Source: Branchinecta lynchi (Eukaryota; Arthropoda; Branchiopoda; Anostraca; Branchinectidae). Taken from it: 64,000 nucleotides of DNA. Each line of letters begins with the position of its first letter. Position 1 is the stretch's first letter. Shown here in pieces: positions 1 through 64,000 of the stretch. The notes beneath the pieces were generated by a model. The model did no database searches and had not been told where the DNA came from. It was given only the letters and a program-made list of their open reading frames with translations. Position numbers and translations under genes: made by a program. Location: the NCBI GenBank assembly GCA_023053575.1, contig JAKZAP010000014.1, forward strand, positions 8,742,001 to 8,806,000, in the 5' to 3' direction.

Positions 1-528
1 GTTCGAAGTGGAGGCTCGGCGCTAAATGAGAAAGCTGTTCGTGTCATGGTTAAAAAGTGGGAAACGCCAAGAAAAAGAAAAGGAGTCCGAATCACAAGAT
101 ATACCTATTGGCCTACCAAGTCTTAAAAAAAAAAAAAAATCAAAGCTTTTCGTGGCTTTATTTTTGTAATAGTTGCCAAGCCTTAAAGAATCGGGCGAAG
201 TTCGCTCTGCTTGTCTAACGAACTCGGCTCGGCAGCTTTAAAATGTCATAGGTGCGAACTGAAACAATGACGGAGGCCGGGGACTTTTAAAGCTTATAAA
301 TCTAAAGCGGAGCTAGGGAAAATTTAACAGAACCAAACTTCGAAAATGTCCGCGTGTCATAGTCATATCACTTCTTCGCCCGTTTAGTTTATTTATTTTA
401 TTAAACATGATTTTGTTTGTTGTACACGTGTTATACATGACTTTGTGTGGTTGCCATGGTCAGTTGACTTTTTGTAATAATATCATAGCATATGTCTTTA
501 TGGAGATAGATTTATCTTTGTTTTCCAG
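1..528 (+). other. Intron end with repeat family C
   Basis: Positions 1-140 resemble 19270-19370. The rest is unremarkable intron ending in the acceptor of exon a. Confidence 0.5.
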
Positions 529-651
529 GATGAGTCCGGCGGAAATAAAGATAATGGAAATGACAATCGAAGACGTGGCAACACCGCAGAGGGGCCAGTC
601 ACTGAAACACCTTTCGAAAAAGACCTGGTGATGAAGGATTCCTACTTTGAG
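529..651 (+). CDS. DUF4211-type gene, exon a (internal)
   Basis: The acceptor is ttttccag and the donor is GAG|gtgggt. The 41 codons are in phase 0 at both ends. The residues are hydrophilic and rich in Asp, Asn and Arg, then turn acidic (ETPFEKDLVMKDSYFE). This looks like the disordered lead-in to the domain encoded by the next exons. Confidence 0.7.
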
Positions 652-3600
652 GTGGGTTGGGACAATTTTGTATTCAAACTATGTGAGGTTCACTTTTTAA
701 TGGTATAATGGTAACAATAAGAATAGGTATATAGCATAGCTCACAGATTGTAAGAGCACCAGTGTTTTCTGCTGCTTTCTTTATCAGAAAGGCAGACTGG
801 AAATAAGATTTTTATGGTTTATTTTTATTTTTACGTATTACAAATGAGTGGGAAGTTCCACACAATATCCCCAACGCTGCCCTCGGACCGGTGTTGAACG
901 GGAGGCGTCCGTCGAGCTGGATAGCTGGATGGCCCGTTCACCTTTTCATCCGTTCACGCGAACATGACAAAAGATCGACGGTATCCATGCGAAATGTCCG
1001 TCGAGCTCGGGGAGGTCGACGGGACCAGAGCCATCCACGCGAAAATGTCCCCATTATCTCTTTTCTTTTCAGTGTGGAAAGTTTCTCGTAACCCGCGCGG
1101 ACTTCAAGCTTACCGAGTATCCAGCGGTTTGGCGAATGGACGGCAAAAGTCTAATCCAGAAGTACGAGTTCATGAAAGTGGAAAAAGGGAAGCCAAAGTA
1201 TAGGAGTATATCGACAGTAAGTAATCCGTGCCCTTCACTGCTGGCTGTTATTCTTTATATTTGACTTCGCATGGGGGTGAAGAACTGTTTCACAGAAAAG
1301 TCTAACTCCCTCTGGGGCTGCAGTGGGCAAGTGATCCAGTCATTTTTCACATCCCACGTTTTTATTGCATTTGCAGCCTCTGGCTCAAGTGCCATATACC
1401 GATCGCAGTTCCGTCCGTCGGTCGGTCGGTCCGGATTTTGTGTCACACTTGTTCGAATCAGGGTAATTCCAGATGTGCTACGACAATGAAACTTGGCAGG
1501 CATATCAGGGACCCGACCAAACTAACCTGGAAATAATCAGTTTCCCGATCCGACCATATGCGGGCGAGTGGAGGGCGGTGGAAACTTGAAAATTGAGGGC
1601 AGTTTGTCGCACTTTTTCAAGTTATGGTACTTCCAGATGTGCTAGGACCATGAAACTTGGCAGGCGTATTAGGGACCCGACCAAACAAACTTAGAAATAA
1701 TCAGTTTTCCGATCCGACCATCTTGGGGGGAGTGGAGGACGAGGGAATCCGGGAAATTGAGTAGTCTGTAACTTTCGAACGGGTGATCGGATTGGATTGA
1801 AACTTAATAGATTATATATCTCTGATGTCCCGTTTGAAGTCTTGACCGGATTCGATAGCTAGGGGGAGTTCGGGGGGGGGGGGACCGGAAATTTCAAGAA
1901 ACGGTTAGAATGGAGGGATCGGAGTGAAACTTGCTGGGAAGAACAAGCATCTGCTCTAGATAAATCGTTTAGACAACTGTACTGAGACCGTGCTAACTGA
2001 TCGTGGCATCTGAAAAAGTCATCTCACTTTGATCATCACCGACAATAGAGCCTAGGATTTTGTCAAATTGGTTGGAAAGAATTTTCACACTTGTAATGGG
2101 AGTGTATGTCAGTTTTTCTTTTTGGATGACATCTAAAAGCGCAGATTCGGCAGTTGTCGGTTATGCAAAGCAACCGTAGTATCAGATACTACGGTAACTG
2201 CAAAAACGGCAAAATGCAGATCCATTTAACGTTATATCAGATACCATGTTATCTGCAAGAACGCAGCTAATTACTTTGTCGCCTCTACGCTCGGCACTAC
2301 GCAGTAAAAGTCGCCATAACTCGGAGCAAATTTGTAGAAATTCCTCTTCGTCATATTGTTTTAGTTTCAGGTTCAAAATACATACTTTAAAAAGAATATC
2401 CCCGTAGGTAGCAGAACGGTACCATTGAAAGTTGACATACACCGGTTCGAAAGTTATACGTATTTAAGTTTCCGGATTCACATCACCCCCCCCCCCCCCC
2501 CACCACCACTCGGATCTGGGAAGTGACTTTTTCTGAGTTCATCTAGTCCCTTGATACGTGTGCCAAGTTTCGTCTTCCTAGCTTATGTGGAAGGACCCGA
2601 GCTAGCAAAACCCGGAACGACGGACGGAAAGAAAATGCGATCGCTATATGGCAGTTGACCGAAGGGTATGTGCCATACAATTTAATTGCCATAAAAAAAC
2701 AACGGCCATTTTTCTGCTATATTATTATATTATATTAGTGGTGTGGTTCTGCGAGACTAGCCGTAAACCATCTATACACTGCATCTGGGTCCTCTTGGGC
2801 CAATTTTAATGGGTAATAAATGTTTCGTTGACCCAGTTACATTAGTTGCGTTTTTGCAGACACCATGGTATCCAAAGGTGTTTTTTACGGTTACCGTGGT
2901 ATCTCGCCAGTTGCCGTGGTGACTGATATTCAGATACCACGGTCCCTACTGTAGTAACTGATCGTGATATCTGAAATATAATCTCACTTTCATCATCACT
3001 AACGGTTTTTGTCAGATTGGTGGGAAAAAAGTTTGGCACTTGAGATGTGGGTGGATATTAGTATTTCTTTTGGGATGACTTCTGTAAACGCAAATTCGGC
3101 AATTATAATTTTTGCAAAGCAACCGTGGTATCAATACCATGGTATCTGCAAAAATGCAACTATTATGCTAGCTTTGATTCATTTCGTTTTCTAGTATGCT
3201 GGTTACAACTCTGCCCAACGTCGTCTCTACTATCCAGTCACGACGAAGCACATTTCACAGGAAAAAAATGAGCACATTGTCAACTTTGCAAAGCCGGGCG
3301 TGGATTTTTCGTTCAGGTAAGTTAATCATTCGAGTGTTCACCGCGAATAATTTGTCGCCGCGAAAGATTATGGAATTTAAATTAAAAAAATAACATATTT
3401 GCGGAAAGAAAACTTTTTTGTTTAGAAAGAGTAGTGGATTTAAGCGGTAAGAAAAGAAAAAAATCAACGTCATCGAGAGAGGGAGTCGTGGCCAGTAACA
3501 GGAAAACAATTTACGTAACCGGTTTTTCTGATGGAAAATCTTCTCGCAGACAACTGTCGACAGCGTGATACACATCGAAGGTAGCAAAACACGGCAAGTG

Positions 3601-6600
3601 AGATTATCAGCGTGGTTGTGTCAGAGGGGTGCCAGTCGTATATTTTGAAGTCGCCACCCCCCATGCCCAAGCCCTTCGAACCGCCCCTGCGTCTATGACA
3701 TTATGTCACCATAACTTTTTTCGAACAGGTATGCAATGCATATCTTCCTATGTCCCACAAGAAGTTATTTTATGACAGTTACTTTTGTGAAGGTTGTTAC
3801 GACCTAGTATCATCCTCCGGAGAGGCTGATATGAAGCTGTAACAGCCTCCGCAGATGATCATCGAGCACTTTTCCTCAAACAGTGAATTCGTCGAGCACT
3901 TTTCCTCAGATACTGAAAAGTAGAATCTGACCTATAAAAAATAAATCTTTTAAAGCTCAACCACCAGTGCCGTGAGCAATTCTTCTAATGTCCACCCTCT
4001 TTCACGATTGTTTCCTTGCGTTGAATTTTGAGCGTATTAGTCGCTTGAACCAATCACATAACATTGCTTTTGACTGGCTATACAAAAATGTTCTTAATAG
4101 ATGGCGTGATGTAGTGTACTCTCTTGGTTTAGTTGTAAGTTATTCTCTTTCGTGTTTTCGTTTCTTTTTCTTTTTTCCTTATTACTTACTCCGTCTTTGT
4201 GCCTTGTGTTTATTTTGACGGGTCATAAATAAATCATCGTCATCATTATAACATGGGAAACGCTGAATGTAGTTAGGCTTAAGACAAGGTATCAGACTTT
4301 TCTTCAGTGTTTTCAGGATTTTTGTGAAATGTGGTAGCTTTCGTAGGTTAGGCTTAAGACAAGGTATCAAACTTTTCTTCAGCGTTTTCAGGATTTTCGT
4401 GAAATGTGGCAGCTTTCGTAGGTTAGGCTTAAGACAAGGTATCAGACTTTTCTTCAGCGTTTTCAGGATTTTCGTGAAATGTGGTAGCTTTCGTAGGTTA
4501 GGCTTAAGACAAGGTATCAGGCTTTTCTTCAGCGTTTTCAGGATTTTCGTGAAATGTGGTAGCTTTCGTACCTACGAAACATGAACGTTCCAGAATGTGA
4601 TATGGTGCCCGGTGGTGGGGCGTTGCTTCGTTTTTTATTTTATTTTGTATTAATAATAATAATAATACAAAGCAAGAGAAAAGGCTTTTGCCTCTAAATA
4701 ACTCTAAGAAATTTTGAGTAGTCGAACTGATCAGAGTTAAAAATTCCATCAATAATGCACTTGAAACTATTGATCGATTCAGCATTAATAATAATAATAC
4801 AAAGCAAGAGAAAGGGCTTTCGCCTCTAAATAACTCTAAGAAATTTTGAGTAGTCGAACTGATCAGAGATAAAAATCTCATCAACGATGCAGTTAAAACT
4901 ATTGATCGATTCAGCATTAACCGCATCTTCAGTAAGGCTGTTCCAAGGATCAACAATTCTGTTGCCAAAACCCCACTTAAAAACGTCCTTGTGGAATTTT
5001 TATGTTGTAAGCTTGTACGCGTTTAATGGCGTATTCGGTAAGGCTGTTCCAAGGATCAACAATTCTGTATTAATTAAGTAAGCTGTATATTTTATCTCTT
5101 TGTGTTTAGTTTCAGTTTTAAAGTGTATGTTAACACAGCGTATTTTGAGTGATTGATTGGGTTGAAAAGATTAAAGTTCAATGGGCACATCAAACTACCC
5201 CAATCCCACTCGGGAACTACCTAGGAACAATGCTTACCCCCTAGATCAGCAGCTTTTTCAACAGTTTCCTCTCTGTGATATTTCAAAGCGTAATTTTTGG
5301 GGCCAGTACATTCTCAATTTAATAGCTTGGACAAAGATAAAAGTGATGTTTCTTATAATACTTAGTAGATCTTTATTTCATGCATAAATCAGCTTGTATA
5401 ATTCAGATTTGAATAGGTTATTTGTTTTTGAATGATTTTTGCATATTCTGGTACATTTTATAAAGCAAGCTAATCAAGCTTCACAACACTATTCCACAAA
5501 GAAAAACTTTAATAGGCACTTTAAGCCATGGAACTTCTGATGAAACACTAGAACAATCAGGTAAACTGCATCTGCGGCTTGACCTTGGTGACATCTCAAA
5601 TATATCCTTTTCTATCAAGCATTGCTGGGAGTTTTTGAATTTTCTGCCACGATATCCCAGCTCTTAAGATTTGGATCGCCGAAATGCCAGAGAGCTAAAG
5701 ACAAGGGATAACAAGAAAACGGCCGATTTTCGTAGCGCCTTTTAAAGGAAGTCGGAAATGTTTATTTGTGACGCATTTAATACAAAGTAAAGCATTAGAA
5801 GTGTCTATTGTGCTTTAAGTCATGTGGATTGTTTTTACAGTGAGGGGATGCAGGCTTCAATTCAAGGGACGGAGAACATGAAGGAAGCATTTGAGGTGTA
5901 CCTCCAGGCCTTGGTTACATATGCCCTTGAACCATCTTTTTTCGAAGAGGTCGTCAAAGACAAAGGTAATTTGTTTATTCTTTATCACCAAAAGTGGGAA
6001 ATTTTGGACTTGGTTACTATAAGATATATGGGGCACTAGAAGACATAAAGATGGCTAACAATTGGGGCAAAACTAGATCTGCGTAAACGGCAGAATAAAT
6101 TGTTGGCGAATTAATGGATCGCTTCAGGATATCCACATTTTCAGACGTAACAGTCTCGTCGCCCTCAGGATCTCAGGTAGTGCAGTGGATCTTTATAGGC
6201 CCTCTTTTGAAACAACATCTTAAATCCATGCTGACGTGTTGACGTGTAATTCGAAAAAAATATAGGCTATGAATCCTGAGGGTTAATATAATCATTTCCT
6301 CGCACAATATAATGCTTGGAGTATTCTCGCCTTTTTTGTTTGTCTTTTAGTCCATTTCGGGATCGTGGTCAGACATGAACTAGAAAAGAAATGTCGCGGT
6401 CGTGCGAGTTCAGTACCAAACAAGACCAAATGTTTGTATGAGATCTCAGATACTTAATATTCGATCTAGACAATTGTGTCTTGTATATATCCGGACTTCG
6501 CCAGACTCCTTGAACATTTTTACGATTAAAATTTAGAAACAGATTAAGGTTTATGGCTGATCAGCTGAGAAAAACAAGTTCAGATAATGGATTCAGCATG

Positions 6601-9600
6601 TGTGTTCACCCCTATACGGCATATTTACTTTGGCGAAATTGATCGAAACTTCCTGCCTACTTCTGCCGAATTTTCGGTTTCGGCCGGACTTCGGGCGAAC
6701 TAGTTGTCCGGCAAGAAATTAAAGCTCAAAAACGAATTCAGCATGTCTCCTTCCCCCTCATCGAGCCTCTAATCAACTTCAGATAAAACTATAACTTTTC
6801 ACAAATATTCCGTTTTGGCCGGATTCCGGGCGAACTATTTGTCCAGTGACAAAATAATTTTCATATACGAATTCAGCATGCCTCCTTACCACTACACCGA
6901 ACCTCTAATTAACTTCAGATAAAACTTTTATATATATAAAATAAATATATATATATATTTATTTTTGCCCGCTTACACAAGGGAAAAAGCGGAGTACATA
7001 AAGAAAAGGAAAAAGGAAAGAAGAAAAGAAACTAAAGAAAATATGTACACGCACTAAACATAATACTAAAATCTATACCACGAATCGAGTTAGCATATGG
7101 TTTGTGCAAGCATTTAAAGCTCTTGCCCGAGCACTTTTTTCGATTTTCTGTATTTTTTCGGTGGGATTTATTATTTTATATTTTGCTGATGACTCCATGT
7201 TTGAACTTCGGAGAGGGACGCTAAGCAGAAATTTTGCTTACTTGTAGTACGTGGTGCGTATTTTTCTTTGATCTGTTATTTTTAAAAATTCCCAAAGTGG
7301 CGAAACATATAGTACGTAAGGTGTAATTACTGCATTAAATAAGCGGGCAAGAACGAACCTGTTGACACTGTGCTTGCATTTTACTGCGCGGCCGTAGCCG
7401 CCGCGCATCGCTTTACATACATTTTCAACTAACATTGTCCTCACAGACCGAATATTTGATTTGAACCATACTTGAACACGCCATGGAGAATGCATTTACA
7501 GACATGGCCACGGAGAGCCTTCTTCTCCTGGGCTTGAAGTTTTCAAAATAGGGATGTTCGTTTCTGGAGGTTTGCACATGCAGACTCCAAGACAAAAAGC
7601 GGAATTCATTCAAATCTTTTACAGCTCTGGCCGGATCGTATTGGAATTTCTTCTAGATGTACGTTTGGGCTTATAACTGGTTAAAAAATATTCCAGAAGA
7701 AGGGTTGACTGGAGACATTTGTTCGTTTCTAAAATTGTTCGGTACTGAAATAAGGACAGATGCAAAATGGAGCAAAAATCATAGCTTGGAAAAACTATTT
7801 CGTATCTGGATTGGGTTTTCTGCAGGCAATGTTAACGGAAGTCATACATATAGGGATGATACTTGGTACTCTTCATTCAGGTGTCCTTTAAGCCAGTCCG
7901 TCTAGCGGACTAGGTGGTTCCCGATTGATATTGTTCGTTGCCCTTGCGTAACTTCATTAAAAACAATAGATTCAGTTTTACTCACGTTCACGTCAAAACC
8001 GATCTTACTGTAACCGTGAACTATCGATTTTAGATTGTCCCGCAGGCCATCAAGGGTACTGCTGATCAGTAGGAGGTCATCCGCGTAAGAAATGAAACTA
8101 AGATCTGTTCCATCCAGGATGAAAATTCCTCTTATTGACTTAGTTACAGAATATACAGCAGTATTAAATATGACTGGGCTTAGAACAGATCCTTGTCTTA
8201 CACCTTTTAATAGTGGGATGGGTTTGGACAGACGTTCTTTTCGACGACCGTTACTAAATTCATTACCAAACACAATAAAACTAACGGCGTGACGGTACCA
8301 ATCATCTCAGACTAAGAGCGTGTTCCATCCTACTTACCGTAGTTACTACGCATGACGACAAGAATTCTGGCTTTTTACCGTCAAGGCTGGATCGATTTTC
8401 TATTTTCTAGCAGGATCTCACGCCAGGGGCGAATCCGACCAATCACGTTACAGAGATGCGTAGTTACTACGCTCCCGAGCATGGTAAGCAAATAGTAACT
8501 ATTAGTTACTATTCCGACAAGGTTGGAACGGTCAGCGTAGTAACTTTTCGTGAGGATGGAACGGAAATAGTAACTAATAGTTACTATTTGTGGAAGGGTG
8601 GAACACGCTCTAAAACTATCCTCGGGTAAACCCCAGCTGTATGTCCGGGTAAAAAATGATTGTCATATACGGACTCAGCATGTCTTCTTCCCGCCTGTAT
8701 TGAACATCTAATCAACTTTAAATAAAACTTAAAACATTTTCCAGTTTTGGCCGGATCCGGGCCAACTATACTTGTCCGGCGAGAAAATGAGTTTTCAAAT
8801 ACGTGTTCATCATTTCTTCTTACCCCCAAATATAGACTAACTTGTTATAGCATATTTTGTTCGCCCCTTAATTTGGACCCTCTCCCCCACCCCTAAATGT
8901 AGGGCTACAGAGCCCATCTAAAAACTCGACCTGTTCCTCGACCCAAAGAATCACACCAAGTTTCATCAAAATATCTCATTCCCTTCGAAAGTTATCGTGC
9001 TGACAGACGGATAACTGTTACGGAGTCATAAGTATCCCTCCACTTACGTTTTGGGATCCCAAAAAGGCTGTTTAATATATGTCCAAGTTTTGAGAGGGGT
9101 GGAGTTCCATAAAATTTACATAAGGATTTCCGGATTTCTAAGGAAGGTAGTTTCAACAGATATGAGATAACATACATTATGTTATGATGTTATAAAAAAA
9201 ATTGTGTTATGAGCCTTTAACTTTTTTTGTTTCTGTAAAACACACTCCACATGACCATAAGCTTGGTAAAAAGGGTGGAGGAGTTTTGATTTTTTGCCGT
9301 AATAATTTGTCACCTAGCAAAGTAAAAGTTCCCGGAATTAATGAATATGATGAAATGATTTGGATAAAAGTTAAACCAAAAATTTTACCTCGACCCTTCA
9401 GTAACATTACTGTGGGATGCTTTTATTATTCACCGGACCAAAAATCAGAGCAGCGAAAAGATTTCTTGGACAAACTTCATGCATCTCTTGATTACCTCCA
9501 GTCAAAACATCCTAACGCTGGGATCCTGCTTGCTGGGGACGGGAATGAGCTAAACCTCAGTTACCTTTGTCGGGGAGCAAATTTAAAACAAATCGTTAAT

Positions 9601-12600
9601 ATTCCAACGACAAAAGGCGGCACTTCACTCGACATAATATGCACAAACATGCATGAATTTTATCAAAAACCCAATTCCCTCCCCCCGCTTGGCGGAAGCT
9701 ACCATTTCACGTTATCACTAAACCCAATACAAGGCCTGATTCCAAAGTACAAGTTTGATGAATTTAAATACCGTCCAATTACCGATGGTGGCCTGCTTAA
9801 GTTTGGGGCATGGCTGTCAGAGGAGCAATGGGATGATGTCCTTGCTGCTGATGATTCTAATAAGAAGGCCGAAATTTTTCAAGAAAAGCTTCTTAATAAT
9901 TATGTCCTTCACTTCCCAGAAGTCAAAAAGAAAAGATGTTCTAATGATAAGCCGTACGTGAACGATGCACTGAAAAATTTAATCCGCCAAAAACTAAGGC
10001 TATTCTGTCAAGGAAAAATTGAAGAAGCTAACCTATTAAGAAAATGTATAAAAAAGCAGATCCGAAAAGCTTCATCCGAGTACTACCGTAACAAAGTAAG
10101 CGAACTCTTCAAATCCCGACCAAAGCAGTGGTACAACACAGTCAGGAAAATTAGCGGTAAAACGGTCAAAATTGTTGATTTCAACCTTGATGAACCGCCA
10201 GAAACCACAGCTAATTCGCTAAATAAACACCTTTCGGCTATTGTGCAAACTCTTCCTCCTCTCCCAAGTAATACCTCTTTTTCCCCATTACCAGATCACG
10301 TTATCCCAGCAATACTACCTGTGGATGTTGAAGAAAAAATCCGTAAACTAAAGAGAACTTCAATATGCCCCCTTGATATTCCGATTGATTTGGTCCAAGC
10401 ATTTCCCGATAAACTATCAAAACCTTTGTCAGATATTTTCAACACGATAACCAAAAGCGGTTTATTCCCTGATTGCTGGAAAAAAGGGTACGTTACTCCC
10501 ATACAGAAGAAACTAAACTGGATTTTAGTTGAGTCCGTCCTATTACTCTCACACCGATATTTTTTTAAATGTATGAGAGTTTTGTAGCAGATTGGCTCAA
10601 AGAAACGATCCATGATTTAATAGATGAAAACCAGTTCGGAAACATGAAAGGTTTATCGACGACACATTATCTGGTTAAACTTCTCGACACTGTATATAAA
10701 CTACTTGATGAGCCTGATACATGGCTGAATCTTATTTTAGTTGACCTCCAAAAAGTGTTTGATCTTGTTAGTCACAATCTTTTAATTGAAAAATTATTAA
10801 ATGAATTTAAAGTACCACCTTTTCTAGTTAATATCATTGCATCTTTTCTGTCAAATAGAAGTCAAGTTGTAAGGTATAAAAACATTTATTCAGATGCACT
10901 TCCTATTTCTTGCGGTGTTCCACAGGGAACGCTCTTAGGTCCTCTGTTATTTTTGGTAATGATTAACAATCCTGCTAACGAATCAGCCGATCGCTGGAAG
11001 TTTGTGGACGACATGACATTACTTGAAAGGTGCAGAAGGAACATAAAGAGTACCGCAATGGAAATACTTGACGATATCGCTGCCGAAGCAGCCGAGTCGA
11101 AAATGAAAGTTAATTCACAGAAATCGAATATAATGACCATAAGTTTTCTTAAATCAAAGCCATCGTTCACTACTCCAGTACCAAATGAAATATTTACAAC
11201 AAAGACCAAACTTTTGGGGATCACACTGACGAATGATCTGAAGTGGGAGGCTCACATTTGTTCCATTATTAAACAAGCCAGTGCGTCTCTGTCTCTCCTA
11301 AAACTGTTGTCCAAATTTTCGTGCCCTAAATCACATGTTCTCCGCCTTTACGTTACTTTCATCCGTCCGCTACTTGAGTATGCTTGTCCGGTTTGGCACT
11401 TTGGCCTGACAGTAGATCAGTCTGATAGGCTTGAAACTATTCAGAAGAGAGCTTTGAGAATCATCTACCGCCAGGGCAAAGTGCCTTATATCCTCCTCCT
11501 CAAAGAATTCCGCCTCCCCACTTTAGCAGCCCGACGTCTTACTCTTTGTACTGGTTTCGGGAACAGTCTGCGTTCCCACTCATGTTTTGAGCACCTGTTT
11601 CCTACCCCATATTGCTCGCCAAAACCTCGACTACCTCGAGCTGTAGCACAAAAAGTTTCGGTTCTTAACCCTGTTTGTACAAGAACCGATCGCTACAGAA
11701 AGAGCTTTGTACCATCTTTTGTTGAAGTTTTGAACAATTGATCAGTTATTTCCCTTTAATGTTTTAATTAATAATAATAATAATACAAAGCAAGAGAAAA
11801 GGCTTTCGCCTCTAAATAACTCTAAGAAATTTTGAGTAGTCGAACTGATCAGAGTTAAAAATCTCATCAACAATGCACTTAAAACTATTGATCGATTCAG
11901 CATTAACCGCATCTTCGGTAAGGCTGTTCCAAGGATCAACAATTCGGTTGCCAAAACCCCACTTAGAAACGTCCTTGTGGAATCTTGACTTTGTAAGCTT
12001 GTACGCATGCCCCCGATGATGACGGTTAATGCTGAATCTTACTAAATCAGTCACTTCAAAATTGTCATAACTTCCATTGATGATTAATTTGAATGTTTCA
12101 ATCAGGTCTCCTCTAAAAAATCTGTATGCAATGGAGGGAAGGCACAACTTGGCTAATCTCACTTGGTAGGGGAGATCGCGCAGATCTGGTACGAACTTCG
12201 TAGCTCTCCGTTGGATTTTTTCATAAGCCTCAATGTCATAATTGTAATATGGCCTCACTGTGGTTTGGCCATATTCAATGATCGGGCGAACCATCGACTT
12301 GAAAAGAAGTGAGAACAAGCCATCCTGCTTAAAAGTAAAGTTTCTTCGAATTACACCAAGGATTCTATTACACTTTTTCATGGTAAGGTTGTAATGTTGC
12401 GAGAAACGCAGATCCCCATCGATCAGGATCCCTAGATCCCGTTGGGTCATGCATTCGGGTATCGTTTGGCTGTTGAAACTATAGAAAGTTTTAAAGTGAG
12501 AGGGTCCCAGGCGAAGATGGTGACTTTTTTCGACGTTGACTTCCATCAGCCACACTTGCATCCAAAGTTCAATTTTGTGAAGATCATTTTGGAGTATCTA

Positions 12601-15600
12601 TTATTGTCTAGGGTTTTTATTCTGTTTGATCATTTTTTGACTATTGCTTTATTATGTACAACCGCCTTATTAAATGTTTTGTAATTATGATGTACCTGAC
12701 GAAAACGACAAGTTCGGCAATCCAATGCTGTGAAAGTCTCGTTTTACAATAAAGTATCAGTATCAGTATCACTAAACATAGTTTGCGACGTTACTTTTAG
12801 CAAAAAATAGCATTTAAAAGGTCATAATCCAAAAACCCTGCAACGTCTGTAAATTCTGCAACTGCGCCGATTGAATCGAATTTTATTTCTCAAAAGTAGA
12901 TATCACTCCATCACCCTAACGTTTTTTCATAAAAAACACTAAAAAAGGACTAACTTATCGGTTATTATACAACTCAACAAATGCTGGAACAAAGTCCTTC
13001 TACAAGTTCTATATCTTTCATGTCGAGGGGCCACAGGTGTTCCAATAAAACTGTTACTTTTAACAAATTTTGCGGTTTTGGCCGGTTTCCGGGCAAACTA
13101 TTCGTCCGGCTTGATGATCTTTTTGAATTTCGCTCGCTGGGGTCTAACACGCATAGGGGAATAAGGGGTAGTCGGGTAACAGAAAGGGTTTTTAATACCG
13201 AAATCGATGCTGTGAAGTGTAGAGTGTTATGAGGTATCTTACTTTTTTCCAGATCGTTTCTTTCTGGATCCACTGGACCAAATTGAAGAAGAAAACAAGA
13301 AACGAGCAGAGAAACTCAGGCCTGGCCTCGTCTGGGCCGAGAAGCTTACTGTAAGCCGCCAGTTTTTAATTCAATTAGTCCTGGTAACGTTAAAGTACCC
13401 CTCTTTCTTATTCTGCCTTCTTCATTATCTCTTATGGAAATATAAGCTTCTGAAATCCCCGCTTTTCGCCGTTCTTTCCTTTTGTACTCACGGAGTTTTA
13501 GCGCAATATCGGCCCAGCTGAATTTTGTCCTTCACGCAACGGGAACTGCGCCAAAAACTACGAGATCCGCCGCCAACTCTTATAACAGTCAATTGGGCAG
13601 TCAAAGTAATGTTTTCGTTTTCGAAGACGTGGTAAACTATCAAGTCTATCTTCTGTTTTATTCTTTTGTTCTGTTTGGTTATCCCACTTTTAAACCACGG
13701 CGCGTTCATTTTTGAAATATTTTGTGCCAGCCGCCGCTTCGGAGAGCGTGAAAACTGTTTATCGAAAAGCGCTACCAAGAGAATCTGTAATCTCGTGTGG
13801 AAAATAATCGTATTTTCGAAACCGATATTCGTGGGCCATTCACCGAGAAAAGATCATTTCTTGTAAGACTTGTGCTGTAAACAAGCACCACTTGTCAAAA
13901 TTATACCATAACCGGACGTCGAAGTTTCAGGTTCAAAATACAAACACTACCCTGTTGGAGGTTGGAGGGGGGGGGGGGGGGGAATAAACAATACATTCAC
14001 GAAAACTGGTGTAAAAAATATTTTGTATAAAGAGCATTAACATATCAGACTATATGCCTCGTCAACGTCAACTATGTTTTACAGTGTTTTGTTCATGTGT
14101 AGGTCTAGGTCCCCTCAGAAAGACAAGGGGGAGGGGGATCAGCTGCGGCTATGTCCCCTAAGTAATGCCCCTAATTGTGTATCCTGTATCAGTTGAAATT
14201 GCACCCGCTTGTATAAATGTCTTGAGACTTATGACAGTGTAGTGGGGAAAGCTCTGCTCCAGCGATTACCGATCTCAGACCATGTACGCTGTCCCCAAAT
14301 GTACACTGTAGCATTTCTCAATGCTGACTGACGCATGACTATTTATGGTGTTTTTAAACTATATGAAAACAATGTAGTCATGTTTATGTACATTGTTTTG
14401 TTTAGTGTTTTAATGTGTATTTTATTTTTTGTATTTTACGCATACTCCGCTGTTATACAAAAAGCGGGTCACAAATAAATAAATAAATAGCGGAGACTGT
14501 GCAACGTTATAAAAAAAAAGCCTAAAGTACTGAACACAAGGTAGCTTGTTGACGGATAAGTTTCCAAAAGAAGTGTGCCGAGGGACCTATCGAAACGACT
14601 GAAACGCAGATTCGCCGCTGTTTGAACCGTCACATAGCCTACTAGGTGCTTTTCGTTTTTTTTTGTTTTTTTTTTTAATATGGTGGTCAGTTCACTTTAC
14701 TTTATTTTTCCAAACTCTTCGTTAAAGGACCCCTCGCACTATTCACTCTTCAACTTACAGTATTTTAAAATATTTGAATACTTTAAAACTAGGCTCTGCT
14801 TTCAACAAATAGCCCACAGTTTTTGCTGTTTTAAGCCTTTTCCGAGACCCGTTGACTCTTAGCGAAAACAGGGAAACAATCTACAGAACCGGTTTTTCTG
14901 ATGGAAAACTTCACGCAGACAACCGACGGAGTGATACACATCGAAGGTAGCAAAAGACGGCTAGTGAGGAAATCAGCGTGTTAGAGGGGTTAGTATGTAC
15001 CGTACGAAATTGGGGTCTCCGGGTTTAGAAATATATGGAGTGACTAAGGAATTAGGTTGCATTAGTATTTTAGGTAAGTCAGGTCCTTTAAGGAAAATAA
15101 CATACGAAATGTCAGCATCGGCATGCGAGTACACACTACGTAGTGTGACATGCATCAAATTAGTTTCTTAAAATTTGTGAAAGGCTTATTGAATTTGTTT
15201 TCTGTTCCAGAAAAACCTAGAAAGATACCCGCTGCTACATACCCAAGTTGTACCCATGATCCCGTCTGAGAAGTGCCAGGCGTGTCGAGAAAGAGCCATG
15301 ACTCGCAAAGTGGAATTCAGAGGAGGGAACTACGAACCCCTGGTCCTGAGAGTGGAAGAAACGCCCAGTTCTGAAACCGTATGTACTTCTAAAAACACCT
15401 TGACTAGTGCTACACTGTCAGAAGTTTCATAACAGATAAACACAAGGATGCGCAGTTTCAAGAGACGACACTTGGGATGTAATCTTTTGTGATTTTGAAA
15501 ACATTATGCATGAAATGTTATGCATCACAAGCATTGCCGAAGAACCGAAAAATGTGGAAAAGGCATCTGCTAACTTGTCTTCACGACATCGGAAAATTCC

Positions 15601-18600
15601 GCAGATGCGTTTTCGGCTCTTCCGCAATGCTTGCGGTGCGTAACATTTCATGCAGAACGTTTTCAGAACAACAGATTGCGCATGCTTGTGTTTCTGTTAT
15701 GAAACTTCTGACAGTCAAGGAACGGGGTAGGGATACCTATGACATAGCAAAAGTTGTCCGTCTGTCCGTTCGTCCGTCTGTTAGCACGATAACTCTCGAA
15801 GGGGTTGAGATATTTTGATCAAACTTGGCATGAGGACTCTTTAGATCAAAGTACAGGTCAAGTTCGAAGATGGGCTATGTAGCTCTATATTTAGGGGTGG
15901 GGGAGGGGTTTGAAATTAAGGGGAACAAAAAATATTTTTTAAAAGCTAATGAAATAGTCGAATTAGGGGTAAGGAGACATGCTGAATCCGAATATGAAAT
16001 TTATTTTCTCGGCGGACAAATAGTTCACACGGAATCCGGTGAAAACCAGACAATTTGTGAAAAGTAAAACTTTAATATGAAGTTGATTCGAGGATCGATT
16101 GAGGGGCAAGGAAACATGCTGAGTCCGAATATGAAAATTATTGTCTCGCCGGACAATTAGTTCGGCCGGAATCCGGCCAAAACCGGAGAATTTGTTTAAA
16201 GTAAAAGTTTTATTTAAATTTGATAAGATGGTCGATTTGCGGGATAGTAGACATGCTGAATTCGAATATGAAAATCATTTATCACCGGACGTATAGATCG
16301 CTCGGAATCCGGCTGAAACCGGAAAATTTGTTAAAAGTAAAAGTTTAATCTGAAGTTGGTTAGAGGTTGGATGTAGCAGGTAAGGAGACATACTGAATTA
16401 GTTTTTGAGTTTTTTTTTTCGGACAAGTAGTTCCGGAATTCCGCCAAAACCGAAAAATTGGCAGAAGTAAAGCAGGAAGTTTCGATCTGCTTCGTCAAAA
16501 TAGATATGGCTTAAAATGGTAAACACACATGCTGAATCCATATCTGAACTTGGTGTTCTCATATGATTAGCTATTTGGCCTTAATCTGTTTCTAAATTTT
16601 AATAGTAAAAGTGTTCAAGGAGTCTGGCGAAGACTGGATCTGACGAAGACAAGACCCAATTGTCTGGACAAGTTTGAACTTTTGGGATTCCATCGAAACC
16701 TTTGGTCTTGTTATTAAAGAAAAAATTATGAACAAAATGAATGACGATCCCTACAAAGCCCCATGGCTGTGAAGGCTGGAGGGGGGCTCAGTTGAACTGA
16801 AAGAATGAATTTTACTTACAACCCATCAATTGATCTCAAGACGGAGTATCAACAAGGAGAAAGGAAAGGAAGGAACAAATATTCCTTGGCTTCGTTTCAC
16901 CTCCTCTGGCGGCATCGTTTGCCATTTTGAAAGTTTAAACGAATAAGGGTGAAACCCGCCAGTCTAGTTTCACATCATTTACTCACGTAAATAGGACTGA
17001 AAACTCGATAAAAGTGCGTTACTTCGTTTGCCCAGTATCCACTGATAACTGATTTCATCGAATGAACTTATTCTCTCTGGTTTGTGGTACCTCGGCCTGA
17101 TAGCCCTTCTACGCTTGAAAATACTTACCAACTAATACCGATTACCAATGAAGCCATCGCCGGAAAAAAAAATGAAAATTATTCCTTTCAAGACATCTCA
17201 AAGGACACCTGAACAATGAAACCATACTTGAACACACCACAGATAAGGCATTTACAGACATGGCCATGGAGAGCATTCTTCTCCTGAGCGTGAAGTTTTC
17301 AAAATAGGGATGTTCGTTTCTGGAGGTTTGCACATGCAGACTCCAAGACAAAAAGCGCAATTCATTCAAATCTTGTACAGCGCTTGCCGGATCGTATTGG
17401 AATTTCTTATAGATATACGTTTGGGCTTAACTGGTTAAAAAATATTCCAGAAGAAGGGTTCATTGGAGACATTTATTCATTTCTAAAATTGTTCGGTACT
17501 GAAATAAGGACAGATGCAAAATGGAGCAAAAATCATAGCTTGGAAACACTATTTCGTATTTGGATTGGGTTTTCTGCAGGCAATGTTAAAGCACAATGGA
17601 CACTTCTAATGCTTTACTTTGTATTAAATGCTTCACAAATAAACATTTCCGACTTCTTTTATAAGGCGCTACGAAAATCGGCCGTTTTCTTGTTATCCCT
17701 TGTCTTTACCTCTCTGGCATCTCGGCGATCCAAATCTTAGGAGCTGGGATATCGTGGCAGGAAATTCAAAAATTCCCAGCAATGCTTGATGTAAAAGGAT
17801 ATGTTTGATATGTCACCAAAGTCAAGCCGCAGATGCAGTTTACCTGATTGTTCTAGTATTATAAGTATACTAGAAAGAAAGTATTATAAGAAACATCACT
17901 TTTATCTTTGTCCAAGCGAGTAAACTCAGCATGTACTGTCCCAAAAAATTACGCTTTGAAATATCACAGAGAGGAAACTGTTGAAAAAGCTGCTGATTTA
18001 GGGGGTAAGCATTGTTCCTAGGTTGTTACAGAGTGGGATTGGGGTAGTTTGATGTGCCCATTGAACTTTAACGTAAGTCATACAGATAGGGATGATACTT
18101 GGTACTCTTCATTCAGGTGTCCTTTAATTCTTGCACCTTAACATCATTTTCCTGTTTTTACCAGGCTAATTTTCCCAGCTTAATATCTAAAACCCTGGAA
18201 ATGCAGGCCTTTGTTGAAATTAATTCTCCAATTCTGGGAGAATTTTGGGTTGTCGTGCAAGCAGCGCACACTCAGAACGTTATTGCTAGAGCCCCGGGTG
18301 AGAAAAACCAACAGAATCCCTTACATGAGTCGAAACATTTTATTAAACAGCAGATGTAAAAATAAACTGCCTTTTCAGTTAAACTTTAAGCCGAATGCAA
18401 CGGTGGCGTGAATAGCCAAAATGATATTATTTTCAAATACAAACTGTCCCAGAGAAGATCCATGGATGCCTGAGTCCATTTTCCATGCTGGTAATACTCT
18501 TTATGACTAACTCTCCTTGCCGATGTAAAATCGCCGTGTACCTAGCGGAAGAGCCAGAAGCGGTATCACCTCGAGTATCACAGCTGCTCCCAAAGATCGC

Positions 18601-21600
18601 CGTGATTGTTTGATGCAGGATTTGAGTTGTTGAGTTTGACTCGCTAGTGAGACGTTTTCTCGTTCTTCCTGAGGATCACTGGCGTCTTTTGGTCTTAGTC
18701 ATATAGAGTATTGCCCTAGCATGACGGCGAGATGTTCCAGCGTTAGATAACGTTTATTATAGTCTTATTTATAGCATTTTAATGCAGAAAGAACCCTGGA
18801 AAAAATACGCAACTATTCATAAAATTAAAATTTCATAAGTAAAAGGCGCTTAAGCAAACAAGGACTGATAGAAAAGATACTATGTGGGTTTAAAATAAAG
18901 GGATTGTCAATAAATGAACGTGCGGGAAACAAGACTGGAAGCGATGCCATAACTTCCTAAACGTCCGCGTTTCTTTCCGCTGGCTAACGACAAACGAAAC
19001 GTTCCAACGTCTCGCCTTGCTGATGAAGGGGCGTTCCAAGAAACCTCTCACTTGCATAGTTGCGTTTTTGCAGATACAGTGGTATGATGAACGAATCGTT
19101 ACAGCACTGCTCTCATTAGAAATGATCTTTTCACGATTAAAAAGTCAGGCATATTGTTTTTCAAAAACACCATTACTTTCCACGTGAAATTAGCGATTTT
19201 CTTGTTAGCGCTTGTCAACTCTATCCAGCCTGCCTGCTCTCCGACGCGGCGGCGGGACGCAAAATATTTGAAAACTGGATGCGTTGTGGTTAAAAAGTGG
19301 GAAAACCAAGCAAAAGCAAAGAAGTCCAAAACAGAAGATATACCTGATAGCCTACCATGTCTTCAAAATTAAAAACAATTTTTAAGCTTATAGTCCTTAT
19401 GCATGCCTGGCAAAACTCGGCTAGGTACTCGTAGGTATGAAACGAAACAATGGCGAAAGGAGGGGATTTCAGAAGCTTATATAATTCGGTAAGGGGGCTA
19501 GGAATACAATAAAACGCAGAATAAACAAGAAGGGTCCTTTAACATTTGTAACAATTCAGATCATATGTATTGACAAGAATATATTAAATATCGATAAAGC
19601 ATGTCAACTGTAAAGTGTAGGAACCCTCTAATAAATGTGGACTGTATCCCAGGGGGTGCTCACTCTGAAAATATTTGTACACCAATTGACCAATCGGTGA
19701 CCATGGAGCCTGTACAGTGATGCCCACCAAATTCCAAGGGGATCCCAAGGCTGTATGTCCCCTTGACTGTATCTTGTTTTTTTTTCTAGCCGGTGGGCGT
19801 CTGTTACCAGTGTATAGACGTATTTCTTGTCTATCACCGTCTGAAGCATCTTCGACTTCTTCTGTTCCGCACTTGTGATACGGCAGTTCAGAAACTTAAG
19901 GACGAAGAAAAGGCGAACAGCGAAATTCTGGAAAGTTTGCTGAACGATGTAGATTGGGTCCAAAAGGTAAGTTTTTGATAAGAAATCGCTCTAGCCTCTA
20001 CAGCTGACGAAGAACTGGGAATGCTCAGAGTGAGCAGATTTGGAAATAATATCTGCTGTGCACTTACAGCTGATGGTCGTTGCAGCACCAATTGCGTCTT
20101 GGAGTAAGGCAGTTCCAGGGCCCAACAGCTCTGTTTCCAGAAATGTATTTGCACTCGTCCTTGTGAAGCAGAATCTACAAAGTTTAATGTGTGTCCCCTA
20201 TGATGACGGATGCTGCGGAAGTTTGCAATATCACCTGTAATACCTTGATTCTTTTTCATACTGGACGGTTCGCAATCCTGCCGATCCACCCATCACCAAC
20301 GAGCCCTGAAACCCGACTATTCAAACACGGAAGGTTCTGGTAATAACTACACGTTTTACTAACCAGATACGGTTCTGAATAGTCGATTAAACGACGGGTC
20401 AAAAATAAATTACTTACTTATTACTTATACCACACGCAGATTGACACTCCAGTGGTGTGTGTATCGCTGTTCTTCTGTGTAGATTTAAGGTTCAAGTGAA
20501 AATAACAATAGCCCTATGTATTCAAAGTCAGCTTGGGCTAAAAAAAATATTTAATAGGCCTATGTCAATAAAAGTGTCAAATATGCTAATATTTCATAGT
20601 AAATGGTAACTCTAATTACCCACTGGACTGCAATAGGACTAGTGGATTGTTAAAAATAAAGTGGAAAAGATAAAGCGATACACTGTGCAGCTTCTTGCTG
20701 GATTACTTACTTGCCAGTAGCCTGCCAGTAGTCTTCGGTGAATTCAAGCATTTTGGGGGCAAGCATTTCACAAAGCCGTTTCAGTGTTAATCAAATCAAA
20801 TCACATCAAGTTTATTAATTAGCCATGATTATCCAAAAACGAAGAGCACTGGCACGTCAAAGATACACACACTTGGGTCACAATTTAAGTCAAGTCACTG
20901 TTAAAAGTTTTGCAAAAGTACGGGACGAATGAACGGTCATACCGAACACTGCAATTTGCAGGAGGGAGCTTTAACTTTTGCTTCCCCGAATTTGATCCTC
21001 GAGTGGGGCGTTTATTTTCAGCTGTTGGCTGGAAATCTGGCAGAATGTTGCGAAAGAGCTCCGACGACAGACAGGACCTCCCAAAAGCCATGAGAAGTTC
21101 ATGCCGTCTGTTTGATAAGGTAGCCAGGCCCAGTGACGCCAGACTCGCCTCGTATGAGACGTACTCGTGCACGAGGATGATCCGACATGCACGCTTTTGA
21201 GTGCGCTCAATTTTCGAATCCTGGGCTTTTGTTAGTCCGGCGTGCCAAACCTGGCATCCATATTCAAGGGCCGGACGAATGTATGTTTTATAGAGGTTAG
21301 TCAGAGTGTTGTGGGACAGCCCAAATCGTCTTAGCTGAGCAAATTGCTTGAGGAGAATGGCTCCCTTTTGGACCAGTTTAGAGGTTTGGGATTCCCAGCC
21401 AAGGTTGTTGTCGATTATGATCCCAAGAATTTGTGTGGTTTCAACTGCTTTAAGGTCTGCCTTAGAATCAATTGGTTCCGGATCGTGCTTTGTGAAGTTG
21501 ACACGGAGGACGACACTCTTTTCAGTGTTGATCTGAAGTTAGGTTGTATTGGTCTTGTTTTGCCAAGCCAAGAACCCCGCTTGAGCTGTAGCCCACCCGA

Positions 21601-23939
21601 GGGAGTGGCGGTCGATAGTTTCAGAGAAAGTCGCCAATGTAAGCAGATTAATTTACTGGCTACATATCCGGGGAGGAAGTGAGGTCTTTTTATCAGAGCC
21701 TCGTTTTTGTTGCAATAGCACTGCCGCATCGCTGCTGCAGCACTTCTTTGCTTTTGCACAATATGCGTTTTTGAATCCACTTTCTTCTTGGTTGAAGCGG
21801 CAGCGCTGCAGCACCTTGCAGGGAAGCACGGACTTGGTCGATGAGCAAGTCCGCGATTCTCGAGATGCGCTGCCGTCTTCCTCGGAAGCACTGCAGTGCA
21901 AAAACGGATGTAGACAGAATCAGACCGAAAGTGGTAGAGAAGTGGACCTGCAGCGTGCAACAAAAACGAGGCTCAGTTATCTTTAGTGATTGAAAGACTG
22001 CAGAGCGATTTTGGTTGACATCCGAGAGCATAAGAACATTTACTTGCTCAACGGAATCAGGATTCGAACTGGAACACATAACCTGGAAGATGGGAGCTTC
22101 AGAATCCTGGATTTGATTGAATCAACAGTGAACGTTTTCAATACACAGAGAAGCCAAGTAAGTGAAGTCATTTTATTTAGTGTTTTGTGTGAGCTGACCG
22201 ATTCTTCAACTAACGTGTTCTGCTTAGCATTTCCGACAATCCAAGTCTTCGGGAAAGATTTGAACGGGGGCCTGTGCCAGTCGTCGATGGGAGTAACACG
22301 AGTTGAATCTGGCATTTACAGCATCTAGAGTCTAGATGACTAACATGCAAGTCACGACTTAAGAACTGGACCCGGTACGAGCACCGTATCATCCTGTTGG
22401 GCGATTTGGAAGTACTCTTAAAGAAAAGAACTTCGCTATAGAAGCAAGTCGCTGATGTCCGGATAGAAAAAAATACAGCTAAATAGTTGGCAGTATCTTT
22501 TTCTTTCAATAATTTGTTTTTATTTTTTGAATTATTTATGTCTGAAGGTATGTCCAGTAATCTAGTATTTGCCGTTTAACTCATTTAGTAATTTATGAGC
22601 GGATGGGATTGACTGACTCGTCATAGAAAGGTGAATCAGTGTCTCTAGTTGTGAATAGTCTTGGCCGATAGTGCGCAAAAGAAAAAGTACATTTAGTATC
22701 AACAGTAGTCATTCTTACCGGCTGGTAATGATTTGTCCCATTTTCCGTCATACCCGTTAACTCAGTATGAATTAACGCCACAAAATCAGTTTTATGTATT
22801 GCGAGTTTGTTGAGAAGGTTGAGCTTATTAGTTGAACTGTTATCTACGAGTCGAATAGTATGTAATTAAAGGTTACTTTCCAGGCGCGATCTACTCCTGG
22901 AACGTCTGTGCCAGCAGTACCTACAGTGTCATCAGCTGATTTTTCTGCAGGAGCGTCACGAACGACACCTAGACCGTCACCCTTGCCTGTGACACCTGGA
23001 CCACCGCCATCATCTCCAGTTTCACCACCATCTATCCTATCATCAGAAGCTGCAGGCTCTCGAGGAAAACGTCAACGAAGGTCGCCGACTCGCCGCCTCG
23101 TCAAGAAAATCTCTGTCGGTTACTTGACATGCAAGGCAGCTGTGTGATTTTCTCTGATAAAGTTGCCCATCTAGCTGTGACAAACCCTTGTGGGCAGAGG
23201 CTTGGTTGGATTTGTGCTGAAAGCACGGAGCAGCGGAATACGCTTAGCTGTCCGTTTTGTGGCGGGGGGCTAAGCAGCCGTAACCCATTTATTACGTTGC
23301 TGATATTTAGTTTTATTTTGGGCGCAATGTTAAACTGAGCCTTCCTGATTTGGACCTACATGTATATTTTTCGAATAAAACTTCAGTTATAGATAGATCT
23401 GTGCGCAGTGTGTGTAAATAGCTTCATCTACGCGCTTGGCGCACCTTTGTAGAAGTATGGTTTTCAGGTATCCGTCCACGGACTTTCGGCCGGTAACTCT
23501 TCCTGCACGTTGCGGTAGTGCGAAGTGGAACGAGTCTCAACTTTTCCGTATGGAGCCGAAAGTCCGTGCAGGAATCTGAGTCTGCGAGCACCCGTCTTCA
23601 AGGTGTGAGCGTAGCCGGATATTTCACTTTGTTTCGCTTTCCCTGCAAGGCGTCAGCTTTTCTGTGTCGAAGACCCTTATTTTCTAACAACGGGCTGGTT
23701 CTCGCGGCTGTAGTGGAGTCAGTTGCGGTTGTGTAGACCTGTGGCCATGCTCGTAATAATCAGGTTCATCTCTCTTACAGTTGTTCCGGGACATGCAGGT
23801 CTGTTGGGCAGAAAGCGACGTCCTCATCGCGAGTTTGGAAAAGTATAACCAAGGGAAAGAGAAGAAAGATGGCACAAGTGAGACCGTCGATGCTCCTAGC
23901 GACAATATTGAAACACCGGCCAGCGCCGGCGAGGCGTAA
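529..23939 (+). CDS. DUF4211-type nuclear protein (CCDC82/QSER1/PRR12-like), 3' part of a multi-exon gene
   Basis: Eight exons join in frame: 529-651, 1073-1216, 3195-3316, 5841-5965, 13253-13350, 15211-15378, 19790-19966 and 23781-23939, giving 371 residues and a TAA stop. Every junction is GT/AG and phases agree (0,0,2,1,0,0,0). The 5' exons lie left of the window. Visible hallmarks are a stretch with VWRMDGKSLIQKYEF and STYAGYNSAQRRLYYPV, a helical segment, then two Cys-x2-Cys pairs (KCQACRE and VCYQCIDVF) followed by VYHRLKHLRLLLF. From memory, paired cysteines and a YHxLxH-like helix are typical of the DUF4211 domain of CCDC82, QSER1 and PRR12, which are nuclear proteins; that assignment is inference and was not searched. 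The C-terminus is acidic and disordered. The exon model is much surer than the family name. Confidence 0.75.
1073..1216 (+). CDS. DUF4211-type gene, exon b
   Basis: The acceptor is tcttttcag and the donor is ACA|gtaagt. It encodes 48 residues including KFLVTRADFKLTEYPAVW and RMDGKSLIQKYEF, which look like beta strands opening a folded domain. Phase 0 at both ends. Confidence 0.8.
1385..1960 (+). repeat. Dispersed repeat family A (CAAGTGCCATATA...GGCAGG)
   Basis: It starts CAAGTGCCATATACCGATCG, then (GTCG)n, then units containing gaaacttggcaggcgtat, cccgaccaaac and G-rich runs. Copies recur at 31550-34110, 39800-40145 and in reverse at 2450-2680, 47050-48260, 54216-54330 and 55215-55315. Family unknown to me. 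Confidence 0.75.
1979..2268. mobile_element. TA-flanked MITE family, truncated copy
   Basis: It shares the interior (cagataccatgttatctgca) and the right end with the copy at 2845-3160. The left end is not recognisable. Confidence 0.55.
2450..2680 (-). repeat. Repeat family A, reverse copy with C-tract
   Basis: It contains tgccaagtttcgtcttccta and ends cgatcgctatatGGCAgttg, the reverse of the family A start. A run of 14 C lies near 2486. Confidence 0.65.
2845..3160. mobile_element. TA-flanked MITE, GTTGCGTTTTTGCAG family
   Basis: TA duplicates flank inverted ends GTTGCGTTTTTGCAG and CTGCAAAAATGCAAC. The interior is full of GATACCAYGGTATC-type palindromes. It ends 34 bp before exon c. TA targets suggest Tc1/mariner-type mobilisation. 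Confidence 0.8.
3195..3316 (+). CDS. DUF4211-type gene, exon c
   Basis: The acceptor is gttttctag and the donor is AG|gtaagt. It encodes YAGYNSAQRRLYYPVTTKH and then a basic/hydrophobic stretch ending VDFSFR, leaving in phase 2. A TA-flanked transposon ends only 34 bp before this exon. Confidence 0.8.
3460..3660. repeat. Dispersed repeat shared with 14870-14995
   Basis: Both loci carry accggtttttctgatggaaa, tgatacacatcgaaggtagc and a following tcagcgtg block in the same orientation. Family unknown. Confidence 0.65.
4268..4572 (+). repeat. 75 bp minisatellite, four copies
   Basis: The unit begins ttaggcttaagacaaggtat at 4273, 4348, 4423 and 4498, with only a few differences. Because 75 is divisible by three the array stays open in frame (4324-4584) and mimics a repeat protein (KCGSFRRLGLRQGI...); nothing else supports coding. 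Confidence 0.9.
4640..5085 (-). mobile_element. Nested LINE 3' ends with (ATT)n tails
   Basis: Two successive copies (about 4643-4785 and 4786-4985), plus a third scrap at 5035-5085, match the C-terminal coding and 3' end of the LINE at 11765-12600 (e.g. ctctaagaaattttgagtag). Each of the first two begins with the same (ATA)n tail, as if one copy had targeted the microsatellite tail of the other. Confidence 0.75.
5175..5814 (+). mobile_element. TTAA-flanked (piggyBac-like) non-autonomous element, copy 1
   Basis: TTAA duplicates lie at 5171-5174 and 5815-5818. The inverted ends are AGTTCAATGGGCAC and AGCACAATAGACAC. The element is 640 bp without coding capacity. TTAA targeting points to the piggyBac superfamily, although the terminal bases are not the classical CCC. 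It ends 26 bp before exon d of the DUF4211-type gene. Confidence 0.85.
5841..5965 (+). CDS. DUF4211-type gene, exon d
   Basis: The acceptor is gtttttacag and the donor is AAAG|gtaatt. It encodes about 42 residues that look helical (MKEAFEVYLQALVTYALE). It enters in phase 2 and leaves in phase 1. A TTAA-flanked transposon ends 26 bp upstream, so the acceptor region between element and exon is minimal. Confidence 0.8.
6360..6930 (-). repeat. Minisatellite-bearing repeat family B, reverse copy
   Basis: It starts with the family 3' end (gatctagacaattgtgtctt) and holds units containing cggattccgggcgaacta. Relatives lie at 8625-9065, 15715-16720, 34990-36380, 41395-41650 and 63060-63870. Confidence 0.7.
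7238..8275 (-). mobile_element. LINE RT fragment split by a DNA element
   Basis: On the minus strand 7902-8273 encodes RT palm motifs (LKGVRQGSVLSPVIFN and SYADDLLLIS). Region 7238-7480 encodes the later thumb part (SNIRSVRTMLVENV, LNAVITPYVLYVSPLW-like). About 400 bp of unrelated sequence (about 7460-7895), also present at 17200-18125, separates the two. Confidence 0.75.
7460..7895. mobile_element. Short DNA element, empty-site copy
   Basis: This is closely similar to 17220-17589 plus 18068-18125. It ends with the same aggtgtcct terminus. It contains the sequence ggcaatgTTAAcgg (TTAA at 7832-7835), where the other copy holds a TTAA-flanked insertion. The left terminus is missing or altered. 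Confidence 0.6.
8316..8610. mobile_element. PIF/Harbinger-like MITE, TAA target duplication
   Basis: TAA lies at 8313-8315 and 8611-8613. Inverted ends GAGCGTGTTCCA flank a 295 bp element with inner repeats of agtaactatTAGTTACT. Three-base TWA duplications are the PIF/Harbinger signature. Confidence 0.75.
8625..9065 (-). repeat. Repeat family B, reverse copy with 5' module
   Basis: It holds one or two unit copies, then the 5' module in reverse (aatgtagggctacagagccc, caagtttcatcaaaatatct) and ends ttttgggatcccaaaaagg. Confidence 0.7.
9202..11741 (+). mobile_element. Non-LTR retrotransposon (LINE) with APE endonuclease and reverse transcriptase, degraded
   Basis: Two open frames cover most of an ORF2. 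The first (9202-10587, 461 codons) has an apurinic endonuclease C-terminal half (GGGVLIFCRN, then LAGDGNEL and GTSLDIICTN) followed by the linker and first RT motifs (CPLDIPIDLVQAFPD, WKKGYVTPIQKK). The second (10569-11741, 390 codons) has the RT palm (VDLQKVFDLVSH, SCGVPQGTLLGPLLF, FVDD) and the thumb/C-terminal region (CPVWHFGLTVDQ). The endonuclease start is missing, the usual SDH is SYH (position 9698 region), GDxN is GDGN and a frame break plus deletion lies at about 10520-10590. It is therefore inactive. The architecture is Jockey/CR1-like. It lies in the intron before exon e of the DUF4211-type gene. Confidence 0.85.
11765..12600 (-). mobile_element. LINE 3' fragment, RT C-terminal region and (ATT)n tail
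   Basis: A 249-codon minus-strand frame (11812-12561) carries the region after the RT palm: RDLGILIDGDLRFSQHYN, MVRPIIEYGQT, YEKIQRRATKFVPDL, RHHRGHAYKL and WGFGNRIVDPWNSL. The stop is followed by a very short 3' UTR and a (TAT)n microsatellite tail typical of CR1-like LINEs. It directly abuts the 3' end of the LINE at 9202-11741 in opposite orientation. Confidence 0.85.
12600..12778 (+). mobile_element. LINE-like 3' tail with (TATCAG)n end
   Basis: The sequence ends in ACAATAAAG followed by three TATCAG-type units. This resembles the 3' end of another CR1-like LINE; no coding part is present. Confidence 0.4.
13253..13350 (+). CDS. DUF4211-type gene, exon e
   Basis: The acceptor is acttttttccag and the donor is ACT|gtaagc. 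It encodes RFFLDPLDQIEEENKKR followed by a short basic/hydrophobic stretch. It enters in phase 1 and leaves in phase 0. The preceding intron is 7.3 kb and full of LINE debris. Confidence 0.78.
13480..13870 (-). repeat. Dispersed repeat family C, reverse copy
   Basis: The reverse complement of cgttgtggttaaaaagtggg and the neighbouring caaaatatttgaaaa block is shared with 19090-19370 and, in part, with 1-140. No coding sense. Confidence 0.55.
14060..14490 (+). mobile_element. LINE-like 3' end with GCGGGTCACAAATAAATAAA tail
   Basis: The tail agcgggtcacaaataaataa is shared in form with 4215-4235, 20390-20410 and, inverted, 45850-45880. No coding motif remains here. Confidence 0.45.
15211..15378 (+). 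CDS. DUF4211-type gene, exon f, first Cys-x2-Cys
   Basis: The acceptor is tctgttccag and the donor is ACC|gtatgt. It encodes 56 residues including VVPMIPSEKCQACRERAM and FRGGNYEPLVL. The Cys pair looks like half of a metal-binding site completed by the next exon. Phase 0 at both ends. Confidence 0.82.
15415..15714. mobile_element. MITE with CTGTCAGAAGTTTCATAACA inverted ends
   Basis: The left end and right end are inverted repeats over more than 35 bp, including the gaTGCGCA / TGCGCAtgc part. The inner part has a second inverted pair around ggcatctgc / gcagatgcg. It starts 36 bp after the donor of exon f. No target duplication is clear. Confidence 0.75.
15715..16720 (+). repeat. Repeat family B, forward copy with about five internal units
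   Basis: The 5' module (gtccgtctgtccgttcgtcc, aactctcgaaggggttgaga, atttaggggtggggga) is followed by about five diverged units of about 115-130 bp containing gtagttcgnncggaatccggc and aaaagtaaaagttttat. The 3' module is agacaagacccaattgtctg and ccatcgaaacctttggtctt. It directly adjoins the MITE at 15415-15714. Confidence 0.78.
17200..18125. mobile_element. Short DNA element with AAAGGACACCTGAA inverted ends, carrying a nested insertion
   Basis: The left end reads AAAGGACACCTGAA and the right end is its reverse complement (ttcaggtgtccttt). Without the nested 17590-18067 insertion it is about 440 bp. No target duplication is clear. Confidence 0.6.
17590..18067 (-). mobile_element. TTAA-flanked (piggyBac-like) non-autonomous element, copy 2
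   Basis: It is bounded by TTAA at 17586-17589 and 18068-18071. The ends are AGCACAATGGACAC and, inverted, AGTTCAATGGGCAC. The uninterrupted counterpart at 7832 has one TTAA, giving direct evidence of insertion. The interior is an internally shortened reverse-orientation copy of 5175-5814. Confidence 0.85.
19062..19090. mobile_element. Solo end of the TA-flanked MITE family
   Basis: The bases TAGTTGCGTTTTTGCAGATA match the family terminus and are followed by unrelated sequence. Confidence 0.45.
19080..19520 (+). repeat. Dispersed repeat family C, forward copy
   Basis: It contains gcgttgtggttaaaaagtgg and cagaagatatacctgatagc, also seen near 45-120 and inverted in 13480-13870. It fills the intron before exon g. 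Confidence 0.55.
19790..19966 (+). CDS. DUF4211-type gene, exon g, second Cys-x2-Cys and helix
   Basis: The acceptor is tttttttttctag and the donor is AAG|gtaagt. It encodes VGVCYQCIDVFLVYHRLKHL, then a charged helix (QKLKDEEKANSEILESLL) ending DVDWVQK. Phase 0 at both ends. LINE-derived sequence begins about 20 bp after the donor. Confidence 0.82.
19985..20290 (-). mobile_element. LINE scrap, C-terminal region
   Basis: The minus-strand translation contains RHHRGHTLNFVDSASQGR, the degenerate counterpart of the RHHRGHAYKL region of the LINE at 11765-12600. It begins 20 bp after the donor of exon g. Confidence 0.6.
20800..21560 (-). mobile_element. LINE 3' fragment (RT thumb and C-terminus)
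   Basis: The minus strand reads LGIIIDNNLGWESQTSKLVQ, LYKTYIRPALEYGCQVWHAG, IERTQKRACRIILVHEYV and RYDRSFVPYFCKTFN, the standard end of a Jockey/CR1-like ORF2. The 3' end is AATAAACTTGATGTGATTTG with TGATT repeats. Confidence 0.82.
21696..21974. mobile_element. MITE with GAGCCTCGTTTTTGTTGCA inverted ends, copy 1
   Basis: Perfect 19 bp inverted ends enclose 279 bp rich in gctgcagc/gcagcgct motifs. The same sequence recurs at 51257-51488. Its odd frames give long but meaningless ORFs on both strands. Confidence 0.78.
21980..22883 (+). other. Intron sequence, nothing recognised
   Basis: Short open frames on both strands here have no motif or splice support. Confidence 0.4.
22884..23147 (+). 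CDS. DUF4211-type gene, alternative 3'-terminal exon
   Basis: A good acceptor (ggttactttccag) opens 87 codons in phase 0. They are rich in Pro, Ser and Thr, then basic (SRGKRQRRSPTRRLVKK), and stop at TGA 23145-23147. A canonical AATAAA lies 227 bp beyond the stop. No strong donor is visible; the weak gttact at 23119 would force the last exon out of frame to an early stop. The simplest reading is an alternative terminal exon giving a 406-residue window-coded tail with a nuclear-localisation-like basic end. It could also be a cryptic exon. Confidence 0.55.
   Translation, partial: ARSTPGTSVPAVPTVSSADFSAGASRTTPRPSPLPVTPGPPPSSPVSPPSILSSEAAGSRGKRQRRSPTRRLVKKISVGYLTCKAAV
23374..23379 (+). promoter_or_regulatory. 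Polyadenylation signal AATAAA for the alternative terminal exon
   Basis: A canonical hexamer lies 227 bp after the TGA of the exon at 22884-23147, on the same strand and before the next exon at 23781. This placement supports that exon as terminal. Confidence 0.5.
23781..23939 (+). CDS. DUF4211-type gene, last exon (long isoform)
   Basis: The acceptor is tctcttacag. Read in phase 0 directly after the exon ending WVQK, it continues LFRDMQVCWAESDVLIASL, then KYNQGKEKK and an acidic tail ending SAGEA with TAA at 23937-23939. The helix continues naturally from the preceding exon, which favours skipping of the exon at 22884-23147. I see no AATAAA within a few hundred bases downstream. Confidence 0.65.
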   Translation: MFRDMQVCWAESDVLIASLEKYNQGKEKKDGTSETVDAPSDNIETPASAGEA

Positions 23940-25102
23940 GCCCATGCCATATGTTTTTCAATATTCAATTGTGTCTACTATTAAGTGTGATTTAGTGTTT
24001 AGTTGCTGCGTTACCGGTTTCAAAGCCATGAAATCCAGCCGGCCTATTTCTTCTTTGGAAAACCTTTTCATGTCTTGCTCGGTGGCGTCGGAGCCGAAAC
24101 TCTCGCTCTGATTGGCAAATCCGCATCTTGGTGTCTAACACTGATAATCTGATTGATGATGATCATCACGCGCAAAAGGTACACAGACGGGCCACACGGC
24201 TATGCAAAGGAAGATCCAGGGAGGGCAATAGAGACGTGCTATTTTTCTTCCCTCGCTATCTGTGGTATTTCGGGCTGTGCGTACTTTTCGTGAGATTAAT
24301 CTCAGTTCTTGGCGTTTTAATGGTAATAGTGAAGTGTTTTGGAGTACGTATCAACACCTGATCGCATTTCAGTCTAGAAGACCCGTCCCGGTTTGATTTT
24401 ATTGAAACAAGTCTGCGCTGAGAAAGCCTGCTTTTTTAGTACTAAAATCGTTACTCACGTCACTAAAACAGTAGAGTATGCTTGTTCATAACATCATCTC
24501 CGATGGAATTTCGATGATCAGTTGAAAATATCCGCTACCGAAATTTCCCAGATTTATTTGTTTCAAAAGGACCGCAGCCCTTTACGCTTTGTAAACCTAA
24601 AGCTACGAAAACTCATTTCCATCGCGTTACATTTACTCCGTGCACATGACAGCGAATCTCACAGAATTTCTTCAGCTCGTTACCATATCTTCCTTATTGA
24701 AATGAGTAGAGAAGCAACCTGTCACATATAGATACGTATTTTAAAGTTGTAGCCTGAGGCACCAACTGGAATTCCGACCTAAAGCGATTAGTTCGGAAAC
24801 CTGACTCTGACTCGCTCTCGGTGCATTTCCCTTTCTCACTCACTTGGTGTTCGTCGCATCATGGAGAGTTGAAAGTGTTTAAAAAAAACTCAAAACTTTG
24901 TAGCGTTGCTCTCTATTCCTTCCACGGTTACTGCCACCGGCTAGTACCCTAAAGATCTGTAAGTTACCAGTTCCTAGTAGAAGTTTTAAGATGGTTATTG
25001 TGACAGGATAGCGTTCTTAGAGAATAGTCATATGTCGTTATTAACTGGACATTGATTCTTTGTATAATCCTGAGTGATCTTACACAACAAGGTCATGGTC
25101 CA
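23940..25102. other. Possible 3' UTR of the DUF4211-type gene, then intergenic
   Basis: No AATAAA is seen close to the stop. No exon-like frame or repeat is recognised. The end of the transcript cannot be placed. Confidence 0.4.
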
Positions 25103-27677
25103 TTTACACACTGAGTAAAATCCGAGCGTATTTTACGCACGTTTTGAGCTTGAAAACATTTCTAACAGTACGGACGTATTTGAGAAATCGGTCCGTTTTG
25201 CATCTAAATACGTCCGTATTAGTACAGGCAAATGGAGGTTTGACCCGAAACAAATTGCAACAGAAATGGTTTTTACACCATCTTGTAGAGAGAAAAAAGC
25301 TGAACAACATATCCAAAGTTGCATATCCTGGCTCGACGCGAAATAAGCGTTTTTTGGCTTTTAATCCCATTTTTTTGCGTATTTAGAAAAGAAATATAAA
25401 ATTTTCGTGGTTGTCCGTTATTCTTGAACTGAAGTACGATTCTAATGCAAAATGACAAGCATAAACCGAAAATGAAGCCGGATTTGGCGTATAAAGCACC
25501 AGAAAAAAAGTTAATGTCATTTTTTCAACGTATTTTGCAAAAAAGTACAAATTTTCGTACTCGTCCGATTTTCTTGAACGAAAGTGCGATCCTGGCATAG
25601 AGATCCCAGCTGAGACCGAAAATGGAATCAAACTGGGTTTCTAGTGTATGAGAAAGAAGTTTCATAATCATCAACATAATCTGCCAATTTTGGTAAAACA
25701 AGAAAATTATTAAGAAAAGTCAATTACGAGCTAAACTGGTTTCCATTTTCAATGTTTGAAATCGTGCTTAACGCCCTTCGTACACCATAAATTCTTTTCA
25801 AAAGAGATAAACAAATTGCAACCAGTGTTGACGAGGTATTCACAGATTTGTCCTTTGGAATGGATTAGGCTACCGACTAAGCTTTTGGGTTTTCTGCATC
25901 ATAGTAGTTGTTAATTTTGTAGAGGTGGAACACATTACACCACTTGCAGGTTCTGCATGCTGAAGTAAAAACTAAATCGTTTTTTTAAGGCGGCTACATC
26001 TCTCTTAATTACACTACATCTCTCTGAATTACACTACTGCAGTCGACACGAGCACTTGAAGGTTTTTAAGAGCATGCGCGGAGCTTGTGGAAGGTCATTT
26101 GCTAACGGGTACAAGAAGTCATCTTGATTCTTCCAGCCCCATTTTCTCTATTTTCAATGGAGGATCAAGCTCCCCAGTTCATACCTAACCTTGATAACTG
26201 TTACGGAATCCTTCAAATTTCAGGACGAACTCTGAAAGCCCACTTGCTGGTGAAGCTGCTTCAACCATTTTCGTGACTCACAGGGGTTGGTCAAAGGTTA
26301 CATCGACAGTAAATACATGTCGGCTTGCCTGGTCTGGGACAAAAAGCATAACCGACAATCACTGAGAGGAAAAGAGTAAACTATTTCCCTCCGTGATTCC
26401 CGACCATAAGGGATTGCTGTGTTCCATTCCACTAGGCTTGGGTCTCAGAAGGAAAGCCAGAGGACGTTAAGACTAGAGTACAGAGTCGATGACTTGTTGA
26501 AATTCTCCGAGACTTTCGGATCGAAGGATTTCCGATTTCGGATCGCGGGATATCGAATCATCGGATTTGTGGTTCACAATGCGTAAACAAATATGTAAAA
26601 AAAAATTGTCATAGGCAGTGGATTAATCATGGGAATAGGTTGATCGCATTAGTTTAGTAGATTCGGACACGGCAGAATATCGACTAAGGTAGATAGGTCT
26701 CACGGTAGATGGCGTAGAAAAAAATATTATTTACTTTAATTAATCAGAATTTTTCTATCCGACTGCATTGTCTTACTTGGGGTCTTCTTCTGAGGGTACG
26801 TTTTTCGGTCTTCAAGAAGATTCTGCTTTTAATGACCAGCTCAGGTATATATTTTTTTTCTAACAATCCATCATATCATTTTGATGGATAGTAAATACTG
26901 ACTAAACTACCTTTACAAAAATGATAACGGCGCATGTTAATGACATTGAATCTTTTTTTCTGGTGCAAGATAGCCCCATTCAAATCTGAACCCGTGGCAC
27001 TAAGAGCAGAAAAGGGCTTAGTTTGCGTCGATTCAGGATCTACAACTTTGGATATGTTGTATTTCTTTGTAAATACTGGGCATTGAAAACCATTTTGATT
27101 CATACTTTACTTTTCTGAATAATTTTCTTGTTTTTACTAAAAAAAAATCCTAAAGATCTCATATCTATGGTTACGAAACTTCTTTCAGGCACAGTAGACA
27201 CCCAATTTGATTCCATTATCGGTCTCAGCTAGGGATTCTATGCAGGATCGCACTTTCGTTCAAGAAAATCGCACCAGTACGAAAATGTTTACTTTTTTGC
27301 AAAATAGGTTGAAAAATTAACATTAACTTTTTTCTGGTGCTTTATAAGCCGAATCTGACTTAATTTTCAGTTCCAGCTTGTCGTTATGCATTAGTATCGT
27401 ACTTCAGTTCAAGAATAACGGACAACCACGAAAATTTTATATTTTGTTTTGAAATGCGTAAAAAAGTGACACTAAAAGACAAAAAACGCTTATTTTGCGT
27501 CGAGCCTGGATATGTTGTTAAGCTTTTTTTTTCTCTACAAGATGATGTAAAAATCATTTCTGTTGCAATTTGTTTCGGGTCGACCCCTTTTTGGAGCTCA
27601 TTTTCCTGTACTATATTGCTAGAAATCTTTTGAAGCTCAAAACGTGCGTAAAATACGGATTTTACGCAGTGTGTAAA
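25103..27677. mobile_element. Large foldback DNA element (2.6 kb) with long imperfect inverted arms
   Basis: The left end tttacacactgagtaaaatc and right end (gattttacgcagtgtgtaaa) are inverted repeats. Complementarity continues through 25103-25720 and 26870-27677, including the motifs ACGCACGTTTTGAGCTT and gaccgaaaatggaatcaaa. No transposase frame is visible. It lies between the DUF4211-type and Ly6 genes. Confidence 0.75.
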
Positions 27678-28754
27678 CCCACCATCAAAGTGTAATTTGC
27701 TGGGGGGGGGGGGGGGGTGCGCGGCTACTTTTTTTTATTCGTAAGAAACTTCCCGGTTCGGATTAAAATTATGACAATGTCATGGCGTATAAACTGTTGT
27801 GGAGTTGCTGGGCCACTGTTACAATAAGTCGTGAACTGCTCCTTTCGAGAGGCAAGGTTACAACTAGCAAATCTGAGATACGAGGCTAAATGCGTGTCGA
27901 TGTGGGATCCATCCTCGCAAGCAAACAAATCAAGGGCGATTCTGGCGGTCTGGAAAGCTTCCCTGGTTTAAACGCCGTGTTCCTTCGACTTGGCTAAAAA
28001 TTCTCTTGGCTTTCCGAGTCGGTTCTTGCGCTCCGCTAAAAAGTGAATTCACTCCATACGTGGAAAGTGGCGAGCCAGCGAGAAGCTGTAATCTTGATGG
28101 CAATGTTAAGACAAAAAATCGCGAAACAGACTTTGCCAGTCGAAAGTCCTTTTCATAGCCCAACTCGAGGATTTGGGGGGGGGGGGGGTACATTTTTGTG
28201 TTAAAAGTCGTTCACGTCAGAAACACGTTTACAGAAGCGAGAGGAACATCCTATTCGGTTATTCCTCATTTAAGTGAATATATATCTGAAGTTGACTATG
28301 GTTTACGAATAAAGATTTTTTTTAAAACAGTTCACAAAAGGTTGAAAAATTACTAATATTTACCATGGACGGATTGTTTCTAAAGCCAGGCTCCTGAATC
28401 GAGCACGAATGGAAGTAGTCATTCAGCAGTAATTACAGTGATAATTTTTGCGTTTAAAATATACCCCGATTTTGCAGTTCTTAGGTCCTTCCAGAAATCG
28501 CTTCTAATTTTACTACCATTAAATGACAGCTCGCTTAATGAGCATTAACACGCTCAACCCTGGAAGCTACCTTTAGCTGACTTTTACAGGTTGGTTGTGT
28601 TCCACGTTTTACCAGTCGTTACCAAAGCTAATTGTGCCGATACACGATCAAGGTTTCCCGACCAGATTTTCTGTACTTTCATCATCAGGTTGAACAAATC
28701 TCAACTTTTCCGTATGGAAATTCATGATGCCGGTCTGCGACCTTCCGATCCTGA
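27678..28754. other. Intergenic DNA with poly-G tracts
   Basis: G-runs at about 27702-27717 and 28177-28187 lie near the end of the foldback element. No gene is visible. Confidence 0.4.
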
Positions 28755-29240
28755 TCGTCTGTACGCAGCATAAACTCGCCATTCCAACCTGTGGTAACAA
28801 CTTGGAACAAACCCAGATAACTGCTCACATGTAGCACTTAAACTTCAAATTCACCTGAATCTACAAAAGAACAAATAATCAGATAGAACCTCCGTCTGTA
28901 GTCCCATGTAGCGACTATGAATACCCCAACAAAACTGAGGGGAACCTAGAGGTATTTACTCTAGCTTTGAGCTAATGTTGATACCCGTTTACTCATCTCC
29001 CGCCCGATCTGCAGCATAAGCTAGTCATTCCTACCTGTAGTAACAACTTGGAACACACCCAGACAACTGCTCACATGTAGCACTGAAACTTCAAACTCAC
29101 CTGAATCTACTGAAGAACAAATAATCAGATAGAACCTCCGTCTTTAGTCCAATGCAGCGACTATGAATACCCCACAAACCTGAGGGGAACTAGAGGTATT
29201 TACCCTAGTTTTGAGCTAATGTTAACCCGTTTACTCATAT
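28755..29240. repeat. 246 bp tandem segmental duplication
   Basis: The block beginning gcagcataa at 28765 recurs at 29011 with perhaps 10% divergence, e.g. aacaaataatcagatagaac in both. Function unknown. Confidence 0.8.
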
Positions 29241-30657
29241 TCCTTCTTCGTCGTTGCTCATCGCAAAGCAAAAAATGCAGGAGGCGTGCTCCGCGCGCTG
29301 ACCTGCTCTGGAGCGCGTCCGTAGAACCTATCAGCTTTGACTTCTACTTTTCCTTAAAGCAGGCTGCAGAGCGATTTAGCTATTTGTAGAGGTAACGGAA
29401 CGTGACGTGGCGCGAAGCTACTAACCTCCGCTCATTCACAATGGACGGGGTACGGGAAAATATTCGACTCCGCATGGTCATATTACAGAGATGGGGAGGC
29501 GGAGTTCCTTCTGATTATTTGTTCTTGGTCTACTCTATCCTTTACAGTACATGATTTCAAGACAAACTGGCTACCGGGGTTAAAAAAACAAACATATTTT
29601 ATGTTTTTATTTAATTTTCTTCGGTCCCGACGAATCCCAACGAATTGGCCAACATACAAGGAGAAGACTGATTTCCCGCGCGCAATGAACTAATAACCCT
29701 GTAAGAGTCTTGTCATGACTACGTAAATACTGTATCCGAGCGCTTGAATTTAAATTTCTCACATGTTATGCATACGTGTATAGGAGAGGGCTTGAGTGAG
29801 AACCCGTTCATGAAGTTTTGGTATACAATCAGAACCCTTGCATGCAGCATCGGCTGAAGCCGCTGGTTCTCACTTATTGTTGGTTCTTACTGTCACAAAT
29901 CTACAAGGTTTAAAACTAATACATTAAAATAACAGAGAGGGGCGAAGTAGATTCGAAATCATTCCTCGGTCAAGAACGGTATCCCGAAAGGAACGTTAAG
30001 TTGCAACCAGCTATTTTTATCTGTTTATGCACACTCTAATTTCACTTGTTGTTCAGGGCCTTGAACGTTAAATAAAACAAATATTACATTAGTACTCCGT
30101 ATGCCATGTAGCCAATGGGATAGCTACTGTGTGAATTTTGCAATACCACTTGGCAAGCCAAAGCTTATTGCCTGTGAGCAATTCACCTTTAATTTTCTTT
30201 CATGTGCTTTGAAAAAAGACACCATTTGAATAAGATTTTGTGAGACCCTAGTTTACTATAAACAATCGCAAAGCTGTACGGCGGGCTAATGTTACATTAT
30301 TCAGTACGAGTAGCTTTCGGGCATTACTCGAATTTTCAGAACCAGACATGATTAACAATCAGGTTATCGGCCTCGGATGTGGTCTGTTTGATTTTACCCT
30401 CAATTGATAATTTTCCAGTAGCGCCCTCACACACGGACGACACTACTTTAACACGTATGATTCACACTGGCTTATAATCTGTAACACTGTACCTAGGCCA
30501 ACTCAGATTCAGTCCTCTTTCCAGATGGGCAAGCTAACACGAAATATAACATAAATTCTATAACTGTGGACGGATAATTCATATGGTCATATCTTTAGGC
30601 ACTTCGTTGGCAGATTTAAATAGTAGACTGCTAAACAGACAATCGGAGACAGTCAAT
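29241..30657 (-). other. Probable 3' UTR and downstream region of the Ly6 gene
   Basis: ATTAAA (minus) near 30189 and AATAAA (minus) near 29605 are candidate polyadenylation signals. Otherwise nothing is recognised. Confidence 0.35.
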
Positions 30658-30784
30658 CTACCTTACAATCAGTTTGAACAGGAATGACAGGAATACAAGT
30701 GGAATGTACAGGTTTAAACTGGAAGCTGAGTTGCACCAGTGATCAAAGTTACAGAAGCACCACGTTGTATTGTCAAAGTGATTC
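30658..30784 (-). CDS. Ly6 gene exon 4 (last cysteines, GPI signal, stop)
   Basis: The acceptor cttcttcttcttccag is strong. The exon enters in phase 2 and encodes the sequon DNTTW, then CFCNFDHWCNSASS and a 16-residue hydrophobic tail, ending in TAG at 30658-30660. The intron before it is 9.7 kb. The exon was too small to be obvious alone and was found by searching for the expected CFC...CN ending. Confidence 0.9.
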
Positions 30785-33700
30785 CTGGAAGAAGAAGAAG
30801 CTATCAGCAAAACCCGACCCGAGGTGTACTTTCGCCGTTCCCCAGGGAGTCATTGGGAAGTTGGAGGGAACCACGATAACAGGGAGCCATTTCCTAGGGA
30901 CTCCTCGCATAGGAAACGGCGAGAGTGTACGGAATATCTCTGTTTATTTTGTTCGAGCAAAAGTTGAAAATTTACATTTTCCTCGTGATTTTCCTCTCAA
31001 TTCATTTATTTCGCGTCCTGTGACTACTGAGATGAAGCCAATTCTCCTTTTTTTTCTTTTTTTTTTTGTCAGAATCGAGAACGGGGAAAGCTTCGCGATT
31101 CTGCAGTTGCTTCTGATAGTCAATTCTTGTTCTCGATTTACACATTGATTTCCATAATTAACAGGATTAACACTGATTGTGACTCTAGTTCAACTGAATT
31201 ATTTACAAAAATGTTGCTAATTAAAATAAAACAGACACCCTTTTTTTCATTATCAGTCTTATCCGACAATTTAGCGTAACAAAGGAATTTCTTTTTAGCA
31301 GCCCTAACATCTCTTTTCCAAAATCAACGAACGACACCAGCAACTTCCCAAATCGACTCGCCACATAAAGGGGTCCCATTTTCTGACGGTGAGAATAATC
31401 GGAGTGTTTCCAATCCGTGCGGACTCGGGGAGAATGCGAGACGTGAGTCAACGGGACAAATAATACGCGGGTCCTCCTCTGTAGGAGGTTGGGGAACGAC
31501 GAAAGCACACCTCAGGACTTTTTCAAGTTCTCAAAAAATCGGTCTCCTTTTTATGGCACTTGAGCATACTCAAGTGCCATATAGCGATCGTAATTTCTGT
31601 CGGTCTGTCGGTCTGTCTGTCTGTCGTTCTGTCGTTCTGTCGGTCTGTCCAGGTTTTGCTAGTTTGGGCACTTCCACACAAGCTAGGACGATGAAACTTC
31701 ACAGGCATATCAAGGACCCGACCAGATCAACTTAAAAATAATCACTTCCCCAATCCAACTTTCCCCGGATCCGGGAGTCCGGAAACTATAAAGTAACACG
31801 GGAGCAAAAAGTAAAACGGGAGCAAAACAAAGCACTGGCCGGGCGCGGGATCGAACCGGGAACCTTTGGGTTGACAGTCTAGTATACTACCACTGAGCTA
31901 TGCGACTATGTAACAAGACGCGAATGCGGGAATAATTACGGTTTAAAGATGGTCAGTCCAAGTCAAACAAATCTAGTGAAACGTTTGGCAGGAATATCAG
32001 CGAACCGACCAGATTAACTTGGATATAATCATATTCCGGATCCGATCATAGTGGGGGGAGTGGAGGGATGGGAAATCCGAAAACTATTAACATGCATAAC
32101 TTTGGAAAGGGTAATCAGACATACGTGAAACTTGACCTTTGTGTTGCCCAGTCCCGTTTTCTACCACTGAGCCATGCTATGATGTATACAAAGCGAATGC
32201 TAGAATAGATACGGTTTAAAGGTGGTCAGTCCAAGTCAAACAAATCTAGTGACACGCTTAGCAGGAATATCAGGGAACCGACCAGATTAACATGGATATA
32301 ATCATATTCCGGATACGATCATAGTGGGGGGTGGAGGGATGAGAAATCCGGAAACGACGGTCTGTCCCGGTTTTGCTAGTTTGGGCACTTCCACATAAGC
32401 TAGGACGATGGAACTTGGCAGGCGTATAAGGGACCGAACCAGATTAACATGGAAACAGTCACTTCCCCGATCCGGCCATCGTGGGGGGGGGGGGGTGGAG
32501 CAACAAGAAATCCGGAAACTAGTAACATGCATAACTTTAGAACGGGTAATCGGACTTGCGTGAAACTTGACATATGTCAAGAACAATTGCCGATAACTTG
32601 GGGGGGGGGCTGGAGGGGGGAACCCAAAACCTCGTGAAACGCTTCCACATAAGCTAGAACGATGAAACTTGGCAGGCGTGTTGGGAAACCGACCAGATTA
32701 ACTTGGAAGTAACCACTTCCCCGATCCGGCCATCCTGGGGGCTGGGAAATCCGGAAAGTAGTAGCATGCCTAACTTTTGAACGGGTAATCAGATATGCCT
32801 GAAACTTGACATATGCCAAGACAGAAGCTCAATTTCAAATCCGGACCAGATCCGACAACTGGGGGGGGGGCTGGAGGGGGCACCGGAAATCTCATGAAAC
32901 GCTTCCACATAAGCTAGGACAATGAAATTTGGTAGGCATATCAGGGAACCGACCAGAAGAACTTGGAAATAATCACTTTCCCCATCCGGTCATTGTGGGG
33001 GGAGTGGAGGGATGGGAAATCCGGAAACTAGTAACATGCATAACTTTGGAACGGGTAATCAGACATGCAAGAAACTTGACATATGTCAAGAACAAGTGCT
33101 TCAGATGCTCAGTTTCAAATCCGGACCAGATCCGATGACTGGGGGGGGGGGAGCTGGAGGGGCAACCGGAAATCTGGTGAAACGCGTCCAAATAAGCTAG
33201 CACAATAAACTTGACAGGCATATGAGGGAACCAACCAGATTAACATGGAAATAATCGCTTCCCCGATCCTGCTATCGCGGGGGTGGGGGGGGGGTGGAGG
33301 GAAGGGGAATCCGGAAACTAGAAACATGCATAACTCTGTAATGGATAATCGGACATGCATAAAACTTGACAATTGTGAAGAACAAGTGTCTCAGATTTTC
33401 AGTTTCAAATCTGGACCAAATCCGAAGAGAGGGGGATTAGAGGGGGGACCGGAAATGTCGTGAAATGTTTAGGGTCGATGGATCGGGATGTCACAGTAGA
33501 GGGGTTGGAAGGGGTTTTCCCGGATTTCCGGTGATCACGAGTTAGGGTACTTCGAGGGGTACTTCCACATGTACTAGGACCTTGAAACTTGGCAGACATA
33601 TTACGTACTCTTCCAGGTCAACTTGAAAATAGTTCTTTTCCCGATCCGATGATCATGGGGGAGATTCTATTGACATGCATAACTTTGGAACAGGTGATCA

Positions 33701-36700
33701 GACGTGCATGAAACTTGTCAAGTGTCAAGAACAAGTGACTCAGATGATCAATTTCAAGTCTGGACGGATCTGATAACATCGGGAGGAGCTGAAGGCTCTC
33801 TTGAAGCGCTTAGAGTCGAGAGATCGGGATGGGACTTGGAGGGAAGAACAAGCATAAGCCATAGAACGGCCTGCCATTCAATTTGCAAATATATTATTAT
33901 TATTATTATTATTATTGACAAAACAGGACCGATCGTGTCACAGTGGGGGGAGTTGGAGGGGGTTTTCCCTAATTCCGATGATCACGAGTTAGGGTACTTC
34001 CAGATGTGCTATGACCGTGAAACTTTGCAGGCATGTTAGGGACTCTATTAGATTGGCTTGAAAATATAGTCCCTCCCCCGATCCGATCATCGTTGGAGGA
34101 AGATACAGATACAGTTGTCAATGAGTGGTATAACCATTTCAGATCTACTAGATCAAGCCCATTTTCTGATGAAATGAATATCGGGAGAGAGATCCAGCCT
34201 TGAAAACTGCAAACCGTATCTGACAAACATGCTAACTGTTCTTACAAGTGCCATATGAGCTTTCAGCTCTTGTTCGTGGAAGAAAACGTACTAGTTTCCT
34301 ACTGGCAAACTGAGGGTTTTCAGCGATTTCAGAATACAGGCGACAGGAGAAACATTCAAGGCTCTATTTAAGCCACATTTCGCGACAATGCATAATGATT
34401 CCACGGATAACCGCTGGGGGGATGGAGAGCTCTAAGGTATACTGGAAGTCTTTTTGGGCCCCTTGCACAGAATATGCAAGCACTGTACTGAAGTTTAAGA
34501 GGTAACAAGTGTGCAAGCGCTCAGACGAGTGTAAACGTAAAATCTTTATCACATGTTTAGCTTTAGAACCAAGACAGTTCTCATCCCCAATAACCAAACA
34601 AGGATTGAAATAACCTAATTTGTAATCATCCTACTTTAAAAGCTTTATATGTAAACAAACCGCCAGTATAAATCCAAAGAAATGTTGAAGATCTTGCACG
34701 AATAGGATTAGTTGGACCAAAACACTGAATGGTCTGCCAGCCAGTCCCACCCTTTAAACCTCTTTTCCATTAGCAAGGTAATAACAAGTGCAATAAACTA
34801 AATCGTAGCAGCCTAATGCCCCCTTTGTCACAATTCATTAAGAATCGATTATATGACAAAACAGTCAAGTTTCCAACTGTTCATTAAAGATTGAAGTACG
34901 TCGCGTCGTCTAATTCTCATCCATAGATATATCTCCCCAAATATACAAGAGTTGGACTTGAGACCTGTCATTGACGAACTGAACTCATGGGAAATCTGGG
35001 CCCAGCTGCCCATGAACGGGAGGGGGGGGGGGGGGGGTCGGGACCCATCAAAATTCGTATTTATACTTTTTTCCCCTCAAGTATACCAGCTTAGAGTTTG
35101 ATCCCAGTCACGGGTCAAAACAAAACTGCATGGGCAATTTGGGCCCACTTGCCCATGAACAGAGAGGGTGGGGTTCAACTCTCACCAGCCCCTATGATCC
35201 AAAAGCACAAAGGAATTTCATCGCCTTCTCTGCAGTTAATGTCAAGTTAAAAACATTAAAAAATGGGCAATCTCGGCCCCTGAACCAAGTGGGGGTGGGG
35301 TTTGGGACCCGCATAAAGTAACAAGACCAAAGGTTTCGATGGGATCCCAAAAATCTAATATTTGATCCAGACAATTGCGAACGAACTACCAAAAAGTTCA
35401 GAAACGAGTTCGAAGTTTCTCCTTATCCGTATAAAGAACATCTAATCAACTTCAAGTAAAACTTTAACTTATAAAAAAAAATCCGATTTCAACCGGATTC
35501 CAGACGAACTATATGTCCAGGTAAAAAAAAAAAGGTTGTCATATACAGATTCAGCGTGTCTTCTTACCCCTAAATCTGTCATCTAATCAACTTCAAATAA
35601 AACTTTTGCTTTTAAAAAATTTTCCGGTTTGGCCTGATTCCGGCCGAACAAGTTGTCCTGGTAGAAAATATTGTTCACATAAGGGTTCAGTATGTCTTCT
35701 TACCCCTTAATCTAACATCTAATCAACTTCAAATAAAACTTTTACTTTGAACAAAGTTTCCGGTTTTGGCCGAATTCCGGGTGAACTACTTGCCCGGCGA
35801 GAAAATGGTTTTCACCGCCGTGTTCAGCATGTCTTCTTATCCCTAAATCAAACATCTAATCAACTTCAAATAAAACTTTTACTTTTAACAGACTTTCCGG
35901 TTTTGGCCAGATTCCGGGCTAACTACTTGTCAGGCGAACAAATGTGTTTCACCATCATGCTCAGCATGTCTTCTTATCCCTAAATCGAACACCTAATCAA
36001 CTTCAAATATAACTTTTACTTTTAACAAACTGTCCGGTACTACTTGTCCGATGACAAAATGGTTTTCACCATCGTATTCAGCATGTCTTCTTACCCCATA
36101 ATCGACTATCACATTATATGTTAAAAACATTTCAATTGCCCCTTAAATTAAACCCCCTCCCCCACCCCTAAATGTAGGGCTACAGAGCCCATCTACGAAC
36201 TTGACCTTACTCTTGACCCAAACAATCCTCACACCAAGTTTCATCAAAATATCTCATTCCCTTCGAGAGTTATAGTGCGTACAGACGGACAGACGGAGGG
36301 ACGGAGGGACAGACGGACAACTTTTCTGATGTCATAGGTATCTCTCCACTTACGTTTTGGGATCCCAAAAAGAGGCCCCAATGCTCACAATCCTACCAAG
36401 TTTCAACTTGATACCTGTTACGGGTAACGAAGTTTACTCCTAGGCAATCTGGGCCCAGTTGCCCATGCTTTAAAAGCAATTTCCCAGCCCTAGGATCTAC
36501 ACGTCCAAGAACTGTCATCGTCTTACGTCCAGTTATGGTCAAGTTATGAACATTATTTGCACCTGAACCGGGTGTGTGGGTGGTACCCCCAAAAGCCACA
36601 ACTAGACCCCAATACCCACAAGTGTACCAAGTTTGAACTTGATACTTGCACTCGTTCACGAGTTATGAGCTCCACAAAATATGGTGAAAACCGAAAGCTG

Positions 36701-39700
36701 AAAGCTGCTACAGCGCTCACAAAAGTGGATTGTTCCAAGGAACACTTCACTAAAAACCGGACTCGGGATCTTTAGCAACCAAACAAGTGAGCCCTACTGG
36801 CAGGGGCGTCGCAAGTGCATTTTCGGTGGGGGGGTGCAGAGCCAAAATTTTACCGAATCTTTCAAAAATGTTACCGAATCCAAGAACTAGGAATTCGAGC
36901 TTTAAAATATGGGACAGAAACGATTCCGTAGGAAGAGTAACAATAAAAGGCAGCATGAACGACGATAAGCCAGCTATTAGGCGGTGTTTTGGCGAAGCGC
37001 ACATGGACATCATATTGCAGGGTATGATTGCAGTAACAGCTACTACCTAGTATAGTCAATAGAAAATCACATCGAGCGCCGCAGGCAAAAATTTCAAAAA
37101 TCCATTATTTGTTTTTGAAGGCTAAAATTTAACTGCTTCTCTTACAAATTCTATCCTTTACCGCTGATTAAATACCAAGACTCTATGAAGTTTCACAAAC
37201 CGGATGGAGCGACGTTCCGGCACCAGCAGCAACTGTAGTTTAGTCAATATACTACCTATAATCACATAAAGTGAGCGCCGCAGGCGAAATTTTTTGTTTG
37301 CTCTTTCCTGCCAAATTTAACTTCTATCCAAATTCTAGCCTTTTAATTTTTCGAAATCTCAATCCTAAAACTGGCTTAAAACCCCCGTCAAATGACGCGC
37401 CCTTCCACAAAATAGAGAATATTACGAAACGTGCTGCAGGCGGAATTTCGAAATATTTATGATTAGATATTCTTTTTGAGATCTAAGATAAAAGTAAGGA
37501 CTATCGATGATATCACAGATCATCCCTTTTGTCTGCGACCAGTGCTCCACTCGATTTCTTCTGAGTTTCGAGGTTCGTGGTAACTTCCGAATCTTGGCAA
37601 TTATAACGAATAAGTCACCGAATCCCAGTTATTATACCGAATAAGTTTGGACCGAGAGCATGTTTGGGATTCTGTATAACTACCGTATCCCGGTTATTAT
37701 ACCGAATTGTTTTGGTATCGAAAGACTACCGAACAATATTCATGTTCGGTATACTTTCTTCGAAATTGGAACAATGTCAGGATTCGTGGTTAACTTCCCA
37801 ATCCTGGAAACTATACTGAATAAATTACCGAATCCCAATCGTGATACCGAATAATTTCGAACCAATAGCTTATTTGGGATTCTGTGTAATAACGGAATCT
37901 CCATAAGTCTACCGAATAGTTCCGGCATCGAAAAATTACCAAAAAATTTCAGAAATTCTCTCACCAAATTCGTGATAACTACCGGATACTGGCAATTATA
38001 CCGAATCCGATCATTATACCGAAGAGATTCGGTATAACTACCGAATCCCCATAAATATAACGAACAGTTCTGCTATCGAAAAAATACCGAACAATCCTAC
38101 AATACGAACAATAACTACCGAATACTGGCAATTATACCGAATCCCGATCATTATACCGAAGAGATTTGTACAGATAGCCTATTTAGGACTCTGTATAACT
38201 ACCGAATCCCCGTAAATATAACGAACAGTTCTGCTATCGAAAAAATACCGAACAATTTTAGTAAAATTTTGGGCCTTCGGCCCAAAATTTTACCGAATCT
38301 CAAAAAGGTGGGGGGGTGCTGCACCCCCCGCACCCCCCCCTTGCGACGCCCCTGCCTACTGGACATCAAGTCGAGGGCAAGTCTAGCCTGACGTACCTAC
38401 GATTGCCGACCGGAGAATCGGCTGTATAAGTGCTGCAAGCGCAGTTAGAAAAGTACGGTATAGCTGAGAATACCTATTCGGTATATTTACAGGGATTCGC
38501 TAGTTATACGGATCCCAAATAGGCTATCGGTATGAATCTATTCGGTATAATTGCCAGTATTCGGTAGTTATCACGAATTCGGTGAGAGAATTTCCTGAAA
38601 TTATTTGGTAATTTTTTTTATGCCGGGACTATTCAGTATGTTTATGGAGATTCGATAGTTACACATAATCGCGAATAAGCTAACGGTCCCAAGTTATTCG
38701 GTATCACGATTGGGATTCGGTACAGTTTTCTGGATTCAGTAGGTATGAATCTATTCGGTATAATTGCCAGTATTCGGTAGTTATCACGAATTCGGTGAGA
38801 GAATTTCCTGAAATTATTTGGTAATTTTTTTTATGCCGGGACTATTCAGTATGTTTATGGAGATTCGATAGTTACACATAATCGCGAATAAGCTAACGGT
38901 CCCAAGTTATTCGGTATCACGATTGGGATTCGGTACAGTTTTCTGGATTCAGTAGTTACGACGAATCCCGATTTGTGTCCTAGTTTCGACGAAATTATAG
39001 CGAATACGAATATTATTCGGTAGTCTTTGGATACCAATCGATAACACTTCGGCATAATAACCGGGATTCGGTAGTTATACAGAATCCCGAACATGCTATC
39101 GGTCTAAACTTATTGGCTATAATAACCGGGATTCGGTATAACTGACAGTATTCGGGAGTTACCACGAACCTCAAAAAGGTTGAGTGAAGCACTGGTCGCA
39201 GACAAAAAGATTGATTTATAACATCATCGACAGTCCTTATTGTTATATTGATCCCAAAACGAAGATCTAATCATAAGTGTTTCGAAAAATTCCGCCTGCG
39301 GCGCTTTTCTTAATATTCTCTATTTTGTGGAAAGGTGCGTCATTTAACTGGGTTTTAAGCCAGTTTTAGGACTGGGATTTGCAAAACATTAAGAACTAGA
39401 TCCTGCATGGAAATGCAGCCGTAACGTCGCTCCATCCGGTTCCGGAAATTCTTAGGGTCTCGGTATTTAATACGGAAGATAATGGAATTCGCAACTGAAG
39501 CAGCCTACAGGAACAAACAATTGGATTTAAAAAATTTAGAAGCTGTTACTGCAATCTTGCCCGACAATATATTCACCAGGTGGGCTTCGCCAAAACGCCG
39601 CCTATTAATTGGCTTATCGTCTTTCACGCTGCCCTTTAATGTCACTCTTTGTACATAATTCTTTCTGTTCAATAATTTACAGACTGAATTCTCAGTTTCT

Positions 39701-42700
39701 AGGATTTGGTACAATTGATTAGAGATTCGGTATATTTTGCCCCCCCCCTCCCCCCAACGAAAAAGCACTTGCGACGCCCCTGCCTCCTTGATTACAGCCT
39801 TCGTCTCAAGACTGCTTTCCGTCGGTCGGCCGGTCAGTCCGGTAATCGCGAGATAGTGTACTTCCAGGCGGGCCAGAATGATGAAACTTACCAAGCATAC
39901 TAGGGATATGACCAGGTTGACCTGTCAATTTTCACTTTCCGGATATGGCACGCATAGCTTACGAACGAGTTACCGGAACTGGATGAAGCTTCAGAACTGA
40001 CAAGAGCGCATGTCCAGGATGTTCCATTTCAGGTCCGGACTAGATCAAGAAACTATGAGGGTCAAGGGGGGGGGGGGGCTTGTCGCACGCTTAGAGTCAA
40101 GGAATAGGGAGGGGACTTAAATTGGCGGGAAGGACAAGCATGAGCCCCAGATTTACCATTAGCGGAACCGGACCGGACACAAGTAGTTTTCTCCATACCC
40201 TGCTAATTCTTTTGCCCAATTTTTACGTAGTTTCATCCATCATTTATTTCTGGTCATATCTTGTAAGTGTATTAGTTAATTTGTTTCGTGTCAGTGTATT
40301 TCGTAAATTTGTATTCCTCTTTTAGCTATTTGGATTAAGCTTGATTGATTGATTGAAATAGTGTCCTCATTAGTTCATTAAAGAGAGCATATCAGCGGAA
40401 TAACTAAAACCATTTCAGCACTTTCTTCGTTTGAGGGGATCAACTTACCTTTTGATATCTAGTTCCTTAACGTCATTGAACGTGTAATGACCTAAACGAA
40501 CATCTTCAGCAGATGCCCTGCATCCTTCATAAGTGTCTGCTGGAATGTCACGTCGAACAGAAATGAGGTTACTTAGGCAATCTCGTGTCACGACGGTATC
40601 AACTGTAACAGAGAAAATATCATTAAATTTTCTACTGAGTGAGGGAGCATTTTATATCTGTTCCAAATCGTTGTGACGTCTACACTCAGCTACGACCTTG
40701 TCGACTACAAGTGAGATGTGAGAAGATTCATTTAAGGGAATTTAATAATTATCATAACCATTAATAAGAAAGAATATGCACTGACAAATATATCACAATC
40801 TTGGCATGATTTACTGACATTCAGTACCAGTTTTTTTTTTCATACTATCTTGTCCTTTATTTTTATTTCTACTTGTCTTTTAATGCAGAACCAAACATTT
40901 TCAATGAATGAATTAATCAGATGACTTCAAGCTTCACTCCTACATTTCCTACTCCTATTACTAGTAAGATCAATATCAGCAGTCACTTTGCTCTCAACAA
41001 ACATTTTTCCTTAATGGGTACTTTAATTTTCCAGGGGCATCAAAAACCACCAGAACTCACTTTGTATCCAAAATTGCTCGATCTGGGAGGCATAAAGAAT
41101 AAGATCAAAGGTCTCTATGGCATTACAAATACTGAATATTTATTGGACTACTTGATTCACACAAGCAAATCTTCTAGATTTACGATCTTTGCAAAACCCC
41201 TTTAATATTTGCAATAACCTATAACCAAGTTCAGATATGGGTCCAGCATACATGTCTACTCAAACATCTCGTCTCTTACTTTCGACCAACTTGACCACTT
41301 GACCAAATTCCTCCTTCCAGCAGGAGGCTACTCTAGGCAAACTGGATGCAGAGCAAAAGAGCTGGTGACATTCACAGGCGAAGCTTACGATACAAATTTC
41401 CGGGTTTTGGCAAATTTCGCCAGCTTATCTGTCAAGGAAATACCCTCACCCTATGTCGACTATATCATTGGGTTTTAAAACTTCATGCTAAATTTCCGGT
41501 TGTTGTCGGAATCCGGGCTAACTACTTGTCCGCCAACTTCAGATTAAACTTCAACTTTTCACAAATTTTCCGGTTTTACCAGATTCCTTGTGAAGCAATT
41601 GTACTGCAAGATAATAAATTTCATATCCGGATTCAGCATTTGGCCTCCATATTCTAAAAGGAGGAGCTCTAGAGATGAGAGCTCCTTTTCTTCTGTACAA
41701 GAGACATTATTACTTTTTTGAGGAGGGGGGGGGGGTCTTAAAGTAGGCTATATTTCTCCTAGATTGCAATGTAAACCTAAGTAGCAGTGGATTTGTGAAA
41801 TATCTCTCAAGCTACGTATGCTGGAGGACTCCACTTTGAAGGTCTTAAGTTGAAGCTCTTAAGCTGAAGTTGTACAAGGCCCTTGTCAGACCAGTGGTTG
41901 ATTTTGGAATGTGCTTAGCATCACCAGGGTTTAAGGGTGACGTAAAGCTCCTAGAAGGAGTGCAAAGGAGAGCCACAAGGATAATAACAAACATGAAAGA
42001 TAAATCCTATGAACAAAGTCTGAAGGAGCTGAAACTAACAACACTTGTTTTTCGACGACGGAGAGCTGACATGCTTATGACATATAAGCTGACCTCTCAA
42101 GAACAACCCCCAATTTGTATGCCCATTGTCCAGAGCGTTGGCGCAGATAGAAGGGGACACTCTAAGAAGCTGTTTAAGCCTTCTGTCAGAACCCGACAAC
42201 GACAACAGTTCTTCTCGTGTCGAGTTGTCAACACATGGAACAGCCTGACCAACGACACGGTATCAGCACCCAACGAGGAAGCTTTCAAAAAGTTGCTAGA
42301 TGAAGAGTGGAATGATGTGCCTTGGAAATACAACTGGGATGCATCTGATGCCTAACAAATCATCACATTATCAATGACGGAGCGATTCAAAAGATCAAGA
42401 CTGATCTTAATTCGCTCCGAAGTGCGAATTAAGGTAATTAAGATACTGGGGTGAGCACTGACAGTGCAGCTAGACATTCACTGATCACGAACTTACCTCC
42501 TTTCTTTTCAACAATCTTCACACATTTATCATTCCAGCTAGGGCAAGTATGGGACCAGTACCACCTCGAATCAAATGGATCATTGCAGCCTGGATGTGTG
42601 CCAACACAACGGTAGCACCACAGACCTTGACCTGAAAAATTTCCCCAATAAAGTAGAAGAAGTTATAAATTACTTCTTGCATAATTCAATTTCTGATTTT

Positions 42701-44230
42701 CCAGTCTTAGGGGGACATTCAAAATTTCTTAAGAAAACTAGTAGGCTATGAACTCATTTGTTGAATTTTATCCCAGTAAGTGGCTTAAGACAGGACTGGC
42801 AAAGCTAAAACCCTTCCAAAGCAGCATACCTCTACTGAACGCATTTTAAACTCCAAATAGTGGTATTTTTTAAAGTCTTGTATTTTACAGAGCATTCTTC
42901 ATAAGTATGTCCACACATATTCCTGGCACTACTTGGGTTGTGGGCTTACAGATGAAACATCCCCATAGCAAAACATCCCCGATGAAACATCCCCAGTGAA
43001 ACATCCCTGTAGTGATACGGTCCCATGGCAAAACGTCCCCATGGCAAAGCATCCCCAAGACTGAAGAGGACCCTTGTCATTAAGAGTGGAAATTTCACTG
43101 AAAATGTCCTAGCTAATTTTCCATTTATTTTTATATATGATTCCCAGTTAGCTTGGGCTATTTTCTATTCCCATTTCCTAAAGAAGTATTTAATTGAATG
43201 TCAAATATGCCAAGACAAGAATGGCAACTCCAGTGCTGTCTCATCTCTTTGCTCCAGACAAAACTTTAGCTAGGAGAAGAGTAAGCTAACACCACTTTTG
43301 GTTTGTCCGGGGTTTGTCCGCGATTCATCCCACAATCAAAACATCCCCATGACAAAACCATCCTGTGGCTAATCGCCCCCATGCGAAACGTCTGTGGCTA
43401 AAATGAACCAATAATCAAAACTCTGACAATTATTTTTTGTGTTTGGGGGGGGGGATATCCTGATTTACATCAGATAGTCCAAGACCAGAGCATGGAAATC
43501 AGAGATTAAAACGTAATTGGTATAAAATACATTTGAAGGGATACAGTGAATGTCTGAAGCAACTGATTGCATGTCTGCCATTATCTGCCTATAAAGAATA
43601 TTCCTACATCTGTAATGCAAACTCTGAAGTTGCAAGTGAGATTTGCATTTTGCGAATTGCAGACCAAGGCAAACTTGGGCAAACTGAAATATCTTGGGGA
43701 CCTTTCACAACTGGGATGTTTTGCTCAGGTTTTGCCGTGGGCAGGCTGTGGGGACATTTTTCTGTAGGGGCTCCTAGAACTGATGATAGATTTTGCCAGA
43801 AGTCCTGGCAGTACAATCAGAATATGAAAAACTCTACCTTGTCAACAATAACCAAATGAATTGAGCAACAAAAGCAGGCGCCACATTAAAAATTAAATCC
43901 ACTAAGCACAAGTTTTTCCTGTTTAGAAAGTTAAGAGGTAGTTCTCCAAATGGGATAATTGAAGTTGCTAAAAGCTTCTTTACTTTGTTAGAGGTTTCTT
44001 TTTTAGCCTAGACCCGGGACCCCAGCTGGACCCCAGCCTGTGGCACAGGCTTGGCACCAGCTTGGCACGTCGCTGAAAAATATCCTAGCTGACTAACTCG
44101 TTTACAGTAATTTATTTTACACAGTTCATTTTCCCTAAAGAAGTTTACTCTCATCTAAAAGCTTGCGCATACCTTGTACAAGGGTCAAAATACCAAATAG
44201 GCATGCAATGAGTAATTTAAAGATATCCAT
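30658..44230 (-). CDS. GPI-anchored Ly6/uPAR three-finger protein, quiver (sleepless)-like; complete gene
   Basis: Four minus-strand exons (44173-44230, 42497-42631, 40449-40602, 30658-30784) join with GT/AG sites and phases 1,1,2 into 157 residues. Residues 1-20 form a signal peptide (LLIACLFGILTLV core). The mature part has ten cysteines at 25, 28, 35, 49, 56, 73, 92, 125, 127 and 133, opening LWCYRCVG, with GCNDPFDS and TRDC, and closing WCFCNFDHWCNSASS. The tail is hydrophobic (LYIPLVFLSFLFKLIV), a GPI-attachment signal with the anchor site probably just after C133-N134. N121-T-T is a glycosylation sequon. The spacing, DPFDS motif and CN ending match quiver/sleepless-type proteins, which in insects modulate potassium channels and nicotinic receptors at the neuronal surface. 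The function here is inferred. The start codon lies at a transposon junction. Confidence 0.92.
31550..34110 (+). repeat. Repeat family A, long tandem array
   Basis: It starts with the CAAGTGCCATATAGCGATCG terminus and a (GTCT/GTCG)n run. Diverged units of about 255-285 bp follow; the landmark ccacataagctagga recurs at about 32388, 32643 and 32904, with decayed versions at 33186 and 33555. Each unit has one or two poly-G runs after gatccgg. A (TTA)n microsatellite lies at about 33892-33916. It occupies intron 3 of the Ly6 gene. Open frames here are repeat shadows. Confidence 0.82.
31836..31906 (-). pseudogene. tRNA-Asp-like sequence (tRNA-derived SINE head or tRNA pseudogene)
   Basis: The minus strand has an A-box-like TAGCTCAGTGGTAG, an anticodon loop CTGTCAA (GUC, Asp, with U33), and a B-box GGTTCGATCC, ending CCA. 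The T-stem pairs at four of five positions, but the acceptor and anticodon stems do not pair. It is not a functional tRNA. A partial second copy with the same A-box lies near 32162-32185, each embedded in a family A unit. Confidence 0.6.
34111..34985. other. Ly6 intron 3 sequence without recognised elements
   Basis: Apart from another family A-like start (caagtgccatatgagctttc at 34239) no structure is seen. Confidence 0.4.
34990..36380 (-). repeat. Repeat family B, reverse copy with about six internal units
   Basis: The 3' module in reverse (gaccaaaggtttcgatggga) lies at about 35325. Units containing tctaatcaacttcaaataaa recur at about 35445, 35585, 35715, 35855 and 35993. The 5' module in reverse runs to 36372. 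It is framed by a further repeat (aatctgggcccagctgccca) at 34985-35320 and 36445-36690. Confidence 0.8.
36801..38354 (+). mobile_element. hAT-like non-autonomous element, 1.55 kb, perfect 8 bp duplication
   Basis: CCTACTGG lies at 36793-36800 and 38355-38362. Terminal inverted repeats are CAGGGGCGTCGCAAG at both ends, adjoined by G/C homopolymers. The interior, especially 37560-38290, is dense in the motif taccgaat and its variants. No transposase frame is visible. It lies in intron 3 of the Ly6 gene. Confidence 0.88.
38456..39782 (-). mobile_element. Second, inverted copy of the CAGGGGCGTCGC hAT-like element, truncated
   Basis: Reverse-complement similarity to 36850-38250 runs through this region. 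It ends on the right with the intact terminus cttgcgacgccCCTG at 39782. The left terminus is missing. Together with 36801-38354 it makes a 3 kb inverted arrangement. Confidence 0.78.
38529..38955. repeat. 213 bp perfect-looking tandem duplication
   Basis: The block from 38529 is repeated from 38742 with no difference that I can see by eye over about 213 bp. It lies inside the inverted hAT-like copy. Either a very recent duplication or an assembly artefact. Confidence 0.85.
39800..40145 (+). repeat. Repeat family A, single copy
   Basis: It has (GTCG)n at 39820, then gtacttccaggcgggccag and tgaaacttaccaagcatac, and a poly-G run at about 40067. It directly follows the hAT-like copy ending at 39782. 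Confidence 0.65.
40449..40602 (-). CDS. Ly6 gene exon 3 (second and third fingers)
   Basis: The acceptor is tctgttacag and the donor is AAAAG|gtaagt. Its 154 bases run from phase 1 to phase 2. It encodes DTVVTRDCLSN, then IPADTYEGCRASAEDV and LGHYTFNDVKELDIKR. Confidence 0.92.
41395..41660 (-). repeat. Repeat family B, partial copy
   Basis: It contains aatccgggctaactacttgtccg and cttcagattaaacttcaact in diverged form, about two units. Confidence 0.55.
41850..42450 (+). mobile_element. LINE 3' fragment with terminal hairpin
   Basis: A 161-codon frame (41870-42355) reads MYKALVRPVVDFGMCLASPG, EGVQRRATRII, RQRQQFFSCRVVNTWNSL and ends EEWNDVPWKYNWDASDA. The 3' UTR contains a perfect 10 bp stem hairpin (42406-42433). 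It sits in intron 2 of the Ly6 gene, 141 bp beyond exon 2. Confidence 0.85.
42406..42433 (+). ncRNA. LINE 3'-UTR hairpin
   Basis: CTTAATTCGC-TCCGAAGT-GCGAATTAAG forms a 10 bp stem with an 8-base loop. The copy at 49729-49754 keeps the loop and changes paired bases together. This is probably the RNA structure recognised by the LINE reverse transcriptase; not a separate gene. Confidence 0.65.
42497..42631 (-). CDS. Ly6 gene exon 2 (first finger)
   Basis: The acceptor is atttttcag and the donor is GGAG|gtaagt. Its 135 bases enter and leave in phase 1. It carries five cysteines (CYRC, GCNDPF, TCPSW, KCVK) and the WYWSHTCPSW segment. Confidence 0.92.
42950..43400. repeat. AAACATCCCC short repeats
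   Basis: At 42955-43075 the decamer-like motif AAACATCCCC(A) recurs about seven times, and again at 43335-43400. The block lies in intron 1 of the Ly6 gene. Confidence 0.7.
44173..44230 (-). CDS. Ly6 gene exon 1 (signal peptide)
   Basis: ATG is at 44230-44228. The 58 coding bases give MDIFKLLIACLFGILTLVQ and split the next codon in phase 1. The donor is CAAG|gtatgc. The A of the ATG is the last base of the hAT-like element, read on the minus strand, and the TG belongs to its target-site duplication. Confidence 0.88.
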
Positions 44231-44609
44231 AGTGTTGGGCGATATTCGATATCGATAACGATATATCGATATATCGGACCAAATATCGATATCGAATATC
44301 GAAACGTAAGTATCGATATCGAAAACGATATTTTTTCACTCATAATTATTGTAAATAATCCAACATAACCTACATTTACATATCCGAAATTGGAGCAATA
44401 TGTTTTCCGTAATTCAGTTCTTATTTATCAGGAGTTTGAGATGATGCAAGATGCTATTTAACGACAATTTCGTTACTAAATTTGGGCGAAACAAGACATA
44501 TCCTGTAGCGAAACATACTAAAGAAATATCGATATCGATATATCGAATATCGAAAGTGAAAATATCGATATATCGATATATCGAAAAATCCAGATATCGC
44601 CCAACACTA
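44230..44609 (+). mobile_element. hAT-like MITE at the Ly6 start codon
   Basis: GATATCCA is duplicated at 44222-44229 and 44610-44617. Inverted ends are TAGTGTTGGGCGATAT. The sub-terminal zones are arrays of ATCGATATCG palindromes. It is 380 bp without coding capacity. A reverse-orientation relative lies at 48934-49228. Confidence 0.9.
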
Positions 44610-44618
44610 GATATCCAT
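44607..44618 (-). other. Three-codon upstream ORF created by the transposon
   Basis: On the minus strand this reads ATG GAT ATC TAG. The first eight codon bases after the A are the pre-insertion start of the Ly6 gene; the stop is supplied by the terminal TAG of the hAT-like element. It sits about 380 bp upstream of the present start codon. It would be translated only if transcription starts to its right. Confidence 0.8.
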
Positions 44619-45839
44619 TTTGATAATGCTAATGAAATATTTTTCGCCGTCCGGCGTTGCAAAAATCCGGACTAACTTTCTGAAAAATTTAAAATCCCTC
44701 CTAGCCTAAAAGAAGGGTTCCGAAGGGTCGGAGCCAGAGTCGGAGCCCAAGAGCCAGACATTTTTTGGAACTGGACAGATTATCAGGAAAGTATAGAAGG
44801 AAACCAAAATATAACAGGAAAAGATTTAGTTCAAACTAAGGCTATCCGGAATAGTAAAAAAAATCATGGTGAAACTTCAAGCCTAAATGGTACTACCTGT
44901 CGGAGTGCCATATTGTGATCTTTTCGAATGCATTTGTGAGAACTGACAAGATTTCCACTTCATATGTTTTTCGTTTCGCAACTTAAAGTGTCAGCCACTT
45001 TCCCTTTTTGTCCCACCATTTGCATATTTGTTTTGCCTCTCGTGTTGTCCTCTAGTCACCAGTGTGTCCAATGTCCCGGACTTCCGGACGTTTTTGGTCT
45101 GGCTTCATCTTTCGAATCCATCCTGACGGAAACGCACATCATCAAGAAAAATCTGGAAGGCCTGGCTTTAACCTCGCCTGGTACCTCCCCGGGTTCCGTG
45201 TGCATTAACGTTACTTTACAAACAAGAATTACTTTGTACTTTTCCCAGACAATGAGCATACAGAGAATACAGACTAACGTCTACAACCAGCTGCTATAAT
45301 ATATAAGACACACGAATGGGACGAAGTCATATTCTGTTTACGTAATGCATGGTTCGTGCGCTTGCTCTTCCAAGTTTTTCCCTGACCTTTTTTGGTGATT
45401 TCCCTGACCTTTTCCAGCAGTTTTCCAACACCTTTCGATTACCTCAGTGAACAAATTAACTCATTTACTGAAAAAACAAGAGCTGGTAGCTCATATGGCA
45501 CTTGCAAGGCTGCGTCAGAGGATTAAAGTATGAACTCGTCAATTCGTGGGTTTGTTGTGATCATATGTAAGCAAAATCCTTGAGATAAGAACGGTCATGG
45601 GTCCTTGGAAATCACGAGAATGTATTGTTCGTAAAATCTATTTTATTTATGCATTTGGCCGTGATGATGCGCACTTTAAGGGCGCTAGAAATTCATCTGT
45701 AATGAACACTCCTGAAGCACAAATGATGATAAGCTCATGGGAATCAAGAAAATGTATATTTTGCTCAAAATTAGTGTTTGTACTTTAAGAAAGCAAAACC
45801 CGTGAGGCAAAAATGATCACTGGCCCTTGGGGATCATGA
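44619..45839. other. Region upstream of the Ly6 gene
   Basis: It should contain the pre-insertion promoter and 5' UTR of the Ly6 gene. No TATA or clear first non-coding exon is identified. A 111-codon frame (44964-45299) shares cttccggacgtttttggtct-type sequence with 53090-53190 and is therefore repeat. Confidence 0.4.
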
Positions 45840-46920
45840 ATATATATAATAATATAATATTTATTTGTGACCCACTGTACAGATTTAAGATAGTGGAGTA
45901 ATGAAAGAAAAGAAATAAAGATAGTACAACATATCACACACAACAACAAAAAAGCACTCAATGAAAAAGCCGGATAAGGCCGTGGTGCGCACCTAGGCGG
46001 AAACACGCGTCAGCACCAATATTGGTCTGCAGATTTTCCAGCGAACATAAGATGTCGCTAGCTCCGTAACGATTTACAAGGCGTCTATTTCGGACCGATC
46101 TGGGTAAATACAAGAGGAATTTGCAAAATCAAAAATAATCCACCCACATTTGCTTAAGATCAGTCTTTGTAAATATAGGATATAAACCAGACGCAGACAA
46201 AACGGCATGGTCGCAAAAAACTAGAATAAAGTTTAGCCAGTCCACGTCTGCTGAAACGACCACGATTAGCAACGATTTTTGCGTACCCAATTCTTAATTT
46301 ATCTTTAGTATCAGATAAAAACTTCCTCCGGATACTAGCAAGAGAATCACAAACAGATATACCCAGCCACTTAAACATCTTTACTCTGGGTACAGCGAAA
46401 CTCCCGCAATTCAGAGAACTAGCACATTGATCATTATTGAAAGACAAATATTCACACTTAGCATAAAGCAAGGCCAATATCTTTAAACAGAGATCCAACC
46501 AGACGAACGTTTCGCTCAAGTGAGCTTTTTGAACGGCTAATCAGAAGGAGGTCATCAGCATATGCTAGATATGAAAGTTCACTGAACCCGAAAAAACAAC
46601 TCGATGGGATCTTGGTCAGAACACTTGCGATACAAGCATTAAATATGTACGGCGAAAGGACACCTCCTTGTCTGACCCCGCACTTCACTGGAATATTCCC
46701 GAAAATATGACCATTAGATTTCAGTCTTACATACGAATTAGAATACCAGAAACGTAGCACAGATATAACTGAAATGTTTATACCAAGCTGATACAGTGAC
46801 AGCAGAGCTTGTGAATGAACAGCGGTGTCAAACGCTTTAGAAGTGTCCAAAGCACAAATATGTAATGACTGGCCTTTGGTATGCACATCTTTGAGGAGAA
46901 CAGCAAGCGCCCTGCCTAAC
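45840..46920 (-). mobile_element. LINE 3' half with RT palm, frameshifted
   Basis: The minus strand has ALDTSKAFDTAVHS (motif A), KCGVRQGGVLSPYIFN (motif B) and YLAYADDLLLISRSK (motif C) in one frame (46458-46886). It continues in another frame (46160-46519) with KCEYLSFNNDQC and FKWLGISVCDSL. The 3' end is TATTTATTTGTGACCCACT-like in plus orientation at about 45860. The frameshift in the 46458-46519 overlap inactivates it. Confidence 0.83.
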
Positions 46921-47049
46921 GTATTTTTTTACTTTTCGGTTAAGAAACGCACTTTAAAGGTGCTAAAAATTAGTTTAACACCTTTGAGTTAAATGTTAAC
47001 TTTGCTTAAAAGCATTTTCTGTACTTTGCTTAAGATTAGTACTTTAAGG

Positions 47050-48260
47050 TTAGAATTAGTACTTTAAGGGATGGTTGGATCTGAGAAGTGACAATTTCTG
47101 ATCCAATCTTGTCAGGTTTCTAGTGTTCAGGCCAAGTTTCATCACCCCAGAACATCTGGAATTACATTAGTTCGCGATCACCGAAATTCCGGACCCCCCA
47201 CCCACCAACTCCCCTCACAGCGCCCGAACCCGGTCCGATTTTGTCACTGATGTATATAGTTCTTGTCCTTGTTCTTCCCACCAAGTTTCATCCCAATCGC
47301 TCCACTCTAAGCGTGTCACAAGATCCCCCCCCCCACCCACATTCATCGGATCCGGTCCGTATTTCAAACGGGACATCCGAGACATGAGGTCTTCCCAAAT
47401 ATCATGTTTCGTTAAGATCCAACCACTCGTTCAAGAGTTAAACATACATCAAGATTCCAGATTTCCCCTCCCTCCACTCCCCCACGATGGTTGGGTCGGA
47501 GAGCTGATTATTTCTAAGCAACCCCGTCAAGTCTCTAATGTTCAAGCCAAGTTTCATCGTCCTAGCACATCTGGAAATACCTTAGATCGCGATAGCCCGA
47601 TTTCCGGACTCCCCCCCACAGTGCCAAATCCGATCCGGTTCTATCACTGAGTATCTAGTTCTTGTGCTTGTCCTTCCCACCAAGTTTCATCCCAATCGCT
47701 CGACTCTAAGCGTGTCACAAGATTTCCGCCCCCCCCCCCCACCATTCATCGGATCCGGCTTTAAATGGGCCATTCGAGGCACGAGCTCTTTCCAAATATC
47801 AAGTTTCGTTAGGATCAGATCATCCGTTCCAATGTTATACATTCCTCAAGATTCTGGATTCCCCCTCCTTCCACTCCCCCCACGATGGTCGGATGGGGAA
47901 GTTGACTATTCCCAGGTTAATCTGGTCGGATCCCTGACTTGTCTGTCAAGTTTCATAGTCCTAGCCCACCTGGAAGTAACTTAACTCCGAATCGTCGGAA
48001 TTCCGGAAACCCCCTCCAACTCCCCCACAGTGCACGAATCCGGTCCGGTTCTGTCAATGATGTACCTAGGGCTTGTACTTGTTCCTCCCACCAAGTTTCA
48101 TCCCGATCGCTCCACTCTAAGCGTGTCACACGATTTCCGGTCCGCCCCCCTTCTACTCCCCCCCCCACATTCATCGTATTCGGTCCGCACTTGAAATAGG
48201 ACATATGAGACACGAGGCCTCTCCAAATATCAAGTCACTAAGATCCGATCACCCGTGTGA
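47050..48260 (-). repeat. Repeat family A, reverse tandem array
   Basis: The landmark accaagtttcatcccaatcg recurs at about 47280, 47680 and 48090, a period near 400 bp, with C-tracts opposite the G-tracts of the plus-strand copies. It ends near gcaagtgccata at 48264. Confidence 0.75.
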
Positions 48261-48588
48261 AAGGCAAGTGCCATAAAACTGAGCAAAACATCCATCAACT
48301 TCGTAAAGCCGTTCAGACTGTACGAGAAATTAACAATGCGATTCCTCATCCCACAAACTGGGACGGCTCAAAGAACAGAGTTATCAACTCATAAGCTTTG
48401 GACAGAGAACCGACGAAAAAGAAACTTCCAGTAAAAAAAAAACTTGATGCATAAGTATAGACTAACTTTTCAAAAAAAAATTCCCTGACTTTTCCTGATT
48501 TCCAGAGCCGCACGAATCCTGGTAATGCCAAATTCTATACGCACAGACAGAAAACTACAAATGCAGGGATGTACTGAAAAGTCACTTA

Positions 48589-48799
48589 GAGCGTGTTACT
48601 ACCTTCTAACAATATATATATATATATATTACCTTACTACCTTCTAACAATAGTAACTATTAGTTGCTATTGTCGTTTCCAACCTCGAGAAAAGCTACTA
48701 CGCTGACCGTTCCAACCTTGTCAAAATAGTAACTATTTCCTTACCACGCTTGGGGGGGGGGGGGGGTGGTAACTACGGTAAGTAGGGTGGGACACACTC
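48589..48799. mobile_element. PIF/Harbinger-like MITE, TTA target duplication
   Basis: TTA lies at 48586-48588 and 48800-48802. The ends (GAGCGTGTTacta / ggacacactc) and inner TAGTAACTA repeats match the copy at 8316-8610. A (TA)n run sits near 48612-48629. Confidence 0.7.
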
Positions 48800-48933
48800 T
48801 TAGACTTTCGTTTTCTGGCAAAAATTCACCGAATTCATTGCTTATTGGTCCCGCTTCCCGGAAGAAAATCCAGTTTCGCCAATCCAAATACGCTCCCTAT
48901 TGGTCTCTGCAAGCTTTTGAATGCGCTACCAGT

Positions 48934-49228
48934 GAGTGTTGGGCGATATTTGGATTTTTCGATATATCGATATTTCTTTAGTATGTTTCGCTATAGGACA
49001 TGTCTCGTTTCGCCCAAATTTACTATCGAAATTGTCGTTAAATAGCATCTCGCATCATCTCAAACTCCGGATAAATAAGAACTGAATTACGGAAAACATA
49101 TTGCTCCAATTTCGGATATGTAAGTGTAGGTTATGTTGGATTATTTCCAATAATTATGAGTGAAAAAATATCGTTTTCGATATCGATATTTGGTCCGATA
49201 TATCGTTATCGAATTTCGCCCAACACTA
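48934..49228 (-). mobile_element. hAT-like MITE, second TAGTGTTGGGC copy
   Basis: The ends are GAGTGTTGGGCGATAT and cgcccaacacTA, and the interior is the reverse complement of 44300-44530. The flanking octamers ctaccagt and agtccagt match at five of eight bases, so this copy is older or the duplication has decayed. Confidence 0.75.
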
Positions 49229-49719
49229 AGTCCAGTGGCTGCCGAGTGACAAGCTCCACTAGTTCCTTGCGCCGGCTGTTTTAACTCGCTTTACTTATTG
49301 CTCAAAAACAGGCGCGATATGGACTGCGACCCAACAAATAATCGCTAAACGGTGCCACTTTTTCGAAATTCGCAAAAATCGTTTCTGGTCCGATAGAATA
49401 CTCTCACGGAAAAGATAATGCACGGGTTACCCCTGGGTCACAGACTATGTTGCGAGACAATGTTCCGACGCCATTATCTCCCTCACTTTCGACTTGAGCT
49501 GCTTTCACATCGAAGACGCAACATAAATTCGTATGAAAAACGGAATCATTGCAAGGATGAGATTTCATTGTATAAATATCCATCTGTGTTTGCGCAGTCC
49601 GACTAGCCGAGAAGCCTTGCCTTCTTACCGAAGTCTTCGGAATAACGACGCAACGGACGTATTATGTGTGAACAAAGGACCAGAGACTAGGGTAGCGTTC
49701 CAGCGACTTCTTATCAGTT

Positions 49720-49960
49720 AGGATTACATTAAATTGCACTTCGGAGCAATCTAAGATATAATCCTAATGGACGCTCGTACGGGTGGTGGTTCTGGTAATT
49801 GGTTCATCTAGTTCTTGGTACTGGATTCCGGCGCATCCCAGTACAGCTTCCAGGGTTTTGTTTCCCATTCAGTGTCCACAGACCGTTTGAAGGCTTCTAC
49901 GGTCTGTTGCCGTTCCAGAGCCCGCCGTAATAAGTAAATTGGCTCCTCCCACTTATTATT
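49720..49960 (-). mobile_element. LINE 3' fragment, same lineage as 41850-42450
   Basis: The minus strand reads TVEAFKRSVDTEWETKPWKL then YWDAPESSTKN, matching the C-terminus EEAFKKLLDEEWNDVPWKYN of the other copy. The 3' UTR hairpin is at 49729-49754. Confidence 0.78.
49729..49754 (-). ncRNA. LINE 3'-UTR hairpin, second copy
   Basis: On the minus strand TTAGATTGC-TCCGAAGT-GCAATTTAA pairs over nine positions with one G-U. The loop is identical to that at 42406-42433. Confidence 0.62.
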
Positions 49961-50027
49961 TTCGTTCCACGACTTACTTATGATGGTCGCGAGCTTCATA
50001 AGTGATAATAATTATCGGTTCTGCTGG

Positions 50028-50163
50028 AACGGGGGTTGACCACCACCCCCGAAACATACAAAAATAACGATTTTTATATGCTTTTCCCTCTGATCTATGT
50101 GTTTTTTGTCCGACCAGCAGGCAACCCCCCCCCCCCGACATAAATTCCTGAGTACGGGCCTGG
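50028..50163 (-). mobile_element. Partial inverted copy of the CAGGCCCGTATCC MITE
   Basis: The block ctgatctatgtgttttttgt and flanking G/C runs are the reverse complement of 50340-50460. Only one terminus (cGGGCCTG at the right) is present. Confidence 0.6.
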
Positions 50164-50325
50164 TAATGACGCATGTTCGCATTGATATTATTTTCGTTCC
50201 CGAGAGCGTGATAACTACCACATTACGGTGCTCGCCCCTCCTCTTATCATCGTGCTTGTAATAACTTCACTGGAACACTATCTGGATGTCAGGAGAGTCC
50301 GGACTGAACGAGCCCATGCTAGGGC

Positions 50326-50497
50326 CAGGCCCGTATCCAGAAATTTTTTTCGGGAGGGGGGGTTCGCCTGCTGGTCGGACAAAAAAGTACAAAAAACACA
50401 TAGATCAGAGCGAAAAGCCTATAAAAATCATCATTTTTGTATGTTTCGGGGGGAGGGGGGGTCAACCCCCTAACCCCCACGCCTGGATACGGCCTTG
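50326..50497 (+). mobile_element. hAT-like MITE, CAGGCCCGTATCC family
   Basis: Ends CAGGCCCGTATCCAG and (inverted) CAAGGCCGTATCCAG are flanked by gctagggc and gctatggc, a 7/8 match. It contains poly-G/poly-C blocks and is 172 bp. Confidence 0.68.
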
Positions 50498-50605
50498 GCT
50501 ATGGCCTGTGGGCTTTTCCAATAAAATGTCATACCATGGTGAGGTCTGTGTGGTCACTCCTTCAAATAGACAGGTGGATTTCAAATCTCAGTGGCTACAA
50601 TAATC

Positions 50606-50611
50606 TTTATT
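50606..50611 (-). promoter_or_regulatory. Polyadenylation signal AATAAA for the acidic protein gene
   Basis: The plus strand reads tttatt, so the minus strand has AATAAA, 402 bp beyond the stop codon. No nearer canonical hexamer was seen, so a 3' UTR of about 420 bp is likely. Confidence 0.5.
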
Positions 50612-51013
50612 ACAACATCCAGAGATAAAGTCACATGGAAACCAACATCTTATCGTGGGATTACTACAACCAAGCCCACTGACTTGACTTTTGTAATGAA
50701 ACTTGACAAAAGTAAAAAGTTAAGAACTGACTGGAATGCATCGACAGCACCAAATAAACGGATGCAGCAGAAACCCCTCACCGTTTGTAAAAACGCCTTT
50801 TTTACAAAAATATCAGACAATATAAAACGAGCTACCGGGTTTCCACAGCAGAATAAGAGATTTGTGCGTATTGCCAGATATGCAGGAGGGACAGAGACGC
50901 CTTTTCGAACCTCAATGATTTGTACTGTACAACTGCGCGAAAAAGGGAGTAAAACTAGAGGGCGAAAACGCGTCTCGACCAATTTGAAACTATGTGATTT
51001 TCGAACATCAGAT

Positions 51014-51123
51014 TTAAGCTTCAGTTGCTTCTTCTGTGGCAGGGGTAACTTCTTCATCCACTTTGACTTTCTTGGGTGAGATGACGGCCTCAGCAGCTTC
51101 TTCCTCTGGCTTCCTCTTCTCTG
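51014..51123 (-). CDS. Acidic protein gene exon 3 (basic patches, stop)
   Basis: The acceptor is tttcttgcag. The exon completes an Ala codon and then reads EKRKPEEEAAEAVISPKKVK, VDEEVTPATEEATEA and TAA. The acceptor is a NAGNAG (gcagcag), so use of the second AG would drop one alanine without a frameshift. Confidence 0.85.
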
Positions 51124-54100
51124 CTGCAAGAAACAGTCACTTTACGTTAAGCTCTCGATAGAGAGGTCCTACTGACATAATCCAACGGCTATGTACTGAA
51201 TTAAAAACATCTGCGCTTCAGATCGGAATCGAACATTCCTATGCAACCCAATCCTTAGCCTCGTTTTTGTTGCAATCGCGCTGCCGCATCGCTGCTGCAG
51301 CACTTCTCTGCTTTTGCCTAATATGCGTTTTTGGATTCACTTTCTTCTTGGTTGAAGCGGCATGCTGCAGGGATTCCGTGATTCTCGAGAAGCGCTGCCA
51401 TCTTCCTCGGAAGCGCTGCAGTGCAAAAAACGGATGTAGAAAGAATCGGCCGAGAAGTGGACTTGCAGGACGCAACAAAACCGAGGCTCTTGTGTTTGCT
51501 TGTTTCTGTCTTTGTTTGAAATTTTTGGTTGTTAAGATGAGTAGGCGTCCCAGATAGCGCAAGTCAAGCTCCTCTTTTGGCAAGTACTTTCTTTCTTTTA
51601 TGGTAGAGGGTAATTTAGTCCCTTACAGACGTTTGGACACAATGTTGATTTTATGTTTCTCTTTGTCTCTCACCACACTTACCCTAGGTTCATACAGACG
51701 TTCACATTGAGGCGATATCGGCCACCGCCGAGATTTCCGTCGCCAAAATTGGCGATTTCTGTTGCTTCGTCAGGCGATTTTCAATGTTTAAAAATTCAAG
51801 TTTAATCGGGCGACAGTACGATTTTATGCACGCAACAGCAACATGGACGACCCTTTTGATGATTCACTTTTTAGAAAAAGTAAATATTTTTTTTATTATT
51901 TTTAACTATTTTAAGGGTTATTCTTAACTATTTTAAGGGTTATTTTTAATTATTTTTCGTGTTAAATTCTGTTGCCGACGAAAATTCAGTGTGAACATCC
52001 AGGCGATACAACTCTTCTGTCGCTACGATTGAAAAATCTCGTTCATCGCCGCGATTTGCTCTGTGTGAACCTAGGGTTAGACCTACTTTCGCTGGTTTTG
52101 ACTTACGTTCCCGAGTCTGGAGCTGGCTGATTTGAACTCCTGCCAGGCTTTCGATCAAATTCCGCACCGGAAAGTTGAGATTTTTCAACTACACGATGAA
52201 AGAAATCCTTCCAGGAAAACCTGAAGTTCGCATTCGCTCTGGCGCCATAACTTTTTGAAGGTGAACGCCAAAGGAAAATCGAGCTACATGCCGGGACGAC
52301 AAAACGCTTGCTACGCTCTGTAAGTTACTTGTTCGCCCGATTCTTGATTATGGGTACAAGACCAGACAAGACCATACTACAACAAGGACATAATGCGTAA
52401 ACTCGCCGTTCCCCGGGGACTCCTCGGGGAATCGAAATGAACGGCGAGAACACGGGGAATGCTTCCAAAATCGATTTGAACAAAAAATATGCAGTTGAGG
52501 AAACTAGTCTGGATCCACTTGATTTTCGTTTTGTTTATTCTGATTGCTTTTAATTAATTTTACATTACACCAACACCGGCAAAATTGATTCCCCTGCGAA
52601 TCTGAAAGGGAGTCCTTTTTGATGATAATCTGAGCATTTCCCGTCGGTGGGGACTCGCGAGAAACTGGGAGTGAGTCCCCGGGACAAACAAAATCTGTTT
52701 GGTACAAAAACAGTAGCCAAACAACACCTAGCTCCCCGTAAAGCGGATTAATCGACAGGCACTCCTTGTGAAATACAGACCAGCTTCCCGGCAGATCGAA
52801 CGACGACATAAAAAGCCAGGCTTCACCTTCCAGATTCCAAGATGTCCGGGTCTTTCGCATAGGCACGCCAAACTTTCCCGATTTTCATGATAATGATGAC
52901 AGTTTTGCCATTCTTTACCATTCCTAGATGTCCCCTTCAATTTCAAATATTTCTTGCATCCCAACCACACATGTCAATGACTTTCCTTTTTCTTTCTACA
53001 TTTGCAGATTTATACGTCTTTCCAACGAGCTGCCCCTATGGCACCTTCCAGACTTCCAGACTCTGGTGTGTCACACACCCCTGACTTCCAGACGTTCTTG
53101 GCCTGGCTTTACCTTCCAGATCCGTCTCGACAAAAACGGCTGTTCTAGAACCCGGAAGATAGATCTGGAAGCTGAAGCCTGGCTTTAACTGTATGGCAGG
53201 AGAATCCATTTTGCCCCTGGCTCACACCGCTAAGTATTTTCATCCTCAAAGCTGTTCGGGATATTTATTAATGATCTGATAAAGAGTTCTTGGAAAAAAA
53301 TAGGCCCCGACGGTAACCCTAGGCAATGAGGCGTTTTCAGTGCTTCTATTCGCCGATGATACAGCCCTGGTTGCGAAACCAGCAAATGACCTACGAATCC
53401 TGTTAGATTTGGTGGCTGAATACCTGGATATGAATAACAGTATTAAAACAGAGATATTTCCTTTTACATCAAGGGTAAGTAACGAGAGAAATTCACGAAT
53501 TTAATTTTAAGGAAGAAACCAAAAACTGACGAATAAATTTTAAGTATCTTGGTTTTATACTGACCCCTAATGGAAGTTGGAATAAGCATTAGAAAGAAAT
53601 GGCGAAACGGGGGCGAGTAGCATCCGCAGCAGTATTTCAAAATCCAACATTGACGGGAATAAAAACATTAAAGATACAGACATATTTTTACTTAAAAAAT
53701 AATGAGACAGCTTCCCAGATTGAAACCCTACAGATACAGTACTATAAGAGAGTCTACAAGCTATATCCGACAACCCAATCGCAAGCATTAAAAGGGGACC
53801 TTGGACTATCTACAATGCGAAAGCAGAGACTAGGCCAAATCCAAATTGCCTAAAAATTATTCATATGCCTGAGGATAGACTGGTAAAATCTGCTTAAAAT
53901 GAGCTTCTTCTAATGGTAAAAAAGAATTGCCATTCCAAATCAAAGCCCTCCTAGATTCGGTAGGACTAACGTGCGCTTGGAACAATAGATTTGGACCCAC
54001 ATCGGAACCAGCATCTCTGTTAAAAGAAGTGTTAAGAGTATTAGAAGATCAAGAAATACAGAAATGGGCATGTATTGTTAGAGAATCGGTGACACTATCC

Positions 54101-57100
54101 AATTACAAACTGGTTGAAGAGAGTTCTGGACCAGAGTTTTACATGAAGCTGAAGCTACCAAAAACTTACCTCACGCGCTGGATCCAGTTGCGAGCGAACT
54201 GTCTGCCGGTATAAGGGAAATGCCTGCCAAGTTTCATCGTCCTAGCACATCTGGAAGTACCCTAACTCGCGATCACCGGACCGACCGACGGAAAAGTGAC
54301 CGGTACATGGCACTTGGCCGGAAGGCAAGTGTTACAAAAACAAAAATAATGACTGCAATATTTACAAGACAATTTTTTTTTTTTTTTTTTTTAAGTTTAG
54401 CTGAACAGGCAACTTATTTTTACATCTGATATCTGAACACACTGAATTATTTTGATTGATCTAGGGGATTTTGTATTTTTTGTCACCTGGGGCCAGACCT
54501 GGGAGTGGCCTAAGGCTAAATATATATATAGGATATAGGGTTTTTCACATCAAAATATGGGACAATATAGGATAAAAAAACAGCGTATATGGATGAACAA
54601 ATCTCATCTTCTTATGCAAAATAACAAAGGACGATCTGGTGAAACAACTTAGGATCTCAACTTAAAACAAAAAACATAGTATCCAAGACGACAGACTATG
54701 ATGAACCATGAACAGAGATCAAATACAAAATTAAAGAACTACGAACACACTACTGATTGACTTCGTGAAAACTTCAGAAAAGGACCAGAAAACCACACAA
54801 CCGCGTCAAACTGAGTGAGAACAGCGCAATTTAAATGAAGAAAGCTTCAAATGATGGAAACAGAAAATCCACAAGGGAAATATACAGACGAAATAGAAGC
54901 CATAACTGATGGAAACAAAAATTCACAAGGAAAATATAAAGACGAAATGGAAAAACATTTTGGCAGAAATATTAATTACTTCGACCTTTGCCCAGTTTTG
55001 GCAGAATTAACTTCGAAATTTACGAAAAAAAACAAGCAAAAGCTGAAATATAGGAGAATATAGGGTTTCTGACTCAATATAGTATATTATAGGACAAGTT
55101 TTAAAATATAGGATTCTCACTCCCACCCCTGCCTGGGGCCCTAGTAATAACGTTCAGAATGTGCGCTACTTGCGTGACAACCGAAAATACACACAGGCGC
55201 AGACAATTTGAATTCAAAGGTTTCATCGTCCTAGCCCTTCGGGAAGTACCCTAACTCGAGAACAGTGACCAACGGACCGAAAAGTGATCGGTATATGGTA
55301 CTTGAGCGAAACTAGTACCATAAAAGACAACATATCCAACGAAAGAAGACATTGTAAAACACGCGGTTGTACCACGACTCGATTACCCTAGACTAGTTAG
55401 GAGATCTCGTTTGCAACATAATACTAGAGGTAAACATCGTGTTTACGATATATTCCGTTGCATACCTCGTCCTGTTGACGACGAAACTCCATTGTCCCCT
55501 GCTAAGATCATTCCAAGGTGCCAGCTGTATTACGGGGATATTGTATTGTGAGCATCGAGAAGGGATTACTGGTCCAGGCCCCTGTCCTATGAAAATCGAT
55601 ATCCCTGGATGCCCTGCCAAGGACTTCCGACACTTCTCATCAGCTTTCCCCCGTCTACAAAACCTTGCCTAATGCTCCGGACAGGGTCGGATCGGTCGCC
55701 GATTAGAATTCCTGCAAGGACTGTCGGCAGCATCACCAATTTCACGAGTTGAGATTTGTTCAACTTATAATGAAAGGGAGGAAATTTGGAAAATTCGGCC
55801 GGGAAAACCTGAACACATAACGCGACTGCAGAAATCACAAAAAAAAACTCTTTTAGGTTTCTGCTGATTTCTAATAGGCATAATAGTTGCGATTTTGCAG
55901 ATACCATGGTATCTGTTGCCACGGTAACTGTTTCTGCAATCACGGTTGCCACATCAAAAATATGAGAGTGACTTTTGGCCAAAAACAGAGAGTGAATTAG
56001 GAGAGAATTTTATTTTCACGAGAAAACGTGAAATGGTCACTTTTGGTCGGAATCGCCTCTGCAAAAATGACACATTTGGAGGTTTTCTGAAATAGAGTGA
56101 TTTTCATGTCCTACGTAGGACAAGAGTGACAACCATAAAATAGAGTGACAATTCACACTATCGTGCGACATGTAGCAACCCTGTCTGCAATTAGTCGTCT
56201 TTGCAGTTACCGTGGTATCTGATATACGGTTGCTCTGCAAAAACGACAATTGCCGAAATTGCGCTTTTCGAATTAATCCCAAAAGAAGAACTGATATTCA
56301 GTCATATCATTTAAGTGCCAAACTTATTTCCCACCAATTTGACAAAAACTGATGAAAGTGAGATGACTTTTTCAGATACTCAGATACCACGATAACTGCA
56401 AAAACGACTTTCGACCGTGGTGTCAGATACCATGTTATCTGCAAAAATGCAACTAATGCAATTGACAAGCCGTGAATTCAGAAAACGGACGCGGAAAGTA
56501 ATAAGTATTCTCTGGTCCTAGCTGGACATGATCTCGCTCGTGCTTTCGATTCTCTATTAATGAGCATATTCTGCTTACTGCAGCACAAAGAGGCGTCCAA
56601 ATATGTGTTATCGATCCCCTTGATTCAGTGTATAGTACTCTTCGAGTTAGAATAAAGTGCCCCGATTGGGATTGTGATTTACTAGTCGAGTGTGATATAC
56701 CAGTAAAAAAGGGTATAAGGCAAGGGGCCGTGAACTCGTCAGATTTGTTCAATAACTCTGTTATTGAAGTACAATAAGCCCCAACAACATGTTTTCTGTA
56801 CGCGATTGATGTGTCGCTCGTTGGTTACCTCGATGACATTTTAAATATTAGTAGAATCCTACAAGGAATAAAAAGTTGTTTTAGTGCTTTAACGGAGGAA
56901 TATTCTCGTATCGGCCATTCATTTAACCCAAAGGAAAAGGAATTGCTGTTTTTTAATTATAAAGTGCCAACCGATGGTGTATCTGTTATGCTAGAAGGTA
57001 CCTTGGAGTCCCAATCGGTACATCACACAAGGCTACGCGTGTACTTGTTATTGATGATACTCTTAGAAAAGTTCGTGGTGCATATTGAAGGCTTGTCCCG

Positions 57101-60100
57101 AATAAGACAAGATTTAATCGTCATATTCTAACCCGGTTGTTTAATGCGTTTATTATACCAAATTTTCTCTACATATCTCCGTTCTGGAAATGTTCACTCA
57201 GACAGATAAGAAAAGCTTCGTATGATTTACTTCAAGTATGCGAAGCATTTGCTTGGGCTACCACCGTGGTCCAGTGACTCAGTATATGATTAAAAGATTT
57301 GGTCTGATAGACCCGGCTGTTGCTGTTCCTATGAGAGTTGCTAATTTTCAAAATAAGTTCAGGACTCTAGATCACCCTTGGGTGACTCTTCAGAGAACGT
57401 CTTAAATTGGAAATTATATATAATAGATGAATGTTGAGTGTATTAAATACGTTGTATATATTCGTGGTAAACTGCATTGTGTTGCTTTTTCTTCTCTCAT
57501 ACTCTGCCCCCTATTGTACTTGTACAGTTTTGGCAGGTAATAAATCTATATCATATCATCATCAAAAGGAGACTAGGCTTTCGGTGAACACGAGGGTAGG
57601 TCTACCTCAATGGGTCAAATTTCACCGCAATTCTCAATTTAGAAACCGTCCTAGCAGATTAATTGCGATTGAAAGCGCTACTCCGAACTGACACCTGAAA
57701 CTCAGGCCCAACTTTTTCTTATTTTCTTTATTACGATTACTGTTACTTAAGTATTGATTATTTTCGCTTGCCATAGTTTTCTTTTTCCTAGGCTGAACTT
57801 AACACCAGTTCTAGAATTTTCAATCTTGTTTGAGTGACGAGTTTCACGCGTCAACTCGGAGTAGTGTTTCCAATCGGACTTCAATCCGCTAGGGTCACTG
57901 AATTGGACATGTTGTTGATCTTGAACTTTTCCGCACATTAAACAAGGACCCCTAAGGTCGAAATATCCCAAGGATATTCTGGATTAATTTTAAATCAAAG
58001 GATTCTTCTGTCAAAAGAAATAAAATCAGCAGCAGACATGGATGAAACGTTGCAAGGACTTACTACCTCCAGAGAATCAGAGATGGGCGAATCCGGTCAT
58101 GAAAGGATCAAATCCTTCTCGAATCCGAATCGGAATCCAAGGCTAGGTACGAATCCGATCCCGGATCCACCATTTCATGCTCAGGATTCGAATCCGGATC
58201 GAATCCGACCTTAACAAAGATCAAATCATGTACATAGGTTATGGTTTAAAAATCAAAGGTGACAAAAGGCAGTGATATCTAAAGTATCAGATAACATAGA
58301 TTACTGAGGATGGTTGGAGGTGGAGACCAAAAAGTTGGATTGCCTAGGCAAACTGTGTAAAAACAGGAAAACGGAAACTGGAAGGATGAAGTTCAGGAAT
58401 TTGAGCGGATTCATAAAATTTGAGGGTTTGGAATCCGAATCCAGCCTGAGATTCGAATCCGGCCAAAAGGACGAATCCTGGATTCGAATCCGAACCGGAT
58501 TCGCCCATCTCTGCACAGAACCCGTACACACTCGCATCCACCAAGAAACGACCAGACCCAGACCGAATAAGAATCGGAACGGCAATAAGTGCACCACACA
58601 AATTCCACTGAGAAACGCTCCGCAACACCTGCCATTAAAAAGTTAGTCGTTACAATTCAGGATGACGACTAATATGAAATTATGACTGATAAAATTTTCC
58701 CAGTTTCTAGTTTAATTTATTTTCATTTCTAGTTTTTTCCCATTCATTACGCGTGAATACAGGGGCTACAGACATACATATTTATAACTGTCTTGTTGAC
58801 GAAAAGAGAAAATGAAGTCGCTTACCCGAGGATTCAACGTCGTGCACTTCTTCCGCTAGGGGCGTCTCTTCAGCATGTCCATTTTCAGCTGCATGTCCGT
58901 TCGTGGCACCATTTGTCTTTTCTGTCACTTCTACACTTTCCTCCTTCTTTTCTTCAGAAGCAACAGGGGCATCGACTTTCTCTTCAACCTTCTCAGCTAC
59001 TTCCGGTGCTGGTGTAGCTTCCTCTGCTACAACTGGGGCTGGTGTTGCTACTTCTTCTACAACTGGGGCTGGTGTTGCTACTTCTGTAACAACTGGTACT
59101 TCTTCTGTCGAAGCTGGTGTCTCCTCTGTTGCTACTGGGGTCTCCACTGCCGGCACTTCTGGTGCTGCTTCAGCGGCAACGACTGGGGATTCGACGGTGC
59201 TAGAAGTAAATTAGCGTTAGTTGATGAAAACTGAGTCAGGCACCCAACAACTTATGCTAATTTTGAGGGAGAGATGGAGCCTTGTCCCTAGACGAGCCGC
59301 CTATTCCCTTCCCAGTCTGTTACCCATGTACTGTTCTGAAAGGAACACAGGAAATAGCATCTTGCCATATCATGCACATTAGTTGCGTTTTTGCAGATAC
59401 GTCGTTTTTGTCGTTTTGGTCTAAAGTCGTTTTTGCAGTTATCGTGGCATCTAATACCATAGTCAAAAGGGGTTTTGCAGTTATCGTGGTATCTGGCCAG
59501 TTATCGTGGTATCAGATATTCAGATACTACGGTTCGACCGTGGTAACTGGTCGTGGTATCTCGAAAGTCATCTCACTTTAATCAAATTTTGGCAGATTGG
59601 TGAGAAAAAAGTTTAGCACTTAGTGGTGTAACTGGATATCTGTTTTACTTTTGGGATGACTTCAACAAGTGCAATTTCGGCAATAGTCGTTTTTGCAGAG
59701 CACCGTGTATCAGATACCACAATAACTGCAAAAACGACTAATTGCAGATCCAGTTACCGTGGTAACAGATACCATGGCATTAGCAAAAACGCAACTATTA
59801 AAATGACTGATAAGTTTACGATGCCTAGACCACAGCCATGGCCAATGGCTACTGGAACCTAAGACTGACACCTGCCATATTACCATTATGTGAAACTTGG
59901 CCAATGGCTACTGAAACCTAAGACTGACACCTGCCATATTACCTTTATGTGAAACTTTAACTTTTTTTGTATCTAAAAGTGAAAACTAATTAATACCATT
60001 TAATTGATTTTGACATAAAACATCGGTGCCTGGTTGGAGCATCCTAATCAGATCCTATTTTAATAAATAGTGACTGTGTGTGATAGTCAAATAGACACAG

Positions 60101-62759
60101 AATAACCCAAAACCGTCTTTTTTTTTAAATTGTATCCCCAGCACTTGATACCTGTACCCTCATCTATTCCACTACAAAGGAATTCCGATCGACTGATTTC
60201 TCCTGTTATTAGGAATGACTTTCCCATTAACCAAATAAGAATCGGTGGTAAAATTTTGTGGTGCTGTATTTCTTGTCTATTGCTCTTTTCTTATTGTTTA
60301 TTGTTTCTCTTTAACTCTTTAGCCTTGCCATTACGTTTTCCGGTTGTCAAGTATTTTTTTTTTTCCTTTTGCTACAATTTCTGCCACGGCATGATATTTT
60401 TTTATATACAAGGAACATTTTTTAGTTTAAATCAAAAACCTTGTGTAGAACATTATAATTCAAACCATCAATACTTGACTGCTCAGCATTTACCATAGGG
60501 TATCCAAAAATCAGGCGTTTTCAGTCGACTGCATACACAAATTTAGAATTTTTATAAAAGTGGATAAATATGCTACCTTTGCTCCCTTTTTTTTCGCTAA
60601 GGCTAGGAAACTTGGCTGGCTGTTCAAAAAAAAAGAAGATATTTTCTGACGATATCCTAAATATGACTTTTTTTTATTACAAAGTCAGAAGAGGATTCTG
60701 AATTCCTTTAGACAGATGACATCTGATGGCTAGTCGTACACAAATCCTCAAAGTTGGGGCATTGTGTTCCAATGTCAGGGCATGCATGCCAAACAGCAAG
60801 GGAATATAGTATCTGAGATATTATGACTTTCTCATCGTGACTTTCATATCGACTTTCTCAATTGAACAGATTCGTATGAGGCTAAATTGCCTTTGCTGCA
60901 GGGCATGGTGCCCTAGCATATTAGCACCAGTGCTCATATGTTTCCTTGATGTTATCCCGCCCAACACAATTTTTGTGAATTTTAAAGTGGGTGGTCATTA
61001 GGTGGGCGTTTCACCATCTTTCACTTGGGCGTTTCAGGCACTGCTGCCCTTACCGCCCAATGCCCAGATATAAGTCATCCAGCTTTTAGCAGGACCTAGC
61101 TCATCCAGCTTTTTGCACTGAAACTGGCATTCGGTCAACCCAGCTTAAAGATGTTTCTTGTGCGTTGGGGTGGTGATTTGGTCTGCATTTCTCCATTATG
61201 TTATTGGGTATTTTAAGCACTACCACCCTTACCACCCAATGGCCAGGCATAGTTAGCTCATTTGACTTTTCACAAAATTTAATGTGGGCTATGATTTGGT
61301 TGTCATTTATCTGTTTTTCACTTGGGCATTTCAAGCACTGCTGCCCTTACCACCCATTGCCCCATGGTTTGGTATTGGGCATTTTTGGGCAGCTGGCCGA
61401 AAACTTCAAGCTGGTTTCAATCAGCTTCTTCTCCTGAATTCAAAATATCCGAAATTGGGTGCCTCTTTTTGTTCTTTAGCCTAATTTGGAATTTAGCAAC
61501 AGTGAAAAGGTGCCTCTTCTTCGATCTAGCATGGCCGTGGACAATTCAGTGCTGAATTACAGGAGGGGTACCTGATCTTATTTTTACACTACCTCGATTT
61601 TTGCCACAACAATGTGAAAATGAATCTACATGCTCTCCTGACCGTCAAGAGGCAAAATTGATGTGTCCAAAAATTTTCAAATTATGTGCCTTTTCTTGTT
61701 CTGAAACTGCTTTAAAAAGGGATTTTCTGGCTATAGACTTTGCTAATTCTACCTTTTTCATCATTTTGTGAGTCAATTGAGGTAAGGTTAGAATGAAGTG
61801 ATCTTGTTTGAAAAGAAAAATGTTCAACTAGGAACATTGCAGTCTAGTACACTAGCCCCATTTCAGGCACGGTGCTCAAACGTCTAGCACCATGCCTGGG
61901 TGCTAGACGTTCAAGCACTGTACCTTCGATTTCATGTATGGTGCATGGATTTCAGTACATTGCATACAGAAAAAACACAGTTTCTGTCATCACAACTGAG
62001 CACCGGCTCGGACAGGGCTGAAATTACTACTATGAATTAGAGAAATCAAAGACAATCCTTTATATATTTTTCACAACAAAAACAAAAGGGCTCTAATGAT
62101 GATGGAGATGAAAAACCTAATAGCACCCTATCTATTTTCCATGTATTTTCCCTATCTATTTCCCAAGAGCCAATATTCTGGTTGGCTGCTAGGTAGAAAA
62201 AGCTGAGGCACAGGACAGTTTGCATGCAAAACCCTTGACTATATAGAAAAGGAAATGAGGTTTTTCACATCTGTCATCAGCCGAGCCCTTTTGTTTTTGT
62301 TGTGAAAAATATATAAAGGATTTTCTTTGATTTCTCTAATTCATGGTAGTAATTTCAGCCCTGTCCCAGCTGGTGCTCAGTTGTCATGACAGAAACTGTT
62401 TTTTGATGTATGCACTGTATACTGAAATCCATGCACCATACATGAAATCCAAGGTACAGTGCTTGAACGTCTAGCACCGTGCCTGAAAAGGGGCTAGTGT
62501 ACTAGACTGGAACATTGGTTGCATTTTTGCAGCTGCAAATGCAGCTATATACATATTATAATGGCAACAGCCAACTATTACTGTAGCCGTAGGCTGGCAA
62601 ATAAATTGGTTAGATCTTAGGAAACTCAATTAGCCTATCCTTCCAAAATCTGATCATCTTTAACAGCCAACAGAAAAAGCAAGCAAACTCTACAATACAC
62701 ATGCATTACTACTGCACTTAGTAAACTCACGTTTCAGGAACAGCGTTTGTGTCAGCCAT
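51014..62759 (-). CDS. Acidic intrinsically disordered, probably nuclear protein (prothymosin-like in character); complete gene
   Basis: Three minus-strand exons (62731-62759, 58826-59199, 51014-51123) join in phases 2 and 1 into 513 bases: 170 residues and TAA. The protein starts MADTNAVPET and consists almost wholly of Ala, Glu, Pro, Val and Thr. It has three copies of an ATPAPxV(E/A)E repeat (about residues 60-85), an EKKEESVEVTEKTNG segment and an Asn-Gly-His cluster (TNGHAAENGHAEE). It ends with two basic patches in an acidic background, EKRKPEEE (136-143) and SPKKVKVDEE (150-159), which look like nuclear-localisation signals. No folded domain is visible. The composition and basic C-terminal patch recall prothymosin/parathymosin-type chromatin-associated proteins, but I do not recognise a true orthologue. 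The short coding first exon and 12 kb gene are ordinary for this genome. Confidence 0.85.
51257..51488. mobile_element. MITE with GCCTCGTTTTTGTTGCA inverted ends, copy 2
   Basis: It is highly similar to 21696-21974 with an internal deletion. It lies 134 bp upstream of the last exon of the acidic protein gene. Confidence 0.75.
51682..52076. mobile_element. PIF/Harbinger-like MITE, CCCTAGGTTCA family
   Basis: TTA at 51679-51681 and 52077-52079 flank inverted ends CCCTAGGTTCAYACAGA. The interior has repeated ggcgat motifs in both orientations near the ends. It is 395 bp, in intron 2 of the acidic protein gene. Confidence 0.75.
52290..52400 (+). mobile_element. LINE scrap
   Basis: The translation CKLLVRPILDYGYKTRQ matches the conserved LVRPxxxY motif after the RT palm. 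Nothing else is recognisable. Confidence 0.45.
53230..54215 (+). mobile_element. Heavily decayed LINE
   Basis: FSVLLFADDTALVAKPANDL (about 53335-53395) is RT motif C. Downstream frames are broken by many stops but retain a plausible LINE C-terminal layout. It lies in intron 2 of the acidic protein gene. Confidence 0.6.
54216..54330 (-). repeat. Repeat family A, short reverse copy
   Basis: It contains gccaagtttcatcgtcctag and ends ggtacatggcacttg, the family terminus in reverse. It abuts the decayed LINE end at 54215. Confidence 0.65.
54494..55131 (+). mobile_element. hAT-like non-autonomous element, perfect 8 bp duplication
   Basis: CCTGGGGC lies at 54486-54493 and 55132-55139. Inverted ends are CAGACCTGGGAGTG and CAGGGGTGGGAGTG. 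Sub-terminal zones repeat the motif ATATAGGA. An inner 54 bp block is tandemly duplicated at about 54854-54961. Intron 2 of the acidic protein gene. Confidence 0.85.
55215..55315 (-). repeat. Repeat family A, minimal reverse copy
   Basis: It contains tttcatcgtcctagccc and gatcggtatatggtacttga, both ends of the family compressed into 100 bp. Confidence 0.55.
55886..56453. mobile_element. TA-flanked MITE, GTTGCG family, 568 bp copy
   Basis: TA at 55884-55885 and 56454-56455 flank inverted ends GTTGCGATTTTGCAGATACC and its counterpart. The interior contains palindromic atACCATGGTat and accacgGT motifs. It lies in intron 2 of the acidic protein gene. Confidence 0.78.
56500..57560 (+). mobile_element. 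Decayed LINE, same broad type as 7238-8275
   Basis: Motif A is reduced to ARAFDS, motif B is KKGIRQGAVNSS and motif C is VGYLDDILNIS. The thumb reads RLFNAFIIPNFLYISPFW. The 3' end is taataaatctatatcatatc with ATC repeats. Several stops and frame breaks. Confidence 0.68.
58078..58513 (+). mobile_element. hAT-like MITE, CAGAGATGGGCGAATCC family
   Basis: Inverted ends CAGAGATGGGCGAATCCGG are perfect. Flanking octamers cagagaat and cacagaac match at six of eight. Both sub-terminal zones are arrays of GAATCCG hexamer/heptamer repeats. It lies 313 bp beyond the donor of exon 2 of the acidic protein gene. Confidence 0.78.
58826..59199 (-). CDS. Acidic protein gene exon 2 (repeats)
   Basis: The acceptor is aatttacttctag and the donor is TCGG|gtaagc. 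Its 374 bases encode most of the protein, including three imperfect ATPAP repeats. Long open frames on the opposite strand (58875-59234 and 58903-59214) are compositional shadows of this exon. Confidence 0.88.
59382..59795. mobile_element. TA-flanked MITE, GTTGCG family, 414 bp copy
   Basis: TA at 59380-59381 and 59796-59797 flank inverted ends GTTGCGTTTTTGCAGATAC and GCAAAAACGCAAC. It lies in intron 1 of the acidic protein gene, 183 bp upstream of exon 2. Confidence 0.78.
59838..59957. repeat. 59 bp tandem duplication
   Basis: ggccaatggctactg...gtgaaactt starts at 59840 and 59899 with three or so differences. It directly follows the MITE at 59382-59795 in intron 1 of the acidic protein gene. 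Confidence 0.8.
59960..61000. other. Intron 1 of the acidic protein gene, nothing recognised
   Basis: AT-rich with T-tracts; one 122-codon frame (60130-60498) has no family signal. Confidence 0.4.
61000..61420. repeat. Diverged repeats containing GGGC...AAGCACTGCTGCCCTTACC
   Basis: The motif ttcaagcactgctgccctta and variants appear near 61030, 61210 and 61328. Each is followed by cacccaatgcc or similar. Origin unknown. Confidence 0.55.
61840..62509. mobile_element. hAT-like near-palindromic (hairpin) element, perfect 8 bp duplication
   Basis: GAACATTG lies at 61832-61839 and 62510-62517. The ends are CAGTCTAGTACACTAG and its complement. The arms (61840-62092 and 62283-62509, about 230-250 bp each) are closely complementary along their whole length, leaving a loop of about 190 bp. 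It lies in intron 1 of the acidic protein gene. Confidence 0.87.
62515..62552. mobile_element. Residual short palindrome of the GTTGCG MITE family
   Basis: The sequence gttgcatttttgcAGCTGC is followed by aaatgcagct, i.e. two abutting termini of the TA-flanked family with no interior. Confidence 0.35.
62731..62759 (-). CDS. Acidic protein gene exon 1 (start)
   Basis: ATG at 62759-62757 opens MADTNAVPE and the exon ends AC|gtgagt in phase 2. The Met-Ala-Asp start and in-phase joining to exon 2 decide this start. The 5' UTR extends to the right and looks AT-rich near the ATG. Confidence 0.82.
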
Positions 62760-63059
62760 TTTACAAGAAATCTGTTGAATTTCAAAAATGTCCGGCTGTT
62801 CGTATCAGTAAATCACCAAGGAGACTGCCGGAAGACGCGGGAAATCGAACAGCTGTCGCGCAGCCGCAGGGCCAAGCATCGCAAAATGCCGGGAATTTTG
62901 AATTACGCGCCTAAGCACTATCCAATTCGAACGCTAGGCGGCGTTCGCGTGTTCTTTTTCGAGACAAGACGACGACGGTAGCAAATGAAATCGGTAGCAA
63001 TGAGGTTAGAGTGTCGCGTGCAGGCCCGAATTTCACCCCGACGAGTCTGGTCATAGGCG
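62760..63059 (-). promoter_or_regulatory. 5' UTR and probable promoter region of the acidic protein gene
   Basis: This block upstream of the ATG is richer in CpG (gccggaagacgcgggaaatc, ctgtcgcgcagccgc) than its surroundings, as expected of a housekeeping-type promoter. The transcription start is not identifiable by eye. Confidence 0.45.
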
Positions 63060-63870
63060 CAATGATCAGGCTTTTCAGAATGTTATTATATTCCAGATAA
63101 AACTTGATGGTTGAACTGTCCGTCTGTCAGCACGACCCTCGAAGGGAATTAGATATTTTGATGAAACTTGGTGTGAGGAGATTCTTTGGGTCAAGGGTAA
63201 GGTCAAGTTCGTAGATGGGCTCTGTAGCCCTATATTTAGGGGTGGAGGAGCAGTGGGGGAGGGGGATCAAATTAAGGGGAAAACAACTTATTTTTTAAAA
63301 GCTGATGGGATAGTCCATTATGAGGTAAGAAGACATGCTGCACAAAGTAGTTCGTCCGGAATCCGGCAAAAACCGGAAAGTTTGTTAAAAGCAAAAGTTT
63401 TATTTGAAGTTGATTAAGGGTAAGAAGAGACGCTGCTGGGCTGTATATGATAATTGTTTTTTTACCCGGACATATAATTAGTCCGGAATCCTGTTGAAAC
63501 TGCACAAATTTGTATAAGTTAAAGTTTTATTTGGAGTTGATTAGATGTTCTTTATTATTCTTTATTAATTATTATTAAGGTGATACGCTGAATTCGTTTC
63601 TGAATTTTCTTTTTTTTTGCTGGACAAGTAGTTCAATCGGAATTCTGACGAAACCGGAAATTTGGCAGAAGGAAATCAGGAAGTTTCGGTCAGTACCGTC
63701 AAATAGATATGGCTTATAGAGGTGTATCTGAAATTGGTTTTCTCAGATGATTAGCTTGGCGAAGACTGGATCTAGCGAAGACAAGACCCAATTGTCTGGA
63801 TGAAATATTAGATTTTTGGGTCCCATCGAAACCTTTGGTCTTGTTTTGTGGGGTTACACAAAAGGTGCAC
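63060..63870 (+). repeat. Repeat family B, forward copy
   Basis: The 5' module (aagggaattagatattttga, cctatatttaggggtgg) is followed by about four units and the 3' module (aagacaagacccaattgtct, atcgaaacctttggtcttg). It closely parallels 15715-16720. Confidence 0.75.
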
Positions 63871-64000
63871 TCTTGCCGTTCATTTTTGTTTACATCCTGC
63901 ACTCACTTCCTATATTCTTCCGAGCCGGACGGACATAAGTATGAAATTTGTTGTGGAAAAATTAAACAGCTTCCCATACAAATTCTAGCTTTTATGTGGC

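Follow-up and report, generated by a model that had tools for sequence, protein, structure and literature searches.

Transposons of the hAT superfamily are defined by 8-bp target site duplications (TSDs) and TIRs of 5–27 bp (PMC2874221), and one hAT MITE, mMoshan, was reported to lie upstream of the peach gene PpCHI, 526 bp from its ATG, and to give more than 100-fold higher promoter activity (PMC13359793). Here we describe a hAT-like MITE found in a window of 64,000 nucleotides from the fairy shrimp Branchinecta lynchi (contig JAKZAP010000014.1, positions 8,742,001 to 8,806,000). Like mMoshan it is placed at the 5' side of a gene; mMoshan has a measured promoter effect at a distance from the ATG, whereas the present element lies in the start codon itself. 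The gene resembles crimpled (crim), a Ly6-like septate-junction protein whose function was shown in Drosophila (PMC3058042). In the open literature searched, we found no report of a TE or MITE inserted at a start codon that also treats its target site duplication and a uORF.

Anatomy of the insertion and its family

Direct reading of the minus strand across both junctions gave ...ATTATCAAAATGGATATC / TAGTGTTGGGCGATATC ... GAATATCGCCCAACACTA / TGGATATCTTTAAATTACTC, that is, flank, the two element ends and flank, and the full order on this strand is ATTATCAAA ATGGATATC, the 380-bp element TAGTGTTGGGCGATATC...GAATATCGCCCAACACTA, and then TGGATATC TTTAAATTACTC. The element (44230..44609, minus strand), a non-autonomous MITE, begins with TAG, ends with CTA and carries a perfect 16-bp TIR, with 16/16 bp matching between 44230–44245 and 44594–44609. 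These two ends are the only exact matches to the 16-mer in the window, and seven matches were found when up to three mismatches were allowed (0.48 expected from shuffles). Two identical copies of the TSD TGGATATC (8/8) flank the element on the minus strand, the upstream copy at 44610..44617 and the downstream copy at 44222..44229, where it now forms coding bases 2–9. Without the insertion, the empty allele would read ATGGATATCTTT.

The start codon was rebuilt at 44228..44230 (minus strand) from the last base of the element, an A, and the TG of the TSD, in the context AACACTATGG. The old ATG (44618–44616) now opens a 3-codon uORF, ATG GAT ATC TAG (44607..44618, minus strand; frame +1 relative to the gene), whose stop codon is formed by the first three bases of the element, and A at −3 and G at +4 are shared by the old and the new ATG. 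The first-pass annotation had proposed a hAT-like insertion directly behind the first base of the start codon, a start regenerated by the terminal A with the protein unchanged, and an old ATG closed by a stop from the element; this anatomy proved real and correct in direct reading, by the TIR and TSD matches and by the ends of the sister copies described below. Its distance of 380 bp between the two ATGs needs correction to 388 nt, as the 8-bp TSD adds to the 380-bp element, and the old ATG is in a different reading frame from the gene.

The rebuilt ATG and the 3-codon uORF stem from a single coincidence rather than from two independent ones. A TSD whose first base is the T of ATG and an element whose last base is A suffice to rebuild the start codon. 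The uORF follows automatically, since the old A and the 8-bp TSD make nine bases that are followed by the TAG of the element; orientation is irrelevant because the two ends are inverted copies of each other. This gives a simple rule, by which any genome can be screened: when a TAG...CTA element with an 8-bp TSD inserts between the A and the T of an ATG, the start codon is restored and the old one becomes a 3-codon uORF. Insertions farther upstream spare the protein too, so the A/TG register enlarges the tolerated zone by only one base.

A search of the 575.7-Mb genome with the element returned 1961 first-look candidates, and the best 40, which include the query locus and are the copies most similar to it rather than a random sample, were full-length or nearly so with 93–100% identity. 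We fetched the other 39 and left out L029 as a duplicate of L028 (same flanks), which gave 38 independent copies. The fetched copies stop at corresponding bases (TAG start in 37/39, CTA end in 35/39), and 33 of the 38 independent copies have a perfect 8-bp TSD, the remaining five showing 4, 1, 6, 4 and 1 mismatches. Because ends and TSDs are shared by independent copies, 44230 and 44609 are confirmed as the true element ends. The start-codon copy differs from the 387-bp consensus of the 38 copies by one gap and 6 substitutions in 380 positions (1.6%), three of them private, and this low divergence indicates that the insertion is young and that the family was active recently. A second copy, internally deleted to 295 bp, occupies 48934..49228 on the plus strand, with 92% identity over its longest matching piece and flanks (ctaccagt and agtccagt) that agree at 5/8 positions. 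The 16-bp TIR was also looked for in viral contigs: six had one exact match each and none had both ends as exact matches, which we took as chance.

We call the element hAT-like on the basis of its TSD length, TIR length and end sequence. The ends of hAT elements carry an A2/G5 motif, which the end TAGTG fits; the 16-bp TIR is within the hAT range, and the 8-bp TSD was found at this copy (8/8) as well as at its sisters. The element shares with hAT MITEs a TSD of varied sequence, a length below 500 bp, the lack of coding capacity and a large number of near-identical copies. It differs from them in that a partner transposase with these ends was absent from the loci sampled here: the hAT dimerisation domain PF05699 gave 454 candidates in the genome, of which the best 150 were scored and all 150 passed the cut-off, and the TIR was present in 0/14 loci sampled from these 150 with 1 kb downstream read (best 4–6 mismatches in 16).

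We then compared the start-codon junction with others in the genome. Junctions of the form ATG-N6-TAGTGTTGGGCG occur at 10 places and CGCCCAACACTATGG at five, with a control count of 0 for each. Six of the ten ATG-N6-TAGTGTTGGGCG junctions were traced to the far end and three proved true, namely the start-codon locus, L092 and L093; the latter two are A/TGG insertions with a perfect TSD and a rebuilt ATG, in the same register as at the Ly6 start codon. No recognisable gene was seen among the ORFs inspected in 3.7 kb around L092 and L093, so that among the true A/TG cases evidence of a gene is limited to the Ly6 locus, with L092 and L093 judged by ORF inspection alone. Candidates rejected as start-codon insertions were L094 (TSD 0/8) and L095 (left end not found) from the CGCCCAACACTATGG places, and L098, L099 and L100 (no perfect TSD) from the ATG-N6-TAGTGTTGGGCG places, and none of the other 33 perfect-TSD copies in the first sample was in the A/TG register.

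With the anatomy, the youth of the family and the intact single gene shown, the locus is very probably explained by a recent hAT-like MITE insertion into the start codon of a QVR/crim Ly6 gene that spared the protein, displaced the old leader and most likely reduced or rerouted expression. Under this explanation, a non-autonomous transposon would have inserted at an 8-bp target beginning with the T of the crim start codon, repair of the target would have duplicated TGGATATC, and the final A of the element followed by TG would have spelled the start codon anew, leaving the old start closed after three codons and the old leader displaced by 388 bp. We infer that the coding sequence survives and that the allele is tolerated. 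The locus is thus a clean, datable case of a start-codon insertion with the protein left intact, and because a young insertion is combined with an intact gene it can be used to study how an abrupt change of leader affects expression.

Leader, hairpin and octamer cluster

A leader crossing the element contains seven upstream ATGs, at 44618, 44516, 44499, 44381, 44375, 44366 and 44343. The last of these, inside the element, opens a 52-codon uORF (44185..44343, minus strand) that overlaps the rebuilt start. The description of the added uORF as minimal in the first-pass annotation is therefore not supported as it stands, since the 3-codon uORF is just one of seven upstream ATGs and the 52-codon uORF runs over the real start.

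The predicted fold of the RNA from 44630 to 44200 reached −125.3 kcal/mol, against a shuffle mean of −91.1 (z −6.45; 0/100 shuffles). The stem is formed by the element's own ends, and the palindrome GATATC of the TSD lengthens it past the element. Predicted energies of leaders starting at 44618, 44609 and 44342 were −123.7, −116.4 and −40.2 kcal/mol, respectively, and leaders from 44342 or lower lack upstream ATGs, their folds being −40 kcal/mol or weaker at the positions tried. A leader free of upstream ATGs would thus require a transcription start in the last 112 nt of the element, or splicing. According to the discussion of one study, translation declines between −25 and −35 kcal/mol and is minimal near −50 (PMC2973947), while another reports that low-GC stems can be tolerated (PMC5784139); as the stem here is AT-rich, it may hinder translation less than its energy implies, by analogy. 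Above the old start, a 143-nt stretch without ATG was considered as a signature of the old 5' UTR and rejected as not significant, as 11% of random points equal it.

Transcription from the old promoter would place the seven upstream ATGs, the overlapping uORF and the long hairpin in the leader, and such RNAs should be translated poorly unless spliced. On this model, the allele most likely either is expressed less or relies on RNAs that are initiated within the final ~112 nt of the element or from which the element is removed by splicing.

We next considered whether the element itself could have taken over crim by supplying the promoter and initiating transcription within its last ~110 bp, with the octamer TATCGATA acting like the Drosophila DRE. 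Eight TATCGATA octamers lie within the element (44250..44578, no strand assigned), compared with 0.003 expected per 380 bp; the window has 11 in all, the other three being two in the second copy and one elsewhere. The consensus also has eight, and each of the 38 copies has 6–8. In Drosophila, TATCGATA is reported as the DREF consensus, and clusters of CGATA bind BEAF (PMC2605929). This density in every copy, the leader without upstream ATG that a start at or below 44342 would give, and the precedent of mMoshan at PpCHI (PMC13359793) all argue for such a promoter.

Against it, the octamer shows no sign of use as a promoter motif in the background of this species sampled here. Twenty evenly chosen 10-kb stretches contained 11 TATCGATA, ten of them in the family copies L055 and L071 and one elsewhere, so that across 264 kb of window and stretches 20/22 belong to the element family, and the two found outside it compare with 4.35 expected in 262 kb, which is no enrichment. 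The stretch from 44900 to 44200 has neither a TATA nor an Inr consensus, and the TATCGATA repeats may merely be transposase-binding sites. We therefore regard an element-borne promoter at crim as rather unlikely. An extension of it, in which the whole family is a portable leader-promoter cassette that spares the protein, closes the old start, silences the old leader and drives transcription from the last ~110 bp through its TATCGATA cluster, is more speculative still, and we hold it to be quite improbable. DREF is held to descend from hAT transposases, and if the cassette reading were true, this host factor and the transposase sites could share one ancestry.

The first-pass annotation had regarded the insertion as neutral for the protein. 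As far as the protein sequence is concerned this stands, since it is unchanged; neutrality as written is not supported, given the seven upstream ATGs, the overlapping uORF and a hairpin of −116 to −125 kcal/mol. For the insertion to be functionally neutral, upstream-started transcripts would have to cross the element and ribosomes to reinitiate after the 3-codon uORF, which is very short and stands 388 nt before the next in-frame target; the context shared by both ATGs (A at −3, G at +4) and the reported tolerance of low-GC hairpins (PMC5784139) are compatible with this. The six additional upstream ATGs, the 52-codon uORF across the real start and a predicted energy far beyond the value near −50 kcal/mol given for minimal translation (PMC2973947) make it distinctly unlikely. 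If the old promoter remains in use, the insertion is probably not neutral for expression, and on this model its effect is likely to be less benign than first supposed.

The crim gene and its first exon

The rebuilt start opens coding exon 1 of crim (MDIFKLLIACLFGILTLVQ; 44173..44230, minus strand), which ends at a phase-1 donor, AAG/GTATGC. It is followed on the same strand by exon 2 (42497..42631) and exon 3 (40449..40602), both also matched by the protein search of the own genome, and by exon 4 with the stop codon (30658..30784), located by tblastn of P0001–P0003, splice site and frame. Joined, the four exons make 474 nt, or 157 codons and a stop, with GT/AG at all introns and no internal stop, and the complete frame has a predicted signal peptide, judged by hydrophobicity, and a C-terminal CxC...CN. 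The product matched the QVR domain PF17064 (E 2.7e-10; 41.5 bits against a Pfam cut-off of 27.3), while DUF753 was barely above its cut-off (26.0 vs 24.7) and UPAR_LY6 fell under its own (18.8 vs 24.8). A protein search gave 82 homologues from 83 candidates, the best being an Artemia franciscana protein (83% identity, with 83% of the query covered), followed by other branchiopods, and several carry the name crim. The putative likeness to Drosophila crimpled consists of the names of homologues and the QVR domain. No second copy of the gene was found in the 575.7-Mb genome, where query exons 1–3 matched only the gene's own exons 2 and 3. Judged by sequence, the gene is an intact single four-exon gene of the QVR/crim Ly6 type. 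We found no solved structure similar in sequence to the product, and no Rfam family or tRNA within the window.

If crim used another first exon, the insertion would lie in plain upstream or intronic DNA. A point in favour of this is that the N-terminus of the closest homologue, the A. franciscana protein P0001, does not match exon 1, although that N-terminus may be a mispredicted exon. Among 107 ATG-to-phase-1-donor candidates on the minus strand between 42632 and 64000, the 21 kb of the window that lie upstream of exon 2, exon 1 (the MDIF exon) alone combined a hydrophobic core with a fair donor; the screen weighted donor positions and took its first threshold from exon 1 itself, and exon 1 was still the sole candidate under looser cut-offs and the only one at its own level across both strands of the window. 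It joins exon 2 in the correct phase, and the leader before the first CYxC has 24 residues, compared with 20–62 in 20 homologues chosen from the 82 (20–30 in 16/20). The MDIF exon is therefore a credible first coding exon, as judged from these comparisons, and we consider a different first exon very unlikely.

An artefact of assembly or chance, for which it may be said that a single assembly underlies the locus, is almost certainly wrong in view of the perfect TIR and TSD, the large family with identical ends and TSD length, and an upstream flank that is full-length at one place in the genome, the flank search having returned, beyond that place, four matches of 34–56 bp and no empty site, second empty copy or haplotig in the same assembly. 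The recent MITE insertion into the crim start codon remains the preferred explanation.

One codon of exon 2 (42569–42567) encodes Ser here and Trp in 20/20 of the chosen homologues. This change may be specific to the lineage, an error, or an early sign that constraint was relaxed once the element had inserted, and the gene may thus be under less than full constraint.

Start-rebuilding insertions and duplicated copies of the MITE family

Two further insertions of the hAT-like MITE family in the same genome (contig C1, 6626115, and contig C5, 20878133) were found in the A|TGG register, each with a perfect target site duplication (TSD) and a rebuilt ATG. Inspection of the ORFs in 3.7 kb around each insertion revealed no recognisable gene. 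Two other copies lie 15 kb apart on C5 (9157525 and 9142090), and because both share identical TSDs and flanks, this pair is a segmental duplication and not two insertions.

Octamers and hAT-dimer loci

In 264 kb of sampled genome, 20 of 22 TATCGATA octamers fell within copies of this one family, including those at 44250-44578 in the crim copy, those at 48965 and 49181 in the second copy of the window, and those in two copies elsewhere (L055 and L071). Among 150 hAT-dimer loci scored out of 454 candidates in the genome, about 10 shared identical PF05699 scores and 469-codon open frames, which indicates a recently active hAT family. On the 3′ side of the one copy examined (L078), that family did not qualify as the partner of the MITE.

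Retrotransposon sequences and the crim gene

Matches to PF00078 marked retrotransposon reverse transcriptase domains at 10569-11741 (plus strand) and 46458-46928 (minus strand). An ORF in crim intron 2 (41849-42355, plus strand), for which a Pfam search returned no match, resembles a non-LTR retrotransposon polyprotein in its C-terminal portion. The crim codon at 42567-42569 (minus strand) encodes Ser (TCG), and Trp occupies this place in all 20 homologues chosen for comparison. About 60 nt 5′ of the old crim ATG lies an acceptor-like TTTTAAATTTTTCAG (about 44679-44690, minus strand), which raises the possibility that a non-coding first exon of the old gene lay further upstream.
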